Part shown: piece by piece, positions 1 through 64,000 of the stretch | Layout of the letters: each line of letters opens with the position of its first letter | Position numbering within the stretch: position 1 is the first letter of the stretch | Assembly (NCBI RefSeq): GCF_002848265.1 | Contig: NZ_CP025422.1 | Span: forward strand, 3,130,727 to 3,194,726 | DNA length: 64,000 nt | Source: Zhihengliuella sp. ISTPL4 | GTDB taxonomy: Bacteria > Actinomycetota > Actinomycetes > Actinomycetales > Microbacteriaceae | Direction: 5' to 3' | Notes under the pieces: generated by a model | Told to the model about the DNA's origin: nothing | The model's input: the letters and a program-made list of their open reading frames with translations, nothing else | Databases searched by the model: none | Position numbers and translations under genes: made by a program

Positions 1-446
1 GTCACGCCCTGGATCCGCTCGCGCGGCACGCGGTACGCGGTGAGGAGACGGCGCCCGCCGCGGACCACCCGGAATCCCGAAGGGTCGATGACGCCCGTCG
101 GGCTCGCGGTCAGCAGCCCGCGGGGTGCGGCGCCGAGCCCGAGGAGCGGGATCGTGCGTGACAGGTACGCCGCCACACCGTTGAGCGCGTAGGAGCCGAA
201 GGCCAGCGCCTGCGGCTCGTTCTCCTGTATTGCGCGCCGCTGAGCGCGCTGCAGTCGTTGCATGCGTCCGAGCACGATCCAGATGATCAGACCGGCGAGC
301 GCCACTCCCGTCGCGAACACCAGCGAGGTCGCCACGGGCGGCTCGCCCTTGACCAGGGGGCGCACGAGTGTCCCCCAGACGAAGAACGCCGCCAGTGCCG
401 CAGCTATCGCGAGCATCAGGCGGTTGGCGGGCGGGTTCTGGCGCAC
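1..446 (-). CDS. Membrane protein, partial at the window edge
   Basis: Unrecognised membrane protein. The 148 visible residues are N-terminal and the 3' end lies outside the window. Two hydrophobic segments are visible, near residues 10-25 and 38-55. They are followed by an Arg/Gln-rich stretch (RMQRLQRAQRR) and a probably cytosolic part with a further apolar run (TIPLLGLGAAPRGLL). I chose the GTG at 446 because GGAAAG lies about ten bases upstream; an in-frame ATG lies ten codons further in. The next gene on this strand (506-820) is also a small membrane protein. The function is not known to me. Confidence 0.6.
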   Translation of the reverse strand, partial: MRQNPPANRLMLAIAAALAAFFVWGTLVRPLVKGEPPVATSLVFATGVALAGLIIWIVLGRMQRLQRAQRRAIQENEPQALAFGSYALNGVAAYLSRTIPLLGLGAAPRGLLTASPTGVIDPSGFRVVRGGRRLLTAYRVPRERIQGV

Positions 447-505
447 GGGGGCTCACTTTCCGGAAGCAGGGGGGACTGGGGCTGGGTGCCCTCACTCGCG
501 GCGGG

Positions 506-820
506 TCAGCCGCCCATCAGGAACGCGGCGGTGGGGAGCACCGACACGGCCCCCAGCACGACGCCGATGACGGGCCACGCGTACCCGCTGCGGTCGGTGC
601 GAGCGAAGACGAGCCCGATGATGCCGAGGATGAGGGCGATGCCACCGAAGAGGAGCGCGAGCGGCAGGGTGACGAACAGCAGCCATCCGTAGTTCGGGTC
701 CGCCGTTCCCGCGAGGACGAAGACGATCACCGTCGGCAGGATGCCCACGAGTGCCACGGCGGTCGCCGCCACCCCGCATCCGAAGGCGCGGCGACGGGGC
801 AACGGGGAGATCTGGGTCAC
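506..820 (-). CDS. Small four-helix membrane protein
   Basis: A 104-residue, almost entirely hydrophobic protein with about three to four transmembrane segments (roughly residues 15-38, 45-68 and 80-102) and a short basic N-terminus (PLPRRR). No catalytic motif is visible and I do not recognise the family. The GTG start at 820 is supported by a TAGGAT hexamer at 827-832, exactly six bases upstream. That is the spacing expected of a leaderless actinobacterial promoter, and there is no Shine-Dalgarno sequence. It may be co-oriented with, rather than co-transcribed with, the membrane protein downstream. Confidence 0.65.
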   Translation of the reverse strand: MTQISPLPRRRAFGCGVAATAVALVGILPTVIVFVLAGTADPNYGWLLFVTLPLALLFGGIALILGIIGLVFARTDRSGYAWPVIGVVLGAVSVLPTAAFLMGG

Positions 821-916
821 GGGGCGATCCTAGCCACCGCCCGGGCCTCGACGTCGCAGCACCACTGTGGCGGCGCAATCCTCTGGATCGCGCCGCCACC
901 GTGGTCGCTGTCGTCG

Positions 917-1753
917 TTATTTCTGGATGAAGGCGAGGATGTCCGGGTTGATGACCTGAGCGTGCGTCGTCAGCATGCCGTGCGGGAAGCCCTCGTAGAT
1001 CTTGAGCTCGGAGTTCTGGAGAAGCTCGTGCTGCTTGATGGCGGCGTCCTGGTACGGGACGACCTGATCGTCGTCGCCCTGGAGGACGAGGACCGGGACC
1101 GTGATGGCCTTGAGGTCCTCGGTCTGATCCGTCTCGGAGAACGCCCTGATGCCCTCGTAGTGGGCGAGGGCACTCCCGGTCATGCCCTGTCGCCACCAGT
1201 TGGCGACGGTCGGCTCCGAGACGTCGGCCCCGGGCCGGTTGAACCCGTAGAACGGACCCGATGCGACGGCCTGGAAGAAGTCGGCGCGGTTGGCGGCGAG
1301 CGCGTCGCGGAAGCCGTCGAAGACGGAGATCGGGGTGCCCTCGGGGTTCGCCTCCGTCTGGACCATCAGGGGTGGAACCGCGGAGACGAGCACGGCTTTG
1401 GCGACGCGTCCCTGGGGTTCGCCGTACTGCGCGACATAGCGGGCGACCTGGCCGCCACCGGTCGAGTGGCCGATGTGGATCGCGTTACGCAGGTCGAGGT
1501 GTTCGACGACGGCGTTCGCGTCGCTCGCGTAGTGGTCCATATCGTGGCCGATGCCGGTCTGCGACGAGCGGCCGTGGCCGCGTCGGTCACTGGCGACGAC
1601 CCGGAATCCCTTGCTGAGGAAGTAGAGCATCTGGGCGTCCCAGTCGTCGGACGACAGAGGCCAGCCGTGGTGGAACATGATGGGCTGGGCGTCGCGAGGA
1701 CCCCAGTCCTTGAAGTAGATCTCGGTGCCGTCGTCGGTGGTCACAAAAGGCAT
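917..1753 (-). CDS. Alpha/beta hydrolase, non-haem chloroperoxidase type
   Basis: 278 residues, the normal length for the cofactor-free chloroperoxidase/esterase branch of the alpha/beta hydrolases. Visible motifs are the oxyanion region HHGWPLSSDDW (28-38), SDRRGHGRS (55-63), the nucleophile elbow GHSTGGG with Ser97, GDDDQVVP holding the acid (about 227-229) and FPHGM with His258. These enzymes act in the cytosol as esterases or, with peroxide and an organic acid, as perhydrolases; the natural substrate is unknown. There is no signal peptide. It is transcribed away from the MmyB-type regulator at 1994, separated by 240 bases, so that regulator is its likely controller (inference). Confidence 0.9.
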   Translation of the reverse strand: MPFVTTDDGTEIYFKDWGPRDAQPIMFHHGWPLSSDDWDAQMLYFLSKGFRVVASDRRGHGRSSQTGIGHDMDHYASDANAVVEHLDLRNAIHIGHSTGGGQVARYVAQYGEPQGRVAKAVLVSAVPPLMVQTEANPEGTPISVFDGFRDALAANRADFFQAVASGPFYGFNRPGADVSEPTVANWWRQGMTGSALAHYEGIRAFSETDQTEDLKAITVPVLVLQGDDDQVVPYQDAAIKQHELLQNSELKIYEGFPHGMLTTHAQVINPDILAFIQK

Positions 1754-1993
1754 GCGTTTCTCCAGGGTGTGTCGAGTGGGGGAGGGGGAGTCAGGCGACT
1801 TCGGCCGCTGCGTCGATGATGTTCCTTCCCAGGGCGGGGGTCGTTGTCCGTCACGTTATGGGAGCGGTGCCACGGCTGTCGTGTCCCTCCCAAGGTCCCT
1901 CTCCTGGCCGCGGTCATGAGGATAAAATCGGCCGTGGCATCCGGAGTGCGATCAGTCCGAGAGGCGAGCGTTTCCGTCGTGGGTTCGGAGGGT

Positions 1994-2824
1994 ATGAGCG
2001 AGCATCGTCATGCGGTGGCGGAGTACCTGCGTGCGCGTCGCGCTCTGCTGCAGCCCGAAGACGTCGGTCTGCCGCGCCTGCCGGGCCGTCGGGTCGAAGG
2101 CCTCCGACGCGAAGAAGTCGCGGCGTTGGCGCGGATCAGTGCGGAGTACTACATCCGGCTGGAGCGCGGGCACGACCACCAGCCGTCCGATCAGGTGCTT
2201 CTCGCGCTGGCTCAGGCGCTCCGCCTCGATGCCGACGCGACCGCCTACCTCCTCCGACTGAACAGCGGCGGTCTCCGGAATTCGATCTCACACCCGCCGA
2301 TGGAGCAGAAGGTGCCGGCGTCCGTGCATGCGCTCCTTCAGCACTTGTCGCATACACCCGCCATCGTCATCGACGGCAATCAGGATGTGCTCGCGGGCAA
2401 TGCCATCGCGAAGGCGCTGCAACCGGCATCCCTGCAGCCAGGAAAGAATCTCTTGCTGGCGACGTTCGACGTCGCGGCGAGGGACCGCGTGGGGGAGACA
2501 TGGTTCGACCTCGCCACACGGATCACGGCATCGTTCCGGCTGCGCAGCGACCCGAACGATCCCCGGTTCCGGGAACTGCTCGCGACGCTCCTGATCCAGG
2601 ATCCGGACTTTCCGGCGATCTGGGCACGCCACGATGTGCGCGAGCTCGGAACCGACGTCACTCGCCACCGGATCGAGCCCTTCGGTCTGGTGGACATCTG
2701 CTGGCAGCACCTACGGATCCCGAGCACGGACCTCGTGGTGGTGATGTTCGCCAACCCGCCGGGGTCGCCTGCCGCTGCGGCGATCCGCTATCTCGCCGAG
2801 ACTCTGCGGGTCTCCTCGAGCTGA
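1994..2824 (+). CDS. MmyB-type helix-turn-helix regulator
   Basis: 276 residues. An XRE-like helix-turn-helix occupies about residues 5-75, with the family hallmark GLRREEVAALARISAEYYIRLERG. The C-terminal MmyB ligand-binding domain spans about 100-270 (PAIVIDGNQDVLAGNAIAKAL, then the DP-rich segment and a terminal TDLVVVMFANPPG). Members of this family usually repress a neighbouring oxidoreductase or hydrolase gene. The divergent hydrolase at 917-1753 is the obvious candidate. I placed the start at the ATG at 1994, where the conserved HTH begins. GGAGG sits unusually close to it; an upstream in-frame ATG at 1916 would add a poorly conserved tail. Its last 37 bases overlap the converging gene at 2788. 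Confidence 0.88.
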   Translation: MSEHRHAVAEYLRARRALLQPEDVGLPRLPGRRVEGLRREEVAALARISAEYYIRLERGHDHQPSDQVLLALAQALRLDADATAYLLRLNSGGLRNSISHPPMEQKVPASVHALLQHLSHTPAIVIDGNQDVLAGNAIAKALQPASLQPGKNLLLATFDVAARDRVGETWFDLATRITASFRLRSDPNDPRFRELLATLLIQDPDFPAIWARHDVRELGTDVTRHRIEPFGLVDICWQHLRIPSTDLVVVMFANPPGSPAAAAIRYLAETLRVSSS

Positions 2825-3321
2825 CGCGTCCGGACCCACAGCGCATGCAGCGCCGTGCGGCACGGCCCGTCGGCCGGCGACCAGCGCATCTCCACCCGCT
2901 CGTCGCCATCCGGCTCGAGCCGGCACACGTACGCTTGCGTGCCGGTCATCGGGTGGAAGAAGTGCACGATGTCCGTCGCGCGGGGCGCGACCTCTGTCCC
3001 GGCCCAGTGCTCGACGAACGGCGGGCTGAGCGCGCCGAGCTCTCCGACGAGGTCGTCGAATCGCGGGTCCTTTCCGAAGCGACGGATGTTGGAGCGGAGC
3101 ATGGTGGCGAGGTGACTCGCGGACTGCTCCCACTCTTCGAGCACCGTCCGAAACTCCGGATTCAAGAACAGCGAGCGGGCGAGATTGTTGCCCACCGAGA
3201 AGGCGGCTGACAGTGCGGTCGCGAGGGGGCTGGCGAAGACGACGTCGAGATGGCGGTCGAAGACGACGCGGACGGGTCCCGGCGTCGGTGCTGACCGTGA
3301 CCCTGTTGTCTCGTCGCCCAT
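2788..3321 (-). CDS. Stand-alone MmyB-like ligand-binding domain protein
   Basis: 177 residues that align by eye only with the C-terminal ligand-binding half of MmyB-type regulators. Corresponding features are VRVVFDRHLDVVFASPLATAL, the EFRTVLEEWEQSASHLATMLR helix, DLVGELGALSPPFVEHWAG and IVHFFHPMTGTQAYVCRLEPD. No DNA-binding domain is encoded upstream in any frame. The ATG at 3321 is preceded by TACGCT (3329-3334) seven bases away, a leaderless promoter, so it appears to be a genuine start rather than a broken gene. It converges with and overlaps the full-length MmyB regulator. It could be a ligand sink or a dimerisation partner (speculative), or a decayed regulator. Confidence 0.7.
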   Translation of the reverse strand: MGDETTGSRSAPTPGPVRVVFDRHLDVVFASPLATALSAAFSVGNNLARSLFLNPEFRTVLEEWEQSASHLATMLRSNIRRFGKDPRFDDLVGELGALSPPFVEHWAGTEVAPRATDIVHFFHPMTGTQAYVCRLEPDGDERVEMRWSPADGPCRTALHALWVRTRQLEETRRVSAR

Positions 3322-3576
3322 ACCGTCCAGCGTATCGACGGTCCCCGGGAGGAGGGGCGCCCTCCCGGGGACCCCTTCGGCGGAGACGCAGCCACGGACA
3401 GCGGAGAGTCGGGGCGAGCACCGAGACGCCCTTCCGTTCCGCGGCTTCGTCCGCTGGACTGTTCGCACTGACATCGGTCGAATCGGGAGGGGAACAGATG
3501 AACCTCAGCACTGGGAATGACGCCCACCCAGGGGCCGTCGCGGTGTTTCCAGGCCGGCGCGGCGGGGCCTGAAACC

Positions 3577-4248
3577 ATGCGTTCGACGACACCGATGCCC
3601 GGGAACCCGTGGCCGCACGACATGATCATCACCGTCGACGATCGCCCCCACACGGTCCTCGAACTGCTGTGGATGCGGGAAGCGCACGGGCTGCGCCCCG
3701 TCGGTGACGCGCTCCCGCCGCTGCTGGTCGACAGGCCCGCGCCTGCAGCACGGCCCGTGGACGAGGAGACCCGCGAGCGCTGGTCGGCGGCGTGGTCGCG
3801 GGTCTGGGACGAGGTCGTCGCGCATGCGGCGGTCGAGCCTGACCAAGCCGTGCTCGACCGCCTGCTCGATGAGACTCTGAGTCCCGATGAACGTGCGGCC
3901 CTTCTGCGTCGGCTCGTCGGCCCCACGGCGCGGGATGAGTACGGGGACGACGTCCTCGACGATGCGGCCTATCGCGTATGGGAGCGACGCGGCTCCGAGG
4001 CGCACCTTGCGACGCAGCTCACGACGCTTGCGGACAGCCCAGAGCACCGGGAGGTCACGACACTCGCACATGCCTGGCGCCGGGGTCTCGAGAAGGTGGT
4101 GACCGTGCCGTGCCGCGGGACGTACGTCCGACAGATCGGACCTCGCGCCCTCCTCGTCACGGACGAGGTGCGGAGGGACCCCGCCTCGTATCGTGCGGCG
4201 CTCGACTCGTTCGGTCCAGCGTCCTCGCCGTCCCCGTCGACGGTCTGA
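3577..4248 (+). CDS. Hypothetical soluble protein
   Basis: 223 residues, hydrophilic and rich in Asp, Glu, Arg and Ala, with no signal peptide or membrane segment. I do not recognise it. The N-terminal part carries MIITVDDRPHTVLELLWMREA. The middle is predicted to be helical (DEETRERWSAAWSRVWDEVV, then DETLSPDERAALLRRLVG). The C-terminal third (VPCRGTYVRQIGPRALLVTDEVRRDP) looks like a compact strand-rich segment. Codon choice and third-position GC match the neighbours. The start is uncertain: ATG 3577 and ATG 3595 are both possible and neither has a convincing ribosome binding site. Confidence 0.6.
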   Translation: MRSTTPMPGNPWPHDMIITVDDRPHTVLELLWMREAHGLRPVGDALPPLLVDRPAPAARPVDEETRERWSAAWSRVWDEVVAHAAVEPDQAVLDRLLDETLSPDERAALLRRLVGPTARDEYGDDVLDDAAYRVWERRGSEAHLATQLTTLADSPEHREVTTLAHAWRRGLEKVVTVPCRGTYVRQIGPRALLVTDEVRRDPASYRAALDSFGPASSPSPSTV

Positions 4249-4262
4249 GGCCCCGCACGGAG

Positions 4263-4652
4263 TCAGAGCACGAGGGGGAGGAAGGATCCGATCAGGCCCA
4301 GGACGCCCACCGTCGCGAAGACGATCCCGACGGTCCGCAGGACCCGACGCAGATGCGGCGGCTCGCCGATCCGGGCGCGTGAGGGATCGTTCGAGCTGTA
4401 GAACCCCTCGACCCACCCGTCGTCGGCGGGCGCACGCTCCCCGCGGCGGAGTGACCTCTCGTGGAAGTCGCCGCCCGCGAACCAACGGGCGGACAGGCGT
4501 CCGTCCCGATCGATCACGGCGATCTCGACCGGGACCCACTGGCCCTCGACGAGTCGGATCAGCAGCGCCACGATGAGGAGGGGTGCACCGATGCCGAGCC
4601 CTATCCAGGCCAGCACCTCGCCGACCACGGAGAGGGTATCGACGAGCTGCAC
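4263..4652 (-). CDS. Small membrane protein with two membrane segments
   Basis: 129 residues. There is one hydrophobic segment at the N-terminus (EVLAWIGLGIGAPLLIVALL, about residues 11-30), a polar central region of about 65 residues and a second hydrophobic helix at the C-terminus (VGIVFATVGVLGLIGSFLPL). The layout suggests both ends in the membrane and a soluble loop that begins WVPVEIAVIDRDGR. I prefer the GTG at 4652 to the upstream TTG at 4673, because TACGAT (4659-4664) lies six bases before it, the leaderless arrangement seen repeatedly in this window. The function is unknown. Confidence 0.6.
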   Translation of the reverse strand: MQLVDTLSVVGEVLAWIGLGIGAPLLIVALLIRLVEGQWVPVEIAVIDRDGRLSARWFAGGDFHERSLRRGERAPADDGWVEGFYSSNDPSRARIGEPPHLRRVLRTVGIVFATVGVLGLIGSFLPLVL

Positions 4653-4700
4653 GACTCCATCGTAGAGAGACAACCATGCGGAGCGTCGCCGGGGAGCGCA

Positions 4701-5186
4701 TCAGCGCGTCGAGACGGGGTAGCGGCGCGCGGGGATGAGCCGGCCGAGGACGATGCCGGTCGCCACGACCACGGCGGCAGCGACCAGCACGGGGCTGACC
4801 AGGAACAGTGGGTCGGGTGCGGTGAGGCCCACCAGGGCCACGGTGGCGGTCGCGGGCGGATGCGGCACTTTGAGCAGGAGCATCGGAGCGGTGCTGAGTC
4901 CCGCGGCGATCGCCGCTGTCCAGACGGAGGGTCCGAGGATCGTTGCCGCTCCCAGGGCGACCGCGGCGCCGACCACGTGCCCGAGCACGACGTTGCGCGG
5001 TTGTGCGAGCGGGGACGCGGGAGCCAGTGCCACGATCGCCGCGCTGGCCGCGAACGGGAGCGCGAACAGCGGCAGCCCGGTCAGCGTGGCGACCCCGGCG
5101 AGCACCAGCAGTGAGGCGGTGGTGGCCGCGGTCGTGAGGAGAGCTTCAGGAACTCCCCTCACGGCCGGGCGCTTGAGAGGCGCCAT
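4701..5186 (-). CDS. HPP-family integral membrane protein
   Basis: 161 residues with about four transmembrane helices and the family signature KVPHPPATATVALVGL near residue 106, which contains the His-Pro-Pro motif that names the HPP family. HPP proteins have been linked to nitrite transport in plastids and cyanobacteria; the bacterial role is mostly unknown. The ATG at 5186 lies three bases beyond the stop of the upstream hydrolase (5189-6058), so the two are almost certainly co-transcribed and translationally coupled. The protein is complete for the domain and carries no additional C-terminal CBS domains. Confidence 0.85.
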   Translation of the reverse strand: MAPLKRPAVRGVPEALLTTAATTASLLVLAGVATLTGLPLFALPFAASAAIVALAPASPLAQPRNVVLGHVVGAAVALGAATILGPSVWTAAIAAGLSTAPMLLLKVPHPPATATVALVGLTAPDPLFLVSPVLVAAAVVVATGIVLGRLIPARRYPVSTR

Positions 5187-5188
5187 CC

Positions 5189-6058
5189 TCAGTCCGGGAG
5201 ACCGCGCAGGAAGGGGCGCATCAGGTTCGTCGTCTCCTCGAGACGCGTGGTGAGCGGGAAGTGCCCGGCGTCCAGCAACGCGACCTGCGCGTCCGGCACG
5301 TCCTGTGCGAATGCGCGTGCGCCGTCCGGCCCGAAGATCTCGTCGTGACGACCCCACGCGGCCAGCACGAGAGGCTGGTGACGACGCAGGTACTCCTGCC
5401 ACCCCGCGTAGCGCCCGGGGTTGACCCCGTAGTCGGCGAAGAGTGCGCGCTGGATGTCCGCGTTGCCCGGACGGTCGAGGAAAGCCTGGTCGAGGGCCTC
5501 CAGCGTCGGGTCCACCAGCTCCAGGTCGTCCACGGGGACACCGTGGGTGTACTGCCAGTGGGTGCCTTCCCTGGCGGTGAGGCCCGCGAGGGCCTCCTCG
5601 TCTGCCGCGGTCGTTGTGCCCGCCCACCAGCGGCGCAGCGGATCCCAGAACGGAGTGAGGCCCGCGTCGTAGGCGTTGCCGTTCTGCGACACGATTCCCG
5701 TGATGCGGTCCGGGTGGCGTTCGGCGAGACGGAAGCCGACAGGGGCGCCGTAGTCGTGCACGAAGAGGGCGTACCGGTCGAGGCCGAGGGAATCGAGGAG
5801 TGCGTCGACGATATCGGCGAGGTGGTCGAAGGTGTATCCCCACTCCTGGGGTGAGGGCGCGGAGCTGAGGCCGAATCCGGGGTAGTCGGGAGCGATCAGG
5901 TGGAACTCATCGGAGAGCTCGTCGATCAGTGTGCGGTACATGACGGACGAGGTGGGGAAGCCGTGCAACAGCACGAGCGTACGGGCCTGCGGGTCACCTG
6001 CCTCCCGATAGAAGACGTCGAGGCCGTCGATGCGGGCGCTGCGGTGCGACTGGGTCAC
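5189..6058 (-). CDS. Alpha/beta hydrolase with Asp nucleophile (haloalkane dehalogenase/epoxide hydrolase type)
   Basis: 289 residues. The oxyanion motif HGFPTSS is at 32-38 and the nucleophile elbow reads VHDYGAPVG with Asp102 in place of Ser, as in haloalkane dehalogenases and epoxide hydrolases. The catalytic His is in LDAGHFPL near the C-terminus and the cap region (about 135-215) is Trp-rich (PFWDPLRRWWAG). It should act in the cytosol on a halogenated or epoxide substrate that cannot be named from sequence. The GTG start is preceded by TAGGAT (6065-6070) with a six-base gap, so the transcript is probably leaderless. The gene is divergent from the CGNR regulator at 6168 and coupled to the HPP gene. 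Confidence 0.87.
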   Translation of the reverse strand: MTQSHRSARIDGLDVFYREAGDPQARTLVLLHGFPTSSVMYRTLIDELSDEFHLIAPDYPGFGLSSAPSPQEWGYTFDHLADIVDALLDSLGLDRYALFVHDYGAPVGFRLAERHPDRITGIVSQNGNAYDAGLTPFWDPLRRWWAGTTTAADEEALAGLTAREGTHWQYTHGVPVDDLELVDPTLEALDQAFLDRPGNADIQRALFADYGVNPGRYAGWQEYLRRHQPLVLAAWGRHDEIFGPDGARAFAQDVPDAQVALLDAGHFPLTTRLEETTNLMRPFLRGLPD

Positions 6059-6064
6059 GGTGTG

Positions 6065-6165
6065 ATCCTAACTGTTCATATTGCGATAGCCGGTTATGCC
6101 CGGTTCGTCGACGTTAGCCTCCCGATTCGCAACCTGTCAACTGTCGAATAGCGGTTATAGTTGAC
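6065..6165. promoter_or_regulatory. Divergent leaderless promoters with repeated palindromic motif
   Basis: The leftward promoter has its -10 at 6065-6070 (TAGGAT on the minus strand) and the rightward one at 6156-6161 (TATAGT), each about six bases from its start codon. Two near-palindromes, ATAGCCGGTTAT (6086-6097) and ATAGCGGTTAT (6148-6158), lie near each promoter. The second is enclosed by a perfect inverted repeat, GTCAACT (6136-6142) and AGTTGAC (6159-6165). These are candidate binding sites for the CGNR protein encoded at 6168. That assignment is inferred from position. Confidence 0.55.
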
Positions 6166-6167
6166 GC

Positions 6168-6683
6168 ATGGACAGACCGCTCCGCGGCGAACCTCTCGCG
6201 CTCGACCTCGTCAACACCGCCTGGGTCGAGGGCGATCACCGGGTCGATCTCTTCGACGACCCCGCTGGCGTGTCCGCCTGGCTCGCGGAGCACCGGCTGC
6301 CGGGAGGTCGGGGGGCGCGAGCGGCGCTGGTCCGTGCCCGGGATGCGATCCGCGCGGCGGTGACCGGCGACACCGACCCGCTCGGTGTCGTCCTCGCGCA
6401 CGGCTCACGTCGCCCGGGTCTCCGCCAGGGCGTGCCCAGCGAGGAAGTCATCGTCGACGACCCCGATTGGCACGCGGCGTGGGTCGCGGCGGCCGACCTG
6501 GTCCGCCTCTACGGCGAGCGCCCGGAGCGCATCCGCCCCTGCGCGAATCCCGAATGCGTCCTGTGGTTCTACGACACGAGCAAGAGCGGCCAGCGCCGTT
6601 GGTGCTCCATGCAGGGGTGCGGCAATCGGATGAAAGCCGCGCGGTTCTACGACAAGCACGTCAGGCCGAAGGCGGCCCGCTGA
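6168..6683 (+). CDS. CGNR zinc-finger regulator with ABATE domain
   Basis: 171 residues. The N-terminal ABATE-type domain (about 1-115) contains the typical LALDLVNTAW. It is followed by the zinc finger CANPECVLWFYDTSKSGQRR and then WCSMQGCGNRMKAARF, with Cys pairs CxxxxC and CxxxxC and the family CGNR box. These proteins are thought to be DNA-binding transcription regulators, though few have been studied. The gene is divergent from the hydrolase-HPP pair, which it probably controls. There is no Shine-Dalgarno site; the start is supported by TATAGT six bases upstream. Confidence 0.88.
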   Translation: MDRPLRGEPLALDLVNTAWVEGDHRVDLFDDPAGVSAWLAEHRLPGGRGARAALVRARDAIRAAVTGDTDPLGVVLAHGSRRPGLRQGVPSEEVIVDDPDWHAAWVAAADLVRLYGERPERIRPCANPECVLWFYDTSKSGQRRWCSMQGCGNRMKAARFYDKHVRPKAAR

Positions 6684-6715
6684 ACCTGGAGCGTCCCACG
6701 GATAGTCTGGCGCGC

Positions 6716-7336
6716 ATGACGGATTCCGCAGACGTCCCGACATCCCGCCCGATGGATGCCTGGCTCGACGCTCTCAGTCAGCCCACGGGATCACCGGGCG
6801 GAGGGGCGGCGTCGGGCGTGATGCTCGGTCTGGCGGCAGCGCTGATGGGCATGGTCGCCGGATACACCCCCGATGTCCGCGCCGTCGCCGAGAGCGCGGA
6901 CCGGCTCGTCCGCGTTCGTACGGAGCTCCTGGAGGCCGTCGAAGCGGATGGTGTGGTGTCGGCGAGCTTCGGGGCCGCGCTCGCGATGTCACCGGATGAC
7001 CCCGCGCGGGAGGAGCGCGTCCGTGACGCCGCCGTCGAGGCCGCGCAGTCGGTCGCGCGGCTCGGCCGCATCGGCGTGACCCTGGTCCCCGAGGCTCGCA
7101 CGCTCGCGTCGGACGGCAATCCTCACGTCGCCGTGGACCTCGCCGTCGCGACGGAGGCGCTGCACGCGGGCCTGTCGGGTGCGTCCCTAAACCTGCGGGC
7201 GAATCTGCAGCTCGCCAGGCGGCACGGAGCCTCCACGTCGATGCTGACGGCCCTGCAGGAAGAGATCGGTCGCGTGGCCGAGGCGCGCACTCAGGTCGCA
7301 CGGATCACCGCGGAGCTGTCCGCGCGCCTGGACTGA
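6716..7336 (+). CDS. Cyclodeaminase/cyclohydrolase family protein (FTCD C-terminal domain-like)
   Basis: 206 residues, helical throughout, matching the formiminotetrahydrofolate cyclodeaminase-like family. The N-terminal ALSQPTGSPGGGAASGVMLGLAAAL contains the Gly-rich PGGG loop that contacts the folate in FTCD. The C-terminal half carries NPHVAVDLAVATEALHAG and NLRANLQLARRHG, both typical. In cells these proteins act on one-carbon folates, but many stand-alone members lack a proven activity. The start ATG at 6716 follows the CGNR stop by 32 bases. TAGTCT (6703-6708) at a seven-base gap suggests its own leaderless promoter as well. Confidence 0.8.
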   Translation: MTDSADVPTSRPMDAWLDALSQPTGSPGGGAASGVMLGLAAALMGMVAGYTPDVRAVAESADRLVRVRTELLEAVEADGVVSASFGAALAMSPDDPAREERVRDAAVEAAQSVARLGRIGVTLVPEARTLASDGNPHVAVDLAVATEALHAGLSGASLNLRANLQLARRHGASTSMLTALQEEIGRVAEARTQVARITAELSARLD

Positions 7337-7347
7337 GCGTCACCGCC

Positions 7348-8028
7348 TCACCCCTGCGTGAGGCGGTAGGAGGGACCGCGCAGCGCCCGCACCGAGGGAT
7401 ACGTGTCCGCCCCGGGGAGCGGGCGACGATCGATGTCGAAGCGCAGGGCCGCGTCGTCCTCGGCCCGGGCGGAGTCGAGCCGCACGTCGGCGAACGGATG
7501 CCACCGTCCGCCCGGCGAGGCGAAGTACAGCCGGAGCGTCCACGGCTCGCTGTCCACCGCCCGGCGGAGCTCGGCGAACCCGCCCGGAAGTCTCCGCGAC
7601 GGGACGGTGCGCGCGCACAGCATGACCGGGCCGCGAGCAGTCCGGTACGGCACGACGCTGCTCAGCGTCGCCCGGGTCGGCGTGAGGCGGGGGAGGAGCA
7701 GAAAGCGTCCCGGGACGCCGATGCCCGTCGAGGCCAGCTGGAGGTCGATCTCCTCTCCGCCCTGCGCCCACCTCATGCCGAGACCGTAGACGTCCGGCAT
7801 CCACGGCGGCAGGCCGACCGAGCGCGAGACGCGCACCACGACCGGCACGTCGGCTGCCGGCGGATCGTCGATCCCGCGGATGCCGGAGCCGGGGTCAGAC
7901 CGCATCACCAGCCTCCCGTCGAAGATCGCACCGTGCGCGTGGATCGGCCGAGGTCGTCGGACGAGGAGGATCGCCGCCATGATCCCTCGAAGGGCGAGGC
8001 CCCCGGATCGGGACAGGAAGGTGCTCAT
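7348..8028 (-). CDS. Hypothetical protein
   Basis: 226 residues, no membrane segment. After a basic N-terminus come HAHGAIFDGRLVMR, VPVVVRVSRSVGLPPWMPDVYGLGMRW and RTVPSRRLPGGFAELRR. The order of strand-rich segments (a ring around VRVSRSVGLPP, then YGLGMRW) recalls small catalase-like proteins of actinobacteria, but the haem-ligand Tyr motif cannot be confirmed by eye, so I treat this only as a suggestion. The gene follows the phosphotransferase at 8092-9012 on the same strand, with a hairpin between them. Confidence 0.6.
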   Translation of the reverse strand: MSTFLSRSGGLALRGIMAAILLVRRPRPIHAHGAIFDGRLVMRSDPGSGIRGIDDPPAADVPVVVRVSRSVGLPPWMPDVYGLGMRWAQGGEEIDLQLASTGIGVPGRFLLLPRLTPTRATLSSVVPYRTARGPVMLCARTVPSRRLPGGFAELRRAVDSEPWTLRLYFASPGGRWHPFADVRLDSARAEDDAALRFDIDRRPLPGADTYPSVRALRGPSYRLTQG

Positions 8029-8053
8029 GTCGCCAGGGTCGCCCGGTGTTCTG

Positions 8054-8083
8054 CGAGGAGCGACCCCTTGGCGCCGCTCCTCG
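8054..8083 (-). terminator. Hairpin downstream of the phosphotransferase gene
   Basis: CGAGGAGCG (8054-8062) pairs perfectly with CGCTCCTCG (8075-8083) around a 12-base loop, between the stop of the 8092-9012 gene and the start of the 7348-8028 gene on the minus strand. There is no U-tract, so this is only a candidate terminator. Confidence 0.4.
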
Positions 8084-8091
8084 GGGACAGG

Positions 8092-9012
8092 TTAAGATGC
8101 GGGGCGGCTCTGCAGGGCATCGTCGAGCACGGTCGCGGAGTAGGCGATGGCCTGCTCTCCGTCCTCGATGTCCCAGAGCGTGTTCTGGAGAAGTCGCGCC
8201 GCAGTCCACGCGGTCGCGCGGTCCCGGTCGAGCTGGAGCATGTCGGTGAGGATGTCGAATCGGCGGCGGACGATGCGCGCGGCGTCCGTCCTCCTGGGGT
8301 CGCTGCTCCACCCGCTGTCCAGCACGGGCCAGAGATCGAAGCCGGCGTCGCCGATGAGGGGCTCCGGGTCGATCGCCAACCAGGGCTCTCGGTCCGCATG
8401 CAGCACGTTTCCGAAGTGCATGTCCCAGTGCAGGAAGCGATCGCCCGCCTCCGCCGCGACCTCGCCGACCCGGCGCACCCAGCGGTCGAACCGCCGCCGG
8501 TCCTCAGCGGTGAGCGTCCTCCTCGCCTCCGGCGCTCGGTGAAGCATCTGCTGCACGACCGTTCCGAGGAGCGGGAGACCGTCGGGAGGGCGGATGCCGT
8601 GCAGGCGCGCGAGAAGGGCGCCGACGACGCGGGTCGCCTCGTCGTCATCCGTGACGCCCTCCAGACTCCGCTCGGGATCGAGACGCTCCAAGAGCAGTCC
8701 GCCGCGCTCGGCATCGCTCGCGAGCAGCCGCACGATCCCTTCACCGTCCCACTGACCCAGGCCGAGAACGGCCGCGTCGACCTCCGGACCGGGCGGCTGC
8801 ACTTTGAGCGCAGCCGCCTCCCCGTCCGCGCCTCGAACGGGAAGGACGATGCCGGCTTCGCCGGAGCGGATCGGGCCGTCCTGTCGCAGATGCCATCTCT
8901 CTCTGAGATGGTCTGCGGTGGCGAGGAGCATCCGAAGCCGCGAGGCGCGATCGGGATCCGGCGCTCCGGACGCACCGGTCGCCGAGGGGGCCGTCCTGGG
9001 TGTCTGCTCCAC
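8092..9012 (-). CDS. Aminoglycoside/hydroxyurea phosphotransferase family kinase
   Basis: 306 residues, APH(6)-like fold. Lys70 in AALKVQPPG is the likely ATP-anchoring residue. The catalytic loop reads LHWDMHFGNVLHAD, with Asp197 and Asn202. The metal-binding Asp215 sits in LAIDPEPLIGDAGFDLWPVL, which is the variant of the streptomycin 6-kinase/hydroxyurea kinase group. It should transfer phosphate from ATP to a small hydroxylated substrate in the cytosol; resistance cannot be assumed from sequence. GTG start at 9012. No resistance gene or mobile element is nearby, so this looks like a core chromosomal kinase. Confidence 0.85.
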   Translation of the reverse strand: MEQTPRTAPSATGASGAPDPDRASRLRMLLATADHLRERWHLRQDGPIRSGEAGIVLPVRGADGEAAALKVQPPGPEVDAAVLGLGQWDGEGIVRLLASDAERGGLLLERLDPERSLEGVTDDDEATRVVGALLARLHGIRPPDGLPLLGTVVQQMLHRAPEARRTLTAEDRRRFDRWVRRVGEVAAEAGDRFLHWDMHFGNVLHADREPWLAIDPEPLIGDAGFDLWPVLDSGWSSDPRRTDAARIVRRRFDILTDMLQLDRDRATAWTAARLLQNTLWDIEDGEQAIAYSATVLDDALQSRPAS

Positions 9013-9057
9013 GCCGACAGTCCACCACAGCCCGCGGCGCGCGCGGAGGGGCCGATG

Positions 9058-10611
9058 TCACGGCGCGCCGACAGCGCCCTCGAGGGTCTCGACGACGATC
9101 TCGCCCGCGGTGTGCCGGCGGCTGCTGCGGAGAAAGAGAGCGGCGAGGATCGCGACGGCCGCAGTGACGCCCGCGCCGACGAGCATCGCCGCGTGCAGGC
9201 CGGACAGGAAGGCGTCCTGCGCCACGCCCACCTCCTCGGCGCTGAGCCCGGCCGGCACGATTCCCTGGGCCAGGGCGTCGTTCTGGGCGGGCGACAGGCC
9301 GAGCAGCGCCCCGCCGCGGGTGCTGCCTGCTGCAACGACGGCGGCGAACACCGCGGTTCCGAGGGCCCCGCCGAGCTGGAGCATGGTGGCCTGGAAGCCG
9401 CCGGCCACGCCGGCGAGATGCACGGGCGCACTGCCGACCACGGCGTCCGCGCCCGCCGTCATGGTCAGCCCGACGCCGAGCGCCAGTGTCACGAAGGGGA
9501 CGGCCATGGCGATGTACGGCGTCTCGACACCCGTGGGGGTGAGCGCCGCCAGCGAGAGCGCGACGAGGGCGAGCCCGATCGTCATCGTCACGCGGATGCC
9601 GAGGCGACTGACGAGCACCGCCCCGAGGGGGGAGGCGACGATGGACACGGCGGACAGCGGCAGGAGCATGACCCCGGCCATCACGCCCTCGACGCCGCGG
9701 AGGTTCAACAGGAACAGACTCAGGAAGAACGTCACCCCGAGCAGGGCGAAGAAGTTCGCGGCGACGGCGAGGCCGCCGATCGAGAAGCCGGGCTCGCGGA
9801 AGAGCGTCATCGGCAGCAGCGGGTGGGAGCTGCGGTGCTCGACGAGCACGAAGACGACGAGGACGGCCACGGCCCCCGCGAGAACGAGCACGGTCCGCAG
9901 ATCCCCCCACCCCCACTCCTCGGACTGCACGATCGCGAGCACCAGTCCGGCGAGGCCGATGGCGAGCAGGATCAGTCCCGGCACGTCGAAGCGCACGCGC
10001 GCGCTTCCGGCGGTCGACTCCCTCACGACGAGCGCGGCGAAGACCACGGTCAGCAGGGCGATGGGTGCGTTGATGAAGAAGATCGACTCCCAGCCGAGGG
10101 TGGCCACGAGAGCCCCGCCGACGATGGGGCCCGCGGCGATCGCCACCGAGGACACGCCGCCCCAGATCCCCACGGCCATGCCGAACTTCTCCCGGGGGAA
10201 CGTCGCCCGCAGGATCGACAGCGTCTGCGGCATGAGCAGCGCCGCACTCACGCCCTGCAGTGCACGGAACACGATGACGCCGACCGCACTGCCGATGAGG
10301 CCGATTGCGACCGACGTGAGCGCGAAGGCGACGACGGCGATGATGTAGACGCGCCGGCGGCCGAAACGGTCGCCGAGGGTGCCGCCGAGGATGAGGCAGA
10401 CGGCGAGTCCGAGCAGATAGGCGTGGGTGACCCACTGCAGCTCGGTGAACGTCGTCCCCAGCGACGCCGCGATCGCGGGGTTCGCGATCGAGACGACGGT
10501 GGCGTCGAGACCCACCATGAAGAGGCCGAGCGAGACGGCGATGAGAGTGGCGATCGGGTGTCCGCGCAGGCCGCGCCGCGCGCCTGCGGTGGGAGAGGGG
10601 GTCGAGGTCAT
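9058..10611 (-). CDS. DHA2-family (14-TM) multidrug MFS transporter
   Basis: 517 residues with 14 predicted helices. It carries the MFS motif A between helices 2 and 3 (GGTLGDRFGRRR), DATVVSIANPAIAASLG in helix 1 (the DHA2 motif D1 form) and GPIVGGALVATLGWESIFFINAPI, the drug-antiporter motif C in helix 5. It should export hydrophobic drugs or metabolites by proton antiport at the plasma membrane. I used the ATG at 10611; an upstream extension would be unlike the family. The divergent MarR gene at 10779 and the 20-bp dyad between them indicate MarR repression. Confidence 0.92.
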   Translation of the reverse strand: MTSTPSPTAGARRGLRGHPIATLIAVSLGLFMVGLDATVVSIANPAIAASLGTTFTELQWVTHAYLLGLAVCLILGGTLGDRFGRRRVYIIAVVAFALTSVAIGLIGSAVGVIVFRALQGVSAALLMPQTLSILRATFPREKFGMAVGIWGGVSSVAIAAGPIVGGALVATLGWESIFFINAPIALLTVVFAALVVRESTAGSARVRFDVPGLILLAIGLAGLVLAIVQSEEWGWGDLRTVLVLAGAVAVLVVFVLVEHRSSHPLLPMTLFREPGFSIGGLAVAANFFALLGVTFFLSLFLLNLRGVEGVMAGVMLLPLSAVSIVASPLGAVLVSRLGIRVTMTIGLALVALSLAALTPTGVETPYIAMAVPFVTLALGVGLTMTAGADAVVGSAPVHLAGVAGGFQATMLQLGGALGTAVFAAVVAAGSTRGGALLGLSPAQNDALAQGIVPAGLSAEEVGVAQDAFLSGLHAAMLVGAGVTAAVAILAALFLRSSRRHTAGEIVVETLEGAVGAP

Positions 10612-10757
10612 GGCAGTGCTTTCGTCGTGTCGGGATCGGGGGCGCGACGAGCACAGGGCTTCGCGAGGTGCGCCGTCGGATGCCCGGAGGACCTGGGTGG
10701 CAGCGACGACGGCTACACGAGCGTGGTCGGCCCTCGTGCCGGTCACGCTCCCTCAGA

Positions 10758-10777
10758 AGCGTATGAAACAATACACT
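10758..10777. promoter_or_regulatory. Putative MarR operator
   Basis: Inverted repeat AGcGTAT (10758-10764) and ATACaCT (10771-10777), with a six-base centre, lies directly upstream of the MarR start codon in the divergent MFS/MarR intergenic region. The dyad size matches typical MarR sites. Occupancy would block transcription of both genes (inference). Confidence 0.55.
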
Positions 10778-10778
10778 T

Positions 10779-11228
10779 GTGACGACCGAAGCGCCAATCG
10801 ACCAAGCGGAACTCCAGCGGTTCGCCGATGCGGTGATCTCCATCGCGCATCGGATCGAGCCCCGGACGCTCGCCCTGCCGGACTCCCCGCGTCTGACGCC
10901 GAGAGACATCGAGGTCTTGCACGAGATCGCCGTCCGTCCCGCCAGCACGGCCACGGAGATCGCCCGGGGCCTCGGTCTCCAGAGAAGCAACGTGAGCGCC
11001 ACACTGCACGCGTTGAGGCGCGCCGGGCTCGTCACCCCGGGCGAGCGAACGGGTGGCGGGCGAGGAGTGGGGTTCGTCCTGACGACACGCGCTGAGAGCG
11101 ATGTCGCTCGCGTCCGCGCTCATCGGGCAGACAGGCTGGGAACCGTCCCGGCCGAGGTGCTGAGGCGGGCGCTGTCGGCGACGCAGGCGCTGGTCGACGT
11201 GAGCGGCCAGGTCGACCTCCCGGAGTGA
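10779..11228 (+). CDS. MarR-family transcriptional regulator
   Basis: 149 residues with the MarR winged helix. LTPRDIEVLHEIAVRPASTATEIARGLGLQRSNVSATLHALRRAGLV forms the helix-turn-helix (about residues 39-85), followed by the wing GERTGGGRGVGFVLTTR. It is divergent from the DHA2 exporter and is likely a repressor that releases DNA on binding an exporter substrate. GTG start at 10779; a Shine-Dalgarno sequence is absent. It converges with the heparinase-like gene, leaving only 21 bases between stops. Confidence 0.9.
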   Translation: MTTEAPIDQAELQRFADAVISIAHRIEPRTLALPDSPRLTPRDIEVLHEIAVRPASTATEIARGLGLQRSNVSATLHALRRAGLVTPGERTGGGRGVGFVLTTRAESDVARVRAHRADRLGTVPAEVLRRALSATQALVDVSGQVDLPE

Positions 11229-11249
11229 GGTTCGGGCGGCGCAGCGTGC

Positions 11250-13148
11250 TCAGCGGGGCCGGGCGTCCACGAGGACGGACGCGCCGAGCACCCCGGGCAT
11301 CGGCCGCACGATCACGCGGGCGATCTCCTCGCCCCACACCGCGCGGAGCAGGGGGTCGTCGAGTCGGATGGTGTCCACCGTCGTGCGCGCCGACGGATCG
11401 ACGGACAGCACGGCGCGCACGTCATCGCCGTCCGGGGCGCGGAGGCCGAACTCGCCCTCGCCGCGGAGCACCGGCACGCGCGCGAGCATCAGCACCAGTT
11501 CGATCTCGCGCGGTTTCAGAGCCTGGGGCCAGGCATCGGTGACGCGGATCGCCGAAGTCCCGATTCGTTCGAAGCGTCGGATCCAGGACGTCACTCCGGC
11601 GTCCGGCGGGTAGGCGGGTGCCAGGTCGATGGTGAACGCCCAGCCGTTCTCCTCACGTTCATCCGAGAGGACCGTCGCACCGAACTCCGCTCCCGGCGGC
11701 TGCTCGACGCCGTTGATCCTTGGGACGCTGTGGAACCCGGAGGTCGTGAACCACTGGTTGTAACGGGCGGCGGTGAAGCTCGAGGCGGTGTACACGCCGG
11801 AGCCGACGTCGATCAGCAGTGGGGCGCCGTCCGCAGCGACGACGAAGCTGCCGACGTCGTTGTGGTTGTGCGGCTCGCCGTTGTGCCCGCCTTTCGCGAC
11901 CAGGCGAAGGGGGCCGGAGGCGGCGGCGAAGACCTGGGACTCCGGCAGCAGCACCGGGGCGGGCGCGGACGGCGGCGAAGCGGGCGCGTCGCGCCAGCTC
12001 TCGTCGAGGAGGGCGAGGAGTGCGCGGCCGAGGGGGAGCGGAAGCTCGACGGCCGGGCCGGCGCCCCGGGTCTCCCGCGCGAAGCGCGCCACAGCGGAGT
12101 CCCCCGTCCGCTGCCCGAAGCGCCACAGGAGCTCGCCGGGATGACGATCCTTCATCGAGCCCCCGCCCGCACGGGGGCGCCGTGCGGATCCGTCGCCGAA
12201 CACGGCGCTCCAGCCGTCGGGGCCCAGGGCGACGACCATCGGATACCGCGCAAGCGCGCGCAGCAGCGGATGCCGGAAGACGGCGTCTGCGCCGGTCGGC
12301 GCGTACCAGCCGAGCATCTCGACGGCCTCGAAGAGGCGGGCCGCGGACTGCCACCAGTACATCACCCCCTCCGTGCATCCTCCGTCCTGAGGGACTCCGG
12401 CGAGGTACGGGTCCAGACTGCGGATCGCTGTGCGGAGGATCGCCGCCCTTCGTGCCGGGTCGACGTCGACGAGGGAGACGCAGGCCAGGACGTTGGACAC
12501 GACCCACGGGTTCCAGTTGCTCGGCAGGGCGAACCAGTGGTAGCGGGGCGCGTCCTGCTCGAAGGGTGTCAGAACCCGGATGTCGATCTCGCTCGCGATC
12601 CGCCCGGTGAGCTCGACGGGGAGGGTGTGCCGGTGAAGCGTCAGGAGCCAGGCGAGCAGGGCGGCGGATTCTGCGGCGAAGAGGTCGAGCACGGGCCGCG
12701 CAGGATCGGGTTCCGGCTGCAGCGTGCCGCCGGGAGGGGCATTGTGCGCGGGAACGCACCAGGTCGGCTCGTCCAGCACGAGCCGGAGCCCGTCGATCAT
12801 CGCCTCGGCACAGCGTTCTCCGAAAAGGGTCCCCGCCTCCGTGGCCGCGGCGAGGGCGAGCGTGGAGAGTCGCCGCCGCCGCTCGAAGTAGGGCGTCTCG
12901 AACGTGGTCCTGGTGCCGGAGCGGAAGAAGGCGTCCCACGCGTCGCGGGGCAGGTCCGGCCAGGCGGCTCGCAGCACCGCTTCGGCCTCCACGCGCACGC
13001 CGGAGCGGCTGGCAGCGTCGATCCGGTCCCACGCGACGGCGCCCACCGGCGGCACGGGCGGAACAGGTCGATCCACCGACCTCGTGGTCAAGAGCGTCTC
13101 GAACGCCGTCTCCAGGGTTCCGGTCGTCTTCGTCGTCGCTGCAGGCAC
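11250..13148 (-). CDS. Heparinase II/III-family polysaccharide lyase-like protein
   Basis: 632 residues. An N-terminal alpha/alpha toroid (about 60-360, Trp-rich, with RYHWFALPSNWNPWVVSNVLA and GCTEGVMYWWQSAARLFEA) precedes the C-terminal heparinase II/III beta-sandwich, marked by GGHNGEPHNHNDVGSFVV near residue 425. This HNHND segment holds the catalytic and metal-contacting residues of the family. No signal peptide is seen, so it may act on imported oligouronides in the cytosol. No uronate transport or catabolic genes are adjacent, which is unusual. The GTG start at 13148 is preceded by TACGGT (13156-13161) at seven bases, suggesting a leaderless mRNA. Confidence 0.85.
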   Translation of the reverse strand: MPAATTKTTGTLETAFETLLTTRSVDRPVPPVPPVGAVAWDRIDAASRSGVRVEAEAVLRAAWPDLPRDAWDAFFRSGTRTTFETPYFERRRRLSTLALAAATEAGTLFGERCAEAMIDGLRLVLDEPTWCVPAHNAPPGGTLQPEPDPARPVLDLFAAESAALLAWLLTLHRHTLPVELTGRIASEIDIRVLTPFEQDAPRYHWFALPSNWNPWVVSNVLACVSLVDVDPARRAAILRTAIRSLDPYLAGVPQDGGCTEGVMYWWQSAARLFEAVEMLGWYAPTGADAVFRHPLLRALARYPMVVALGPDGWSAVFGDGSARRPRAGGGSMKDRHPGELLWRFGQRTGDSAVARFARETRGAGPAVELPLPLGRALLALLDESWRDAPASPPSAPAPVLLPESQVFAAASGPLRLVAKGGHNGEPHNHNDVGSFVVAADGAPLLIDVGSGVYTASSFTAARYNQWFTTSGFHSVPRINGVEQPPGAEFGATVLSDEREENGWAFTIDLAPAYPPDAGVTSWIRRFERIGTSAIRVTDAWPQALKPREIELVLMLARVPVLRGEGEFGLRAPDGDDVRAVLSVDPSARTTVDTIRLDDPLLRAVWGEEIARVIVRPMPGVLGASVLVDARPR

Positions 13149-13194
13149 GATCCCGACCGTAGCGGGGGCGCCCGGCGGAGGAGCTATCCCGTGA

Positions 13195-14181
13195 TCAAAC
13201 GATCGCGCTCGGTCGGATCTCCTCCTGTCGCGTCAGCTGGTCGGCGAGTTCCGGCACGAGCACGAGGACCACGTCGACGAGCTTCCAGTCCAGGTCCTGG
13301 CACTCCTGCCGTGCGCGGTCGAGTTCGGCCAGGGATGGCAGGGCATCATCGACGGGCACGATGAACGCTTCGACGTGGAAGAACTGTCCCTGGTCCCTCG
13401 TCCGCACGGCGACATCACGCACCCAGGGCAGGGTCCGGAGGTGGTCGAGCACGGCGTGGGAATCGGGGTGGGGCTGCTCGTCGTCGAACGTCGTCGCGCG
13501 GGTGTCCATGAGGTCGGTGATCGCGGCGCGGGTGTTGCGCCACCCGTCCCAGAGGATGCTGCCGGCGATGAAGGTCGCGGCTGCCGCGTCCGCCCACCAC
13601 AGGCCCAGTCCGATGCCGCCGACGCCCACGATCGAGCCGGCCGCGGTCATCCAGTCCGCCTTGTTCATGTCCGCATCGGCATAGAGGACCTTGTTGTGCA
13701 GATCCTTCGCGAGGCGCATCTTCACGCGGCCGAAGTAGATCGGCAGCGGGATGGTCAGCGCCATCATGCCCATCATCAGCCACCCCGACCAGATCACGTG
13801 CCCGAACACCTGCACGGAGCCGATCGGAGGCCGATCCCCGCTCACCAGCCCGATGACGGAATCGACCAGGAGAAACGCGCCCATGGTGAACAGGGCGACG
13901 CCGGCCACGAGGTGGGCCACGCCGACCGAGCGGAAGAACCCGTACGGGTACTTCGCGGTCGCCGGCTTCGCGATGATGCGGACCGCCAGGAGGAAGGCGA
14001 TCGGCGGCGCAAGGGAGAGCAGGTCCTCGATCCACGCGGCCTTCATCGCCTGGGAGTTGCCCATCACGAGGTACACGCCGGTGATCGCCACGGCGAGGAA
14101 CGCGAGCGTGAACCACTCGAAGCGGATCGCCCGGCGCAGCGTGTCCTGCTGCGCGGAGGGGAGGGCGGGATGGCTTCTCAT
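13195..14181 (-). CDS. Cation diffusion facilitator family transporter
   Basis: 328 residues. About six helices occupy residues 23-215 and a cytosolic C-terminal domain about 230-310 (VRDVAVRTRDQGQFFHVEAFI). The transport-site helices carry acidic residues in WIEDLLSLAPP (about 50-60) and ADADMNKADWMT (168-179). These replace the HxxxD pattern of zinc exporters, so metal preference (Mn, Fe or other) is open. It is predicted to export a divalent cation by proton antiport. The start codon overlaps the stop of the upstream lipoprotein gene (ATGA, 14178-14181), a sign of translational coupling. Confidence 0.88.
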   Translation of the reverse strand: MRSHPALPSAQQDTLRRAIRFEWFTLAFLAVAITGVYLVMGNSQAMKAAWIEDLLSLAPPIAFLLAVRIIAKPATAKYPYGFFRSVGVAHLVAGVALFTMGAFLLVDSVIGLVSGDRPPIGSVQVFGHVIWSGWLMMGMMALTIPLPIYFGRVKMRLAKDLHNKVLYADADMNKADWMTAAGSIVGVGGIGLGLWWADAAAATFIAGSILWDGWRNTRAAITDLMDTRATTFDDEQPHPDSHAVLDHLRTLPWVRDVAVRTRDQGQFFHVEAFIVPVDDALPSLAELDRARQECQDLDWKLVDVVLVLVPELADQLTRQEEIRPSAIV

Positions 14182-14669
14182 CGGGCGTCTCCTCGCTCGA
14201 GCAGGAAGGTCTCGAGGGTCGTGAGGAATCGGTTCTCCCCCAGGACCGTGAGCATCACGTGCTTCTTCGTCTCGCCGGCGGTCGACGCGTCGTCGAAGGG
14301 GACGGTCATCGCCGCTTTGTCGACCCAGGGGGTGTCGTCGGTGAACCCGCCGATCGCCAGGTCGAGCGCATGGTCGTGCAGCCGATCCGCCAGGTTCGCC
14401 TCACTGTCGACGGTCCAGACGACAGTGGCGTCAAGCGTCTCGGCGAACTCCTCGACGAGGCGCACTTCCTCGCCGGTGGGACCCGAGGGATCGGTGGTGT
14501 CCGTCCACGGGGGATTGTGCGTGATACCGACCCGGATCTCGCCGTCCTGGACGCGGTCGACCGTGCCGTCGACATCGGCGGGGATTGCTCCGCACCCGGC
14601 AAGCGCGGCGATGATCGCCACGCTTCCGGCGACGCTGGCCGATGCCCTCCGGCGGTGACGCTTCCACAT
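14178..14669 (-). CDS. Short lipoprotein resembling one lobe of a family-3 solute-binding protein
   Basis: 163 residues. A signal peptide with lipobox LAGC at about residues 22-25 makes it an extracytoplasmic lipoprotein. The mature part begins GEIRVGITHNPPWTD and continues EEVRLVEEFAETLDATVVWT, with LDLAIGGFTDDTPWVDKAAMTVPF, the N-terminal lobe pattern of amino-acid-binding family 3. Normal members have about 230 further-folding residues; here the second lobe is missing. It overlaps the CDF transporter start by four bases. No ABC transporter genes are adjacent, so it probably serves the CDF protein rather than an importer (inference). Confidence 0.78.
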   Translation of the reverse strand: MWKRHRRRASASVAGSVAIIAALAGCGAIPADVDGTVDRVQDGEIRVGITHNPPWTDTTDPSGPTGEEVRLVEEFAETLDATVVWTVDSEANLADRLHDHALDLAIGGFTDDTPWVDKAAMTVPFDDASTAGETKKHVMLTVLGENRFLTTLETFLLERGDAR

Positions 14670-14696
14670 GGCTTCGATTGCTCCTCGCAGAGAAAA

Positions 14697-14720
14697 GACG
14701 CGCCGCACAGGCGGCGCGTC
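14697..14720 (-). terminator. Intrinsic terminator or attenuator hairpin
   Basis: On the minus strand a perfect 10-bp stem (14711-14720 with 14697-14706) and four-base loop are followed by TTTTCTCT. It lies 66 bases after the stop of the YheO-like regulator and only 27 bases before the lipoprotein start. It therefore either ends the regulator transcript or acts as an attenuator in the leader of the lipoprotein-CDF operon. Confidence 0.75.
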
Positions 14721-14786
14721 GGGTCATGGTCTTCACCATAGCCCCGGCCTGGCGGAAAGCAATTCCCGGGCAGCGCGTCGCCGACT

Positions 14787-15509
14787 TCAGCGGGCGCGTG
14801 CTTCCTCGAGGTAGTTGTAGGCGGTCACGCGGGAGATGCCGAGCCTCTTCGCGATCGCCTCCACGGACTTCCGCATCTGCGTCGCGCCCCGCTGGTCCAG
14901 GCGCTCCAGGACGCTGATCTTGTCGTCGCGCGACATCGCCTCGACAGGCCGTCCGATATCGCGGATCGCCTCGGTGATCATCGCATCCATCACGGAGACG
15001 AGGTCGGTCCCGAAGTGCTCCCTCGGCGCCATCTCCGCTGCGGTGGCCGGCAGGAGGGCGTCCAAGATGTTGCGAGCCTGACGCAAAGGGCTGACGTCGA
15101 CGTTGATGCAGAGCGAGGCGATGATGTCGCCTTCGCGGTTGTGGAAGTAGATCGACGAGCAGCGGAGCTCACGGCCGTCGCTCGTGTGGGCCGTGTAGCC
15201 GAAGGCGTCGTGGTTCTTCTGGCGGTCCCGGAGCACGTCGAGTCCGAGCGACGTGGAGGGGCCGCCGACCGCTCGACCGGTGACGTGGCCGTTCTCGATC
15301 GCGACGATCGTGTGACCGAGGTCCACATCGCTCCCGTCGAGGTTGTGGAGCACGACCTCGACGGAGGGTCCCGCCGCGGCGGCGAGCGCGGGAAGCAAAG
15401 GGCGGTACAGCTGCAGCACCTCCTCCGCGCTCTCGTAGGTCTCGCGCATGGACGACAGCGGAAGCGACGGGGCGGCTCCTTCGCCGACCGGCAGTGGGGA
15501 CACGGGCAT
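14787..15509 (-). CDS. YheO/DauR-like regulator (PAS domain plus HTH)
   Basis: 240 residues. A YheO-like PAS domain (about 25-140; VEVVLHNLDGSDVDLGHTIV, then CSSIYFHNREGDIIASLCINVD) is followed by a C-terminal helix-turn-helix (about 195-238; MRKSVEAIAKRLGISRVTAYNYLEEAR). In characterised relatives such as DauR the protein represses an amino-acid utilisation operon. Here the divergent MHS permease at 15640 is the evident target. The ATG at 15509 has GAGGT close upstream. The substrate sensed is not predictable. Confidence 0.86.
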   Translation of the reverse strand: MPVSPLPVGEGAAPSLPLSSMRETYESAEEVLQLYRPLLPALAAAAGPSVEVVLHNLDGSDVDLGHTIVAIENGHVTGRAVGGPSTSLGLDVLRDRQKNHDAFGYTAHTSDGRELRCSSIYFHNREGDIIASLCINVDVSPLRQARNILDALLPATAAEMAPREHFGTDLVSVMDAMITEAIRDIGRPVEAMSRDDKISVLERLDQRGATQMRKSVEAIAKRLGISRVTAYNYLEEARAR

Positions 15510-15639
15510 ACACCTCAGATGAACAAAAAATACGAGTGATGGACAGATTGTCTCTGCCCCTGTTAGTTTATCGACGCCGAGGACGGCGGTCGAGGGGCGA
15601 TCGCGGCTCGGCACCGACTCATCTGGCAAGGAGGCTGGG

Positions 15640-17037
15640 ATGACTACGACGGCGCGGGGCAGGCTCACACCGAAGCAGCGCAAGACGGTCGCGGGCGGCG
15701 CGATCGGCACCATCATCGAGTACTACGACTACTACCTGTACGGTCTGGCCGCCGCAGCGGTCTTCCCGGCCGTCTTCTTCTCCTCGAACGACCCCCTCGT
15801 CGCGCAGCTGTCGTCATTCGCGACGTTCGCGGTCGGGTTCTTCCTCCGTCCGCTCGGCGGGATCATCTGGGGGATCGTGGGCGACCGGGTCGGCCGCAAG
15901 GTCGTGCTGATGAGCACCGTGGTCGGCATGGGCGTCGCCACGACCGGGATCGGACTCATCCCGTCGGATCAGGCGATCGGGATCGCGGCGCCGCTGCTCC
16001 TGCTCCTGTGCCGGCTCCTGCAGGGCTTCTTCGTCGGCGGGGAGATGGGGGGAGCGGCGACCATGGTGGTCGAGGCGGCTCCCACCGGCAAGCGCGGGCT
16101 CTACGGCGCCTTCCTCATCAGCGGTGCCGGGATCGCCAACGTCTTCTCCGGTGGTCTGATGGCGGCGCTGGGCGCCACGGACGACTCGTGGTTCCTGCAG
16201 TGGGGCTGGCGCATCCCGTTCGTGCTCTCGATCGTCCTGGCCATCGCCGCCGTGCTGCTGCGGCGCCAGCTCGAGGAATCGGACGCCTTCACCGAGACGC
16301 AGACGCTGCAGCTCGCCCTGGTCGGCAAGAAGGTCAACCCTCTCGTCGAGGCGTTCCGGCACCCGAAGAACGCGATCATGGGCGTCCTCATCGGCCTCCC
16401 CCAGTCGATCGCCGGGTACGTCGTGCTCACTTACGGTCTGGCGTTCATGGTCTCGAACGAGGAGCTGCCGGCCTGGATGGGTTTCGCCGGGACGATGATG
16501 GTCGGCCTCCTGCAGATCGTGGTGGCTCCGCTGTGGGGCGCGATCTCCGACCGGATCGGACGCCGCACGGTGTACATCATCGGCTGCCTCGGATTCGCGG
16601 CGATGGTCTATCCCGCGTTCATGATGTTCAGCACGGGCAACATGTGGTTGATCTGGCTGGGGCAGATCCTGGGCTTCGTCGTCTTCGGGGTCGCGATGCA
16701 GGCCACCCTGGCGACGATGCTCGCCGAGATGTTCGATCCCGAGGCGCGCACCACCGGCGTGAACATCGGCTATCAGATCTCCAACACCCTCGGCGGCGGT
16801 CTCGCGCCGCTGATCTGCACGGCTCTGGTGGCGGCGGCCGGCGGCGCCTTCTGGCCGGTCGTCGTCTACTCCGCGGTCATCGCCGTGATCGGTGTGATCG
16901 CCACTCTGGTGGCGTCGATCATTCCCGACGTCGAAGGGGCTGGTCGTCTGCACGCGCTGGCAGGGACGCCGTCCGCGGCGGAGGTCGCGCTGGACGGCGG
17001 TTCGGCGGCAACGGCCGAGAAGGCGTCGAGGGGATAG
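15640..17037 (+). CDS. MHS-family MFS permease
   Basis: 465 residues, 12 helices. The N-terminus has the metabolite:H+ symporter signature GTIIEYYDYYLYGLAAA. Motif A is GIVGDRVGRKVVL and its repeat in the second half is GAISDRIGRRTVYI; GGEMGGAATMVVE is also typical. The MHS family imports dicarboxylates, shikimate, betaine or aromatic acids by proton symport at the plasma membrane. A strong ribosome site (AAGGAGG) precedes ATG 15640. Divergence from the YheO/DauR-like gene suggests induction by its own substrate. Confidence 0.9.
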   Translation: MTTTARGRLTPKQRKTVAGGAIGTIIEYYDYYLYGLAAAAVFPAVFFSSNDPLVAQLSSFATFAVGFFLRPLGGIIWGIVGDRVGRKVVLMSTVVGMGVATTGIGLIPSDQAIGIAAPLLLLLCRLLQGFFVGGEMGGAATMVVEAAPTGKRGLYGAFLISGAGIANVFSGGLMAALGATDDSWFLQWGWRIPFVLSIVLAIAAVLLRRQLEESDAFTETQTLQLALVGKKVNPLVEAFRHPKNAIMGVLIGLPQSIAGYVVLTYGLAFMVSNEELPAWMGFAGTMMVGLLQIVVAPLWGAISDRIGRRTVYIIGCLGFAAMVYPAFMMFSTGNMWLIWLGQILGFVVFGVAMQATLATMLAEMFDPEARTTGVNIGYQISNTLGGGLAPLICTALVAAAGGAFWPVVVYSAVIAVIGVIATLVASIIPDVEGAGRLHALAGTPSAAEVALDGGSAATAEKASRG

Positions 17038-17055
17038 ACCCCGGCACGCAGCGAG

Positions 17056-18150
17056 TCAGGGTCGTCGCTGCTCGTCCCGCGACGCCTCGTCGCCGTCGTC
17101 GTGATCGTTCTCGACGCGGATGCGGCGACCCTCCTCGATGTCCTTCGTCTCCTTCTCCGCGCGCTTGTCGCTCTGCCGGGTGTCGCGCGGCGGCAGCTGG
17201 ATGTCGCGTTCGGCGGCGATACCCGCCTGAAGCTGACGACCGCGTTCCAGTTCGGCGTCGAATTCGGCGCCGAACAGCAGCGCGAGGTTCGCGATCCACA
17301 GCCACAGCAGGAACACGATGACACCCGCCATCGATCCGTAGGTGCGCTCGTAGTTCGAGAAGGTGGTGACGTAGAGCACGAACCCGAGGGTGGCGATCGC
17401 CAGCACCACGATGGCCACGAGGGCTCCCACGCTGATCCACCGGAACTTGGGCTGCTTGGCGTTCGGTGTCGCGTAGTAGAGGACCGCCACCAGGAAGACG
17501 ACGACGAACAGCAGCAGCGGCCATTTCGCGATGCTCCACGCGAGCTGCACGCCTTCGCCGGCGCCGATCGCGTTGCCCAGCGCCGACACCACGTCGCCGG
17601 AGAGGACGAGCACGATGGCGACGATCGCCAGCGAGACGACGGTGATGAGCGTGACGAGGAGCTGCATTGGCCGCAGCTTCCAGAACGGCCGTCCCTCCTC
17701 GATCTCGTAGATGCGGTTCATCACCCGACTGAACGCGCCGACGTAGCCCGACGCCGACCAGAGCGCGAGGAGAATTCCGGTGACGAGGGCGATGCCGGCA
17801 CCCGGCGCCTGGGAGATCTGCTCGATGGGTCCGCGCAGCGCCTCCGCCGTCTCCGGCGGTGCGACGTCGCCGATGATGCCGAGCACGGCGTCGGCGGCTG
17901 CTCCGCCCTGCCCGAAGACGCCGAGCAGCGAGAACACGGCGATCATGGCGGGGAAGATCGAGAGCACCGCGTAGTACGTGAGTGCCGCCGCGCCGTCCAT
18001 GCATTGATCGGCGGAGAACTCCCGCACGCTCTTGACGAGCACGTACTTCCACGACCGCTTCTGCAGATCCGTGGGGTTGTCCGGCTTCTCGTCGTGCTCG
18101 GGAGAGGGTGCGGCTGTCGATCCGCTCCGCTCGGTGTCTGCCTTCGACAT
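17056..18150 (-). CDS. YihY/BrkB-family membrane protein
   Basis: 364 residues. The hydrophobic core (about 50-310) contains about six helices with the family motifs DGAAALTYYAVLSIFPAMIAVFSLLG, LWSASGYVGAFSRVMNRIYE and FLLWLWIANLALLFGAEFDAELER. N- and C-terminal tails are hydrophilic; the C-terminal one is rich in Asp, Arg, Glu and Lys. The older name ribonuclease BN for this family is a misassignment; function remains unclear. It converges on the MHS permease stop with 18 bases between. Confidence 0.9.
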   Translation of the reverse strand: MSKADTERSGSTAAPSPEHDEKPDNPTDLQKRSWKYVLVKSVREFSADQCMDGAAALTYYAVLSIFPAMIAVFSLLGVFGQGGAAADAVLGIIGDVAPPETAEALRGPIEQISQAPGAGIALVTGILLALWSASGYVGAFSRVMNRIYEIEEGRPFWKLRPMQLLVTLITVVSLAIVAIVLVLSGDVVSALGNAIGAGEGVQLAWSIAKWPLLLFVVVFLVAVLYYATPNAKQPKFRWISVGALVAIVVLAIATLGFVLYVTTFSNYERTYGSMAGVIVFLLWLWIANLALLFGAEFDAELERGRQLQAGIAAERDIQLPPRDTRQSDKRAEKETKDIEEGRRIRVENDHDDGDEASRDEQRRP

Positions 18151-18270
18151 GGCTCCTCCTCGGCGTCGGCGCGAGCATTGCCCGCGGAGTCAGTCCTACG
18201 AGAAGAGGGCGCGTGAGGGCACGGGGGTTGCGCGAATCCGAAACGAGGGGGATGCTGTGCCGGCTTCCAG

Positions 18271-18804
18271 TCATCCGACCGGATAGGTGACCGTCCCGTC
18301 CCCGCCCACCACGGCGCCACCGCTGAGCTCTGCCGGGTCGACGTGACCAGGGCCGAGGATGTGGCGGACGACCTCGTCCCGCGCGAGGAGATGGTCGGCG
18401 ATGATCCGTCGATGACACCGCCACCACACGCTCTCCGAGCACATGACCGTGACGCGCCGCGCGCGACCCTCGGCGCGGAGGTCGTCCAGAGCCTGCCCGA
18501 AATCCGCCGACAGCGCGTGATCCGCGTAGTTGTGGAAGCTGCGGTTCTGCCACCAGGCATTGGTCTCGAACGGCACATCCCGGCTGACCGGGCGGCGACC
18601 CGTCAGCCCCTCCGCACGGTGGTAGGCGATCCCGGCGGCGCGCAAGGAGGAGGCCAGGGCGTCCTGGTCGAACTGCGGATACCGCTTCGAGCCGGGCAGG
18701 CGCCGCACGTCGACGACACTCTCCACGCGGCTCTCCTGCACCAGCCCCAGGAACTCGTCGATCGTCCGGGTGGAGTGCCCGATGGTGAAGAAGGGCGCAG
18801 CCAT
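18271..18804 (-). CDS. DUF488 family protein
   Basis: 177 residues. Family motifs include the start FFTIGHSTRTIDEFLGLV, VVDVRRLPGSKRYPQF and MCSESVWWRCHRRIIADHLL, where the Cys/His-containing CSExxWWRCHR is conserved. The biochemical role of DUF488 is unknown; related PF04343 proteins show a deaminase-like Rossmann layout. I chose ATG 18804 over an upstream ATG because the conserved FFTIGHS lies right after it and TACGGT (18811-18816) sits six bases upstream as a leaderless -10. The surface-protein remnant begins 81 bases away, facing outward. Confidence 0.85.
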   Translation of the reverse strand: MAAPFFTIGHSTRTIDEFLGLVQESRVESVVDVRRLPGSKRYPQFDQDALASSLRAAGIAYHRAEGLTGRRPVSRDVPFETNAWWQNRSFHNYADHALSADFGQALDDLRAEGRARRVTVMCSESVWWRCHRRIIADHLLARDEVVRHILGPGHVDPAELSGGAVVGGDGTVTYPVG

Positions 18805-18918
18805 GAGGCGACCGTAGCCCACCCCGCCCTGTTCACCGGCGACCCTTGCCCCGCCGCGGTCGCCGCCCCTACGGTGAGGTGACGGGTGGCGTCCGCACCC
18901 GAGGGCGGGGGCCGGCGG

Positions 18919-20420
18919 CTTACGCTCGTCAAGAACGTGATGGGCAGCGACCAGCCGCCCTCCGACTGGACCCTGACGGCGGCGGGGCCGGAGACCGTCA
19001 CCGGCGCCTCCGGGTCGCCCTCCGTCACCCGCGTTCCGGTGCCCGCCGGCGACTATGCGCTCGCCGAAGCGGACGGCCCCGCGGGGTACGCCGCCGGTCC
19101 GTGGTCGTGCACCGGCGGTGCGGTGACGGCCGACACCGTGACCGTCGCGGCAGGAGCGGAGGTGACGTGCACCATCATCAACACGCTCGAGATCGGCCAG
19201 CTCACCCTCGTGAAGAACGTCGTGAACGCGGGCGGCGGGCCCCTCGACGCGCAGGATTGGGAGCTCACCGCCCGGTCCGCCGACACGGTCATCAGCGGTG
19301 TCTCCGGCTCGAGCAAGGTGAGCTTCGCGGCGGTGGCGCCCGGGACCTTCACCCTCTCGGAGTCGAGCACCGCTCCGCAGGCGGGGTCCTACGTCAGCGA
19401 GGGCTGGTCATGCGTCGACGACGAGGGTACGCCCGTGGGCACCGGCGACACCGTCGAGGTCGTCCCGCTGGAGAGCGTGATCTGCACCGTGACGAATCGC
19501 TGGACCGCATCGACGCTGACACTGCGCAAACAGGTCGCCTCCGCCTTCGGGACGCCGGCGCTGCCCTCGGCCTGGACACTGACGGCGACCGACGGCGCGG
19601 CCACGGTCTCGGGCCCAGCCAATTCACCGGCGGTCACCCAGGCGGCCGTCGCCCCCGGGGCGTGGACCCTCAGTGAGACGGACGGTCCGTCCGGCTACGA
19701 CGCCCTCGGGTGGAACTGCTCGGGCGGGACCGTGTCGGGGGACGTCGTCCAGGTGCCCCCGTCGGCCGACGTGGTGTGCGTCCTCACCAACGCGTCGATC
19801 ACTCCCACCCTCACTCTCGTCAAGCAGGTGGTGAACGGTGAGCGCGGGCGCGCGGTGCCCGCGGACTTCGAGTTGAAGGCGCGCGGCCCGGGCAACGCGG
19901 CCCTCTCCGGTCCCAGCGGGTCGGAGTTCGTCACCGACATGGTGCTGCCGCCGGGCGACTACGTCTTCTCCGAGGACGGCCCGAGCGGCTACGAGGGCGA
20001 CTGGAGCTGCACGGGGACCACCTGGGACGGGACCACGGCGACGCTGGGCTTCGGGGAGGACGCGATCTGCACCGCGACGAACACGTTCGTCGGTGGCACC
20101 CTGACGCTCCGCAAGGCGGTCGTGGGAGACGGTCCGGGGGGCGCCGGCCGGACCCGCTGATGTCACGGACTGGACCCTTCGCGCCATCGGCGGCGGGGAG
20201 TTCCCGCGTCCTCGCATCGAAGGAGCGTCCGGCGAGGCCGCGGTGACGCTCGCTCCGCTCGGTGCCGGTGCCTTCCGGCTCTCGGAGGCGGCGGTGGAGG
20301 GCGTCCCCACGGCGGATTACCGCAGCGACGGCTGGCAGTGCACGGGCGGAGCGCTGGAGGGCAACGTCGTCGAGGTGACGGCCGGGATCGATACCGTCTG
20401 CACGGTGACGAATGTCTACG
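18919..20420 (+). repeat. Five tandem prealbumin-like domain repeats
   Basis: Repeat starts at 18919, 19201, 19516, 19810 and 20101 give unit lengths of 282, 315, 294 and 291 bases. The units share the pattern LTLxKxV, (D/E)W or FxLxA, an SETDGPSGY-like turn and C-x-x-TN near the end, but have diverged at the nucleotide level, so they are old duplications. Confidence 0.8.
20136..20141 (+). other. G6 homopolymer at the frameshift point
   Basis: Six consecutive G. Reading with five G joins the upstream frame (ending DGPG) to the downstream frame (APAGPADVTDW) and keeps repeat 5 and the LATTG anchor in frame. Slippage here could be phase variation, decay or a sequencing error. Confidence 0.7.
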
Positions 20421-20443
20421 TGCCCCGGTCGGGACCAGGGCCC

Positions 20444-20481
20444 GACCCCGAACCCGAGCCCGAGCCCGAGCCCGAGCCGGA
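20444..20481 (+). repeat. Hexamer repeat coding for a Pro-Glu tract
   Basis: Near-perfect repeats of a six-base unit (GAGCCC and one variant) encode the PEPEPEPEPEPE spacer just before the cell-wall anchor. The copy number can change without altering the frame. Confidence 0.75.
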
Positions 20482-20661
20482 GAACCCGGATCCCGGTACG
20501 GACGTCGACCCGGGAGCCGAGGGCGGGTCGAGTGGGGCGACGGACACCGACCTCGCGACGACGGGACTCGCGCCGACAGCGGCTGCGGCGGCGGGGGCCG
20601 GCGGTCTGCTCGTGCTCCTCGGTGTCGCGCTGCTCGGGACGCACCGCCGCCGGCGCACGAC

Positions 20662-21594
20662 TCAGACGTCGGCCGCCCGCACGTCCGCCCGCCCGTAGTC
20701 GCCGAGCTTCTCCACGGCGAAGTCGAGGAGAGCGTCGGCCCGCGAGGTCAGGGTCATGTCGGCCGGCCAGATGCCGACGACATGGGAGACGGTCACGGGA
20801 GGGTCCAAGGGACGGATCACGACGGCGCGTCCCTCGCTGCTGACGGGCAGGGTGTTGGGACGGGACATGAGCAGGCCATAGCCCAGACCCCGGCCCACGA
20901 GGGCTTCCACCAGGGCGAGCTGACTGACACGAGCCTCGATGCGCGGTTCGAGTCCGCGTGCGGTGAAGGCGTCGATGACGTTACGCGTTCCCGGGCTGGC
21001 GTCGTACTGGATGTAGGGCTCGTCGGCGAGATCCGGAAGATCCAGCGTTTCGGCGGTGGCCAGGGGGTGCTCGGGCGGCAGGTGGACCTCGAGCTCGGTG
21101 GCGTAGACCCGGCGCCGGCGGTACCCGGCGGGCAGCGACACGTTGTACACGAGAGCCACGTCGAGGTCCCCCGCATCCAGCGCCGAAAGGAGCTCCTCGT
21201 TCGTGCCGATCATGATCTCCAGCTGCACGCCCGGATGGCGCTTCGGGAACCCCTCGAGCAGCTCGGGCACGACGCTGGTGGCGAAGCTCGCGTAGCAGCC
21301 GAGGGTCACCGGCCCGCGCAGCTCGGTGCCGCGTCGGGCATCGAGGACGAGCTCTTGCGCGTCAGCGACGATGCGGCGGGCCTGTCTGGCGAACTGCTGA
21401 CCGGTCGGCGTCAGGGTGAGGCCGCGGGCCTTCCGTCGGACGCAGAGTTGCGCACCCACGGTGCGCTCGAGGCTCGTCACCGCCTGCGACAGCGCCGACT
21501 CCGAGATGTGCAGGTGGGCCGCCGCGGCGCTGAGCGTGGGGAAGTTGGGCAGCGCGGCGAACAATTCGAGTTGCCTCATGCTCACATCGGACAT
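20662..21594 (-). CDS. LysR-family transcriptional regulator
   Basis: 310 residues. The N-terminal winged helix is MRQLELFAALPNFPTLSAAAAHLHISESALSQAVTSLERTVG (about 6-47), followed by the effector domain (about 95-300). It is divergent from an operon of MHS permease, FAD monooxygenase and an NADP-binding oxidoreductase, the usual LysR arrangement for a catabolic operon induced by an aromatic acid. The ATG at 21594 was used; an internal ATG five codons later is equally possible. The stop overlaps the end of the decayed surface gene by 37 bases. Confidence 0.9.
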   Translation of the reverse strand: MSDVSMRQLELFAALPNFPTLSAAAAHLHISESALSQAVTSLERTVGAQLCVRRKARGLTLTPTGQQFARQARRIVADAQELVLDARRGTELRGPVTLGCYASFATSVVPELLEGFPKRHPGVQLEIMIGTNEELLSALDAGDLDVALVYNVSLPAGYRRRRVYATELEVHLPPEHPLATAETLDLPDLADEPYIQYDASPGTRNVIDAFTARGLEPRIEARVSQLALVEALVGRGLGYGLLMSRPNTLPVSSEGRAVVIRPLDPPVTVSHVVGIWPADMTLTSRADALLDFAVEKLGDYGRADVRAADV

Positions 21595-21743
21595 CGCCGG
21601 TTCCGCCCGTCCTGATTCTTCGGTGTATCCGAACTATATCCGCGAAGAACCGTGATTTACGTACAGAGTGCGCAGCCTCACGATGAAAGGGACACATCCC
21701 GATTCCCTCTCTTCCGAGGGAGACAACGACGTTAGGGACGACC

Positions 21744-23120
21744 ATGACCTCCTCTTCTGCTTCTGGCCGCGACACCTCGCAGCGCCGCATCGCCTTCGCG
21801 ACGATCATCGGCACGACCATCGAGTGGTACGACTTCTTCATCTATGCGACGAGTGCCGGGCTCGTCTTCGCTCAGCTCTTCTTCCAGCCGGCAGGCAAGG
21901 AGATCGGTCTGCTGCTCTCCTTCGCCACCGTCGGCATCTCGTTCCTCTTCCGTCCGCTCGGTGCCTTCCTGGCGGGGCACTTCGGCGATGTCCTCGGACG
22001 GCGCACGATGCTCGTCCTCACCCTGGTCATGATGGGCGCGGCCACCACGCTCATCGGCTTGCTGCCGACGTACGCCCAGATCGGCATCGCCGCGCCGATC
22101 CTGCTCCTGCTGTTGCGGATCCTGCAGGGCCTCTCCGCCGGCGGCGAGTGGGGCGGTGCGGTCCTCATGGCAGTGGAGCACGCCCCGGCCGATCGGCGCG
22201 GTCGTGCGGGGTCGTGGCCCCAGCTCGGGGTACCCCTCGGGTTCCTGCTCGCCTCCGGTGTGACGGCGCTCATGACCGGAGTCGTCTCCCCGGGCGCGGC
22301 GTACCTGGAGTGGGGTTGGCGTGTGCCGTTCCTGGTGAGCGTCGTGCTCATCGTCGTGGGATTCATCATCCGGCGCTCCGTCTCGGAGAGTCCCGTCTTC
22401 GCTGAGATCGCGCGGCGCGGACGGCAGTCCCAGGCGCCGATCGTGACCCTGTTCCAGCGCCACTGGTACCTCGTGCTCCTGGCGGCGCTCGTGTTCGCGG
22501 GCAACGGCACGCTCGGCTACATGACGACGGGCGGCTTCCTCAACAGCTACGCGATCAACGTGCAGAGCCTCGACACGACGGCCGTGCTCGTCGCCGCGTC
22601 CGTGGCCGCGGTCGTCTGGTTCTTGTCGACCCTCGCCGCCGGATACCTCTCGGACACGATCGGGCGGCGGAGCACCTTCCTGATCGGTTTCGCGCTGCAG
22701 GCGCTCGTCGTCTTCCCGATCTTCTGGCTCGTTGATCACGGCGGACTCCCGGGGCTGTACACCGCGCTCGTCCTCATCTCGACCGGTCTCGGCCTCACCT
22801 ACGGCCCCTTGGCCGCGTGGTACTCCGAGATCTTCCCCGCATCGATCCGGTTCTCCGGTGTCTCGATCACCTACGCGATCGGGGCGGTGCTGGGTGGCGC
22901 TTTCGCGCCGATGATCGCCCAGTTGCTGCTCGACAAGACCGGTACGACCATGGCCGTCTCGGCTTATCTCCTCCTCGCATCGCTGCTCGGCGGCGCGGCG
23001 ACGCTGTGCCTCCGGGATCGATCGGGGATCCCGCTGGGTCCGGACCACGAATCGGAGCAGGCCACGGGCGCCACGATGTTCCGGTCGCCCCCGACCGCGC
23101 CTGTATTGGTGACGAAGTGA
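21744..23120 (+). CDS. MHS-family MFS permease
   Basis: 458 residues, 12 helices. Signature features are ATIIGTTIEWYDFFIYATSA at the N-terminus, motif A in GHFGDVLGRRTML and its repeat GYLSDTIGRRSTF, and GGEWGGAVLMAVEHAP. It is the first gene of the probable catabolic operon and likely brings in the aromatic or carboxylic substrate of the monooxygenase that follows 40 bases downstream. It is only distantly similar to the other MHS permease of this window. Confidence 0.9.
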   Translation: MTSSSASGRDTSQRRIAFATIIGTTIEWYDFFIYATSAGLVFAQLFFQPAGKEIGLLLSFATVGISFLFRPLGAFLAGHFGDVLGRRTMLVLTLVMMGAATTLIGLLPTYAQIGIAAPILLLLLRILQGLSAGGEWGGAVLMAVEHAPADRRGRAGSWPQLGVPLGFLLASGVTALMTGVVSPGAAYLEWGWRVPFLVSVVLIVVGFIIRRSVSESPVFAEIARRGRQSQAPIVTLFQRHWYLVLLAALVFAGNGTLGYMTTGGFLNSYAINVQSLDTTAVLVAASVAAVVWFLSTLAAGYLSDTIGRRSTFLIGFALQALVVFPIFWLVDHGGLPGLYTALVLISTGLGLTYGPLAAWYSEIFPASIRFSGVSITYAIGAVLGGAFAPMIAQLLLDKTGTTMAVSAYLLLASLLGGAATLCLRDRSGIPLGPDHESEQATGATMFRSPPTAPVLVTK

Positions 23121-23160
23121 GAGGGCGCGCGATCGCGCGTCGTTCGATGAAGGAGAGGCA

Positions 23161-24381
23161 ATGGTAGACAGCAGCACGAGGATCGCCGTGATCGGTGGGG
23201 GGATGGGCGGGCTCACGGCCGCGATCGCCCTCAACCGGATCGCGGGCGTCCAGGTCACGGTGTTCGAACAGGCGACGGCGCTCGGCGAGGTCGGGGCCGG
23301 GGTGACCGTGGCTCCGAATGCCCAGCGCGTTCTCGAGGCGCTCGGCGTCCTGGAACAGGTGCGACGGGCCGGGGCGACCCCGGACGGCCACGGCGTCTAT
23401 CTGGATGCGAGCGGCGCCCTCGTCACCGATGCAGCGTGGGAGGACTCCGCGAAGCAGTACCGGAACATCGGGATGTACCGTCCGGACCTCATCGACGTCC
23501 TGGCGCGCGAGGTCGACGCCGACAGCATCCGCCTCGGGCATCGACTGGCCTCCCTCCGTACGGAGGATTCCGGCGTCCGAGTCACTTTCGACAACGGCGT
23601 CAGCGACCTCTTCGACGCGGTGATCGGGGCGGACGGCATCCACTCGGTCGTGCGCCGCGGCATCGTGCCTGATCCGGAGCCTGTGTACTCCGGGTACATC
23701 GTCTACCGCGGGGTCGTCGACGCCTGTCTTCTGCCCGCGGACTGGCCGAAGATCAGCCAGGTGTGGATGGGGGATCAGCGGCACTTCATGTGCTACCCGC
23801 TGCAGCAACGCACCCTCTTCAATTTCGTCGCCGGGGTTCCCAGCGACCGGCCGCTCCGCGGGCCCTGGTCCGGTCCGGCCGACGTGAGCGAACTCCGCGC
23901 CGAGTTCGCCGGCGGTGCCTGGGACACCCGTCTGCAGCGCTTCCTCCAGGTGATCGAGAAGACGTTCTGGTGGGGACTCTTCGACCACGAACCGCTCCGC
24001 AACTGGTCGCGAGGACCGGTGACCCTGCTCGGCGACGCCGCGCACACGATGCTCCCGCATCAGGGACAGGGCGTGAACCAGGCGATCGAGGACAGCATGG
24101 CGCTCGCCGTGTTCCTGAAGGCCGCGGACACCGTCGCTGACATCCCGGAGGCGTTCCGGCGCTACACCGCGGTCCGCATGCAGCGGACCGCCATCCTGCA
24201 GCACGGGTCGCGACGGGCGGGATGGATGTTCGACGCGCAGCACGAGTTCGCTGACCGGCGGAAGCGCGACACCGACCTGCGCGTCGGCCGCGACTTCCGC
24301 CGCAGCGCGGTGTTCGACTACGACGCGAGGAAGGTCGCCGAGAGGGCGCTCACCCGCTTCCGGAAGGAGCAGTACGCATGA
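23161..24381 (+). CDS. FAD-dependent aromatic monooxygenase (salicylate hydroxylase-like)
   Basis: 406 residues, class A flavoprotein monooxygenase. FAD Rossmann motif IGGGMGGLTAAIAL (11-24), the DG motif in IGADGIHSVVRRGI (about 158-171) and the GD motif GDAAHTMLPHQGQGVNQAIE near residue 293 are all intact. The family hydroxylates aromatic acids such as salicylate or 6-hydroxynicotinate with NAD(P)H and oxygen. Strong ribosome site AAGGAGAGGCA before ATG 23161. The end overlaps the next start (ATGA, 24378-24381). No ring-cleavage genes are in the window, so the pathway cannot be named. Confidence 0.9.
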   Translation: MVDSSTRIAVIGGGMGGLTAAIALNRIAGVQVTVFEQATALGEVGAGVTVAPNAQRVLEALGVLEQVRRAGATPDGHGVYLDASGALVTDAAWEDSAKQYRNIGMYRPDLIDVLAREVDADSIRLGHRLASLRTEDSGVRVTFDNGVSDLFDAVIGADGIHSVVRRGIVPDPEPVYSGYIVYRGVVDACLLPADWPKISQVWMGDQRHFMCYPLQQRTLFNFVAGVPSDRPLRGPWSGPADVSELRAEFAGGAWDTRLQRFLQVIEKTFWWGLFDHEPLRNWSRGPVTLLGDAAHTMLPHQGQGVNQAIEDSMALAVFLKAADTVADIPEAFRRYTAVRMQRTAILQHGSRRAGWMFDAQHEFADRRKRDTDLRVGRDFRRSAVFDYDARKVAERALTRFRKEQYA

Positions 24382-24998
24382 CCTCGATCAGCATCATCGG
24401 CAGCGGGAGGATGAGCGCCGCGATCGCGGATGTCGCCACCCGTGCCGGAGCGCGCATCCAGATCGTGCGCCGGAGCACCTCCAGCTCGTCCGGCGACCGC
24501 GCCGGTGTCGCCTACGCCGCCCTCGGCGATGACCTTACCGGCGACCTCGTCGTGCTCGCCGTCCCGTACGTGGCCTACCCGAGCATTCTCGAGCACTATC
24601 GCGATCGCCTGCGCGACAGGGTCGTGATCGACATCAGCAACCCCATCGACTTCACCACCTATGACGAGCTGACCGTTCCCACCGATTCGTCCAGCGCCGC
24701 GCAACTGGCCCGGATGCTCCCCGAGGGCGCCGCGGTCGTCAAGGCGTTCAACGTCAACCTCGGCGACACGCTGGCCACCGGCACCAACGGCACGACGCCG
24801 ACGACCGTCCTCTATGCCGGCGACTATGCCGAGGCCAAGATCGCGGTCGCAGTGCTCGTCGAGGCGGCGGGGCTCCGCGCCGTCGACGTCGGTCCGTTGT
24901 CCCGCGCTCGGGAGCTCGAGGCGATGGGATTCCTCCAGATCGTGCTCGCCGCGCTCGGCACGACGAGCTACGAGTCGGGATTCACTCTGCTCCCCTGA
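24378..24998 (+). CDS. NADP-binding F420-reductase-like oxidoreductase
   Basis: 206 residues. The N-terminal Rossmann site is ISIIGSGRMSAAIADVA (4-20), with VRRST after strand 2, where an Arg pair favours NADP. The middle has DLVVLAVPYVAYPSIL and VVIDISNPIDFTT, then VVKAFNVNLGDTL, as in the NADPH-dependent F420 reductase/YaeB-like group. It could reduce flavin or F420 to serve the monooxygenase, or act on another substrate. The four-base overlap with the monooxygenase suggests coupled synthesis. Confidence 0.82.
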   Translation: MTSISIIGSGRMSAAIADVATRAGARIQIVRRSTSSSSGDRAGVAYAALGDDLTGDLVVLAVPYVAYPSILEHYRDRLRDRVVIDISNPIDFTTYDELTVPTDSSSAAQLARMLPEGAAVVKAFNVNLGDTLATGTNGTTPTTVLYAGDYAEAKIAVAVLVEAAGLRAVDVGPLSRARELEAMGFLQIVLAALGTTSYESGFTLLP

Positions 24999-25048
24999 GG
25001 GACATGCGCCTCGACGCGCCGGGAAGGCGGACGGGACGGGACATGACG

Positions 25049-25082
25049 CTGCGGGTCCGTCCGGAACAGGACGGACCCGCAG
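25049..25082. terminator. Bidirectional terminator hairpin
   Basis: A perfect 14-bp stem (25049-25062 with 25069-25082) and six-base loop lies between the converging ends of the catabolic operon and the zinc operon. Confidence 0.85.
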
Positions 25083-25091
25083 TATCGAGGC

Positions 25092-26288
25092 TCAGCCGGC
25101 GGCCGGAGCGATCTCGTTCGGGGTGACGTCGAGTTCGGTGCTCGCAAGCACTTCGCCGGTGGTGAGGTCGACGGCGTGCACGCTGTTCGCGGCCGGCTCG
25201 GTCACGTATGCGATGTCGCCGGCGACGACGATCGCGGGGTGCGGGTCCTGCCACTCGGCCGGTCCCTCCCACGCCTCGATGACCGGGTAGGTGTCGGTGA
25301 TCTCACCGGACGTCGGGTCGAGCACGTGGATGGAACCGTCGGCGCCGAGGATGTAGGCCAGGTCGTCCGGGCCGCGCACGACGTCTCGGAACGTGTACTC
25401 CGCTCCCGCGGGCAGGGACACGACCTCGGAGGTCATTGCCGCGGTGTCGATGAGTGTGACGGCGCCGAGCAGGTAGCCCTCGGCGTCGGGGTCGTTCTTG
25501 TAGTCGCCGACGACGATCGGGCTGGTCTCACTCACGTAGGCGTTGCCCATGCGGCCGTACGGCTGGTCGGGGGCGGCGAGCTTGGTGATCTCGCCGTCCT
25601 TGTAGACGAGCGCGCCGTCCTCGCAGCCGAAGACGACGACCTCGTCGGCAGCGGTCCCTTCACCGTGGACGCCGGGGCACTGGTCGGACGAGGCGATCTC
25701 CGCACCCCCCGCATCGCGCACCACGATGCCGCTGCGACCATCCGCATCGCCCACGGTGGTCAGGAACGTGCCGTCCGCGAGGAGCACGGAGACACCGTGA
25801 TGCGCCTCGACACCGTCGATGGTCTCCAGCTCGGGGAGGCCGTCGCCGAGATCGGCGGTGTCGAAGATCGTGGTGTCGCTCGTGCCGTCGGCGTAGAGGA
25901 TGGTCTTGCCCCCGTGGCGGACGACGTGGCCGGGGGTGTCGGCGTCGAACACCGTATCGGTCAGCTCGGCCTCGTCGGACGATCCGGCCCCGGTGTCGAG
26001 CACCTGGAAACCCTCGCTCATCGTCACCATGACGTGGCGACCGTCGCCGGCGGGGTTGAGCCGTGTGAACGGCTCGGAGTCGAAGTCGGCGACGGTGTCG
26101 AGCGTCTCGCCGTCGAGGACGAGGATGCCGCCCTCATACGAGATGGCCACCCGGGGACCGGTGTCCGATTCCGGGGCGCCGCTCGGGGCGGAGCCGGCTC
26201 CGGCCGTCGTCGAGCAGGAGGCGAGCGTCACGGCGGCGCCGAGGGCGACGGCCCCGACCAGCGCGCGGCGCAGGGGGAGTGTCTTCAT
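25092..26288 (-). CDS. aztD: Zinc metallochaperone AztD-like lipoprotein
   Basis: 398 residues. Signal peptide with lipobox LASC (about 22-25). The rest is a seven-bladed-propeller-like repeat protein with the AztD pattern RVAISYEGGILVLDGETLDTV, VEAHHGVSVLLADGTFLTTV, DQCPGVHGEGTAADEVVVFGCEDG and DPHPAIVVAGDIAYVTEP. In Paracoccus AztD loads zinc onto the binding protein AztC. The His-rich loops VEAHHG and CPGVHGEG are the likely metal or contact sites. It is last in the operon aztB-aztD-aztC-aztD, 29 bases after aztC. It keeps the family features better than its paralogue at 27237. Confidence 0.85.
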   Translation of the reverse strand: MKTLPLRRALVGAVALGAAVTLASCSTTAGAGSAPSGAPESDTGPRVAISYEGGILVLDGETLDTVADFDSEPFTRLNPAGDGRHVMVTMSEGFQVLDTGAGSSDEAELTDTVFDADTPGHVVRHGGKTILYADGTSDTTIFDTADLGDGLPELETIDGVEAHHGVSVLLADGTFLTTVGDADGRSGIVVRDAGGAEIASSDQCPGVHGEGTAADEVVVFGCEDGALVYKDGEITKLAAPDQPYGRMGNAYVSETSPIVVGDYKNDPDAEGYLLGAVTLIDTAAMTSEVVSLPAGAEYTFRDVVRGPDDLAYILGADGSIHVLDPTSGEITDTYPVIEAWEGPAEWQDPHPAIVVAGDIAYVTEPAANSVHAVDLTTGEVLASTELDVTPNEIAPAAG

Positions 26289-26317
26289 GCGGTGCTTCTT
26301 TCTTGTGAGGGATGGTC

Positions 26318-27235
26318 TCAAGGGGTGAGACCGGAGGTGATGCGCTCGGTGTTGACGCGCATCATGGTCAGGTAGTCCGGGGCGCCGCCGTCTTCGGCGG
26401 TGAGCGACTCGGTGAACAGTTCGATCACCTCGATGTGGACGTCGGCCTCCTCGGCGAGCGCCTGGACGAGGCGGTCCGGGGAGGAGGACTCGGCGAAGAC
26501 GGCGGGCACGCCCGTCGCCTCGACGGCGTCGACGAGATCGGCCAGGTCGGAGGCCGACGGAGCCGCGAGCGTGGTTCCGCCAGGGATGACGGCGCCGACG
26601 ACCTCGAAGTCGAAGCGGTCGGCGAGGTAGCCGAAGACGTGATGGTTGGTCACGAGCGCCCGGCGATTCTCCGGGATCGTGGCGAACGCGGTCGTCATCT
26701 CGGCGTCCAGCGCCGTCAGTTCGTCGCGGTAGTCCGCGACCTCCGCCGAGAGGGCATCGGCGTCGATGCCGTCGAGCGCGGCCAGGGCGGGCTCCAGGGC
26801 GTCGACGACGTCGATCATCCGTGCCGGATCGGTCCAGAAGTGCGAGTCCGGCATTCCCGCGGCATCGCCGTCGCGGTAGTCCAGGACCTCGATCGCGTCG
26901 CCCGCGATGAAGGACGGCACGTCGGCGTCGACGGCCGCGTCGAGGTGCTGCTGCAGGCCCTCTTCGAGTCCGAGTCCGTTGGAGACGAGCAGGTCGGCGT
27001 CCCGCAGCGTGGCGGCCTCCTGCGCCGAGATCTCGAACGAGTGCGGGTCGGCGTTCGGCTTCATGAGGGTGACCACGCGGGCCTCGTCGCCGACGAGCTC
27101 GCCGACCACGTCGCCCAGGATGTTCGTCGAGACGACGACCACCGGTCGAGCGTCGGCGGGGGCGGTGCAGGCGGTCAGGGCGGCGGCGGTGAAGACGGTG
27201 AGCGCTGCGGCGGCGAAGGGGCGGGGGAGGCGCAT
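26318..27235 (-). CDS. aztC: Zinc ABC transporter substrate-binding lipoprotein AztC
   Basis: 305 residues, cluster A-I metal-binding protein. Lipobox LTAC places the lipidated Cys at 23. The expected metal ligands are visible: His65 in NADPHSFEIS, His132 in DSHFWTDP, His198/199 in TNHHVFGYLADRF and an Asp in the terminal GGAPDYLTMM. The long His-rich loop of ZnuA is short here, as in AztC. It captures zinc outside the membrane for AztB. One base separates its ATG from the stop of the upstream aztD paralogue. Confidence 0.92.
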   Translation of the reverse strand: MRLPRPFAAAALTVFTAAALTACTAPADARPVVVVSTNILGDVVGELVGDEARVVTLMKPNADPHSFEISAQEAATLRDADLLVSNGLGLEEGLQQHLDAAVDADVPSFIAGDAIEVLDYRDGDAAGMPDSHFWTDPARMIDVVDALEPALAALDGIDADALSAEVADYRDELTALDAEMTTAFATIPENRRALVTNHHVFGYLADRFDFEVVGAVIPGGTTLAAPSASDLADLVDAVEATGVPAVFAESSSPDRLVQALAEEADVHIEVIELFTESLTAEDGGAPDYLTMMRVNTERITSGLTP

Positions 27236-27236
27236 G

Positions 27237-28463
27237 TCAGCGTCCCGTCTCGGCGACGAACGCCGGCTCGGTGGCGGCGTCGAAGGTGCGCGCCACGCGG
27301 GCGCCGTCGGCGTAGTCGATCTCGAACAGTCGGTGCTCCGCCGGGCCGCTCAGGTAGGCGCGATGCTGATCCGCGATGAGTACCGGCGCCGCCTCCGCGG
27401 CCAGCGATTCCACCACGAGGGGCGCCGTCGCCGCGCGCACCGCTCCGTCGGCCGCGCTGAGCACGAGCACGCGCCCGTCCTGCGTCAGCGCGAGGAGGGT
27501 GTCGTCCTCATCGCTGACCGCAGTGACCTGCGCGAGGGGAGTGGGGGCGGTGAGCACCGTCCAGGTCTGGGCACGGGTGTCGAGGACGCGGATGTCGGTC
27601 GGGCCAGCGAGGCCGGCGACCGTGGGGCGCCCCTCGCGGTTGTCGAACGCGGACACGGCTCCGGCCGGTGCTCCGTCCGGGTACGGGATGCGATCGACGG
27701 TGAGAGCCCCGTCCTCGACCCGGGCGAGCAGGGCGCCGTCCGCGCACCCGATCACCGCTCCGACCCTGGTCGTGATCGTGCCGGTCGGCGCGGCGCAGTC
27801 CTCCCGGAGCCCGGTGCGCTCGCCGTCCGCCGTGTAGCCGACGACGGCTCCGCCCGTCTCCCCGTCGGCCTCGGTCACCAGCGCGAACGACCCGACCGGC
27901 ACCACCAGCCCCTGGTGGGGAGCGCGCTCGATGCGGAAGAGCTCACGGATCTCTCCCTTCGACAGCGCTTCCGTATCGAGGAGGACGGCGTCCCCTGAGC
28001 CGGCGAAGGAGACGCCGGTGCCGCCGGTGGTCGAGCTGTTCGTCGTCGCGACCGTCGCCGTGCCGTCGCCCTCCACCGTGCCGAGCAGCGCGGGATCGGC
28101 GCGGTAGTAGTGGAAGTGATCGACGTGGTCCCATGTCCAGACGCCGCTGTCGACCACCTCCACGCCGTCGCCGGTGTCCGCGAAGAGGTACCGCCCGTCC
28201 GTCGTCATGCCGTCGGGGGCGGCGACCGTACCGATGACGGTGACGCCCTCGTCCAGGAGGTCGAGGTGGGTCACCCGGCCCTGCGCGTCGATGGTCGTGA
28301 GTCCGAGCTGCGGTTCGGCGACCTCCTCCGCTCCGGCGATCGCGCCGTGACCGTCCCCGGCGGAGGAAGAGGTGGCCGGACTCTGCGCCGCGGTGCCGGC
28401 GCAGGACGCGAGGGTGAGGGACAGGGCGGTGAGGGTGAAGAGGGGCAGCAGGCGGGAGTGCAC
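27237..28463 (-). CDS. aztD: Second AztD-like lipoprotein
   Basis: 408 residues. Lipobox LASC near residue 20, then a Ser/Ala-rich linker and a propeller-type domain. The visible metal-site-like segment WTWDHVDHFHYYRADP is richer in His and Asp than in the other copy, and TIGxxDxxGRVTHLDLLDEG repeats are present. It is paralogous to the 25092 gene (same blade pattern, APTGTITTRVGAVIGCADGA matching GCEDGA) but clearly diverged. GTG start at 28463 with GAAAGG upstream. It lies between aztB and aztC. Two chaperone genes flank aztC, which is not the standard layout. Confidence 0.78.
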   Translation of the reverse strand: MHSRLLPLFTLTALSLTLASCAGTAAQSPATSSSAGDGHGAIAGAEEVAEPQLGLTTIDAQGRVTHLDLLDEGVTVIGTVAAPDGMTTDGRYLFADTGDGVEVVDSGVWTWDHVDHFHYYRADPALLGTVEGDGTATVATTNSSTTGGTGVSFAGSGDAVLLDTEALSKGEIRELFRIERAPHQGLVVPVGSFALVTEADGETGGAVVGYTADGERTGLREDCAAPTGTITTRVGAVIGCADGALLARVEDGALTVDRIPYPDGAPAGAVSAFDNREGRPTVAGLAGPTDIRVLDTRAQTWTVLTAPTPLAQVTAVSDEDDTLLALTQDGRVLVLSAADGAVRAATAPLVVESLAAEAAPVLIADQHRAYLSGPAEHRLFEIDYADGARVARTFDAATEPAFVAETGR

Positions 28464-28482
28464 GAGAGCCTTTCGGGAAGAG

Positions 28483-29361
28483 TCAGGAGGCGGGAGCAGG
28501 GACGGGAGGGGTGGCATGGGCGGCGATCGGACGCCGCGTGGACACGGTGGCCCGCACCGCCCAGGACAGTCCGGCGAAGCCGATGGCTGCGGCGGCGACG
28601 GACGCTCCCGCCGCGGTGGCCGCATACCAGGACGCGAGGAGACCGACGAGGACGGCGGCCACGCCGAACGCGGCCGCGAGGGCCATCCGGGTGGGGAGCC
28701 GCGAGGTCCACTGTCCGGCGGCGACGGCCGGGGCGAGGAGCAGGCCGACCACGAGAAGGGAGCCCACCGCCTGATACGACGCCACGACGGCGAGGGTCAC
28801 CAGCCCGACGAGGGCCCCCTGGGCCCATCGTGGCCGGAGACCGAGCACCGTCGCGATCCGGGCGTCGAGCGCGAGCGCGACGAAGGGTCGATGGCAGAGG
28901 ACGGCGGTGGTGACTCCGACGGCGGCCGCCGCCGCGAGCAGGAGGAGGTCGGCGCGGGTGATCGCGAGGATGTCGCCGAACAGGATCGCGGTCGCGTCCG
29001 TGGCGAAACTCCCCGAGTGGGAGATGATGATGACGCCCAGCGCGAGCATCGAGACGAAGAGCAGTCCGATGCTCGTGTCGTAGGAGAGCCGGGCGCGTCG
29101 TTGCAGGGTGCCGATCCCGATGCTCATGGCGACGGCACTGAGCGCTCCGCCCACGAGGACCGGCGCGCCGAGCACCGTGGCCAGAGCGACGCCGGGCAGC
29201 ATCCCGTGGGCCAGGGCCTCGCCGAGGAACGCCATCCCGCGGACGACGACCCAGGTGCCCACGACCCCGCAGAGGACGGCGACGAGAGCGCCGCCGATCA
29301 CTCCGCGCTGGAAGAACTCCAGCGTGAACGGCGTCAGCAGGGCGGGAATGGGGGTGGTCAC
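28483..29361 (-). CDS. aztB: Zinc ABC transporter permease AztB
   Basis: 292 residues, about eight to nine hydrophobic helices. It belongs to the ZnuB/MntB permease family: FQRGVIGGALVAVLCGVVGTWVVVRGMAFLGEALAHGMLPGVA is the conserved N-terminal region, and RRARLSYDTSIGLLFVSMLALGVII and ALALDARIATVLGL follow. It forms the membrane channel for zinc driven by AztA. The GTG start at 29361 has no ribosome site and is preceded by a TAGGCT hexamer, so translation is probably leaderless. It is the first gene of a four-gene operon that starts at the Zur-like box. Confidence 0.9.
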   Translation of the reverse strand: MTTPIPALLTPFTLEFFQRGVIGGALVAVLCGVVGTWVVVRGMAFLGEALAHGMLPGVALATVLGAPVLVGGALSAVAMSIGIGTLQRRARLSYDTSIGLLFVSMLALGVIIISHSGSFATDATAILFGDILAITRADLLLLAAAAAVGVTTAVLCHRPFVALALDARIATVLGLRPRWAQGALVGLVTLAVVASYQAVGSLLVVGLLLAPAVAAGQWTSRLPTRMALAAAFGVAAVLVGLLASWYAATAAGASVAAAAIGFAGLSWAVRATVSTRRPIAAHATPPVPAPAS

Positions 29362-29383
29362 GGAACGCGAGCCTATTCGTTTT

Positions 29384-29398
29384 TGAGAATGATTATCA
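29384..29398. promoter_or_regulatory. Zur-box-like palindrome between aztB and aztA
   Basis: TGAGAATGATTATCA, a 15-bp imperfect palindrome with TGA..AAT.ATT..TCA symmetry, matches the AT-rich Zur/Fur-type site seen in actinobacteria. It lies in an AT-rich island between divergent zinc genes and close to both -10 hexamers (minus strand TAGGCT; plus strand TAAACT at 29405-29410), so one repressor could shut both promoters when zinc is sufficient. Confidence 0.85.
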
Positions 29399-29416
29399 AA
29401 TTCATAAACTGAAGAC

Positions 29417-30160
29417 ATGGCGACATTCCCCCCGACCCCCGATCCCTCCGTGCGCTTGCGCGATGTCTCCGTGCGGTTCGGGGAGCGTGACGCGGTGCGC
29501 GACGTCACCCTCTCGGTCGGAGCGGGAGAGTCCGTCGCCATCTCCGGCCCGAATGGGGCCGGGAAGTCGACCCTGCTGGAGGTGGTCGCCGGCGTGCGCT
29601 CACCGACGCGAGGGCAGCGGAGCGTGACGGGGCGGATCGCCTTCGTGCCGCAGCGTGCTGTGGTGCCTCCCGGCCTTCCGCTCACGGCGCGAGATGTCGT
29701 GGAGGTCGGTACCTGGGGGCGGCTCGGCGCCTTCCGCCGACGGGATCATCGGGCACGCCGCGACGTCGAGGCGGCGATGGACCGCACCGCCGTGCGCGCA
29801 CTCGCCCGCCGTCCGTTCGCCGAGCTGTCCGGCGGTCAGCAGCAGCGGGTGCTCCTCGCTCAGGGGCTGGCGGCCGGGGCGGCGATCCTCCTCGTGGACG
29901 AGCCGACGACCGCTCTGGATGCGGAATCGGTCCAGCGGATCCAGGCCGTGCTGCGCGAGGAGGCCGACCGCGGAGCGGCGGTGATCTGCGTCACGCATGA
30001 CGCCAGCCTGATCGCGGAGGCCGACGACGAGGTCGCCCTTCTCGAGGGGGCTCGGCAGGTTGATCCGCCGGGGGACGACCCGCTCACGGGGAGGCGGTCA
30101 GAGGCCGTGCCCCATGTCGAAGTCGGAGAGCGCGGGGATGTCGATGTCTCCCCGCGCTGA
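29417..30160 (+). CDS. aztA: Zinc ABC transporter ATPase AztA
   Basis: 247 residues. Walker A GPNGAGKST (44-52), Q-loop region VPQRAVVPPG, signature LSGGQQQRVLLAQGL (about 136-150), Walker B ILLVDEP and H-loop VTHDAS are all intact. It powers AztB-mediated zinc import at the inner face of the membrane. TAAACT six bases before ATG 29417 indicates a leaderless transcript beginning at the start codon. The last 63 bases overlap the end of the converging gene at 30098, and the C-terminal 30 residues look unconserved. Confidence 0.92.
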   Translation: MATFPPTPDPSVRLRDVSVRFGERDAVRDVTLSVGAGESVAISGPNGAGKSTLLEVVAGVRSPTRGQRSVTGRIAFVPQRAVVPPGLPLTARDVVEVGTWGRLGAFRRRDHRARRDVEAAMDRTAVRALARRPFAELSGGQQQRVLLAQGLAAGAAILLVDEPTTALDAESVQRIQAVLREEADRGAAVICVTHDASLIAEADDEVALLEGARQVDPPGDDPLTGRRSEAVPHVEVGERGDVDVSPR

Positions 30161-30442
30161 CGAATCGTCCGAGGTCTTGGGGAAATGGCGATGCGCGCGC
30201 AGCTCGTCGACCTCTGTGGAGAAGTCGGGCTCCGGGTCCCCGCTGTGGTGGGGGCTGACGAGCACATCGTTGCCGACGCCCACGAGCAGATCGGCCCAGT
30301 CCTTCTCCCCGTCCAGGACGATCGGGATCTCCACCGCTTCGGACTCGCCCTCGCTGGCGATGGCGGCCGCGAGGGTGAGCAGCGTCTCCGCGACGTCGTC
30401 AGAGGTGAGGAGCTGCTGGCCGGCGTAGGAGACGAGTTTCAT
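30098..30442 (-). CDS. Hypothetical acidic protein
   Basis: 114 residues, strongly acidic, no membrane segment. N-terminal MKLVSYAGQQLLTSDDVAETLLTLAAAIA looks like a short strand followed by a helix; the middle VEIPIVLDGEKDWADLLVGVGNDVLVSPH suggests an alternating fold. The C-terminus is disordered-looking. I do not recognise it. Its 3' end overlaps aztA by 63 bases tail to tail. Confidence 0.6.
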   Translation of the reverse strand: MKLVSYAGQQLLTSDDVAETLLTLAAAIASEGESEAVEIPIVLDGEKDWADLLVGVGNDVLVSPHHSGDPEPDFSTEVDELRAHRHFPKTSDDSSARGDIDIPALSDFDMGHGL

Positions 30443-30514
30443 GGGGGCATCCTCTCGTCGTCGGCGCTCTCCGGCACGGGGGTTGCGTCGGTCCTCGAGC
30501 AGAGGATAAGCGGT

Positions 30515-31345
30515 TCAGCGCAGATAGGCGTCGACCATCAGGGCTCCGCGGATGTCGCGGAGCCGATCGATGAGCCGGGTGATCCCGGCCGTGCTCAGGG
30601 AGGAGAGCGGTAGGTCGAACGGCCCGAGGGGTTCCAGCTTCCCCATGCGCAGCCGGACGACTTCCCACCCGGCACCGCGGACGGCACGGTCTTTCCGGCG
30701 GTCCGTCTCCTCCCGCTTGCCGACGTGCTCCAGCCCGTGGCGGCCGACCGTGTCGTACTCGATCGCGATGCGCAGCTCGGGAAGCAGGATGTCGGGCCAC
30801 ACCTCCGTATGCCGGAAGAACGGCCGGGCGACCTTGATCGCGTTGATGTCGCCGGGGAACAGCAGCCGTTCCGCGAGCGCCTGCCGGAGCTTCCCCTCGG
30901 CGGCCGAGGCCGGCTTCGGAGCGCACGCGCTGAGGAACGCCGTCCCCGTCGGCAGCGCCGGCGTCTTCGTGCAGAGTCCCGATGCCGGCTTCCTCGGGCG
31001 GGCCGGGAGCGCCCGTGCTTCCCCGAGGACGACCGCCTGCGGGCGGGCCAGCGACGCGCATTCCGGGCACCAGGACGATCGTCGCCGCACCCGCCCTGGA
31101 CGTTCTCGCTGCTCGGTCGGCGTCGCCGCGAACCGATGACCGATGGCGCACTCCCAGCAGAGCAGCACATCAGCGGCCAGGGGCACCTGCGATAGAGCGA
31201 TGCCGTGGTTGAGCTCGGGGTGATACTGCCGGATCAGCTCGGGGTAGGCCGCCCACGCCGCCCGGTAGGTGCCGACGGGGTAGGGCACGTCGAGGTCTCG
31301 CGAGAACTGCCGTCTCGCCCACCACTGCTGCACGGGCTCGGGCAC
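30515..31345 (-). CDS. Zinc-ribbon plus VSR-like endonuclease-fold protein
   Basis: 276 residues. A zinc ribbon, CWECAIGHRF and later CPECASLARP, sits at about residues 65-105. The C-terminal part resembles the DUF559/VSR-type PD-(D/E)xK fold: EGKLRQALAERL, then PDILLPELRIAIEYDTVGRH with candidate active-site Asp and Glu-Tyr-Asp, and RKDRAVRGAGWEVVRLR. It probably binds and perhaps nicks DNA; the target is not known. I chose GTG 31345 because TACTCT (31353-31358) lies seven bases before it; an ATG ten codons upstream is the alternative. No partner methylase is present. Confidence 0.75.
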   Translation of the reverse strand: MPEPVQQWWARRQFSRDLDVPYPVGTYRAAWAAYPELIRQYHPELNHGIALSQVPLAADVLLCWECAIGHRFAATPTEQRERPGRVRRRSSWCPECASLARPQAVVLGEARALPARPRKPASGLCTKTPALPTGTAFLSACAPKPASAAEGKLRQALAERLLFPGDINAIKVARPFFRHTEVWPDILLPELRIAIEYDTVGRHGLEHVGKREETDRRKDRAVRGAGWEVVRLRMGKLEPLGPFDLPLSSLSTAGITRLIDRLRDIRGALMVDAYLR

Positions 31346-31513
31346 GACAGTGAGAGTAGGCGAGGCCACGGACATCAGGGGCGAGGAGTCACCAGGGTGA
31401 ACATCGCCATCACGTCTGTCGTGTCCGCGGGGCCGCGCCTAGTGTCGGTGGCGAAGACCGGTGCCTCTGCGCGCGTGGAGGGCATCTCCGACCGCAACCG
31501 AAAGCAGGAAAAC

Positions 31514-32005
31514 ATGGCTGAACTGATCGTCATCTCCTATGACACCGAGAGCGACGCCGAGGGCGCCTACAACCGCATCCAGGCGCTGCAGGACGACCTC
31601 GTGGTCGAGCTCGCCGGTCTCGCGCTGGTGAAGGTCGACGGAGAGGGCAAGACCAAGGTCGAGTACCCCGGCACCGCGGGCAAGGTCGGCTTCGGGGCGG
31701 CATCGGGTGCTCTCTTCGGATCCCTCATCGGCATCCTGTTCTTCATCCCGATCGCCGGGCTGGTCTTCGGCGGTCTGCTCGGGGCGCTTTTCGCGGGCCT
31801 GGACAAGACGGGCATCAACGCGGAGTTCCGCGACCGCGTGAAGTCGACGGTCACGGCCGGCAAGTCGGCGGTCGTCATCTACGCGCTCAAGCTCACCGAG
31901 GACAAGTTCGCCGAAGCCCTCGCTCCGTACAACGGCACCGTCGTGCAGACGTCGCTGTCGAAGGAGGACGAGGCCGAGCTCGTCAAGGACCTCGGCGGTC
32001 ACTGA
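31514..32005 (+). CDS. DUF1269 membrane protein
   Basis: 163 residues. The family start AELIVISYDTESDAEGAYNRIQAL and the central Gly-rich hydrophobic stretch GKVGFGAASGALFGSLIGILFFIPIAGLVFGGLLGALFAGL (about 60-100, one or two helices) identify DUF1269. These proteins are often induced under stress; the mechanism is unknown. The Shine-Dalgarno AGGAA before ATG 31514 decides the start. Confidence 0.88.
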   Translation: MAELIVISYDTESDAEGAYNRIQALQDDLVVELAGLALVKVDGEGKTKVEYPGTAGKVGFGAASGALFGSLIGILFFIPIAGLVFGGLLGALFAGLDKTGINAEFRDRVKSTVTAGKSAVVIYALKLTEDKFAEALAPYNGTVVQTSLSKEDEAELVKDLGGH

Positions 32006-32016
32006 CACCGCCCGAG

Positions 32017-32048
32017 GCGCCCGTCGCGGATGCGTCCGCGGCGGGCGC
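32017..32048. terminator. Bidirectional terminator hairpin
   Basis: A 14-bp stem with one G-T wobble (32017-32030 with 32035-32048) and a four-base loop lies between the converging DUF1269 and ThrE genes. Confidence 0.8.
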
Positions 32049-32070
32049 ATCGCCGGCTGGGGCGGTCGCG

Positions 32071-33471
32071 TCAGCGCCGCACGCGCGCCCTCGTCTTCGC
32101 GACGCCGGCGAGTGTCGCCCGCACCGGGGTGCCGAGGTAGAGCCCGAGGGAGGCGCCGGATGCGAGCGCGATGCCGATCACCGCGGCGTCGATGAGCGAC
32201 CCGCCGACCGTCAGCATGCCGGAGGAGGTCCCCGCTGCGTGCACGACCTCCAGCAGCCCCTGGAACACGGCGACACCGGGGACCAGGGGGACGATGGCGG
32301 CGGTCGTCACGGCGACCGACGGCACGTGCAGATTGTGGGCGATGAGCATGCCGATGAAGCTCGCCAGCAGCGCTCCGACCGCGCTCGCCGCGGCCGGGTG
32401 CAGCCCGAGCGCGACAGTGCCGGCGTAGCCGGCCAGGGTCACGGCGCTGAGCAGCGCGCTGACGAGGATGATACGGATGCCCGCGCCGTTGAACACGGCG
32501 ACGGCGACCGCGATGATGATCGCTCCCGCCAACTGATTGAGCAACGGACCGAACGGCGCCGGGTCGTCCGGCAGGTCCATCGTGAAGCCCAGCACGCCGC
32601 CGAGCTCCAGCCCGACGAGGATGCCGATCACCACCCCGAGCGTCTGCATCGTCAGATCGAGGATGCGACCGCCTGCCGTGAGCGCGAATCCGTCGATGGC
32701 GTCCTGCGCGGCCCCCACCACCGTGAGCCCCGCGAGCATGAGCACGATGCCCGAGGCGACGATGATCGACGGCCGGATGCCGACGAACGGTTCGATGCCC
32801 GCGTTCCCGAGGGCGGAGACCGCCACCGCGACCCCGGTCGTGACGAAGCCTCCCGCGATCTGACTGAAGAACAGCGGCACGCGGAGCCGGGCGAGCCCGG
32901 CCTGGGTCAGCGCTGCGCACAGGGCGGCGACAAATGTGAGACCCACGATGAGCGGTGAGGCGCCGAGCATGATGCTCACACCGACCGCGAGGAGGGCCCG
33001 GGCGACGATCACCACGGGCTGCTGGTAGCGGAACGGCACGCGGCGGATGACCCGGAACGCCGTGCGTGCGGACTCCAGGTCCAGCCCGCCGTCGATGTCG
33101 GCGACCAGGGCCTGCACGCGCTGCAGTTTGGCATGATCCGGGGCGGCGACGCGGACGACGCGGACGAGGGTCTCCGGCCAGACCTCGCCGCTGAGGTGGA
33201 AGGAGACCGTGATCGAGTTGTACGTCACGTCGACCTGCACGCCCTTCAGACCGTAGGCCTCGCACACCCGCGTGATCGCGAGGGTGACTTCGTGCGCCGA
33301 CGCACCCACGGCGAACATCGATTCCCCGATGCGCGTCGCGAGGTCGAGCACGCGGGGGACGGTGTGCTCGTCGATCACGGGCATCGCCTCGGTGTGGGCG
33401 ACGGCGGAGGGATCGGTGTGCAGCAGCCGGCGGACGGACAGGAGCAGTCGCTGGGAGGAACGCGCGGGCAT
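32071..33471 (-). CDS. thrE: Threonine/serine exporter ThrE
   Basis: 466 residues. The N-terminal soluble domain (about 30-165; RVLDLATRIGESMFAVGASAHEVTLAITRVCEAYGLKGVQVDVTYNSI) is followed by about ten transmembrane helices (170-445), the layout of actinobacterial ThrE with fused DUF1212 and DUF3815 parts. It exports threonine and serine by proton antiport. The ATG at 33471 follows GGAGAC. It is divergent from the kinase gene at 33605. Confidence 0.9.
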   Translation of the reverse strand: MPARSSQRLLLSVRRLLHTDPSAVAHTEAMPVIDEHTVPRVLDLATRIGESMFAVGASAHEVTLAITRVCEAYGLKGVQVDVTYNSITVSFHLSGEVWPETLVRVVRVAAPDHAKLQRVQALVADIDGGLDLESARTAFRVIRRVPFRYQQPVVIVARALLAVGVSIMLGASPLIVGLTFVAALCAALTQAGLARLRVPLFFSQIAGGFVTTGVAVAVSALGNAGIEPFVGIRPSIIVASGIVLMLAGLTVVGAAQDAIDGFALTAGGRILDLTMQTLGVVIGILVGLELGGVLGFTMDLPDDPAPFGPLLNQLAGAIIIAVAVAVFNGAGIRIILVSALLSAVTLAGYAGTVALGLHPAAASAVGALLASFIGMLIAHNLHVPSVAVTTAAIVPLVPGVAVFQGLLEVVHAAGTSSGMLTVGGSLIDAAVIGIALASGASLGLYLGTPVRATLAGVAKTRARVRR

Positions 33472-33604
33472 GTCTCCATTCTCCCGCCGCGAGAACCCGC
33501 CCCTGTCCGCAGCCCGGTTGTCAAGGCCCGGAGACGCTCGCAGCGGGGACTCTAGAGTGGGCCTCGCCGCGCAGCACCCGGTGACGCGGCAGGAGGATTC
33601 GACG

Positions 33605-35047
33605 ATGACGGATGACTCGCTTCCCACGGAGGCGCTGCTCGACGGTCGCTACCACCTCCGAGAGTGCGTCGGGCAGGGCGGGATGGCCCGTGTGTACCGC
33701 GCGGAGGACTCCCTGCTCGGGCGCACGGTCGCCATCAAGATGCTCCGCGCGGAGACGGAGGAGGGGGCGGCCTCGGACCGTGCCAGGGGTGAGATGACCC
33801 TGCTCGCCTCGCTCAACCATCCCGCGCTCGTCACGCTCTACGACGCGCAGCTCCAGCCCGGCCGTGCGGAATACCTCGTGATGGAGTTCGTCGAGGGTCC
33901 GACCCTCGCCGCACGGATCGCGGAGGGACCGCTGCCCCCGATCGAGGTGGCGGCGCTCGCCGCCGACCTGGCCGAAGCGCTGCACGTCGTGCACAGCGCC
34001 GGCATCGTGCATCGCGACATCAAGCCGTCGAACGTCCTGCTCACCGGGAGCGCGCTCGCCGGCAGCCGCTCGGGTGCGAAGCTCGCGGACTTCGGGATCT
34101 CCGTGCTGGTGGATGCCGCCCGGTTGACGTCCCCCGGCACGGTCATCGGCACCGCGGCGTATCTCGCGCCGGAGCAGTTGAACGGGGCGCCTCCCGCACC
34201 GCCTGCCGACATCTACGCCCTGGGCCTGGTGCTGCGGGAAGCACTCACAGGGGAGCGTGCATTCCCCGAGGCGGAGGGCATCGGCGCCACGCTGGTCCGC
34301 CTGATCGAGGAGCCCGACATCCCCGCGTCGGTGGGCCCGGAGTGGGGCGCCCTGCTGCGCCGCATGACCGCCACCGATCCCGCCGATCGGCCGAGCGCGG
34401 CTGGAGTCTTCGCCGCGGTCGCGGAACTCGCGCACCAGCCCCCGATGCCTCCGTTGCCCCGCATGCCGGCTTCCGTCGCCGCGGCCGCGTTCGCGACGCC
34501 CACACCGACGCCCCCGGCCCCCGAGCAAGCCCGAACACTCGTGCTTCCCGTCGGGACGCCGGCAGGTGTCGGCGCGGCAGGAACACACACGGGCACGGGC
34601 GCACTCCGCGCGGACAGGCCGCGAGTGCGGAGGCGCCGCCGGGGGCTGGTGACCGGCCTCGTCGCAGCGGCGGTCGCCGTCGTCGTCGCCGGAGCGATCT
34701 GGGCGGCCGGTGCCCTCAACCCGAACCCTGTCGTGACGCCGGTCGACACCGAGCCGAGCCCCGCCTCGACCCCGACGCCGGCCGTCGTCATCCCCGCGAC
34801 CGTGCCGGAGGAAGCAGAGGAGCCGGTGACCCCGGTCGACGCACCTGCCCCGGCGCCGGCTCCGGGGGAGGAGAAGGCGGAAGACAAGGCGAACGAGGAG
34901 GCGGAGAAAACCGCCGAGAAGGCCGCGGAAGAACAGCGGAAGGCCGAGGAAGACGCGCAGAAGCGGGCCGAGAAGGAGCAGGAGCGCGCGGAGAAGGAAG
35001 CCGAGAAGGCCCAGGAGAAAGCGGAGGACGCCGACCGGGAGGAGTGA
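33605..35047 (+). CDS. Membrane-anchored Ser/Thr protein kinase
   Basis: 480 residues. The kinase domain (about 15-275) has the Gly loop VGQGGMARVYRAED, Lys45 in VAIKML, HRDIKPSN with Asp138 and Asn143, DFG at 162-164 and GTAAYLAPEQL. A basic juxtamembrane RPRVRRRRRG leads to one transmembrane helix (about 348-369). The outside part is short, with a Pro/Thr stretch and a highly charged Glu/Lys/Ala coiled coil (about 425-480). There are no PASTA repeats. A strong ribosome site (GCAGGAGG) precedes ATG 33605. The external signal is unknown. Confidence 0.92.
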   Translation: MTDDSLPTEALLDGRYHLRECVGQGGMARVYRAEDSLLGRTVAIKMLRAETEEGAASDRARGEMTLLASLNHPALVTLYDAQLQPGRAEYLVMEFVEGPTLAARIAEGPLPPIEVAALAADLAEALHVVHSAGIVHRDIKPSNVLLTGSALAGSRSGAKLADFGISVLVDAARLTSPGTVIGTAAYLAPEQLNGAPPAPPADIYALGLVLREALTGERAFPEAEGIGATLVRLIEEPDIPASVGPEWGALLRRMTATDPADRPSAAGVFAAVAELAHQPPMPPLPRMPASVAAAAFATPTPTPPAPEQARTLVLPVGTPAGVGAAGTHTGTGALRADRPRVRRRRRGLVTGLVAAAVAVVVAGAIWAAGALNPNPVVTPVDTEPSPASTPTPAVVIPATVPEEAEEPVTPVDAPAPAPAPGEEKAEDKANEEAEKTAEKAAEEQRKAEEDAQKRAEKEQERAEKEAEKAQEKAEDADREE

Positions 35048-35085
35048 ATCCTCGAGGGTGCGTCCTCCGCCCCGTGGCGCCGGTG

Positions 35086-35424
35086 TCAGACGGTCAGATC
35101 AGCGAGTCGCTGGGACGCGCTGCTCGTGTCGGTCGGTTCCGGCACCAGGTACAGGCCGTTCGGTGTGTTCGCGGTGTACGCCAGCGCGTCCACCCACCGC
35201 CGGTTGATGGCCGGAGGCCGACTGCCGAAGAACTTGAAAACGATGTTGGAGTGCGCATGCACCCACACCGTCGTCCGGCCGCCCCCGACGGAGGCGTCTT
35301 CCTTCCAGGAGAACGGCATCGGCTCGCCGCGCCGGAGCTTCGTCGTCATGACGAGTTGGATATGTGTGAGAGCGCGGTCCTCGATCTCGATCTTCGGACC
35401 GCCCTCGTAGATGAACTTGCCCAT
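35086..35424 (-). CDS. DUF7882 family protein
   Basis: 112 residues. The pattern MGKFIYEGGPKIEIEDRAL, THIQLVMTTKLRRGEPMPFSWK and FGSRPPAINRRWVDALAYTAN is that of a small actinobacterial family often mislabelled as ATP-dependent DNA ligase; no ligase motif is present. The ATG at 35424 is favoured over one nine codons upstream because AAGGA lies eight bases before it and the family begins at MGK. Function is unknown. Confidence 0.8.
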   Translation of the reverse strand: MGKFIYEGGPKIEIEDRALTHIQLVMTTKLRRGEPMPFSWKEDASVGGGRTTVWVHAHSNIVFKFFGSRPPAINRRWVDALAYTANTPNGLYLVPEPTDTSSASQRLADLTV

Positions 35425-35511
35425 TCGATGGATCCTTCGTTCCATCTCCACAGGAACCCGTTGCCAAGAGGCGCAATCACGCTGATCGCTGGTGGGGATA
35501 CCTCCACGGTC

Positions 35512-36765
35512 TCACCGATCCGGACTTCGCAACACCCCACCTTCGTCCAGCACTTCCTCCGCTCGCCTGCGTGACCGTGGTCGGCCACGTCCGCGCCCGC
35601 TGAGGAGACGGTCCGCTTCCGACGCGGCGGTGGCGAGCGCGACGACTCCGACGGCCCCGAAAAGGAGTGCCGCGGGCGCCGTGGGAGCGAGGAGGCCGGC
35701 GAGGGCGACGCCGCCAGAGGAACACGCCACCTTGACGCCCGCCATCGTCATGAACACCTGGGCCCGGGCGGCGGACGGCGCATACTCGACCCTGGCGGCG
35801 AGACTCGCGGTGAACTGGACGGCGCTCGCTGCGCCGGTCCCGGCGAACGCGACCACGGCGAGTCCCACCGACGGTGCCACGGCGCAGACCGCGAGGGTCG
35901 CCGCCACGACCGCGGTCGCCGCGACGACGGCGTGCTCCGGCGAGCCCCGCAGGGGAATCGCGATGAGCAGGAGCGAGCCGCCGAGAGTGCCGACGCCGAA
36001 CGCCGTGGCCAGCAGGGCGACGGTGGCCGGGCCTCCGAGTCCGTGCAGCGCGGTCGCCGCCACCGCCAGGATCGGTATCGCCCCGAGAGCGATCGCCGTG
36101 AGCGCGGTGCTGGTGAGGACCCGGCGGAGCGGACCGACGGTGAGCAGCAGGGCCGCGTTCCGCCAGGGGCTCGCGGCGGCCGCGTCGCCCGGTGCGTGCC
36201 GGGTCGACCGGGTCACCGGGAGGGCGAGAAGGGCGGCGGCGCCGGCGAGCGCGATCGCGGCCATGGCGAGGACGCCGACGAGCGGCGAGAGGGCCGTGGT
36301 CGCCGAGACGACGAGAGGGCCGCCGGCGGCTCCGAGGCCGTACGTGAGGGCATCCAGGCCTTGGGCGCGCCGCTGTCGGTGGTCGCCGTCTCCGACGAGT
36401 TCGGGGAGACGGCTGCTGAGTCCGCCGGTGTGGAGCGGACCGCACAGTCCGGCGAGGGCCAAGAGGCCGATCGCGGCGAGGAACCACCCTGCCGTCACCG
36501 CCAACGCCGCTGCGCCGAGGCTCACCCCGAACAGCAGGAAGGTCGCGAAGAGCACCCGGCGGGGCCGGCGGGAACGGTCCAGCAGCGGTGCCACGAAGGG
36601 CCCGGCGAGGTGCGGGGCCGTGAGTGCCGCCACGAGCACTCCCGCGGCTTCCGGACGGACGGGCGCTGTCGACGCCAGCAGGACGAATCCGACAGCAGCA
36701 CCGGCATCGGCGCTCCGGACGAGGGTGGCCGTCAGGACGTAGAGCGCCACCGTCCGTCGCTGCAC
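35512..36765 (-). CDS. MFS transporter
   Basis: 417 residues, 12 hydrophobic helices, with an MFS-like loop in LVAPLLDRSRRPRRVLFA between helices 2 and 3. It is a drug- or metabolite-efflux type without obvious substrate. It is unusually rich in Ala and small residues. The C-terminal tail is basic. GTG start at 36765 with GAGGAGG upstream. It is divergent from the second CGNR gene at 36851, so that protein probably regulates it. Confidence 0.82.
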   Translation of the reverse strand: MQRRTVALYVLTATLVRSADAGAAVGFVLLASTAPVRPEAAGVLVAALTAPHLAGPFVAPLLDRSRRPRRVLFATFLLFGVSLGAAALAVTAGWFLAAIGLLALAGLCGPLHTGGLSSRLPELVGDGDHRQRRAQGLDALTYGLGAAGGPLVVSATTALSPLVGVLAMAAIALAGAAALLALPVTRSTRHAPGDAAAASPWRNAALLLTVGPLRRVLTSTALTAIALGAIPILAVAATALHGLGGPATVALLATAFGVGTLGGSLLLIAIPLRGSPEHAVVAATAVVAATLAVCAVAPSVGLAVVAFAGTGAASAVQFTASLAARVEYAPSAARAQVFMTMAGVKVACSSGGVALAGLLAPTAPAALLFGAVGVVALATAASEADRLLSGRGRGRPRSRRRAEEVLDEGGVLRSPDR

Positions 36766-36783
36766 GAGCGCCTCCTCATGTCG

Positions 36784-36849
36784 TCACCGGCTTGACAGGT
36801 GATGGGAGCATAGTCTTGCGTCTCGCCGTGTCACCCGTCAAGGTGGTGA
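36784..36849. promoter_or_regulatory. Repeated TCACC-GGTGA dyads between an MFS gene and a CGNR gene
   Basis: Two related elements of 19 bases, each TCACC...GGTGA with a nine-base centre containing TGAC or GTCA, occur at 36784-36802 and 36831-36849. A TAGTCT -10-like hexamer lies between them. They are candidate sites for the CGNR regulator encoded next to the right-hand copy. Confidence 0.45.
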
Positions 36850-36850
36850 T

Positions 36851-37405
36851 GTGGAGTTCGCGTTCGTGGCAGGAAACCTGGCACTCGATTTCGTGGCGAC
36901 GGTCGCTTCGCGAGACACGGTCGCCGCAGAGCGGGTGCCGACCCCCGATGCCCTCGCAGAATGGTTCGCCCTCAGCGGAGCCGTGTCGGAGCCTCCGGAG
37001 GTCTCGGCGGTGGACTATGGCCGCGCCATCGCGCTGCGTGAGGTGTTGTATCCCGCGTTGCGGGCCCGGGCATCCGGCGCTCCCGTCGATAAGGACGCGA
37101 TCGCCCTGGTCAATGCTCTGGCAGCCGGCCCGACGCCCGTCCCCGCGCTCGTCGACGGCGGAGTGCGGACCCTCGGGTCGGCCGACGAGGTCCTCGCACT
37201 CGTCGCCCGCGCCGCGCAGCACGCGCTCACCGATCCGCGGTTGCGCTTCTGCGACGGACAGGACTGCACCCGGCCGTTCGTCGATGCCTCCCGAGGGCAC
37301 ACTCGGCGCTGGTGCGGAATGGCCGGATGCGGAGATCGCGCGAAAGCTGCCGCCTATCGCCGCCGAGCCGCGCGTCAGACGAGGGGTGCGGACGTCGAAG
37401 GCTGA
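36851..37405 (+). CDS. CGNR zinc-finger regulator (second copy)
   Basis: 184 residues. An ABATE-like N-terminal domain (FVAGNLALDFVATVAS at the start) is followed by the zinc finger CDGQDCTRPFVDASRGHTRR and WCGMAGCGDRAKAAAYRRR. The CGNR box reads CGDR here, a conservative variation of the family motif. GTG start at 36851, with AGGTGGTGAT upstream. It is divergent from the MFS gene at 35512. It is only moderately similar to the CGNR protein at 6168. Confidence 0.85.
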   Translation: MEFAFVAGNLALDFVATVASRDTVAAERVPTPDALAEWFALSGAVSEPPEVSAVDYGRAIALREVLYPALRARASGAPVDKDAIALVNALAAGPTPVPALVDGGVRTLGSADEVLALVARAAQHALTDPRLRFCDGQDCTRPFVDASRGHTRRWCGMAGCGDRAKAAAYRRRAARQTRGADVEG

Positions 37406-37419
37406 ACGCCGGAGGACGG

Positions 37420-37854
37420 TCAGATGCGGCGGGGGCCGGGACCGCTCTCCCCGAGCGCGTCCTCGGGATTCAGTAGTCGGCACGCCTTGAGGGAGAGGCA
37501 GCCACAGCCGATGCAGCCCGCGAGTTCGCGCTGCAAATGCTCGAGCTGGGTCCGTCGCTCCTCGAGCTCGGCGCGCCAGCGCTTGGCCACGCGGCGCCAA
37601 TCGCCGTGCGAGGGCGGCGCGTCGACGGGCAGGGTCTGGAAGAGCTCCTGGACCTCGCTGAGCGGGATGCCGATCCGCTTCGCCACGACGATGATGGAGA
37701 TCCGTCGCAGCATGTGCCGGCGATACCGTCGCTGGTTGCCCGGCGTGCGCGTGGAGGAGATGAGGCCGAGCTGCTCGTAGAAATGCAGCGCGGAGGGCGC
37801 GACGCCCGTGCGTCGGGTGACCTCCCCGATCGGGAGGAGATCGTCCGGTTCCAT
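37420..37854 (-). CDS. soxR: Redox-sensitive regulator SoxR
   Basis: 144 residues. MerR-type winged helix at the N-terminus (LPIGEVTRRTGVAPSALHFYEQLGLI), a dimerisation helix (WRAELEERRTQLEHLQREL) and the [2Fe-2S] cluster site CIGCGCLSLKAC, a perfect CxxCxCx5C. SoxR senses redox-active compounds in the cytosol. An 18-bp SoxR box lies just upstream of its own ATG (37872-37889), and no other gene has a copy nearby. It may therefore regulate itself plus distant targets, as in other actinobacteria. Confidence 0.93.
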   Translation of the reverse strand: MEPDDLLPIGEVTRRTGVAPSALHFYEQLGLISSTRTPGNQRRYRRHMLRRISIIVVAKRIGIPLSEVQELFQTLPVDAPPSHGDWRRVAKRWRAELEERRTQLEHLQRELAGCIGCGCLSLKACRLLNPEDALGESGPGPRRI

Positions 37855-37871
37855 CCGCCGCCCTTCGTAGA

Positions 37872-37889
37872 CCTCAACGATAGTTGAGG
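37872..37889 (-). promoter_or_regulatory. SoxR box upstream of soxR
   Basis: CCTCAAC-GATA-GTTGAGG is a perfect 7-bp inverted repeat with a four-base centre, of the same length and ends (CCTCAA...TTGAGG) as the classical SoxR site. It ends 18 bases before the soxR start. Confidence 0.88.
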
Positions 37890-37904
37890 AACGGGCGGAG
37901 CGGG

Positions 37905-38111
37905 TCAGCGCGACGTGGGGGGCAGCTTGTCGACGCCGTGACGGTTCGGCTTGTCCGGCTCTGCCGCCGTCTCCGGCGTCACGTCCGGCTTTTCAGTGGG
38001 TGTGCCGGACGTCGGATAGTGCGGCTCGTCGATCTCGACCGCCTTGTCCCGTTCGTCTGCCGGCGGGAGATGGTCCAGGGGCTGTTTGATGTCATCGGGG
38101 TGGTGGCTCAT
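37905..38111 (-). CDS. Small hydrophilic protein
   Basis: 68 residues, rich in Pro, Asp, Glu and Lys, beginning MSHHPDDIKQPLDHLPPADERD. It has no hydrophobic segment and looks disordered. Such short acidic proteins are common next to stress genes in Microbacterium-like genomes, but I do not recognise a family. No clear ribosome binding site is seen and conservation would be needed to prove it. Confidence 0.5.
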   Translation of the reverse strand: MSHHPDDIKQPLDHLPPADERDKAVEIDEPHYPTSGTPTEKPDVTPETAAEPDKPNRHGVDKLPPTSR

Positions 38112-38222
38112 GGCCCCAGGGTCCGCGCTCTCCGCGGTCGTGCCCAGGGGGTTGTCATCCGGCGCGGGCTGTGGTCCATGGTGGGCGCTACGGTGAACGG
38201 ATACGACCACGGAGGGTTCCCC

Positions 38223-38597
38223 ATGGCAGCTGTCCTCACCGGACTCGATCACATCCAGCTTCCCGTTTCCGATCTCGCGGCGTCCACCGCGTGGTACGAG
38301 CGCCTGCTCGGCTTCCGGGTGCTCACCGGCTACGGCACGAGCGCCATGCTGCGCGCCGAGGGCGGTCCCGACCTCATGCTCTGGGAGGCGCCGGGGCACG
38401 CGCCGATGAAGCTGACGGTGTCGGGGGAGGAACGGCCGCTCTTCTTCCTGCGGACGACCGAGGTCCACGCTCTCGCGGAACGGTTCGCGGCCGAGGGCGT
38501 CGATGTCGTGAGCTTCGACGACGGCGGCTTCGCCCTGTTCCTGAAGTTCTTCGACCCGGACGGGAACCTCCTCGGGCTCATCCAGCACGCCTCCTGA
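38223..38597 (+). CDS. VOC-family protein (glyoxalase/bleomycin resistance fold)
   Basis: 124 residues. The N-terminal TGLDHIQLPVSDLAASTAWYERLLGFRVL is the first beta-alpha-beta-beta-beta unit of the vicinal oxygen chelate fold, and the C-terminal FLKFFDPDGNLLGLIQ is the second. His (LDHIQ) and the Glu of a DGNLLGL strand are in metal-ligand positions in relatives, but the Glu is replaced here. Function is undefined. The ribosome site GGAGGG lies six bases before ATG 38223. Confidence 0.85.
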   Translation: MAAVLTGLDHIQLPVSDLAASTAWYERLLGFRVLTGYGTSAMLRAEGGPDLMLWEAPGHAPMKLTVSGEERPLFFLRTTEVHALAERFAAEGVDVVSFDDGGFALFLKFFDPDGNLLGLIQHAS

Positions 38598-38703
38598 CGA
38601 GGTGGCGGTCCGGTCGCCGGGCCCTGCGTCCCTGTCGGTGTCCGCCCGGGCTGGGTTATCGTCGGGACACGGCTCGGCGCGGCGGGGCTGCGAGGAGGAG
38701 CGC

Positions 38704-40029
38704 ATGGAGCAGGTCGACACGATCGTGGTCGGGGCCGGAGTCGCGGGGCTGACGGCCGCGCGGCTGCTGCAGGGCGCGGGGCGGACGGTGGCGGTGCTCG
38801 AGGCGCGCGACCGGGTCGGCGGACGGGTGCACACGGACCGCTCGGACGGTGTCCTCGATCTGGGCGCCTCCTGGATCCACGGGATCGACGGCAGCCCCGT
38901 GGCCGCCGCCGCGGAGGCGTTCGGCATGCGGACCATGGAGTTCACCGTCGGCGGCTTCCAGGTCGACAGCCGGCCGATCGCGTACCACGGCCCCGATGGT
39001 CGCCCCCTCTCCGTCGAGGAAGCGCGTGCTTTCGCGGCGGATGTCCACGCGCTGGATGCAGCGCTGCCCGAGGTCATCTCCGCCTCCGCTCCTGACGCCT
39101 CCTACCGAGACGTCACGGAGGAAGCCCTCGCGCGCCAGGGGTGGGAGGGCGACCGCACGCAGCGGGTGCGCGAGTACCTGGAGCATCGTGCCGAGGAGCA
39201 GTATGGCGCGTGGATCGAAGACCTCGCCGCGCACGGCCTCGATGACGATGCGATCGACGGTGACGAGGTCGTGTTCCCGGACGGGTACGGCGTGCTCGCG
39301 GATCGTCTTGCCGAAGGTCTCGACATCCGGCTGGCGCACGTCGTCACCCGCATCGACTGGAGCGAGGACGGCGTCTGGGCCCGGACCTCGCGGGGAGAGC
39401 TCTTCGGCGACACGGTCGTGGTGACCGTCCCGGTCGGCGTGCTGCAGGCCGGGACCCTGGAGATCGTCCCGCCGCTGCCGGCCGTCAACGCCGAGGCGTT
39501 GGGGCGGCTGCGCATGAACGCCTTCGAGAAGGTCTTCCTCCGGTTCCCCACGCGGTTCTGGGCAGACGGCGTCTACGCCTTCCGCCAGCAGGGCCCCGAG
39601 GCCCGGTGGTGGCACTCCTGGTACGACCTCACCGGGCTGCACGACGAGCCGCATCTGCTCACCTTCGCCGCCGGTCCCGCGGCGCTGGCGACGCGCGACT
39701 GGACGGACGAGCAGGTGCAGGACTCGATCATGACCCAGCTCCGCCGGTTGTACGGCGAGCAGATCCCCGAGCCGATCGGGCTCCACCGCACGGCCTGGCA
39801 GGATGATCCGTTCTCCCACGGCTCGTATGCCTACATGACCGTGGGGTCGACCACCGCGGATCACGACGACCTCGCCACCCCGGTCGGCGGCGTGCTGCAT
39901 CTTGCGGGCGAAGCGACCTGGACCGACGATCCCGCGACCGTGTCTGCGGCCCTGTTCTCCGGGCACCGGGCGGCGGAGCGCATCCTCGGACGCGCGGTGT
40001 CGATCGAGCGGATCTGGGCGGCGGAGTGA
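38704..40029 (+). CDS. FAD-dependent amine oxidase
   Basis: 441 residues. FAD site VVGAGVAGLTAARLL (8-22), Glu33, then the amine-oxidase fingerprint ARDRVGGRVHT (34-44) and LGASWIHG near residue 60. The C-terminal GEATWTDDPATVSAALFSGHRAAERIL is the second FAD-binding segment. It belongs to the monoamine/polyamine oxidase family and should oxidise an amine such as a polyamine with release of peroxide. The strong GAGGAGGAG before ATG 38704 sets the start. Confidence 0.88.
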   Translation: MEQVDTIVVGAGVAGLTAARLLQGAGRTVAVLEARDRVGGRVHTDRSDGVLDLGASWIHGIDGSPVAAAAEAFGMRTMEFTVGGFQVDSRPIAYHGPDGRPLSVEEARAFAADVHALDAALPEVISASAPDASYRDVTEEALARQGWEGDRTQRVREYLEHRAEEQYGAWIEDLAAHGLDDDAIDGDEVVFPDGYGVLADRLAEGLDIRLAHVVTRIDWSEDGVWARTSRGELFGDTVVVTVPVGVLQAGTLEIVPPLPAVNAEALGRLRMNAFEKVFLRFPTRFWADGVYAFRQQGPEARWWHSWYDLTGLHDEPHLLTFAAGPAALATRDWTDEQVQDSIMTQLRRLYGEQIPEPIGLHRTAWQDDPFSHGSYAYMTVGSTTADHDDLATPVGGVLHLAGEATWTDDPATVSAALFSGHRAAERILGRAVSIERIWAAE

Positions 40030-40138
40030 CATCGCGGCGCCGTCGGCAGTGTGGTCGTCGCCGGACGCCCGGTCAACCCCCTGCGCCCGGCGCGACCGGC
40101 GCGCGTACGGTCGTCTGATCGAACAGAGGAGGAGAGCA

Positions 40139-40303
40139 ATGAGCGACCCCCAGAACACGCAGGGCACCCCCGGCGCCGACGAGGAAGCCGACACGGCGTC
40201 CGGCGGCGCCCCGGACGACAGCGGCGAGAGCACCGACGACGTGCTCGAGCGCGAGACGACGGACGACGAGGGCAAGCCCCTCGAGAACCCGTCCGGCGGC
40301 TGA
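40139..40303 (+). CDS. Small acidic protein
   Basis: 54 residues, MSDPQNTQGTPGADEEADTA..., about one third Asp and Glu. No Cys, no hydrophobic core. A very strong ribosome site (AGAGGAGGAG) precedes the start, which supports expression. It resembles in size and composition the 49-residue protein at 49858. Function unknown; probably disordered. Confidence 0.7.
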   Translation: MSDPQNTQGTPGADEEADTASGGAPDDSGESTDDVLERETTDDEGKPLENPSGG

Positions 40304-40359
40304 CCGCCGCACCGCCCGAGGGTCAGCCGCGCCCCAGGTGGCGCGGCTACTCTCGGGTC

Positions 40360-40728
40360 ATGCGCCGCATCGCCCTCATCCCCCTGCTGCTCACCGCCGG
40401 TCTCCTCGCCGGGTGTGCCCAGGTCACCCAGGCCGCGGGAGACGCGTTCGGCGTTCCGGTCGCAGAGACCTGCACCACCATCGACGATGCCTATGCGCAG
40501 TATCAAGAGCTGCTGAGCCAGGGCGACGCGTCCGCGGAGCAGCTCGATGCCGCGCGCGACGACCTCGTCGCCACCCTCGACGGCGTCGCCGACGGGATGG
40601 AAGGCCAGCTCGGCGACCTCATCCGCTCCGGAGCCGATCAGCTGGGCGGCATGACCGACCTTCAGGCGCCGGAGACCGTCGAGGCGATCGAGCGCCTCCA
40701 CGACGGGCTCTCTTCGTTCTGCGGCTGA
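40360..40728 (+). CDS. Small lipoprotein
   Basis: 122 residues. Signal peptide MRRIALIPLLLTAGLLAGC with lipobox LAGC at 16-19. The mature part is helical (YAQYQELLSQGDASAEQLDAARDDLV, then EGQLGDLIRSGADQL) and contains two Cys (TCTTIDD and SSFCG). Unknown family. TACTCT (40348-40353) lies six bases before ATG 40360, so the mRNA is likely leaderless. The final 67 bases overlap the converging gene at 40662. Confidence 0.75.
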   Translation: MRRIALIPLLLTAGLLAGCAQVTQAAGDAFGVPVAETCTTIDDAYAQYQELLSQGDASAEQLDAARDDLVATLDGVADGMEGQLGDLIRSGADQLGGMTDLQAPETVEAIERLHDGLSSFCG

Positions 40729-41543
40729 GTGGTGGGGCGCGGTCGCGTCCCGACATACCACTGCCGGAGCAGCAGCACGATGAGCAGCACGTCCACCGCG
40801 TCGCCCGTGTAGAACATCAGTTCCGCGCCGATCCGGGCGTCACCGACGTCGATGCCGACGGGAGGGTGCGCCCACAACCACTTGGCGAGGATCGAGTGGG
40901 CGGCGATGAAGACGATGAGGACGGTCGCCCGAACGGGGACGGAAGCTCGGTGCGGATCGGGATCGAGTCCCACGATGCTCGCGGTGAACAGATACCCCGT
41001 CAGCAGCACGTGCAGGTGGACGGCGGCATGCAGCCACGGCGAGCTGTGCATGAGGGGGAACAGGGGAGTGGCGTAGAGGAGCCACAGCCCGCCGATGTTG
41101 AGGGTGCCCGCGACCACCGGATGCGTGAGGACGCGGACCGGCCGGCTGCGCAGAACGCGCGAGAGCGCACGGGCCCTGGCGACGGGAAGCGCGCGGAGCG
41201 CCAGGGTGACCGGACGCCCGAGCACGAGGAGGAGCGGCGCCAGCATCCCCACGAGCACGTGGCCGGCCATGTGCACCGGAAAGCTGCTGTGGGCCAGGGC
41301 GGCGAACGGGCCGACCATGCCGACCCCGGCGCAGAGCAGGCTGGCCATCCAGGCGGCCGTCCGTGGCCGCGGCCAGGAGCTGCGATCCCGCGTTCGCCAC
41401 AGCCCGCCGAGATACAGCACGGCGGCGCCGCCGAGGAGGACGAGTGCGAGGAGGGGGAGGACATCGATGCCGCCGCTCGTCGCGTCGGCGTCGAGGCCCG
41501 GCAGTCGGGGCGGGTCGTGGTGCCCGTCGTGACCTTCGCGCAT
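40662..41543 (-). CDS. CtaG-like cytochrome c oxidase assembly membrane protein
   Basis: 293 residues, about seven helices. The pattern SSFPVHMAGHVLVGMLAPLLLVLGRPVTLALRAL, LWLLYATPLFPLMHSS and HLHVLLTGYLFTASIVGLDPDPHR, with His residues in the helices, is that of the actinobacterial CtaG/caa3-type assembly family, which helps copper insertion into oxidase. The N-terminal MREGHDGHHDPPRL is His-rich. It lies five bases after the DUF2243 stop, so both are co-transcribed. Confidence 0.85.
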   Translation of the reverse strand: MREGHDGHHDPPRLPGLDADATSGGIDVLPLLALVLLGGAAVLYLGGLWRTRDRSSWPRPRTAAWMASLLCAGVGMVGPFAALAHSSFPVHMAGHVLVGMLAPLLLVLGRPVTLALRALPVARARALSRVLRSRPVRVLTHPVVAGTLNIGGLWLLYATPLFPLMHSSPWLHAAVHLHVLLTGYLFTASIVGLDPDPHRASVPVRATVLIVFIAAHSILAKWLWAHPPVGIDVGDARIGAELMFYTGDAVDVLLIVLLLRQWYVGTRPRPTTQPQNEESPSWRRSIASTVSGA

Positions 41544-41548
41544 GGCCG

Positions 41549-42010
41549 TCACCCCCTCCGGACGGCCCGGGTCCGCCACACCATGAGGATTCCTATGGCG
41601 AGGAGCACGCCGGCGGACACGATCCACACGGTGTCGTAGAGCAGGAGATCGACGCCGTAGCGGATCTGATGGATCCGGAGGAGCTTGTGATCGACGAGGC
41701 CGTCGAAGAGCTGGAAGAAGCCGACCCCGGCGATCACGGCGCCCGTCCACCGCATCCACCGCACCGGCTCCCGGCGACGGACGTCGGCGAGGAGGAAGGC
41801 GCCGAGGATCGTGATGAACCAGCCGAACGCGTGGAAGAACCCGTCGGAGACGAGGGCCACGTCGGAGGTCGACAGGTCGTAGAAGTGATGCCAGTGCAGC
41901 ACGAGGTGGAAGACGAAGAGATCGATCATCGAGGCGGCGATCCCGCATCCGAACAGGAAGCCGGACACCAGCAGGCGCCGGTCGAGGCGGGAGGGGGCGT
42001 CGGTGGTCAT
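41549..42010 (-). CDS. DUF2243 membrane protein
   Basis: 153 residues, four helices. The helix pattern RRLLVSGFLFGCGIAASMIDLFVFHLVLHWHHFYDLS and DGFFHAFGWFITILGAFLLADV, with conserved His in HLVLHWHHFYD, is typical. DUF2243 often sits beside CtaG-like genes, as here, hinting at a shared role in copper or oxidase biogenesis (inference). ATG 42010. It is divergent from the DHA2 exporter at 42152. Confidence 0.85.
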   Translation of the reverse strand: MTTDAPSRLDRRLLVSGFLFGCGIAASMIDLFVFHLVLHWHHFYDLSTSDVALVSDGFFHAFGWFITILGAFLLADVRRREPVRWMRWTGAVIAGVGFFQLFDGLVDHKLLRIHQIRYGVDLLLYDTVWIVSAGVLLAIGILMVWRTRAVRRG

Positions 42011-42077
42011 GGGGTCAGGGTCGTCCGGTCGCTCCGCTGCGGCGATGTCCTTGACCGCATCCAGCGGGTGCGGTACA

Positions 42078-42107
42078 GCCGATAGTTGCGAAACAGCAAC
42101 TATCGGC
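42078..42107. promoter_or_regulatory. Perfect 12-6-12 inverted repeat, putative MarR operator
   Basis: GCCGATAGTTGC (42078-42089) and GCAACTATCGGC (42096-42107) form a perfect dyad around GAAACA, upstream of the exporter-MarR operon. The inner part AGTTGC...GCAACT resembles MarR sites. It could also fold as RNA, but no gene ends here, so an operator is more likely. Confidence 0.65.
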
Positions 42108-42112
42108 GTATG

Positions 42113-42128
42113 GTTGATCTCGATCAAC
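42113..42128. promoter_or_regulatory. Second palindrome, putative MarR operator
   Basis: GTTGATC (42113-42119) and GATCAAC (42122-42128) form a perfect 7-bp dyad with a TC centre, five bases downstream of the 12-6-12 repeat and 23 bases before the GTG start of the exporter. Confidence 0.6.
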
Positions 42129-42151
42129 TTTCTATGCAGGAGCATTCCCCC

Positions 42152-43861
42152 GTGACACACACCTCATCCTCTTCCGAGACCGCGCGCTCGGCCCGCGAGG
42201 TCTTCACCGCGATCTCCGGCCTCATCGTCGGCATGTTCGTCGCCGTGCTCTCCGGCACGGTCGTCTCGACCTCGATGCCCGTCATCATCGCCGACCTCGG
42301 CGGCACCCAGTCGCAGTACACCTGGGTCATCACCGCGAGCCTCCTCGCGACGGCCGTCTCGACCCCGATCTGGGGCAAGCTGGCCGACCTCGTCGACCGC
42401 AAGGTCCTCATCCAGATCTCGCTCATCCTCTTCACGGTCGGCACCGTCATCGCCGGCTTCTCGACCGACACGAACATGCTCATCGCCGTCCGCGTCGTGC
42501 AGGGCATCGGCGTCGGCGGGCTCATGTCGCTCGTCATGATCGCCGTGGCCCTCATCATCTCCCCGCGCGAGCGCGGCAAGTACATGGGCGTCGTCGGCGG
42601 CATCATGGCCCTCGGCACGATCGGCGGCCCGCTGCTCGGCGGCGTCATCACCGACGCCTGGGGCTGGCGCGCCAACTTCTTCGTCGGCGTCCCGTTCGCG
42701 ATCGTCGCGCTCGTGCTGCTGCAGTTCACCCTGCACCTGCCGAAGCCGCAGCGCGACACCAAGGTGTCCATCGACTACTTCGGCATCGTCCTGCTCGCCG
42801 TCGGCGTCTCGACCCTGCTGATCTGGGTCTCCCTGGGCGGCAACCAGTTCGACTGGGACTCCGGCACGAGCATCGCGCTCGCCGTGATGGCGGGGGTGGC
42901 GATCGCCGCCTTCGTCGCGGTGGAATTCTTCGTCAAGGAACCGATCGTCCCGATGTCGCTGTTCCGCAACCGCACCTTCACCCTGTCGGTCGTCGCATCG
43001 ATCGCGATCGGCGTCTCGATGTTCGCGACCTCGGTCTTCCTCGCGCAGTACTTCCAGCTGGCCCGGGGCGCCACGCCCACCGAGTCGGGCCTGATGACCA
43101 TCCCGATGATCATCGGCCAGATGGGCGCGTCGATCATCATCGGCCAGCTCGTCAGCCGCTTCGGCAAGTGGAAGGGCTGGATGGTCACCGGCTCGATCCT
43201 CGCCACCATCGGCGTGAGCCTGATGGCGACCCTGCGCTACGACACTCCGTTCACCCTGGTGGCCGTGTACATGTTCGTGCTCGGCGCGGGGCTCGGCATG
43301 GTCATGCAGAACCTGACTCTCATCGTGCAGAACGACACCGCCCCGCAGCAGTTGGGCGCGGCCTCGTCGAACGTGAACTTCTTCCGCACGATCGCCGGCA
43401 CCATCGGTGTGACCGTCATGGGGTCGCTGCTCTCCACGAGCGTCGCCGACTTCATGAAGGACGGCCTGAAGGGCTTCGTCCCGACAACGCCCGATGAGAT
43501 CAGCGCCCTGGAGCGCCTGGGCTCCGGCGACGTGCCGAAGGTGGGCGAGCTGCCCGACACGATCCGCACGATCGTCGAGAGCGCCTACGGGCACGGCATC
43601 GCGGACGCGTTCATCCTCGCCATCCCGCTGGCCGTGATCGCGATCATCGCGATCGCGTTCATCAAGAACAAGCCGCTGTCCACCAAGAACGCCGCGGAGC
43701 AGCTGCGCGAGCAGGCGGAGGAGTCCGTCATCGAGGTCTCCGAGGCCGAGGTCGGCGCGAACCTCTCGACCGGGACGATCCGCACCGGGCAGGCCGAGCC
43801 GGCCGCCACCACGGGTTCGGTGAGCGTGCTCGAGCGCGAGGATCGGAAGCAGGAGCGCTGA
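42152..43861 (+). CDS. DHA2-family (14-TM) MFS exporter
   Basis: 569 residues, 14 helices. Motif A is GKLADLVDRKVLI, and motif C is GTIGGPLLGGVITDAWGWRANFFVGVPF. Charged, Glu-rich C-terminal tail of about 60 residues. I prefer the GTG at 42152 because GCAGGAG sits at the right distance; in-frame ATGs at 42110 and 42134 would add residues overlapping the operator. It is followed after one base by a MarR gene, so the pair forms a self-regulated export operon. The coding sequence has a higher share of C-ending codons than its neighbours, suggesting strong expression. Confidence 0.9.
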   Translation: MTHTSSSSETARSAREVFTAISGLIVGMFVAVLSGTVVSTSMPVIIADLGGTQSQYTWVITASLLATAVSTPIWGKLADLVDRKVLIQISLILFTVGTVIAGFSTDTNMLIAVRVVQGIGVGGLMSLVMIAVALIISPRERGKYMGVVGGIMALGTIGGPLLGGVITDAWGWRANFFVGVPFAIVALVLLQFTLHLPKPQRDTKVSIDYFGIVLLAVGVSTLLIWVSLGGNQFDWDSGTSIALAVMAGVAIAAFVAVEFFVKEPIVPMSLFRNRTFTLSVVASIAIGVSMFATSVFLAQYFQLARGATPTESGLMTIPMIIGQMGASIIIGQLVSRFGKWKGWMVTGSILATIGVSLMATLRYDTPFTLVAVYMFVLGAGLGMVMQNLTLIVQNDTAPQQLGAASSNVNFFRTIAGTIGVTVMGSLLSTSVADFMKDGLKGFVPTTPDEISALERLGSGDVPKVGELPDTIRTIVESAYGHGIADAFILAIPLAVIAIIAIAFIKNKPLSTKNAAEQLREQAEESVIEVSEAEVGANLSTGTIRTGQAEPAATTGSVSVLEREDRKQER

Positions 43862-43862
43862 C

Positions 43863-44318
43863 ATGATCGCGTCCGAGGCGGTCGGCACCCCCGACGTCGA
43901 CACCGCCCTCAGCGACCTCCAGGCGCATCTCAACCTCATCTTCGCGCGGACCCGGTCGCTGTGGAAGGAATCGGCGTCCCGGGTCCACCCGGAGTTGCAG
44001 GTGGCGGGGTACAAGCTGCTCACGTTCATCGACCGGGCGGGTTCGGCCAGCGCGCACGAGCTCGCCGAGCGCTTCGAGATGGACAAGTCGGTCGTCAGCC
44101 GCCAGGTGCGGATGTTGGAAGACCTCGGCCTCATCGCGTCCGTGCCGGACGAGCGCGACGGCCGGCTCCGGGTGCTCACCGCGACACCGGCCGCGTGCAC
44201 GGCCCTCACCGACGTCCGTCGGGAGTACGGCACCCGGCTCCGCGCTGTCATCGACGAGCTCACGCCCGCCGAGATCGAGGCCGCATCCAAGGTGTTCCGC
44301 CTCCTCGCCGAGGTCTGA
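43863..44318 (+). CDS. MarR-family regulator
   Basis: 151 residues. Winged helix LLTFIDRAGSASAHELAERFEMDKSVVSRQVRMLEDLGLIASVPDERDGRLRVLTAT (about 54-110) with the DxR wing. It is in the operon of the DHA2 exporter, one base after its stop. It probably represses the exporter operon through the palindromes at 42078-42128. It is a close paralogue of the MarR at 44371 (both contain the DKSxVSRQVR recognition helix). Confidence 0.9.
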   Translation: MIASEAVGTPDVDTALSDLQAHLNLIFARTRSLWKESASRVHPELQVAGYKLLTFIDRAGSASAHELAERFEMDKSVVSRQVRMLEDLGLIASVPDERDGRLRVLTATPAACTALTDVRREYGTRLRAVIDELTPAEIEAASKVFRLLAEV

Positions 44319-44320
44319 CC

Positions 44321-44354
44321 GAAGCCCCGTGACCGCATCCGGTCGCGGGGCTTC
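44321..44354 (+). terminator. Terminator hairpin after the exporter-MarR operon
   Basis: A 14-bp stem with one wobble pair (44321-44334 with 44341-44354) and loop GCATCC directly follows the MarR stop. It has no U-tract, as usual in high-GC actinobacteria. Confidence 0.8.
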
Positions 44355-44370
44355 GCCGTACACTGGCGAC

Positions 44371-44859
44371 ATGAGTGCCCCGTCCGTCGACCCCGCCGGC
44401 GCCGAGGCATCCGACCACACCGACGCCGCGATCGACGATCTCGACCAGGCCGTCGCCCGCGTCGAGCACGAGCTCGGACGACTGTTCGCCCGCATCCGCG
44501 TCGGGTGGCGCGAGGCCGCCGCCACGGTGCACCCGGACCTCCAGCCGCTCGGGTACCAGGTGCTGACCTCGATCCTCGCGGGGCGGGCGACGACGGCCGG
44601 AGCGCTCATCGAGCGGCTGCAGACCGACAAGTCCGCGGTGAGCCGACAGGTGCGTCAGCTGGAGCAGCTCGGGCTCGTCGAGAGCATCCCCGATCCCGAG
44701 GATCGTCGCGCTCGCATGCTGGTGGCCACGCCGCTGGCGGAGGAGCGCGTCGCTCTCGCGCGTTCCCGATACGAGGGGCGGATCGGTGAGCGGCTGCGCG
44801 GCTGGACGGCTGCCGATCTCGACCACTTCGCGAACCTCGTCGCCGACCTCGGCGGTTGA
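44371..44859 (+). CDS. MarR-family regulator (paralogue)
   Basis: 162 residues. Winged helix YQVLTSILAGRATTAGALIERLQTDKSAVSRQVRQLEQLGLVESIPDPEDRRARMLVAT (about 65-120). It is paralogous to the preceding MarR gene but has its own leaderless promoter: TACACT (44359-44364) ends six bases before ATG 44371. It is 60 bases ahead of an Old Yellow Enzyme gene that it may control. Confidence 0.9.
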   Translation: MSAPSVDPAGAEASDHTDAAIDDLDQAVARVEHELGRLFARIRVGWREAAATVHPDLQPLGYQVLTSILAGRATTAGALIERLQTDKSAVSRQVRQLEQLGLVESIPDPEDRRARMLVATPLAEERVALARSRYEGRIGERLRGWTAADLDHFANLVADLGG

Positions 44860-44864
44860 TACAC

Positions 44865-44894
44865 CGGAATACGATCGATTCACGGGAATACAGT
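44865..44894 (+). promoter_or_regulatory. Direct repeat and -10 upstream of the Old Yellow Enzyme gene
   Basis: GGAATAC occurs at 44866-44872 and 44885-44891, 19 bases apart (two helical turns). The second copy overlaps TACAGT (44889-44894), a possible -10. Candidate site for the MarR just upstream. Confidence 0.35.
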
Positions 44895-44919
44895 CCCGGG
44901 CGGGCGCCTTGGTCCCACT

Positions 44920-46008
44920 ATGGCTCTCTACGACTCCGTCGACTTCGGCTCCCTGCATCTGTCCAACCGCGTCGTCATGGCGCCCCTCACCCGGACGCGT
45001 GCGGACGCCGAGGGCGTGCCGACCGCGATCATCGAGGAGTACTACCGCCAGCGTGCGGGGCAGGGGCTGATCATCTCCGAGGGCGTCTGGCCGGTCCTCG
45101 AGGGCAAGTCGTACCCCGGGCAGCCGGGCGTCGTCACCCCCGCTCAGATCGAGGGGTGGCGACGCGTGGCGGACGCCGTGCACGCAGAGGGCGGCACCAT
45201 CGTCATGCAGCTCATGCACGGCGGCCGGGTGGGCCACCCGGACATCTCGGGGGAGCCCCGCGTCGTCGCACCGAGCGCTCTCGCGGCCCCCGGGCAGACG
45301 CGGACCCTCAAGGGCAAGGCCGATCTGCCCATCGCGCACGCCCTCACCCTCGACGAGATCCCCGTGGTCGTCGAGCAGTTCGTGCAGGCCGCGCGGAACG
45401 CGATCGCGGCGGGCTTCGACGGCGTCGAGGTGCACGGTGCCAACGGCTACCTCGTCCACGAGTTCCTGTCCCCGGTCTCCAACGTCCGCGACGACCGGTA
45501 CGGCGGATCGCCGGAGAACCGCGCTCGCTTCGCGATCGAAGTGACCACGGCCGTCGCCGCCGCGGTGGGCGCGGACCGCACCGGCATCCGGCTGTCGCCC
45601 GCGCACGGCATCCAGGGGGTGATCGAGGACGACGCGGCCGATGTGCTCGCGACGTACACCGCGCTCGCGGAGGGGCTCGCGCCATGGGGGCTGGCCTTCG
45701 TCGATGTGCTGCACGCCGAACCGGCGGGAGAGCTCGTCCAGGCCATCCGTCGAGCGGCAGGCGCGCCGCTGATCGTCAACACCGGCTTCGGCGTCGAGAC
45801 CACCCGGGCCGCGGCCGAGGAGCTGGTGGCCGAGGGCTGGGCCGACGCGGTCGCGGCCGGCCGTCCCGTCATCGCCAACCCGGACCTCGTGGAGCGCTGG
45901 CGGACCGGCGCCGAGCTGAACGAGCCGCGCCCTGAGCTGTTCTACGGCTCGACCGCCGAAGGGTACGTCGACTACCCGTCGCTGGAGGTCGCACGCGCCG
46001 CCGAGTGA
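44920..46008 (+). CDS. Old Yellow Enzyme-family ene-reductase
   Basis: 362 residues, TIM barrel binding FMN. Features: NRVVMAPLTRTRA at the N-terminus, VMQLMHGGRVGHPD, the substrate-binding pair in GVEVHGANGYLVHEFLSP (His and Asn), RDDRYGGSPENRARFAIEV and the phosphate-binding region LIVNTGFG...VAAGRPVIANPDL. It reduces activated alkenes with NADPH, often in response to electrophiles. The preceding MarR gene would fit a sensor of such compounds. Confidence 0.92.
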   Translation: MALYDSVDFGSLHLSNRVVMAPLTRTRADAEGVPTAIIEEYYRQRAGQGLIISEGVWPVLEGKSYPGQPGVVTPAQIEGWRRVADAVHAEGGTIVMQLMHGGRVGHPDISGEPRVVAPSALAAPGQTRTLKGKADLPIAHALTLDEIPVVVEQFVQAARNAIAAGFDGVEVHGANGYLVHEFLSPVSNVRDDRYGGSPENRARFAIEVTTAVAAAVGADRTGIRLSPAHGIQGVIEDDAADVLATYTALAEGLAPWGLAFVDVLHAEPAGELVQAIRRAAGAPLIVNTGFGVETTRAAAEELVAEGWADAVAAGRPVIANPDLVERWRTGAELNEPRPELFYGSTAEGYVDYPSLEVARAAE

Positions 46009-46027
46009 CACCCGGGTGCCCGCTGCC

Positions 46028-46813
46028 TCACAGCACGATGTCGTCGGCGGTGTGCAGCGGGCGCCATGCGGGTTCGCGGAACCCGCGTCGGTCGAGGATA
46101 TCGGCGTCGGACAGCGGTCCGAGGGCGATGCCGGTGAGGGCCGTGATCTCGCCGACCGGCACTTGGAATGTGCGGAACGCGCCGAGCGGAGCGATGGCGA
46201 GGCCGCCGTCTCTCGCGTCCACGAGCTCGGACTGGTCGAGGACGAAAGCGGCGGCCGCGAGTCCGTCCTCCGTGCGCCAGGCCGCGATCTTCCAGTACCG
46301 CAACGGCACGCGGATGCCGCGGTACGGCGGATCGTCGTCGGCGAGGACGGGGGCGGTGAAGACCGAGAGACGCTGCGCCGTGGTCTCGGCATACGCCAGC
46401 ACGTGGTCCTCCAGGCCGAGCCAGAGGTCTTTCGACTGATTGAAGCCCGCGGCCTGGGGTGCGGCGTTCGGGTAGGTGAAGGTCGCCTCCGCAGCGGCGC
46501 GGGCCTCATCGAGCTCTCCCCAGCCGGGGTCGCGCCGGCGGACGAGATGGCCGCGGTCGAGGTCGTTCCGAGCGTAGACCGCTGGTCCCGTCTGTTCGTC
46601 TGCCGGCACCCGGCGATCGAGGTGCCATTCGCCGGTGCGCGGGAGATCCCGCAGGCGGGAACCGTCGATGTTCACGGCGGTCACCGCGGCGAGGCGCCGC
46701 TCCGGGTCCAGCAGGACCGTGAACCGTGGGGCCGGAAGGGAGCGGACCGGCATCGGCGGCGCAGGCATCGGCACGGGGATGCCGAGGAAATCGGGGTCAT
46801 AGCCGTCCGTCAT
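46028..46813 (-). CDS. DNA/RNA non-specific endonuclease (beta-beta-alpha-metal)
   Basis: 261 residues. The catalytic motif DLDRGHLVRR (His89) and the later NAAPQAAGFNQSKDLWLGLEDHVL, with the metal-binding Asn, fit the Serratia-type nuclease family. There is no signal peptide and no toxin-like delivery domain, so the protein seems cytosolic, which is unusual for this family and raises the question of how the cell is protected. No immunity gene is evident next to it. Confidence 0.85.
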   Translation of the reverse strand: MTDGYDPDFLGIPVPMPAPPMPVRSLPAPRFTVLLDPERRLAAVTAVNIDGSRLRDLPRTGEWHLDRRVPADEQTGPAVYARNDLDRGHLVRRRDPGWGELDEARAAAEATFTYPNAAPQAAGFNQSKDLWLGLEDHVLAYAETTAQRLSVFTAPVLADDDPPYRGIRVPLRYWKIAAWRTEDGLAAAAFVLDQSELVDARDGGLAIAPLGAFRTFQVPVGEITALTGIALGPLSDADILDRRGFREPAWRPLHTADDIVL

Positions 46814-46887
46814 GCCCCCATCGTGCCCTGCCCCGCCGACATCAACTCATTGGGGTGCCGACGTGACACGGGTTTGTTGGGAATACC

Positions 46888-46904
46888 ATACCCCCCTAGG
46901 GTAT
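46888..46904 (+). promoter_or_regulatory. CsoR/CstR-type operator over the MFS-USP promoter
   Basis: ATACCCCCCTAGGGTAT, ATACCC and GGGTAT around five bases, matches the form of sites bound by CsoR-family repressors (copper CsoR or persulfide CstR). It overlaps a TATTAA -10-like hexamer (46902-46907). No csoR-family gene is in the window. Confidence 0.65.
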
Positions 46905-46944
46905 TAACACGAGAGGCGCCGATCGGCGCCCCTTCCCGACGGAA

Positions 46945-48390
46945 ATGGAGCACGACGTGTCATCGTCAACGAGAAGTCCCGCGCGATGGTGGGGGCTGAC
47001 CCTCATCGCCCTGGCGCAGTTCATGGTCATCATGGACGCGTCCATCATCGGCGTGGCGCTGCCGCGGATGCAGGAGGATCTCGGGTTCACCCCGAATACC
47101 CTCTCCTGGGTCTTCAACGCCTATGTCATCGCCCTCGGGGGTCTGCTGCTCCTCGGCGGGCGCCTGTCCGACCTCTTCGGACCGCGGCGCATGTTCGCCA
47201 CGGGGTGGGTCGTCCTCGGAGCCGGTTCCCTGGTGGCGGGATTCGCGGGTGACGTCGCCGCCGAACTCGTCGGTCGCGTGCTGCAGGGTGCGGGTTCCGC
47301 TCTCATCGCTCCGGCCGCGCTCACGCTGCTGATGATGCTCTTCGGGCACAGCCCACGCGAGCTCACGAAGGCGATGGCGTTCTATGGCGCGGCCGCTCCG
47401 GCCGGCGGAACGGCCGGCGTGTTCCTCGGCGGCGTCATCACCGAGTTCGCCTCCTGGCCGTGGGTCTTCTTCGTCAACGTCCCGATCGCGGTGCTCGTCC
47501 TCGCGGTGATGTGGCCGGCCCTCCCCGGAGGCAAGCTCGGAGCGAAGGGGTCCGTCGACGTCGTCGGCGCCCTGACCGTGACGCTCGGCCTCGCCGCGCT
47601 GGTCTACGGCATCGTCCGCGCCGAGGTCGTCGGGTGGGCGGCCGGCGAGACCTGGATCGCCATCGGCGCGGGCGTCGTGCTGCTCGCGCTGTTCCTGCTC
47701 ATCCAGCGTGTGAGGCGCGAGCCGCTCATGCGCCTTTCGATCTTCCGGTCTCCGAATCTCGGTGCGGCGAACCTCGCGCAGATCCTGCTCGGCGCCGCAT
47801 GGATCCCCATGTGGTTCTTCCTCAACCTGTACCTCCAGCAGGTGCTCGGTTTCAGTGCCTTCCCCGCCGGGGCTGCGCTGCTGCCGATGACCGCTCTCAT
47901 CATGATCGGGATGATCGTGCTGGCCCCACGGGTGATCGCTGCTTTCGGGCCGAAGGTGCCGATCGTGCTCGGTCTGGTCGTCCTCGCCGCCGGACTCGGG
48001 TGGATGGCCTTCATCCGCCCGGACGGGAATTACTGGGTCGATGCGTTCGGGCCGTCTCTGGTCGTCGCATTCGGGCAGGCCCTCGCGTTCATCCCGTCCC
48101 TGCAGGTCGCCATCTCGGCTGCGCCGCCGGAGGAAGGTGGGCTCGCTTCCGGCATCGTCAACACGAGCTATCAGGTCGGCTCGGCGATAGGCCTCGCCGC
48201 AGTGTCGGCGGTCGCGGCCGGCTTCGGCGCGAGCCATCTGGGCGACCCCGAGGCGCTCACCTCCGGATACTCGGCCGCGTTCATCGCGGCAGGCGGTATC
48301 GCCCTGGTCGGCGCCCTGCTCGTCGCCGCACTGTTCCGCACCCGGCGACCCGACCGGACGGTGGACACGATCTCCACCCGCACGCTGTGA
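46945..48390 (+). CDS. DHA2-family MFS permease
   Basis: 481 residues, 14 helices. Motif D1 variant MDASIIGVALPRMQEDLGF, motif A GGRLSDLFGPRRMF and motif C GGTAGVFLGGVITEFASWPWVFFVNVPI. It exports drugs or small metabolites. It is co-oriented with the universal stress protein 44 bases downstream. The start ATG at 46945 lacks a close ribosome site; a GTG at 46957 is an alternative. Control by a CsoR-family repressor is suggested by the upstream palindrome. Confidence 0.88.
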   Translation: MEHDVSSSTRSPARWWGLTLIALAQFMVIMDASIIGVALPRMQEDLGFTPNTLSWVFNAYVIALGGLLLLGGRLSDLFGPRRMFATGWVVLGAGSLVAGFAGDVAAELVGRVLQGAGSALIAPAALTLLMMLFGHSPRELTKAMAFYGAAAPAGGTAGVFLGGVITEFASWPWVFFVNVPIAVLVLAVMWPALPGGKLGAKGSVDVVGALTVTLGLAALVYGIVRAEVVGWAAGETWIAIGAGVVLLALFLLIQRVRREPLMRLSIFRSPNLGAANLAQILLGAAWIPMWFFLNLYLQQVLGFSAFPAGAALLPMTALIMIGMIVLAPRVIAAFGPKVPIVLGLVVLAAGLGWMAFIRPDGNYWVDAFGPSLVVAFGQALAFIPSLQVAISAAPPEEGGLASGIVNTSYQVGSAIGLAAVSAVAAGFGASHLGDPEALTSGYSAAFIAAGGIALVGALLVAALFRTRRPDRTVDTISTRTL

Positions 48391-48434
48391 ACCCCGGGAC
48401 GTCGGAAACGCCCCACCGAACGAAGGAGACGAAC

Positions 48435-48920
48435 ATGTCCACTCCCAGACTCCTCATCGCCTACGACGGGTCGCCTAACGCCCGAACCGCTGTGCAGGTC
48501 GCCGCGGCCCTGTTCCCGGGCGCGGAAGCCGTCGTCTTCTTCGCGCGGCAGCCGATGGAAGGCTTCGCAGCCCACCTGCAGGGTCACCCCGTGCTCGAAA
48601 GGCTGGAGGGCGTAGATGCGGCGCTCCTCGACGCGTCGGAGCAGATCGCCGCTGCGGGGGCGGAGCTCGCCGCCACGCTCGGCCTCCGCGCGGAACCGGT
48701 GGTGTCCTCCTCCGTCGTCTCGGCGTCGGAGGCGATCATCGCGGCCGCGGAGGACCGTGACAGCAGTTTGATCGTGCTGGGGTCGCGAGGGAGGCGCGGG
48801 CTGGCCGCGACGGTTCTCGGCAGCACCTCGGCGAACGTCCTCCACCATGCCACCAGACCGACGTTGGTCATCCCCTCCGACGCGGTGGCCGCGGCGCGCT
48901 CGGCGGCGAACCAGGGCTGA
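48435..48920 (+). CDS. Universal stress protein
   Basis: 161 residues. RLLIAYDGSPNARTAVQVAA at the N-terminus and the ATP-binding GSRGRRGLAATVLGSTSANVLHHATRPTLVIP (G-x2-G-x9-G-S type) show a nucleotide-binding UspA protein. Ribosome site AAGGAGACGAAC before ATG 48435. It may be co-expressed with the MFS permease under metal or sulfur stress (inference). Confidence 0.9.
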   Translation: MSTPRLLIAYDGSPNARTAVQVAAALFPGAEAVVFFARQPMEGFAAHLQGHPVLERLEGVDAALLDASEQIAAAGAELAATLGLRAEPVVSSSVVSASEAIIAAAEDRDSSLIVLGSRGRRGLAATVLGSTSANVLHHATRPTLVIPSDAVAAARSAANQG

Positions 48921-48930
48921 TCCGCGGGGT

Positions 48931-48968
48931 GCTCTCCGCTCGGCGGCCGCTGCCGTCGAGCGGAGAGC
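48931..48968. terminator. Bidirectional terminator hairpin
   Basis: Perfect 11-bp stem GCTCTCCGCTC (48931-48941) with its complement at 48958-48968 between the converging USP and DedA genes. Confidence 0.8.
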
Positions 48969-48970
48969 GC

Positions 48971-49660
48971 TCAGGCCCGCCCGTTGTCCTCCGCACGGCG
49001 CGCCGCCGCCTCCCGCATCCGGCGGCGGATGCGCAGAACGATGAAGAGGAGCAGCAGAAGGATCAGCAGGCCGACGACCACGTCCGAGATCACTCCACTC
49101 CACTGCTCGAGGATCGGCCGGATGGCGGGCCCGAAGGCGAACCCGAGGCCGATCCAGATGCCGTTCCAGACCGCCGAGCCGAGCAGCGTGTACAGCGTGA
49201 ACTTCCACAGGGCCATGCGCTCGATGCCGGCGGGGATCGAGATGAACGAGCGGACGAGGGGGACGCAGCGGCCGAACAGCACGGCGCCGCCTCCCCAGCG
49301 CGCGAAGAACGCCTCAGCCTTGTCGAAATCGTCGTGGTCGAGGAGGGGGATGTGTCCGACGATGCGCCGGGTGCGGTCCCGGCCGACGGCGGCGCCGAGG
49401 GCGTACCAGATCCAGGCGCCGACGAGTCCGCCGATCGTGGCCGCGGCCCAGGCGCCCCAGGCGTTCATCCGGCCGTCGTAGGCGAGGAAACCCGCCGCGG
49501 GAAGGATGGCTTCCGAGGGGATCGGCGGGACGAACGTCTCGATGAGCACGGCGAGACCGACGCCGACCTCACCGAGGGTCTCGATCAGGCTGAGCACCCA
49601 GCCGATGAAGCCGTCGTAACCAGGAGCGGAAGCGGCGAGGGGCAGGGAGCCGGGGGTCAT
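48971..49660 (-). CDS. DedA-family membrane protein
   Basis: 229 residues, about five helices. Conserved DedA pattern: ETFVPPIPSEAILPAAGFLA, GALVGAWIWYALGAAVGRDRTRR and FFARWGGGAVLFGRCVPLVRSFISIPAGIERMALWKF with the key Arg and Asp/Glu residues. Members flip phospholipid carriers across the membrane, including undecaprenyl phosphate in some bacteria. A long C-terminal helix ends in a basic tail. Confidence 0.92.
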   Translation of the reverse strand: MTPGSLPLAASAPGYDGFIGWVLSLIETLGEVGVGLAVLIETFVPPIPSEAILPAAGFLAYDGRMNAWGAWAAATIGGLVGAWIWYALGAAVGRDRTRRIVGHIPLLDHDDFDKAEAFFARWGGGAVLFGRCVPLVRSFISIPAGIERMALWKFTLYTLLGSAVWNGIWIGLGFAFGPAIRPILEQWSGVISDVVVGLLILLLLLFIVLRIRRRMREAAARRAEDNGRA

Positions 49661-49857
49661 CGTGTCCTCTGTCGGGGGATCGCGGTGATCGTGCGGGATG
49701 CGGCGAGACGACCCGTGGGGAGCGCCCGCTCCTGCACGGTATCGCTCTTCCCTGGACTCCGCCTGCGTGCCTGGCGGGTAGCGCGGACCTTGTCAAGGCG
49801 CTCGCTGGGGAAGCGCGGGCAGGGCGATCATGGAGTCCCACCGACCGAGGAGGCAGC

Positions 49858-50007
49858 ATGACCGATCCGCGACAGGACGAGACGACCGGATTCCACGGGG
49901 AGCCCCCGACGGCCAATAACGGAGAGGGGGACACCCCCGAGGTCGACGTGACCGACCTGGAGCCCGAGGAGCTCGAGGACGGCGTGGAGGTCGACGACCG
50001 TCCCTGA
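49858..50007 (+). CDS. Small acidic protein
   Basis: 49 residues, MTDPRQDETTGFHGEPP..., with a Glu/Asp-rich C-terminal half (TDLEPEELEDGVEVDDRP). The strong ribosome site GAGGAGG seven bases upstream supports translation. It ends two bases before the MocR palindrome region. It resembles the 40139 protein in size and composition but not in sequence beyond the start. Confidence 0.7.
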   Translation: MTDPRQDETTGFHGEPPTANNGEGDTPEVDVTDLEPEELEDGVEVDDRP

Positions 50008-50009
50008 CC

Positions 50010-50049
50010 GGTAGGGGAGATTTTGACATAGGTCAAAATCTCCCCTACC
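50010..50049. promoter_or_regulatory. 40-bp perfect palindrome over the MocR gene promoter
   Basis: Two perfect 18-bp arms (50010-50027 and 50032-50049) around ATAG. The core at 50020-50037 reads TTTTGACATAGGTCAAAA, whose reverse complement contains TTTGACCTATGTCAAA, the motif also found at 55083 and 55181. The -35 TTGACA (50023-50028) and -10 TACCGT (50046-50051) are 17 bases apart, and the -10 ends six bases before the MocR ATG (leaderless). Autoregulation is likely. Confidence 0.85.
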
Positions 50050-50057
50050 GTCGAGTC

Positions 50058-51407
50058 ATGGGTAGGGCGGAGAGCAGGGGCGACGAGACGGACGCCATCA
50101 GCGGTGTCACCGCCGCGGAGATCTCGGAGAGCGTCCGCGATCTCGTGGAGCGCGGGACCCTCGTCGCCGGCGACCGGCTCCCTCCGGTCCGCACCCTTGC
50201 GGAGCGCCTCGGCGTCAACCGCAACACCGTGCTCGCCGCCTATCGGTCGCTCGTCAGCGCCCGCATCGCGGCCACCGGTGGACGTACGGGGACGACTGTG
50301 CTCGGCCCCGCCGCGACCCCCGACGAGGGCTTCACCTCCGGGACGGCCCTGCGCGACGTCGGGAGCGGCAACCCGCAGGCGGCGCTCCTGCCCGACCTCG
50401 CGGCGGCGCTCACCTCCGTGCATCCCACCCCCGTGCTCTACGGCGAGTCCGTGATCGATGCCGGGTTGGCCGAGTGGGCGACCAGATGGATCGCGGAGGA
50501 CAACCCGCGTCCGTTCCGGCTGTCGGTCACCGCGGGAGCGGTCGACGCGGTGGAGCGGCTGCTCGCCCAGACTCTGGTGCACGGCGACCGGGTGGGCCTG
50601 GAGGATCCGTGCTTCCTCTCCAGCATCCAGACGGCACGGCTGGCCGGATACTCTCCTGTCGCGATCCCGGTCGACGACGAGGGGATGACGGTGGAGGGTG
50701 TGCGCGACGCCCTGGAGAGCGGCGTCCGTGCGATCGTGTGCACGCCGCGCGCCCACAACCCCACCGGAGTCAGCATCAGCCCGGCTCGCGCCGCAGAGCT
50801 GCGCGAGGTCCTCGCCCCGCACCCGCACGTCCTGGTGATCGAGGACGACCACTTCTCGCTGCTCGCGCCGACGCCGTACGCGAGCATCATCGGGCCGGCG
50901 CAGGAGCGCTGGGCTCTGGTGCGCTCGGTGTCCAAGTTCCTCGGCCCGGACATGCGCCTGGCGCTGACCGCGTCCGACCCGGTCACCGCTGAACGCCTCG
51001 CCCTCCGGCTGAGTCCCGGCACGATGTGGGTGAGCCATGTCATGCAGCAGCTCGCCGCGACCATGCTCCGCGATGCCGGGGTGCACCGGCTGATCGCCGA
51101 GGCCGGGAGCCGGTACGCCGCGCGCAACCGGTCGTTCGCCGCCCTCCTCTCCGCTCGCGGGCTGGGTGTCCGTGCGGAGAGCGGCCTGAACGTCTGGGTG
51201 GACGTCCGAGAAGACGCGGCCGTGGTCGCGGAGCGTCTCGCGCGCCGCGGATGGCTCGTGCGTCCGGGGTCCGAGTTCGCGCTGGAGGAGGGGTCGGCCG
51301 GTTCCCATCATCTGCGGTTGACGGTGCACGACCTCGACGACGCCGACCTGCGACGGCTGGCGGATGACGTGGCGGCCACCGCCGGTCCGGCGGAGGGGGA
51401 CGGATGA
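50058..51407 (+). CDS. MocR-type regulator (GntR wHTH plus aminotransferase domain)
   Basis: 449 residues. GntR winged helix at about 22-85 (LPPVRTLAERLGVNRNTVLAAYRSL), then a fold-type I aminotransferase-like domain. The PLP-binding Lys293 is present in VRSVSKFLGPDMRL, and HNPTGVSIS and IEDDHFSLL are the usual cofactor contacts, so PLP binding is expected. MocR/PdxR proteins sense PLP or amino compounds and control vitamin B6 or amino-acid genes. It overlaps the aminotransferase start (ATGA, 51404-51407). Identical copies of its own operator core occur in front of yggS and a glutamine amidotransferase gene. Confidence 0.92.
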   Translation: MGRAESRGDETDAISGVTAAEISESVRDLVERGTLVAGDRLPPVRTLAERLGVNRNTVLAAYRSLVSARIAATGGRTGTTVLGPAATPDEGFTSGTALRDVGSGNPQAALLPDLAAALTSVHPTPVLYGESVIDAGLAEWATRWIAEDNPRPFRLSVTAGAVDAVERLLAQTLVHGDRVGLEDPCFLSSIQTARLAGYSPVAIPVDDEGMTVEGVRDALESGVRAIVCTPRAHNPTGVSISPARAAELREVLAPHPHVLVIEDDHFSLLAPTPYASIIGPAQERWALVRSVSKFLGPDMRLALTASDPVTAERLALRLSPGTMWVSHVMQQLAATMLRDAGVHRLIAEAGSRYAARNRSFAALLSARGLGVRAESGLNVWVDVREDAAVVAERLARRGWLVRPGSEFALEEGSAGSHHLRLTVHDLDDADLRRLADDVAATAGPAEGDG

Positions 51408-52651
51408 CGGACCGGCATGCCCCGGCCGCTGTCCGCATCGGGCGTTCCTCGCGTCTCGACGGCGTGCTCTACGACCTGCGGGGACCGGTGGCGGAACGTG
51501 CCGCCGAGTTGGAGTCTCGCGGGGAGCGGATCCTCCGCCTCAACATCGGGAACCCCGCGCCGTTCGGCTTCGAGGCGCCGCCCGTGATCGTCGAGGCGCT
51601 GCGAGCTGCCCTTCCGCAGGCTCACGGGTACTCGGAGTCGCCCGGCCTGCCGGAGACGCGGGAGGCGATCCGCGCGCATTACGCACAGCGGCCCGGATTC
51701 CCGGGCATCGGCATCGACGCCGTGACCGTCGGCAACGGCGTCTCCGAGCTGGTGGGGCTCACCCTGCAAGCGCTGCTGGAGCCGGGGGACGAAGTCCTCA
51801 TCCCGAGTCCCGACTATCCGCTGTGGACGGCGTCGACCGTGCTCGCCGGCGGCCAGCCCGTGCACTATCCCTGCGTCGAGGACGCCGGGTGGCTCCCCGA
51901 CCTCGAGGCCATGGCGGCGGCGATCGGACCGCGGACCGTGGCCATCGTCGTCATCAATCCGAACAACCCGACCGGAGCCGTGTACCCCAGGGAGACGCTG
52001 GAGGGCATCGCGGAGCTGGCCCGTCGCCACGGTCTGCTGCTGCTCTCGGACGAGATCTACGACCGTGTCGTGTATCCGGGCTTCGTGCACGTCTCGACGG
52101 CGCAGATCGCCACCGGCGTGCCCTGTGTCACCTTCGCCGGGCTGTCCAAGACCCACCGCGTCGCCGGCTACCGGGCGGCCTGGGCGCTCACGACAGGATT
52201 CGCCGCCGACGATCCCTTCCTCTCCGGCCTGCGGCTGCTCGCCTCGATGCGGATGTGCGCGTCCGTGCCGGCGCAGCATGCGATCACGGCGGCGCTGGGC
52301 CACGATCGATCGCTCGATGCGCTCGTCTCGGCAGAGGGGCGGCTGACCGTGCAGCGAGACGCGGCCACGGCCGCGCTCCGCGCGATTCCCGGTGTGGAGG
52401 TGCAGGAGGCGGGCGGCGGTCTCTACCTCTTCCCCCGCCTCGACCCGGAGGTGTTCGGCATCCTCGACGACGAGCGGCTCGTGCTCGACTTCCTGGACGC
52501 CGAGCGCATCCTCCTCGTCCACGGCCGCGCCTTCAACGGCGCGGATACCGACCATCTGCGTATCGCCTTCCTGCCTGAGACCGGCGTCCTCGTCGACGCG
52601 GTGCAGCGTTTCGGGCGGTTCCTGCAGGGGTACTCCCCGCCGGGACGCTGA
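51404..52651 (+). CDS. AlaA-like class I/II aminotransferase
   Basis: 415 residues. Fold-type I PLP enzyme with Lys249 in FAGLSKTHRVAGYRAAW, INPNNPTGAVYPRETL, DEIYDRVVYPG and SPDYPLWTA. The pattern LNIGNPAPFGFEAPPVI is typical of the AlaA (alanine/glutamate-pyruvate) group. It is coupled to the MocR gene by a four-base overlap, suggesting that MocR controls its level in response to PLP or an amino acid. Confidence 0.9.
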   Translation: MTDRHAPAAVRIGRSSRLDGVLYDLRGPVAERAAELESRGERILRLNIGNPAPFGFEAPPVIVEALRAALPQAHGYSESPGLPETREAIRAHYAQRPGFPGIGIDAVTVGNGVSELVGLTLQALLEPGDEVLIPSPDYPLWTASTVLAGGQPVHYPCVEDAGWLPDLEAMAAAIGPRTVAIVVINPNNPTGAVYPRETLEGIAELARRHGLLLLSDEIYDRVVYPGFVHVSTAQIATGVPCVTFAGLSKTHRVAGYRAAWALTTGFAADDPFLSGLRLLASMRMCASVPAQHAITAALGHDRSLDALVSAEGRLTVQRDAATAALRAIPGVEVQEAGGGLYLFPRLDPEVFGILDDERLVLDFLDAERILLVHGRAFNGADTDHLRIAFLPETGVLVDAVQRFGRFLQGYSPPGR

Positions 52652-52664
52652 GGACCCCAGACCC

Positions 52665-52735
52665 GGTGGAGTGACCGAGTGGCCAGGTCACGGTCCGCAA
52701 GACCGCGCACGCAGGTTCGATTCCTGCCTCCACCT
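52665..52735 (+). tRNA. trnC: tRNA-Cys (anticodon GCA) with C33
   Basis: 71 bases folding into a full cloverleaf: acceptor GGTGGAG/CTCCACC, a 3-bp D stem (ACC/GGT), T stem GCAGG/CCTGC with loop TTCGATT and T73 as discriminator. The anticodon loop is CCGCAAG, so the anticodon is GCA and position 33 is C instead of the near-universal U. A27-C43 is also unpaired at the top of the anticodon stem. It lies 13 bases after the aminotransferase stop. Confidence 0.9.
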
Positions 52736-52765
52736 CTGATCGCCGACCTTCGGGCCGCGCCGAGT

Positions 52766-53617
52766 TCAGGCCGCGAGGCCGAGCCAGGCCCGCGGGGAGC
52801 GGCCCAGTCGCTGGGTGAATGCGCGGGAGAAGGCGGAGGCGCTCGCATAGCCGAGATCGGCGGCGACAGCGCTCACCGACATCCCTGCCCGCAGTTGCTC
52901 TTGGGCGATCGTGAGCCGCCACTCCGTCAGGTAGTCGCCCGGCGCGCGGCCGACGACCTCCTTGAATCGCGCTGCGAACGCGCTGCGCGACATGGTCGCC
53001 GTGCGCGCGAGCGCGTCGAGGCTCCAAGGTTCTCCGGGGGCCTCGTGCATCGCCACGAGGGCGGGTGCGAGTCGCTCGTCGGCCAGTCCGGGCAGCAGCC
53101 CCGGCGGCAGCGCCAGCTCGCCCGAGTGGTCGAGCATCCAGCGCAGGAGCTGGATGAGCACGACCTCGAACATCCGATCGGCGACCAGAGGACGGCCGCA
53201 GCGCACGTTGTCGACCTCGGCGAAGAGGAGGTCCAGCGCGGGAGCGAGGGTCGACACCTCGTCAAGGGGCAGGACGATCACGGAGGGGAGGGTGCGGACG
53301 AGCGGATGCGTCGTCCCGCCGTCGAAGTCGATCGTGGCGCAGGCGAAGTCCGACTCCTCGGTCGGCGCGTTGAGGAAGGTGTGATCGATCGGGCGGGGGA
53401 AGAACAGCAGGCTCGGCCGCGTGATGGTCTCCCGCTCGATGCGCCCGTCCGGGCGCTGATGCGTGACCTCCATCTCGCCGCGACGCAGCACGTGGAGGAA
53501 GCCGTGGCCTGCGCTCGCCGCGAAGACCGTCGTGCCGCAGAGGGGGCCGGTGTGAAACAGGCGGCTGCGCACCCGGAAGCGATCGAGCAGGGGGGTGAGA
53601 CGGTCGAGTGGCGGCAT
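52766..53617 (-). CDS. AraC-family transcriptional regulator with cupin domain
   Basis: 283 residues. A cupin-type N-terminal domain (about 15-150; GHGFLHVLRRGEMEVTH, PSLLFFPRPIDHTF) precedes two helix-turn-helix motifs (about 195-280; WSLDALARTATMSRSAFAARFKEVVGRAPGDYLTEWRL and VSAVAADLGYASASAFSRAFTQRLGRSPRAW). It is divergent from the AhpD-like gene at 53740, the family's frequent partner. The start ATG at 53617 follows GGAAGG. Confidence 0.9.
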   Translation of the reverse strand: MPPLDRLTPLLDRFRVRSRLFHTGPLCGTTVFAASAGHGFLHVLRRGEMEVTHQRPDGRIERETITRPSLLFFPRPIDHTFLNAPTEESDFACATIDFDGGTTHPLVRTLPSVIVLPLDEVSTLAPALDLLFAEVDNVRCGRPLVADRMFEVVLIQLLRWMLDHSGELALPPGLLPGLADERLAPALVAMHEAPGEPWSLDALARTATMSRSAFAARFKEVVGRAPGDYLTEWRLTIAQEQLRAGMSVSAVAADLGYASASAFSRAFTQRLGRSPRAWLGLAA

Positions 53618-53739
53618 CCTTCCATTCTTCTGGACGATGTGTCATGAATACAAGACCGGATGATGCGTATCATCCTGCGCTCCACGGAAGACTGAAGGGG
53701 AAGCCGAACCCGGCCCGTCCCGAAACAAAGGAGCATCCC

Positions 53740-54285
53740 ATGCCCAACGTCCCTCTCGTCGACCGTGAGACCGCCACCGGCCCCGTCAAGGACCAGCTCG
53801 AGCAGATCGGCTCCGCGTTCGGTGCCGTTCCCGCCATGTTCCGCGCGGTCGCGAACTCGCCCGCTGCTCTGACCAGCATGTGGAGCGCGTTCGGCGCCTA
53901 CGGCGGGGGCACGCTCGGCGCGGCTCTCGGGGAGCAGATCGCCGTCGCCGTCGCGAACCGCAACTCGTGCGGCTACTGCCTCGCCGCGCACACCGCGCTC
54001 GGCAAGAAGGCCGGCCTGTCGAAAGAGGTCCTCGCCGAGGCGCAGGAAGGCACCTCCGATGACCCCCGCACCGCGGCGCTGCTGGCCTTCGCGCTCAAGC
54101 TCGTCGAGGAGCGGGGCCAGGTGGCCTCGGCCGACGTCGACGCCCTTCGCGCGCACGGCTGGAACGACGAGCAGATCGTCGAGACCATCGGCCAGGTCGC
54201 GCTGAACCTCTTCACGAACTACGTGAACATCGCGCTCGACGTGCCGATCGACTTCCCGACGGTGCCGCTGCGTCGCGCCGCCTGA
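53740..54285 (+). CDS. AhpD-like carboxymuconolactone decarboxylase-family protein
   Basis: 181 residues, all helical. The redox centre NSCGYCLAAHT (CxxC plus His, about residues 75-84) is intact, so a peroxidase-related AhpD-type thiol activity is likely rather than decarboxylation. Ribosome site AAAGGAGCATCCC before ATG 53740. It is divergent from the AraC regulator, which probably induces it on oxidative or electrophilic stress. Confidence 0.9.
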   Translation: MPNVPLVDRETATGPVKDQLEQIGSAFGAVPAMFRAVANSPAALTSMWSAFGAYGGGTLGAALGEQIAVAVANRNSCGYCLAAHTALGKKAGLSKEVLAEAQEGTSDDPRTAALLAFALKLVEERGQVASADVDALRAHGWNDEQIVETIGQVALNLFTNYVNIALDVPIDFPTVPLRRAA

Positions 54286-54298
54286 GGTCGAGGGGAGT

Positions 54299-54329
54299 AG
54301 AGGCCGGATCCGCTGGGGGTCCGGCCTCT
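54299..54329. terminator. Bidirectional terminator hairpin
   Basis: A 10-bp perfect stem (54299-54308 with 54320-54329) and 11-base loop, followed by TT, between the AhpD-like gene and the converging amidotransferase gene. Confidence 0.8.
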
Positions 54330-54350
54330 TCCGCTGCGCGGGTGGTCTCG

Positions 54351-55064
54351 CTAGGCCTCGATCGCATCCAGCCAGTCGGTGAGGACGCGGGTGGCGAGGG
54401 TCTCGAGCCGGGGGCCCAGCGCGCGCGCCTCTTCTCGGATCATCCGCGGGTCGATGCCGTGGTGATGCAGCTCGTGGGCGTGGCCGATGAGCCAGCGCTC
54501 GATGGCGCGGTGATCGGCTTCCAGGTGGAACTGAAGACCGAGTGTGCGTCCGACCGCGAAGGCCTGATGGGGATAGCCGGGCGTGCATGCCAGGGACTGG
54601 GCGCCGGCCGGGATCGCGAACTCGTCGCCGTGCCAGTGCAGCACAGGCTCGCCGTCGAGCGGGGCCAAGACGGACTCCCTGCCCTCGGGGGTCAGTGTGA
54701 GCGGACCGAAGCCGATCTCGACCGCCCCGGTCGGACGGACCCCCGCGCCCAGGGACTCAGCCAGGAGCTGGGCTCCGAGGCAGACGCCGAGCGTGGCGCC
54801 GCCGCTGTCGAGGCGAGCCGCGAGGGCGGACTTCGAGGAGCGCAGGAAGGGATAGCGGTCGTCGTCGTACATGCCGATCGGTCCGCCGAGGACGATGAGC
54901 AGGTCGACGGCGGTGACGACGTTCTCGTCGATATCGTCGATGCCGGCGTCGAGGAGGGTGATCTCGTAACCGCGCTCCGCCAGCAGAGGGGCGAGGATCC
55001 CGAGGTCTTCGAAGGGGACGTGGCGGACGGCGACCGCCGTTCGGAGCGGACGGGGCGCGGACAT
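54351..55064 (-). CDS. Class I glutamine amidotransferase
   Basis: 237 residues. Nucleophile Cys95 in LGVCLGAQLLAE, His180 and Glu182 in LQFHLEAD, and LIVLGGPIGMYDDDRYPFL as the oxyanion region. It is a stand-alone amidotransferase of the GMP-synthase-like group; the ammonia-accepting partner is not visible. Ribosome site GAGGAG precedes ATG 55064. The identical MocR-core palindrome lies 19 bases upstream (55083-55098), so it is a probable target of that regulator. Confidence 0.88.
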   Translation of the reverse strand: MSAPRPLRTAVAVRHVPFEDLGILAPLLAERGYEITLLDAGIDDIDENVVTAVDLLIVLGGPIGMYDDDRYPFLRSSKSALAARLDSGGATLGVCLGAQLLAESLGAGVRPTGAVEIGFGPLTLTPEGRESVLAPLDGEPVLHWHGDEFAIPAGAQSLACTPGYPHQAFAVGRTLGLQFHLEADHRAIERWLIGHAHELHHHGIDPRMIREEARALGPRLETLATRVLTDWLDAIEA

Positions 55065-55082
55065 GCACTCTCCTCGGATAGA

Positions 55083-55098
55083 TTTGACCTATGTCAAA
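55083..55098. promoter_or_regulatory. MocR-type palindrome upstream of the amidotransferase gene
   Basis: TTTGACCTATGTCAAA, the same 16-mer as at 55181 and (in reverse) within the 50010-50049 palindrome. It lies directly upstream of the ribosome site of the minus-strand amidotransferase gene. Confidence 0.8.
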
Positions 55099-55180
55099 GT
55101 AGCACAGGAGCTTCGGGGTGCCGAGGCGATCGCGCGCGCCGCGGGTCCCTGTTCCTCCGGCGGAGCGCACTCTGCTAGGT

Positions 55181-55196
55181 TTTGACCTATGTCAAA
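55181..55196. promoter_or_regulatory. MocR-type palindrome overlapping the yggS start codon
   Basis: TTTGACCTATGTCAAA again; its centre contains the ATG of yggS at 55189. The -10 TAGGTT (55176-55181) ends seven bases before the ATG, so the transcript is probably leaderless and the site would overlap the transcription start. Confidence 0.8.
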
Positions 55197-55968
55197 GCCC
55201 GAGCCCTTCGCAGGCGGTGCCGAGCGCTATCCGACGGCCTTCACCGGCGCGGACTTCCGCGCCAACGCCGCCGCCGTCCGCGCCCGCATCGCCGCCGCCG
55301 CCGGGCGTGCGGGCCGTGATCCCGGTGCGGTGGACCTGCTGCCGGTGAGCAAGACCGTCCCGACCGATCGCGTGCGGGTGGCCATCGGTGCCGGCTTGCG
55401 CCGCCTCGGCGAGAACAAGGTGCAGGAGGCCGTGCGCAAGAACCGGGAGACGGCCGACCTCGACGTGGACTGGGTGGTCATCGGCCACCTGCAGACGAAC
55501 AAGGCCAGGGACGTCGCGTCTTTCGCCGCCGAGTTCCAGGCGCTCGACCGGCTCCGGGTCGCCGAGGCCTTGGACCGGCGTCTCCAGGCCGCGGGGCGCA
55601 CCCTCGATGTGTACGTGCAGGTGAACACGTCAGCCGAAGACTCGAAGTTCGGGATGCCGCCCGAGGAGCTGCCGGGCTTCCTGAAGGCCCTGCCGTCCTA
55701 CGGTGCCCTCCGTGTCCGCGGGCTGATGACGCTCGCGCTGCTCACGCCGGACGACGCCAGGGTGCGGGAGTGCTTCGCGCTGCTGCGCACCCTCCGTGAC
55801 CGGGCCCGCGAGGAGGATCCCGACCTCATCGGCGACGGTGCCTTGTCGATGGGCATGTCCGGCGACTACGAGATCGCCGTCGAGGAGGGGGCGACGTGCG
55901 TGCGGGTCGGCCAGGCGATCTTCGGCGCGCGATCCGTCCCCGACAGTCACTACTGGCCGGAGGGCTGA
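55189..55968 (+). CDS. yggS: PLP homeostasis protein YggS
   Basis: 259 residues, fold-type III TIM barrel that binds PLP through Lys55 in LLPVSKTVP. GENKVQEA, WVVIGHLQTNKARDVA, VYVQVNTSAEDSKFG and MGMSGDYEIAVEEGATCVRVGQAIFG are all conserved. YggS proteins buffer free PLP and affect amino-acid pools; they have no known catalytic activity. A MocR-type palindrome overlaps the start, which ties this PLP protein to the PLP-sensing regulator at 50058. Confidence 0.93.
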   Translation: MSKPEPFAGGAERYPTAFTGADFRANAAAVRARIAAAAGRAGRDPGAVDLLPVSKTVPTDRVRVAIGAGLRRLGENKVQEAVRKNRETADLDVDWVVIGHLQTNKARDVASFAAEFQALDRLRVAEALDRRLQAAGRTLDVYVQVNTSAEDSKFGMPPEELPGFLKALPSYGALRVRGLMTLALLTPDDARVRECFALLRTLRDRAREEDPDLIGDGALSMGMSGDYEIAVEEGATCVRVGQAIFGARSVPDSHYWPEG

Positions 55969-55975
55969 CCTCCGC

Positions 55976-56182
55976 TCAGTCCTCGGTGCGGAAGCCGGCC
56001 GCCTTGTGCGTGCCGTCGCAGAAGGGCTTGAGTGCGGAGAGTCCGCAGCGGCACAGCGCGACCGTGCGGCGACGCGGGTCGATGACCGTGCCGTCGCTCG
56101 CGTGCAGCTCGATCTCGCCTCGGACGAGCAGGGGGCCGTCCGGGTACGCGGTGACGGTCACCGGTTCGTCCCGGCCGCTCAT
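55976..56182 (-). CDS. CDGSH iron-sulfur protein
   Basis: 68 residues. The [2Fe-2S] motif CRCGLSALKPFCDGTHKAAGF has three Cys and one His ligand. Single-domain soluble CDGSH proteins act in redox or cluster transfer. The start overlaps the stop of the following (upstream) redox-enzyme gene by ATGA (56179-56182), indicating coupling with that gene. Confidence 0.92.
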   Translation of the reverse strand: MSGRDEPVTVTAYPDGPLLVRGEIELHASDGTVIDPRRRTVALCRCGLSALKPFCDGTHKAAGFRTED

Positions 56183-57225
56183 GCCGTCGTCCTCTCCCGC
56201 AGCGCTGAGCGGCCTTCGGTCCAGGCGTCGAGGGTGTGGGCTCCAGCCCAGCCGTCGACCGTGAGGCACGCCGCCGCGCCGAACAGGATGTCCGCCAGCA
56301 GTTCGGGACGGTCCTCCGCGAGGCTCCCCGCGAGGTCGCGGGCGGCGATCTGCTCGTGCACCGCGTCGGCCTCCACGTGCTCCTCGAAGTACGCGGCGAC
56401 CTCGTCGGCGAATCCCAGCCGGTGCAGGCCGTCGGCGTAGAAGCGGCAAGGGATCGACGAGGTCATCTCATAGGCGGCGAGGTGCCCGACGATCGCGCCG
56501 ACGAGCCGGCGGTTGAGTCCGAACAGGCTCATCATGTTGTGCGAGGCGAGCGTGATCGCCGGGGCGTCGTCGACGTAGGCGCCGTACGTGTCGTCGAGCC
56601 CCGCCGCGCGCAGGGCCCGGGCGTACAGCTCCGCGTGCACGCGCTGAGGGCGGCCGCCGCCGTACTCGTCGGACTGGATCTCCACGAGCGCGGCCTTGGG
56701 ACGGCCCGTCAGCCGCGGGATGGCCCAGGAGTGCGGGTCGGCCTCCCGCAGGGTGTACACCGAGCGGAGGATCAGGGACTCCTCGGCCTGTTCGCGGGTG
56801 GCCTTCCTGGCGATGTGCCGGGACAGGCTGGGTCCGGTGTCGGCGGCGGCGAGGGCGAACAGGGCACGCCCGACGGCGTCGACCGCGGGTTCCGGAAGCT
56901 CCGGCACCGGCACCGTCTCGCGCAGTGCAGCCTCGAAGGCGTCCTCGAGGATCCGGCGCGCGGTGACGACCCCCGCCTCCCACTCCAGCGCCGCATCGAG
57001 CTGGGGAAGCGAACCGTAGGAGGAGGCGTAGAGGACGAACAAAGCGAGCTGGATGTCGTCGTCGCGGACCACGTCGTCGCTCGCGGCGACGGCGGCGGTG
57101 GCGAGGTCGGGAAGGGCGGCGGCGTCGCCGCCGCGACCGGTGAGCACGGAGAGGACGGCACTCGACAGCGGGCCGCGCGGCGAGAAGGCGACGGCGGTGT
57201 CGGCGTCGAGGGTGGAAACGGTCAT
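56179..57225 (-). CDS. Iron-containing redox enzyme, haem-oxygenase fold
   Basis: 348 residues, helical throughout, matching the haem oxygenase-like diiron superfamily used by many unassigned oxidases. Candidate metal-ligand segments are EIQSDEYGGGRPQRVHAELYARAL (Glu and His), HLAAYEMTSSIPCRFYADGL and YFEEHVEADAVHEQIAARDLA. These carry the E..H/D..H pattern in three helices. It probably oxidises or cleaves a small substrate with oxygen. It is coupled to the CDGSH gene, which may supply electrons. Start ATG 57225 follows GGGAGCC. Confidence 0.85.
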   Translation of the reverse strand: MTVSTLDADTAVAFSPRGPLSSAVLSVLTGRGGDAAALPDLATAAVAASDDVVRDDDIQLALFVLYASSYGSLPQLDAALEWEAGVVTARRILEDAFEAALRETVPVPELPEPAVDAVGRALFALAAADTGPSLSRHIARKATREQAEESLILRSVYTLREADPHSWAIPRLTGRPKAALVEIQSDEYGGGRPQRVHAELYARALRAAGLDDTYGAYVDDAPAITLASHNMMSLFGLNRRLVGAIVGHLAAYEMTSSIPCRFYADGLHRLGFADEVAAYFEEHVEADAVHEQIAARDLAGSLAEDRPELLADILFGAAACLTVDGWAGAHTLDAWTEGRSALRERTTA

Positions 57226-57326
57226 GCGGAGGGGCTCCCATCGAATCGATCACCCGCATCCTCACCCGCGCGAGCGGCGATCGCCAGGGACTTGACGCCG
57301 AGGTGCTCGGCAGGCAAGCGGGTGCC

Positions 57327-58196
57327 TCACGGGCAGGCGGCGAACACGTACCCCTCATCGCCCGGAGTGACGAGGTCGCGGTCGCGGAGCACCATGGATG
57401 CCGGGGTGTCCGGATCGGCGCACAGCTCCGCGAAAGGCCGCGGCAGCTGGTCGGTGTACTCGATGTCGATCACGTGCGTCCCGTAGACGGCGGTGTACGC
57501 GCCGCATTCCGTGTACGCGGCGCACTCCTCCGTCACGGCGAAGTCGAAGCCCGCGCGCTCCTTCAGGACTTCCGCATGCTCTGCCGCGTTCTTCTGCCCG
57601 GCGGCCAGGCCGACGCCGTGCGCCGCATCGACGAGGAGCTCCGCGAGCGCGAGGTTGTCGTCCCGACTCAGGGCACCGTGCGACCGCGAGAAGGAATCGA
57701 GGTTGTCGAACTCGACCGCCTGGAAGCCGGAGTCCGCGCAGCCCTCGATCCACGGGATCACGATCCCGGCGATGCGGGACCGCTGCGCCGCGCTGCCGGT
57801 GTCCAGGAGGGCCTCGTCGGGCCAGTCGGGGTCGAAGACCACGTGACCGCCGTCCTGCAGGAGCAGGTCGTCGGGCCAGGCGTCGAGCTCGCCCGGCTGG
57901 GTCTGGAAGCCATTGACGTAGCAGACGGAGTAGAGGCCTGCGGCCGGCTCCGCGCTGCGGTCGCGGCCGACGATGCCCACGCCGGCGGGCGGGTCGTAGG
58001 CGCCGCCGAGCTGGTAGTCCGGGAGGGCGGAGGCCGGGGGCGGCGCGACATCGGCCGACGCCCCCGTTCCCGCCGCAGGGAGAGGGGGCGGAGCGGTGCA
58101 GGCGGCGAGTGCGAGGACCCCGACGGTGACGAACGCCCCCAGCGTCAGGGAGACGCGTGTCCTTGTGCGATCGCCTCGTGCACCCGAGACGCTCAT
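57327..58196 (-). CDS. GH114-like secreted glycosidase (endo-alpha-1,4-polygalactosaminidase family)
   Basis: 289 residues. Signal peptide with lipobox LAAC near 31-34, then a TIM-barrel-like domain: GLYSVCYVNGFQTQ, WPDDLLLQDGGHVVFDPDWPDEALLDTG, GFQAVEFDNLDSFSRSHG and GLAAGQKNAAEH, with acidic residues in D-P-D-W and EFDNLD typical of GH114 active sites. The family degrades galactosaminogalactan-type polymers. It overlaps the MFS gene by ATGA (58193-58196), an unusual pairing. Confidence 0.85.
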   Translation of the reverse strand: MSVSGARGDRTRTRVSLTLGAFVTVGVLALAACTAPPPLPAAGTGASADVAPPPASALPDYQLGGAYDPPAGVGIVGRDRSAEPAAGLYSVCYVNGFQTQPGELDAWPDDLLLQDGGHVVFDPDWPDEALLDTGSAAQRSRIAGIVIPWIEGCADSGFQAVEFDNLDSFSRSHGALSRDDNLALAELLVDAAHGVGLAAGQKNAAEHAEVLKERAGFDFAVTEECAAYTECGAYTAVYGTHVIDIEYTDQLPRPFAELCADPDTPASMVLRDRDLVTPGDEGYVFAACP

Positions 58197-59599
58197 CGCG
58201 GCTGGGGTGTCGGCTGCGCGGGGGCGTCGACGGGGTCGGCGGCGTCCTCCGAAGGATTCCGCCGGATGCCGATCCACGAGACGACCCCGCCGAGCACGAG
58301 GAGCGCCGCCGTCACCCAGGCGGCGTTGTGGAAGCCGTCGAGATCGAGGGCGCCGCCGACGATGGTCGACAGCATCGCGACCACGAGCAGACCGGCGACG
58401 CGGGAGACGGCGTTGTTCACGGCCGAGGCGATGCCGGAGTGGTTCTCGTCGATCGCGCCGAGGATCGCGGCCGTCAGGGGAGCGACCGTGAGCGACAGGC
58501 CGAGACCCATGACGATCATCGCCGGGAGCACCTGCCACCAGTAGTCGAAGTCGGCGCCGACGGTCAGGAGCATGAGGGCGCCGGCGGCCATGATCAGCGG
58601 CCCGACGGTCATGAAGATCCGCGGGCCCCACCGTCCGGCCCAGCCGCCGGCGCGGGAGCTGAGCAGGATCATGAGGATCGTCATCGGCAGGCTCGCGAGT
58701 CCCGCCGCCGTCGCGCTCAGGCCCGCCCCCTGCTGGAGGTAGACGCCGACGACGAAGCCGTTGAGGGAGAGGGCGGCGTAGACGAAGAGCGTTGCGAGGT
58801 TGCCCCAGCCGAAGTCCCGCACACGGAACAGCCAGAGCGGCATGAGCGGGGTGGACGAGCGGCGCTGGCGCCACAGGAACACCGCGAAGAGCACGGCCCC
58901 GACCACGGCGGGGATCCAGATGGCGGGGGAGGCCCAGCCGAGATTCGGCTGTTCAATCAAGGCGAAGACGACCGCACCGAGTCCCACGGCGCACAGCGCT
59001 CCGCTCCACCAGTCGACCCGAACGCCGCGCGGGTGCTCCGGCAGGCGCAGGCGGGCGAGCAGCAGCAGCGTCACCCCGATGGGCAGCACATTGATGAGGA
59101 ACACGAAGCGCCAGGAGAGGTAGTCGACGAAGACGCCGCCGAGCAGGGGGCCGACCAGCTGTGCCCCCGTGGTGAAGGCGGTCCAGACGCCGATGGCCCT
59201 GGCCTGCACGTCGCCGCGCATGGTGGCGGTGATGAGGGCGAGCGAGCTCGGGACGAGCAGTGCGCCTGCGGCGCCCTGCGCCGCTCGGGCGACGATGAGC
59301 ATGAGCGGATCGATCGCCGCGGCGACCGCGATCGACGAGATGCCGAAGGCGATGAGGCCGATCCGCATCACCACCACCCGGCCGTAGGCGTCGGACAGGG
59401 AGCCGGCGAGCAGGATCAGCGCGCTGAGGGTGATGAGGTACGCATCGACGACCCACTGCTGCGTGGTGATGCCGCCGCCGAGCTCTTCGCTGATCGCCGG
59501 GAGCGCGACGTTGACGACCGTCCCGTCCAGGAACGTGACGAACGAGGCGAGCACGGCGATCGCGATGACGAGCCGCTGGAGCGGGGCGAAGGATGGCAC
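58193..59599 (-). CDS. DHA2-family MFS exporter
   Basis: 468 residues, 14 helices. Motif D1 FLDGTVVNVALPAISEELGGG, motif A AGSLSDAYGRVVVMR and motif C GAQLVGPLLGGVFVDYLSWRFVFLINVLP. The GTG start at 59599 has TAGTGT (59606-59611) six bases upstream, a leaderless promoter. Its stop overlaps the GH114 gene start, so both are translated from one mRNA. Confidence 0.9.
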   Translation of the reverse strand: MPSFAPLQRLVIAIAVLASFVTFLDGTVVNVALPAISEELGGGITTQQWVVDAYLITLSALILLAGSLSDAYGRVVVMRIGLIAFGISSIAVAAAIDPLMLIVARAAQGAAGALLVPSSLALITATMRGDVQARAIGVWTAFTTGAQLVGPLLGGVFVDYLSWRFVFLINVLPIGVTLLLLARLRLPEHPRGVRVDWWSGALCAVGLGAVVFALIEQPNLGWASPAIWIPAVVGAVLFAVFLWRQRRSSTPLMPLWLFRVRDFGWGNLATLFVYAALSLNGFVVGVYLQQGAGLSATAAGLASLPMTILMILLSSRAGGWAGRWGPRIFMTVGPLIMAAGALMLLTVGADFDYWWQVLPAMIVMGLGLSLTVAPLTAAILGAIDENHSGIASAVNNAVSRVAGLLVVAMLSTIVGGALDLDGFHNAAWVTAALLVLGGVVSWIGIRRNPSEDAADPVDAPAQPTPQPR

Positions 59600-59637
59600 A
59601 GGCCGACACTACCCCCGGCCACGGACGCGAAGGGCGG

Positions 59638-60714
59638 TCACCCCACCGGCGTTCCGGTACCTTCGTGCAGGAGATCGCGGAGCCCGGCGAGGCCGCCCCG
59701 CGCGTGCGCTGCCCGCTGCCGTGCCGCCCCGGTGCCGTCCGTCCGCAGCCGGTCGAGCCCCGCCCGCACCGGTTCCGCATCGCCGAGCTCGTCCAGCACC
59801 GGGCCGATGTCGTCGAGCAGATGCGCCGCGACGGTCCTGGCGGGTGCGACATCGCCGGTGAGCGGGTCCACGATCCGCGCTTCCATCCCCGCCCTGGCGG
59901 CCATCCAGAGCGAGGCGTCGACCGCCTCCGTCTCGTCGGCGACGATGCGTTGCTCGGAGGCCAGCGCGATCCCCCGGGTCAGCAGCGCCGAGAGCACGGC
60001 GTCGTCCGCCGTGAGCTGCGTGTCGGCGACCCGCGCCTCGACGGTCGGGTAGCGCTCGGAGAGTCGCACCGCCCAGGAGAGCGACGTGGCCTCGCCGATG
60101 GTCCCCAGATCGAGGAGCTGCTCCACACGGGTGCGGTAATCGTGGACGTCGGCGAACCGGGGAGGACACCAGGACGAGGGGAGGCGTCGGATGAGCATGC
60201 TCCGCCAGCTCGCGAATCCGGTGTCGATGCCGTTGCCGAAGGGGCTGTTCGCACTCAGCGAGAGCAGCAGCGGCAGCCACGCACGGAGGCGGTTCAGCGC
60301 CCGGACCCGCTCCTCCTCGTCCGGTACCTCGACGTGCACGTGCAGTCCGTTGACCTCGTGCTCACGGGTGAGATGCGCGAGGCGCCGCGCGACGTCGTCG
60401 TAGTGCGCGGACGGAGACAGCCGCGGGGAGCGGAGGGTCGTGAACGGCGAACCGGTCGGCGCGGCGATCGCCCGCTCGGCGCGCGCCGCCGCGCCGATGG
60501 CCGCGCGTAAGACGTCGAGCTGCTGTCCGCCTTCCGCGCCGGTTCGTACCGGATCGGTGAGGGCCTCCAGCTGCGAGGCCAGATACTCGGTGGTCACGCG
60601 GCCGGCGGCGATGGTGCCGCCGATGCGCTCCAGGATGTCACCGCTGAGGGCGACGGGGACGAGCGAATCCTCATCGAGCAGGAGGAACTCCTCCTCGATC
60701 CCGAAGCGCGTCAT
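59638..60714 (-). CDS. YbdK-type carboxylate-amine ligase
   Basis: 358 residues, glutamate-cysteine ligase 2 family. Signatures: FGIEEEFLLLDEDSLVPV at the start, VTTEYLASQLEALTDPVRT, EVNGLHVHVEVPDEE and SLWMAARAGMEARIVDP. The family joins an amino acid to glutamate or another acid using ATP; the true substrates are often unknown. The ATG at 60714 lies within six bases of the stop of the 60720 gene, so they form an operon. Confidence 0.88.
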   Translation of the reverse strand: MTRFGIEEEFLLLDEDSLVPVALSGDILERIGGTIAAGRVTTEYLASQLEALTDPVRTGAEGGQQLDVLRAAIGAAARAERAIAAPTGSPFTTLRSPRLSPSAHYDDVARRLAHLTREHEVNGLHVHVEVPDEEERVRALNRLRAWLPLLLSLSANSPFGNGIDTGFASWRSMLIRRLPSSWCPPRFADVHDYRTRVEQLLDLGTIGEATSLSWAVRLSERYPTVEARVADTQLTADDAVLSALLTRGIALASEQRIVADETEAVDASLWMAARAGMEARIVDPLTGDVAPARTVAAHLLDDIGPVLDELGDAEPVRAGLDRLRTDGTGAARQRAAHARGGLAGLRDLLHEGTGTPVG

Positions 60715-60719
60715 CGGGG

Positions 60720-60986
60720 TCAGTGGTTCCGCAGTTCGGAGATGAGCTCGCCCTTGCGCTTGCCGCTGTAGCCGGTCAGACCCAGCTCCTTGGCGCGCTT
60801 GCGCAACTCCGGTACCGTCCAGTCCTCGTAATCTCCGTGCTTCCCGCCACGCCGACCGACCGTGCTGCGGCCGTCTCGTGCAGCGGCGTTCGAGATGCGC
60901 GCGGCCTTCTCCTTCGAGGCGCCGTCGTCGCGGAGCTCCTCGTACAGCTTCGGATCCTTCAGGGAATTGTTGCGTCGTCCTGGCAT
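60720..60986 (-). CDS. DUF7218/Rho-N-like small protein
   Basis: 88 residues. The N-terminus is a charged PGRRNNSLKDPKLYEELRDDGASKEKAARISNAAARDGR segment. The C-terminus WTVPELRKRAKELGLTGYSGKRKGELISELRNH is a Rho-N/SAP-type helix-extended-loop-helix that binds nucleic acid. I chose ATG 60986 because AAGGAG lies the ideal distance before it; the ATG two codons upstream is too close. It is widespread in actinobacteria; role unknown, possibly DNA or RNA binding. Confidence 0.82.
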   Translation of the reverse strand: MPGRRNNSLKDPKLYEELRDDGASKEKAARISNAAARDGRSTVGRRGGKHGDYEDWTVPELRKRAKELGLTGYSGKRKGELISELRNH

Positions 60987-61107
60987 TGTCATACTCCTTC
61001 GCGCATCGGGAGGGTGGAAGTCAACCCCCTCGGGTGTGGGTGCCGGTCCGGGCTAGCGTGGAATCACCGCAGTCGGGCGCCCGCGCCCCCAGAGAAGGGA
61101 AAGACCG

Positions 61108-61272
61108 ATGAACATCCTCCTGATCATCGTCATCGTCATCGCCGTGATCCTCGCGATCACCGGAGGACTGGTGCAGTCGCTCCAGTTCCTGCTGTGGGTC
61201 GGTCTGGTGCTCCTGGCCATCGCCGTGATCGCCTGGCTGATCCGATCGATCTCGGGCAACCGCAAGGTCTGA
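61108..61272 (+). CDS. Small two-helix membrane protein
   Basis: 54 residues: one hydrophobic helix MNILLIIVIVIAVILAI, a short loop and a second helix WVGLVLLAIAVIAWLI, followed by RSISGNRKV. Ribosome site GAGAAGGGAAAG before ATG 61108. This is a typical stress-related small membrane protein; family not named. It ends at the hairpin shared with CsbD. Confidence 0.75.
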   Translation: MNILLIIVIVIAVILAITGGLVQSLQFLLWVGLVLLAIAVIAWLIRSISGNRKV

Positions 61273-61282
61273 CACGAGTGCG

Positions 61283-61317
61283 GAGGGGGAGGCTCGCCAC
61301 CGGCGAGCCTCCCCCTC
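61283..61317. terminator. Strong bidirectional terminator hairpin
   Basis: A perfect 16-bp stem (61283-61298 with 61302-61317) with a three-base loop, followed by TTC, between the converging small membrane protein and CsbD genes. Confidence 0.9.
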
Positions 61318-61339
61318 TTCGTGGGATCAGCGGGGTGGA

Positions 61340-61546
61340 TCAGCGGTTGAACGCGTCCTTGACGCTGTCGCCGGCCTTGCCCGCGGCGTCCTTGACGTTC
61401 TCGCCGGCCTGCTTCGCGTCGGCCTTCACCTGATCCGCCTGGCCTTCGGCCTCGAGCTTCTCGTTGTCGGTCAGCTTGCCGAAGCCTTCCTTGGCCTTGC
61501 CACCCAGCTTCTCGGCGGAGTTCTTCATGTCATCTGCGCCACTCAT
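61340..61546 (-). CDS. csbD: CsbD-family stress protein
   Basis: 68 residues. DDMKNSAEKLGGKAKEGFGKL and EAEGQADQVKADAKQAGENVKDAAGKAG are the CsbD-type amphipathic repeats, predicted to be helical or disordered. CsbD proteins respond to general stress. GAGGAGCCTCTT before ATG 61546 sets the start. Confidence 0.9.
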   Translation of the reverse strand: MSGADDMKNSAEKLGGKAKEGFGKLTDNEKLEAEGQADQVKADAKQAGENVKDAAGKAGDSVKDAFNR

Positions 61547-61683
61547 AAGAGGCTCCTCTCCTTGACGGATCGATTGCTCTTCGAGACTCGCACCGCGGTC
61601 CCGGTCCGTCCACGGGATTGACATTCGACGGGACGCGTGTCAGCGTTCCGTCCCCATCGACTCGCGCTCGGACAACGGCTAGC

Positions 61684-61693
61684 CTGGCGCCAG
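61684..61693. promoter_or_regulatory. Palindrome near the copper-storage-like gene
   Basis: CTGGCGCCAG is a perfect 10-bp palindrome that begins where TAGCCT (61680-61685), a -10-like hexamer, ends, so it overlaps the probable transcription start. It is a weak candidate for a metal-sensor site. Confidence 0.35.
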
Positions 61694-61737
61694 GCGGGTG
61701 TCCTGCCCGCCGTCCTCGACGAAGGGAGCGGTGCGCG

Positions 61738-62139
61738 ATGGACGCGATGATGATGGGCGCCATGTCGAAGAACATGGAGTCGATGCCCGACATGGCGATG
61801 ATGGACATGTCGGTCCTGCAGGCCTGCATGGACGCGTGTGCCGCCTGCGAGCAGGCGTGCACGGTGTGCGCGACGCAGGAGATGGACTGCGCTCCGGCCT
61901 GCATGAACTGCGCGGACATGTGCCACACCATGATGCGGTCGATGCTCCGCCTGCAGGGGATGACTCCGGCCACGATGATGGCGATGCTCGACGCGTGCAT
62001 CGCGATGTGCCAGATGTGCATGGACGAGTGCATGCAGCATGCGGATCACAGCGACGTCTGCCGCCTCTGCGCTCAGGCCTGCCAGGCCTGCATGAACGCC
62101 TGCATGGCGGTCCGGGACATGATGATGGCGAGTGCCTGA
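61738..62139 (+). CDS. Cys/Met-rich copper-storage-like four-helix bundle (DUF326/Csp)
   Basis: 133 residues with about 18 Cys and 31 Met. Cysteines occur as CxxxC pairs along helices (CMDACAACEQACTVC, CAPACMNCADMC, CIAMCQMCMDEC, CRLCAQACQACMNAC), as in Csp copper-storage proteins. The Met-rich N-terminus has no signal peptide, so it resembles cytosolic Csp3, which holds many Cu(I) ions. AGGGAG lies a little far upstream; the first ATG is used. Confidence 0.85.
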   Translation: MDAMMMGAMSKNMESMPDMAMMDMSVLQACMDACAACEQACTVCATQEMDCAPACMNCADMCHTMMRSMLRLQGMTPATMMAMLDACIAMCQMCMDECMQHADHSDVCRLCAQACQACMNACMAVRDMMMASA

Positions 62140-62159
62140 CCCCGCAGGGCAGGGCGCCG

Positions 62160-62507
62160 TCAGACCGCGGCGACGTTGAAGCGGGTGCGGCCGACGGCGA
62201 GCACACCGTATTCGAGATGAAGGGCGACGGGGCTGCCGAGCCCCGCCTCCAGGGCGGCGCCGGAACCGTTCCAGAGCGCGTGCGTCGTCCCGTCGAGCGT
62301 GCGGACGACGAGGTCTCCGGCGACGGGATCCACCGCGGTCACGAAGGCGTCCGCCCATCCGGACGGAGTCGCCGCGGCGAGACGCTCCTGGATCAGATGC
62401 AGGGCGTGGCCGGGCGCCGACGACGAGCACCGACCGCCGGTCCGGCACATGCACGCTGTACGCTCACGCACCTCGAGGGGCGGACGGCGGTGCAGCGGCG
62501 TGGACAC
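62160..62507 (-). CDS. Hypothetical protein with CxCxxxxxC motif
   Basis: 115 residues. CMCRTGGRC near residue 20, then a probable beta-rich domain (AFVTAVDPVAGDLVVRTLDGTTHALWNGSGA, LGSPVALHLEYGVLAVGRTRFNV). The Cys cluster could bind a metal. GTG start at 62507 with GAAGGAGACCCC upstream. It ends 21 bases after the copper-storage-like gene, converging with it. Confidence 0.6.
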   Translation of the reverse strand: MSTPLHRRPPLEVRERTACMCRTGGRCSSSAPGHALHLIQERLAAATPSGWADAFVTAVDPVAGDLVVRTLDGTTHALWNGSGAALEAGLGSPVALHLEYGVLAVGRTRFNVAAV

Positions 62508-62596
62508 GGGGTCTCCTTCGGATCGGCGTCCGGCCAGAGTACGTCGACCGGGTCGGCATCCCGCAACGCCCCGACACGCGACGAAACAAACGGGTG

Positions 62597-62800
62597 TAGG
62601 CTCACCGGGTGCTGTCGTCGATGAGCGCCCTCGGGGCGCGGAGCGGAGCTGCAGGCGCGTTCAGCGCCGCAGGCAGAGGCTGAGGACCGGCCGGAGGCGG
62701 AACCCCCGTCCCCGGTGCTGCGTCGTACCCCGGCATCCGTCCGGGTGATCCTCTGATCCTTCTCGCCGTCCCGGCGATCACATCGAAAGCTCTTCCTCTC
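62597..62800 (+). ncRNA. Putative structured leader of the FBP-domain gene
   Basis: TAGGCT (62597-62602) could start a transcript near 62609, leaving a leader of about 190 bases before ATG 62801. It contains a perfect hairpin GCGCCC-TCG-GGGCGC (62625-62639) and further GC-rich pairing potential. The region just before the ATG is pyrimidine-rich (CTCTTCCTCTC) and lacks a ribosome binding site. No known riboswitch is recognised. Confidence 0.4.
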
Positions 62801-63295
62801 ATGCGTCCCATCGACGAGCGCGCGTTGCGCGCCTCCTTCTGCAACGCCTCCCGCAAGGAGGTCTCTGACATCACCCTTCCGCCCGGCTTCGCCGAGACGG
62901 ACTTCGACCGGCTCGACTACCTCGGCTGGGTGGACCCGAAGCTGCCCCGGCGCTCCTACGTCGTGACGTGGATCGACGACGAGCCCGTGGGGGTCGTGCT
63001 GCAGCGCGCCGAGCAGCGCGTGCTCGCCCGCGCGCAGTGCTCCTGGTGCGAGGACGTGACGCTCCGCAACGACGTGCAGCTCTACGTCGCCCGACGTGCC
63101 GGGGCCGCCGGTCGCAAGGGCGACACGGTCGGTGTGCTCGCGTGCGCGGAGTTCGGGTGCAACGAGGCGGTGCGGAAGCTCCCGCCGCTGGCCTACCCGG
63201 GGTACGACCGGGAACTCGCGCGCGAGATGCGGATCCTCCGGTTGCAGGAGCACGTGACGGGGTTCGTCCGCGAGGTCGCCGGCCGGAACGGCTAG
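62801..63295 (+). CDS. FBP-domain (treble-clef zinc finger) protein
   Basis: 164 residues. An N-terminal part (MRPIDERALRASFCNASRKEV) and the zinc-binding region CSWCEDVTLRNDVQLYVARR, followed by CAEFGCNEAVRKLPPLAYPG, with two CxxC/CxxxxC pairs, matches the EF-G-binding (FBP C-terminal) family of treble-clef proteins. Relatives bind elongation factor G and influence fusidic acid sensitivity. A ribosome binding site is missing and a long leader precedes it. Its stop overlaps that of the converging PaaX gene by four bases. Confidence 0.82.
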   Translation: MRPIDERALRASFCNASRKEVSDITLPPGFAETDFDRLDYLGWVDPKLPRRSYVVTWIDDEPVGVVLQRAEQRVLARAQCSWCEDVTLRNDVQLYVARRAGAAGRKGDTVGVLACAEFGCNEAVRKLPPLAYPGYDRELAREMRILRLQEHVTGFVREVAGRNG

Positions 63296-64000
63296 GTCGT
63301 CACCGCGCGCACATGCGCGAGGGCGGGCGCTGCCCATTCCGCCGACAGCCGGGCGAACGCCTCGAAGCTGCGTCCGCCCGGCCAGTCGGCCGGCAGCATC
63401 TCCGGGGGCAGCCCCGGGTCGGTGTAGGGCAGCACCCGCCAGCGGTCGATGAGATGGACGTAGGCCGGGAACGGCGCGTCCGGGAGGTCCGCGAGCGCGG
63501 CTTGGAAGGCTTCGTGCTCGCCGCGCAGCGCGTCGAGGTCCCACCACGCGGCCGCCGCCTCGGCCAGCGTGCCCGCCGGAGCGGGGGCCGATGCCTCGAA
63601 CAGGGTCGCCCAGCGGCGGGCGTCGAGCTCGTCGAGGATCTGCAGCGCCTCGTCGCGGAGGTGCCCGGGGCAGATCCACAGGGCGGGCGAGACGACGCCC
63701 GCGCCGATCCAGTGCAGACGCCGACGCAGCTGATGGCGCACGCTGCGCGCGCTCTCCGGTATCGAGAACGACACCAGACACCACGGATCGCCGTCGGTCA
63801 TCTCCCGCATGCGGAAGATCCGCCGGTCGCCGCGCTCCAGCATCGGCACCGCTGCGGGACTGAGTCGGTACCCGATCGCGTCGCGGCGCTCGGGGATGAG
63901 GAGGCCCTTCTGCTTGAGGCGGGCGATGCCTGTGCGAGCGGGGGCCGCGGCGATGCCGAGTTCGCCCGCCAGGGTCACGAGGTCGGCGGCCGAGATCCAG
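63292..64000 (-). CDS. PaaX-family regulator, partial at the window edge
   Basis: About 236 residues visible; the N-terminus is beyond 64000. WISAADLVTLAGELGIAAAPARTGIARLKQKGLLIPERRDAIGYRLSP is the winged helix; CLVSFSIPESARSVRHQLRRRLHWIGAGVVSPALWICP and YVHLIDRWRVLPYTDPGLPPEMLPADWPG are the PaaX core and C-terminal domain. PaaX represses phenylacetate degradation in relatives; no paa genes are visible here, so the target may be outside the window. Confidence 0.88.
   Translation of the reverse strand, partial: WISAADLVTLAGELGIAAAPARTGIARLKQKGLLIPERRDAIGYRLSPAAVPMLERGDRRIFRMREMTDGDPWCLVSFSIPESARSVRHQLRRRLHWIGAGVVSPALWICPGHLRDEALQILDELDARRWATLFEASAPAPAGTLAEAAAAWWDLDALRGEHEAFQAALADLPDAPFPAYVHLIDRWRVLPYTDPGLPPEMLPADWPGGRSFEAFARLSAEWAAPALAHVRAVTT

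Follow-up and report, generated by a model that had tools for sequence, protein, structure and literature searches.

A shared palindromic site at the genes for a MocR-type regulator and a second YggS protein in Zhihengliuella sp. ISTPL4: a candidate operator of PLP-related genes

We analysed a stretch of 64,000 nucleotides (the window) from the genome of Zhihengliuella sp. ISTPL4. The cluster of interest (Table 1) contains the gene of a MocR-family regulator, here called MocR-A, an AlaA-like aminotransferase gene overlapping it by ATGA, and genes for an AraC-type regulator, a class I glutamine amidotransferase (GAT) and a YggS protein. MocR-A has the family architecture, PF00392 at residues 19-81 and PF00155 at residues 155-436. 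The yggS gene, yggS2, clearly belongs to the YggS/PLPHP family and its product is 38% identical to that of the other yggS gene of the genome.

Table 1. Genes and candidate regulatory elements of the cluster (positions within the window)
Feature	Position	Strand	Evidence or remark
Inverted repeat around operator 1	50010..50049	.	18-bp arms and 4-bp centre, 38/40 self-complementary
Operator 1, TTTGACATAGGTCAAA in mocR sense, over mocR -35	50022..50037	+	<=1 mismatch at 13/13 MocR-A genes
-35 hexamer TTGACA in operator 1	50023..50028	+	17 bp before -10; in all 13 rows
-10-like TACCGT of mocR, 6 nt before ATG	50046..50051	+	TANNGT in 13/13 rows
MocR-A, GntR wHTH and aminotransferase domain, PLP Lys293	50058..51407	+	PF00392, PF00155, PtsJ model, tree
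AlaA-like class I aminotransferase	51404..52651	+	PF00155; NF006230 (alanine aminotransferase) best, under cut-off
AraC-type regulator	52766..53617		between the sites
Class I glutamine amidotransferase (GAT)	54351..55064	-	NF005458, 296.4 bits, cut-off 250
Operator 2, GAT side	55083..55098	.	in near relatives between GAT and HAD phosphatase gene
5' remnant of lost HAD phosphatase gene	55091..55154	+	start codon within operator 2, fourth codon a stop (MSK*)
-10 TAGGTT of yggS2, extended by TG	55176..55181	+	sequence
Operator 3, holds yggS2 start codon (ATG 55189)	55181..55196	+	exact copy
yggS2, the genome's second gene for a PLP homeostasis protein	55189..55968	+	TIGR00044, 171.1 bits, cut-off 106.25

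The three candidate operators are exact copies of the 16-mer TTTGACCTATGTCAAA, operators 2 and 3 on the plus strand and operator 1 in reverse. An earlier note on this DNA had reported these copies and judged chance very unlikely, and both points hold: the 3.53-Mb genome contains no further exact copy, all three lie within one 5-kb stretch, and at up to three mismatches the window has six strand-hits at three places against a mean of 0.01 in 100 window shuffles. A looser pattern, TTTGACNNNNGTCAAA, matches the same three places alone in the whole genome, and the reversed-pattern control gives none. At up to three mismatches the genome has two more places: an unsymmetric site, and TTTGATCTAGATCAAA in the interval separating pdxR from pdxS. 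The 16-mer is self-complementary at 14 of 16 positions. Operator 1 is the centre of a longer inverted repeat, described previously as a perfect 40-bp palindrome; its 18-bp arms are indeed perfect, its 4-bp centre is not. The full arms are found in two of the 13 MocR-A loci (the window and G149), the remaining 11 scoring 18-30 of 40, and the 40-bp palindrome was therefore rejected as the working unit. The 16-bp core is kept in all 13.

Of 295 genomes, 13 have a gene for MocR-A, and the second, close yggS gene occurs in exactly these 13. The site covers the yggS2 start in all 12 of these that can be judged, the locus of the thirteenth (G023) being interrupted by contig ends. The earlier note had named absence of the motif at orthologous mocR or yggS genes, or its scattering over the genome, as findings that would speak against a regulon. 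Neither was observed: the site is present upstream of every mocR-A gene of the genus, and 22 MocR-A genomes contain from zero to five copies each, nearly all at gene starts. No site was found at the seven yggS2-like genes of the genus without a near MocR-A, nor within 1.5-kb flanks at 29 such loci of the class. The latter control is weak, as four of the 29 rows are 67-72% identical and the rest 41-54%; a close MocR was not found in the genomes of these four (best E 6e-20 or weaker). Thus for mocR-A and yggS2 the site is kept at orthologous promoters and absent without the regulator. There are two exceptions to this behaviour of a shared operator: G029 has an exact site near GAT though it lacks MocR-A, and the site near GAT is inconstant, lying within 55 nt in five of 13 loci and 1.06-1.08 kb off in five others, with no site closer to GAT than that of yggS2 in the last three. 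The AlaA-like gene is present in 11 of the 13 loci.

In other genera the site is kept beside MocR-A, at yggS2, at the amidotransferase gene or at a pyridoxal-kinase-like gene, and both palindrome arms are conserved between genera. Among the 30 best MocR loci of 199 family genomes, chosen by protein alone, a related palindrome is present in 14/14 pdxS-linked loci, 5/5 loci linked to yggS2, gabT or GAT, 1/2 loci of unknown context and 0/9 distant loci. In a class-level scan of 24 further loci, a loose palindrome was observed in 10/11 pdxS-linked loci, in the one other locus (50% identity) and in 1/12 more distant ones, so the distant rows are not fully clean. The sites of Nocardioides and Actinomadura deviate, and the tight whole-genome pattern has no matches there. 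Sites also occur away from mocR-A: at yggS2 on a separate contig in two Leucobacter genomes (L313, L326), at a kinase-like gene about 6 kb distant (L307, L308) and at GAPDH-like genes (L316-L318).

The vicinity of operator 2 has been reshaped by gene loss. A copy of the site does precede the amidotransferase gene, as the earlier note had it; in near relatives, however, its counterpart is one that GAT shares with a gene for a HAD phosphatase, which has been lost here. Positions 54991-55154 of the window match the GAT/HAD 5' region in three relatives (L050, L051, L103) at 86-90% identity. The HAD phosphatase gene and gabT are both missing from the window cluster, which has left two operators 82 bp apart. 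In Nonomuraea, Leucobacter and two further genera of the family, gabT follows mocR-A; three gabT products score 520.2, 526.2 and 523.9 bits with TIGR00700, all over the cut-off of 506.65. PL/PN/PM-kinase-like genes carry the site in Nonomuraea and another genus of the family. Their products have NF006034 as the best model, at 233.5 and 183.6 bits, below the cut-off of 342.

The position of the sites relative to promoters suggests how they may act. Operator 1 covers the -35 box of mocR, in agreement with the promoter location given in the earlier note, and MocR-A would control its own gene. From the -10-like box close to the ATG, the mocR start is inferred to be leaderless. The yggS start codon also lies inside a copy as claimed, although the gene proved to be the second yggS of the genome. 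Start codons are embedded in the operator at yggS2 and in three other gene families. Of 29 such copies, 28 have a -10 box that precedes the ATG by 6-7 nt, against a background of 4 in 1885, the rows being related. This arrangement suggests repression of leaderless genes. At yggS2, where the mRNA is seemingly leaderless, its transcription start and start codon would both fall under the site, and a bound dimer would therefore block initiation.

The PLP-binding lysine (Lys293), noted earlier as intact, is kept in all 47 MocR/PdxR rows. Among the NCBIfam models, PtsJ (NF012025) gives MocR-A 507.7 bits, below the cut-off of 573, and its paralogue PdxR 506.9 bits, much the same. The PdxR model gives MocR-A 152.3 bits against a cut-off of 320; the pdxST-linked paralogue also falls short (157 bits), and thus this model cannot separate the two proteins. 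Genomic context and phylogeny do: the paralogue (MocR-B, genome positions 756501-757808) is divergent from pdxST and MocR-A is not, and in the tree the MocR-A rows split from the pdxST-linked PdxR rows at 100/100. MocR-A and PdxR, the regulator of pdxST, are paralogues of long standing.

On this comparative evidence we consider it probable that the palindrome is the operator of MocR-A, most likely a PLP-responsive repressor of genes for PLP supply and handling. The signal would be PLP or a PLP-amino-acid aldimine. The predicted regulon of the window comprises yggS2, encoding a putative PLP carrier, the class I amidotransferase and the AlaA-like aminotransferase in the mocR operon; in relatives it would also include GABA transaminase, HAD phosphatase, the PL/PN/PM-kinase-like protein and a GAPDH-like enzyme. 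Its role would be the supply and handling of PLP around aminotransferases. The earlier proposal of a PLP or amino-acid homeostasis regulon is thus supported by sequence comparison, the kinase-like members favouring PLP, with GAT as a less constant member.

Possibly, MocR-A is instead a GabR-like regulator of GABA or amino acid catabolism for which PLP homeostasis is secondary. GabR of Bacillus subtilis has the same architecture, gabT is a neighbour in relatives of MocR-A, and Arg at 420, by family analogy a carboxylate-binding position, is kept in all 47 rows. However, the site also occurs at yggS2 and kinase-like genes, and the window cluster lacks gabT. The GABA-binding Arg207 of GabR (PMC6677901, Table 5) is replaced in the motif alignment of 22 MocR-A rows (Ser in 16, Thr in four, Ala in two), and on this ground GABA sensing of the GabR type was rejected as the main reading. 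MocR-A scores 31.3 bits with the NCBIfam GabR model, far below its PtsJ score, and 26.9 bits with the PDB GabR chain. Further, GabR binds direct repeats (PMC5320631), whereas the site here is palindromic.

Somewhat less likely, PdxR binds these sites instead of, or along with, MocR-A, the two forming one merged B6 regulon. The recognition helices are almost identical, so PdxR could bind too; the PdxR operator is a variant of the same palindrome, one base from the MocR-A type in G077; and the G029 site near GAT has no MocR-A to serve it. On the other hand, the PdxR site has the form TTTGATCTAGATCAAA in 10 of 11 MocR-A genomes inspected (of 13 in total) and, among 36 inspected genomes without MocR-A (33 plus G029, G038 and G087), in G029 alone. 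Moreover, of the seven genomes of the genus that have a yggS2-like gene and lack MocR-A, six encode a PdxR-class protein, and none of the seven genes has the site. The two operators look as if they diverged from each other, and since the MocR-A genomes are one clade, the split may be a single event.

It is very improbable that the AraC-type regulator is the binder. Its gene lies between the sites and is present in 12/12 MocR-A loci of Microbacterium relatives as well as in the vicinity of some others, but tblastn at 1e-8 did not find it in L309, L310 or the loci of Nonomuraea, Nocardioides and Actinomadura, where the palindrome stays, and PdxR loci bear a related palindrome. Least likely of all is that the sites have no regulator of their own and are a plain promoter element, a terminator or a dispersed repeat: TTGACA in the site is a -35 consensus, one site follows a small-ORF stop and one Leucobacter copy (L325) overlaps an ORF at its 3' end, but the few copies per genome at gene starts, which led us to reject a terminator or repeat, the arms conserved between genera and the lack of T-runs on inspection downstream of the window sites all argue against it.

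The earlier note knew of no description of such a regulon. However, the PdxR regulons predicted by Suvorova and Rodionov 2016 (PMC5320631, section 11) already include aminotransferases, pdxK, COG325 (YggS) and a GuaA-family amidotransferase, and thus the predicted MocR-A regulon is a variant of these rather than wholly new. It shares with them a MocR regulator and an overlapping target set; it differs in that MocR-A is not beside pdxST, has its own operator form and has start codons within operators. In the same source, inverted-repeat operators are given for 20% of regulons, and other PdxR proteins activate pdxST, a point against the repressor role proposed for MocR-A. Salmonella PtsJ represses pdxK, transcription of which rises about 80-fold upon PtsJ loss (PMC13353753). 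The best model of MocR-A and a common link to B6 salvage recall PtsJ; the sub-threshold score and a window target that is yggS2, not a kinase, set it apart. Likewise yggS2 differs from known YggS/PLPHP genes as a MocR-linked second copy beside another yggS. No description of the MocR-A/yggS2 system was found in the accessible parts of the literature on PdxR, MocR and YggS; the tables of PMC5320631 may list it.

An extended reading, which we regard as evenly balanced, is that MocR-A is a second B6 regulator of Actinobacteria with a portable start-module operator on at least four unrelated gene families. The layout would be (TGn)TAnnnT followed by TTTGACCT-ATG-TCAAA, heading yggS2, the HAD phosphatase, the pyridoxal-kinase-like and the amidotransferase genes, with the right half-site encoding Met, then Ser, Pro or Thr, then Lys, Asn or Ile. 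The bound regulator would block both transcription start and start codon of these leaderless genes, the operator would dictate their N-termini, and the PLP carrier for aminotransferases would be switched along with its kinase.

An operator that overlaps the start codon makes a compact arrangement for repressing leaderless genes, and MocR-A and PdxR, with their differing operators, offer a ready case of duplicated regulators diverging. How PLP is delivered to apo-enzymes is an open question, with YggS a leading carrier candidate (PMC13353753). Here one operator links a second yggS to a PLP-type regulator, to aminotransferases and, in relatives, to a pyridoxal-kinase-like gene, and this gene set is a defined system for testing PLP delivery.

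The 16-bp palindrome TTTGACCTATGTCAAA, the predicted operator of the MocR-type regulator MocR-A, occurs in three exact copies in the window, as the earlier note had it. These are not randomly placed matches: in the one-contig genome of 3,529,629 bases the relaxed pattern TTTGACNNNNGTCAAA matches only the same three places (control 0). Up to three mismatches add two places: the pdxR-pdxS interval, with TTTGATCTAGATCAAA, and a site that is not symmetric. The inverted repeat around the mocR-A copy, described earlier as perfect over 40 bp, is self-complementary at 38 of 40 positions only, and its full arms are found in the window and in G149 only, among 13 MocR-A loci. A small acidic ORF ends 2 bp short of it.

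Features of the window and of loci fetched from relatives (L numbers)
Feature	Position	Remark
Small acidic ORF	49858-50007	49 residues
Inverted repeat	50010-50049	
Operator at mocR-A	50022-50037	reverse
mocR-A	50058..51407 (+)	
tRNA-Cys gene	52665-52736	between mocR operon and araC gene
AraC-type regulator and AhpD-like genes	52766-54285	
Amidotransferase gene (GAT)	54351..55064 (-)	
Operator at GAT	55083-55098	
HAD phosphatase remnant	55091-55154	5' part, stop at codon 4
Operator at yggS2	55181-55196	
yggS2	55189..55968 (+)	
yggS2 of G279	L052:641-1403	split over two frames
yggS2 of G197	L061:14496-15295	opened by start codon within HAD-type operator
GAPDH-like gene, M. oxydans group	L316-L318, base 1501 onward	operator
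Operator copy, Leucobacter	L127:6228-6243	between ORF without Pfam match and FUR-family gene
Operator copy, Leucobacter	L325:2215-2230	overlaps 3' end of transporter-like ORF
Phage-integrase-family gene, Leucobacter	L327:1197-2180 (-)	starts within operator copy

MocR-A has GntR and aminotransferase domains according to a domain search, and its PLP lysine, correctly taken to be intact, is residue 293. The best model is PtsJ, with a score under the cut-off. The mocR-A gene shares an ATGA overlap with the next gene, encoding an aminotransferase, which follows mocR-A in 11 of 13 loci. The amidotransferase scores above the cut-off of NF005458 and the yggS2 product above that of TIGR00044; the other yggS of the genome is 38% identical to yggS2. 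The AraC-type regulator and AhpD-like genes are present in all 12 relative Microbacterium MocR-A loci, and also near L125, L307 and L308.

The motif was expected to accompany MocR genes across the family. Among the best 30 loci retrieved by the MocR protein from 199 family genomes, the palindrome was present in 14/14 pdxS-linked loci, in 5/5 linked to yggS2, the GABA transaminase gene gabT or GAT (own locus included), in one of two of unknown context, and in none of nine distant ones. The 394 class genomes yielded 24 further loci, with the palindrome in 10/11 pdxS-linked loci, the single other locus at 50% identity, and 1/12 more distant ones. YggS2 searches found no site at yggS2-like genes lacking a nearby mocR-A (0/7 genus and 0/29 class loci, most of the latter only 41-54% identical to YggS2).

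MocR-A is found at 75% identity or more in 13 of 295 genus genomes, the next best matches being at most 63% identical, and YggS2 at 80% or more in the same 13; the divided frame in G279 may be a sequencing error. The operator precedes all 13 mocR-A genes with at most one mismatch and covers the yggS2 start codon in all 12 judgeable genomes, the thirteenth (G023) being interrupted by contig ends. The proposed site before the amidotransferase gene held only in part: it lies within 55 nt in five of the 13 loci. The nearest site is 1.06-1.08 kb away in five further loci (in L054, which was inspected, a GAPDH-like gene intervenes), and in three no site is closer to this gene than that of yggS2. This inconstancy slightly lowers our confidence in the MocR-A operator, which we still consider probable. 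Exact TTTGACNTANGTCAAA also occurs in 13 of 295 genus genomes, ten of them with MocR-A. G029, which lacks MocR-A, has it and has a site close to its amidotransferase gene; G038 and G087 have it and carry TTTGACCTAGGTCAAA at PdxR.

Near relatives have the HAD phosphatase gene (HAD) and gabT in the interval from the amidotransferase gene to yggS2. The window retains a HAD remnant, after which comes the yggS2 promoter; due to the loss of HAD and gabT, two window operators are only 82 bp apart. G197, whose yggS2 operator has two mismatches and belongs to HAD in relatives, is, judging by sequence, a second loss of both genes from the cluster.

The second close MocR of the genome is divergent from pdxST and has behind it a pyridoxal kinase gene, its product above the PdxY cut-off; it is in effect a canonical PdxR. 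In a tree of 47 MocR proteins (the window protein, own PdxR, three further relatives and 42 of 80 named loci), 22 rows that we labelled MocR-A, from Microbacterium, Leucobacter, Nonomuraea, Nocardioides and Actinomadura, separate from 25 pdxST-linked rows with support 100/100. Four of the 22 (L105, L112, L127, L134) have gabT or GAT and no yggS2 within the fetched stretch. Lys293, Asn234, Asp263 and Arg420 are invariant in 47/47 rows. Residue 300 is Arg in 22/22 MocR-A rows and 0/25 PdxR rows (L116-L181 and own PdxR), where it is Cys (21) or else Ser, Gly or Ala. Arg300 aligns with an Arg found in aminotransferases whose structure is known, at a position that presumably binds the PLP phosphate.

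A related palindrome occurs at PdxR loci in 29 of 33 genomes without MocR-A under a strict test, versus 1/660 mononucleotide shuffles. The PdxR site has the form TTTGATCTAGATCAAA in ten of the 11 MocR-A genomes (of 13) where it was read and, among 36 genomes without MocR-A, only in G029. As the MocR-A genomes form one clade, this form may be a single event. L131 (labelled Stenotrophomonas maltophilia P13) and L150 (Planococcus sp. APC 4015) have a Microbacterium-like pdxR-pdxST locus, a placement also given to L131 by the MocR tree; contamination or mislabelling is likely.

The 22 MocR-A genomes scanned whole (12 of the genus's 13 and ten others) contain 0-5 sites each; those with zero are Nocardioides and Actinomadura, which have deviating sites. 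The Nonomuraea pusilla operator is flanked on one side by mocR-A, which gabT follows, and on the other by a series of genes: yggS2, kinase-like, amidotransferase and Nudix. In the genome g187, from another genus of the family, one site separates mocR-A from yggS2 and a further one separates a kinase-like gene from a gene for a DegT-type aminotransferase. Two Leucobacter genomes have yggS2 on a different contig from mocR-A, and yggS2 keeps its site there. Three M. oxydans-group genomes have the operator at an unlinked GAPDH-like gene, which in L317 and L318 stands before a thioredoxin-like ORF; a GAPDH-like gene also adjoins GAT in L054 and L108. L134 has a site at a distance from mocR similar to that of the L127 copy. 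The first residues of the L327 integrase-family protein resemble those of YggS2, as if a mobile gene took over a yggS2-type start.

The mocR-A operator contains the -35 box TTGACA, 17 bp upstream of TANNGT, with the start codon 6 nt further (13/13 rows). Among 29 operators holding the ATG of yggS2, HAD, kinase-like or amidotransferase genes, hand-picked as known gene openers and related rather than 29 separate events, 28 have TAnnnT ending 6-7 nt upstream of the ATG, 23 in the TG-extended form; the background is 4/1885 positions in upstream DNA of the same loci. The next possible start of the window yggS2 is codon 48; several relatives have an alternative start at codon 4 to 15, and thus we only infer a leaderless start.

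COG325 is the YggS family. PdxR regulons include COG325, a GuaA-family amidotransferase and aminotransferases (PMC5320631). YggS has been connected with the delivery of PLP, and PtsJ with repression of pdxK (PMC13353753); MocR subgroups are given in PMC6677901. The consulted parts of the PdxR, MocR and YggS literature contain no description of the MocR-A/PdxR split, the operator form or the overlap of operator and start codon. Because the operators cover the -35 box, transcription start and start codon, MocR-A would be a repressor acting by their occupation. By analogy with the family, its signal may be PLP or a PLP-amino-acid aldimine.
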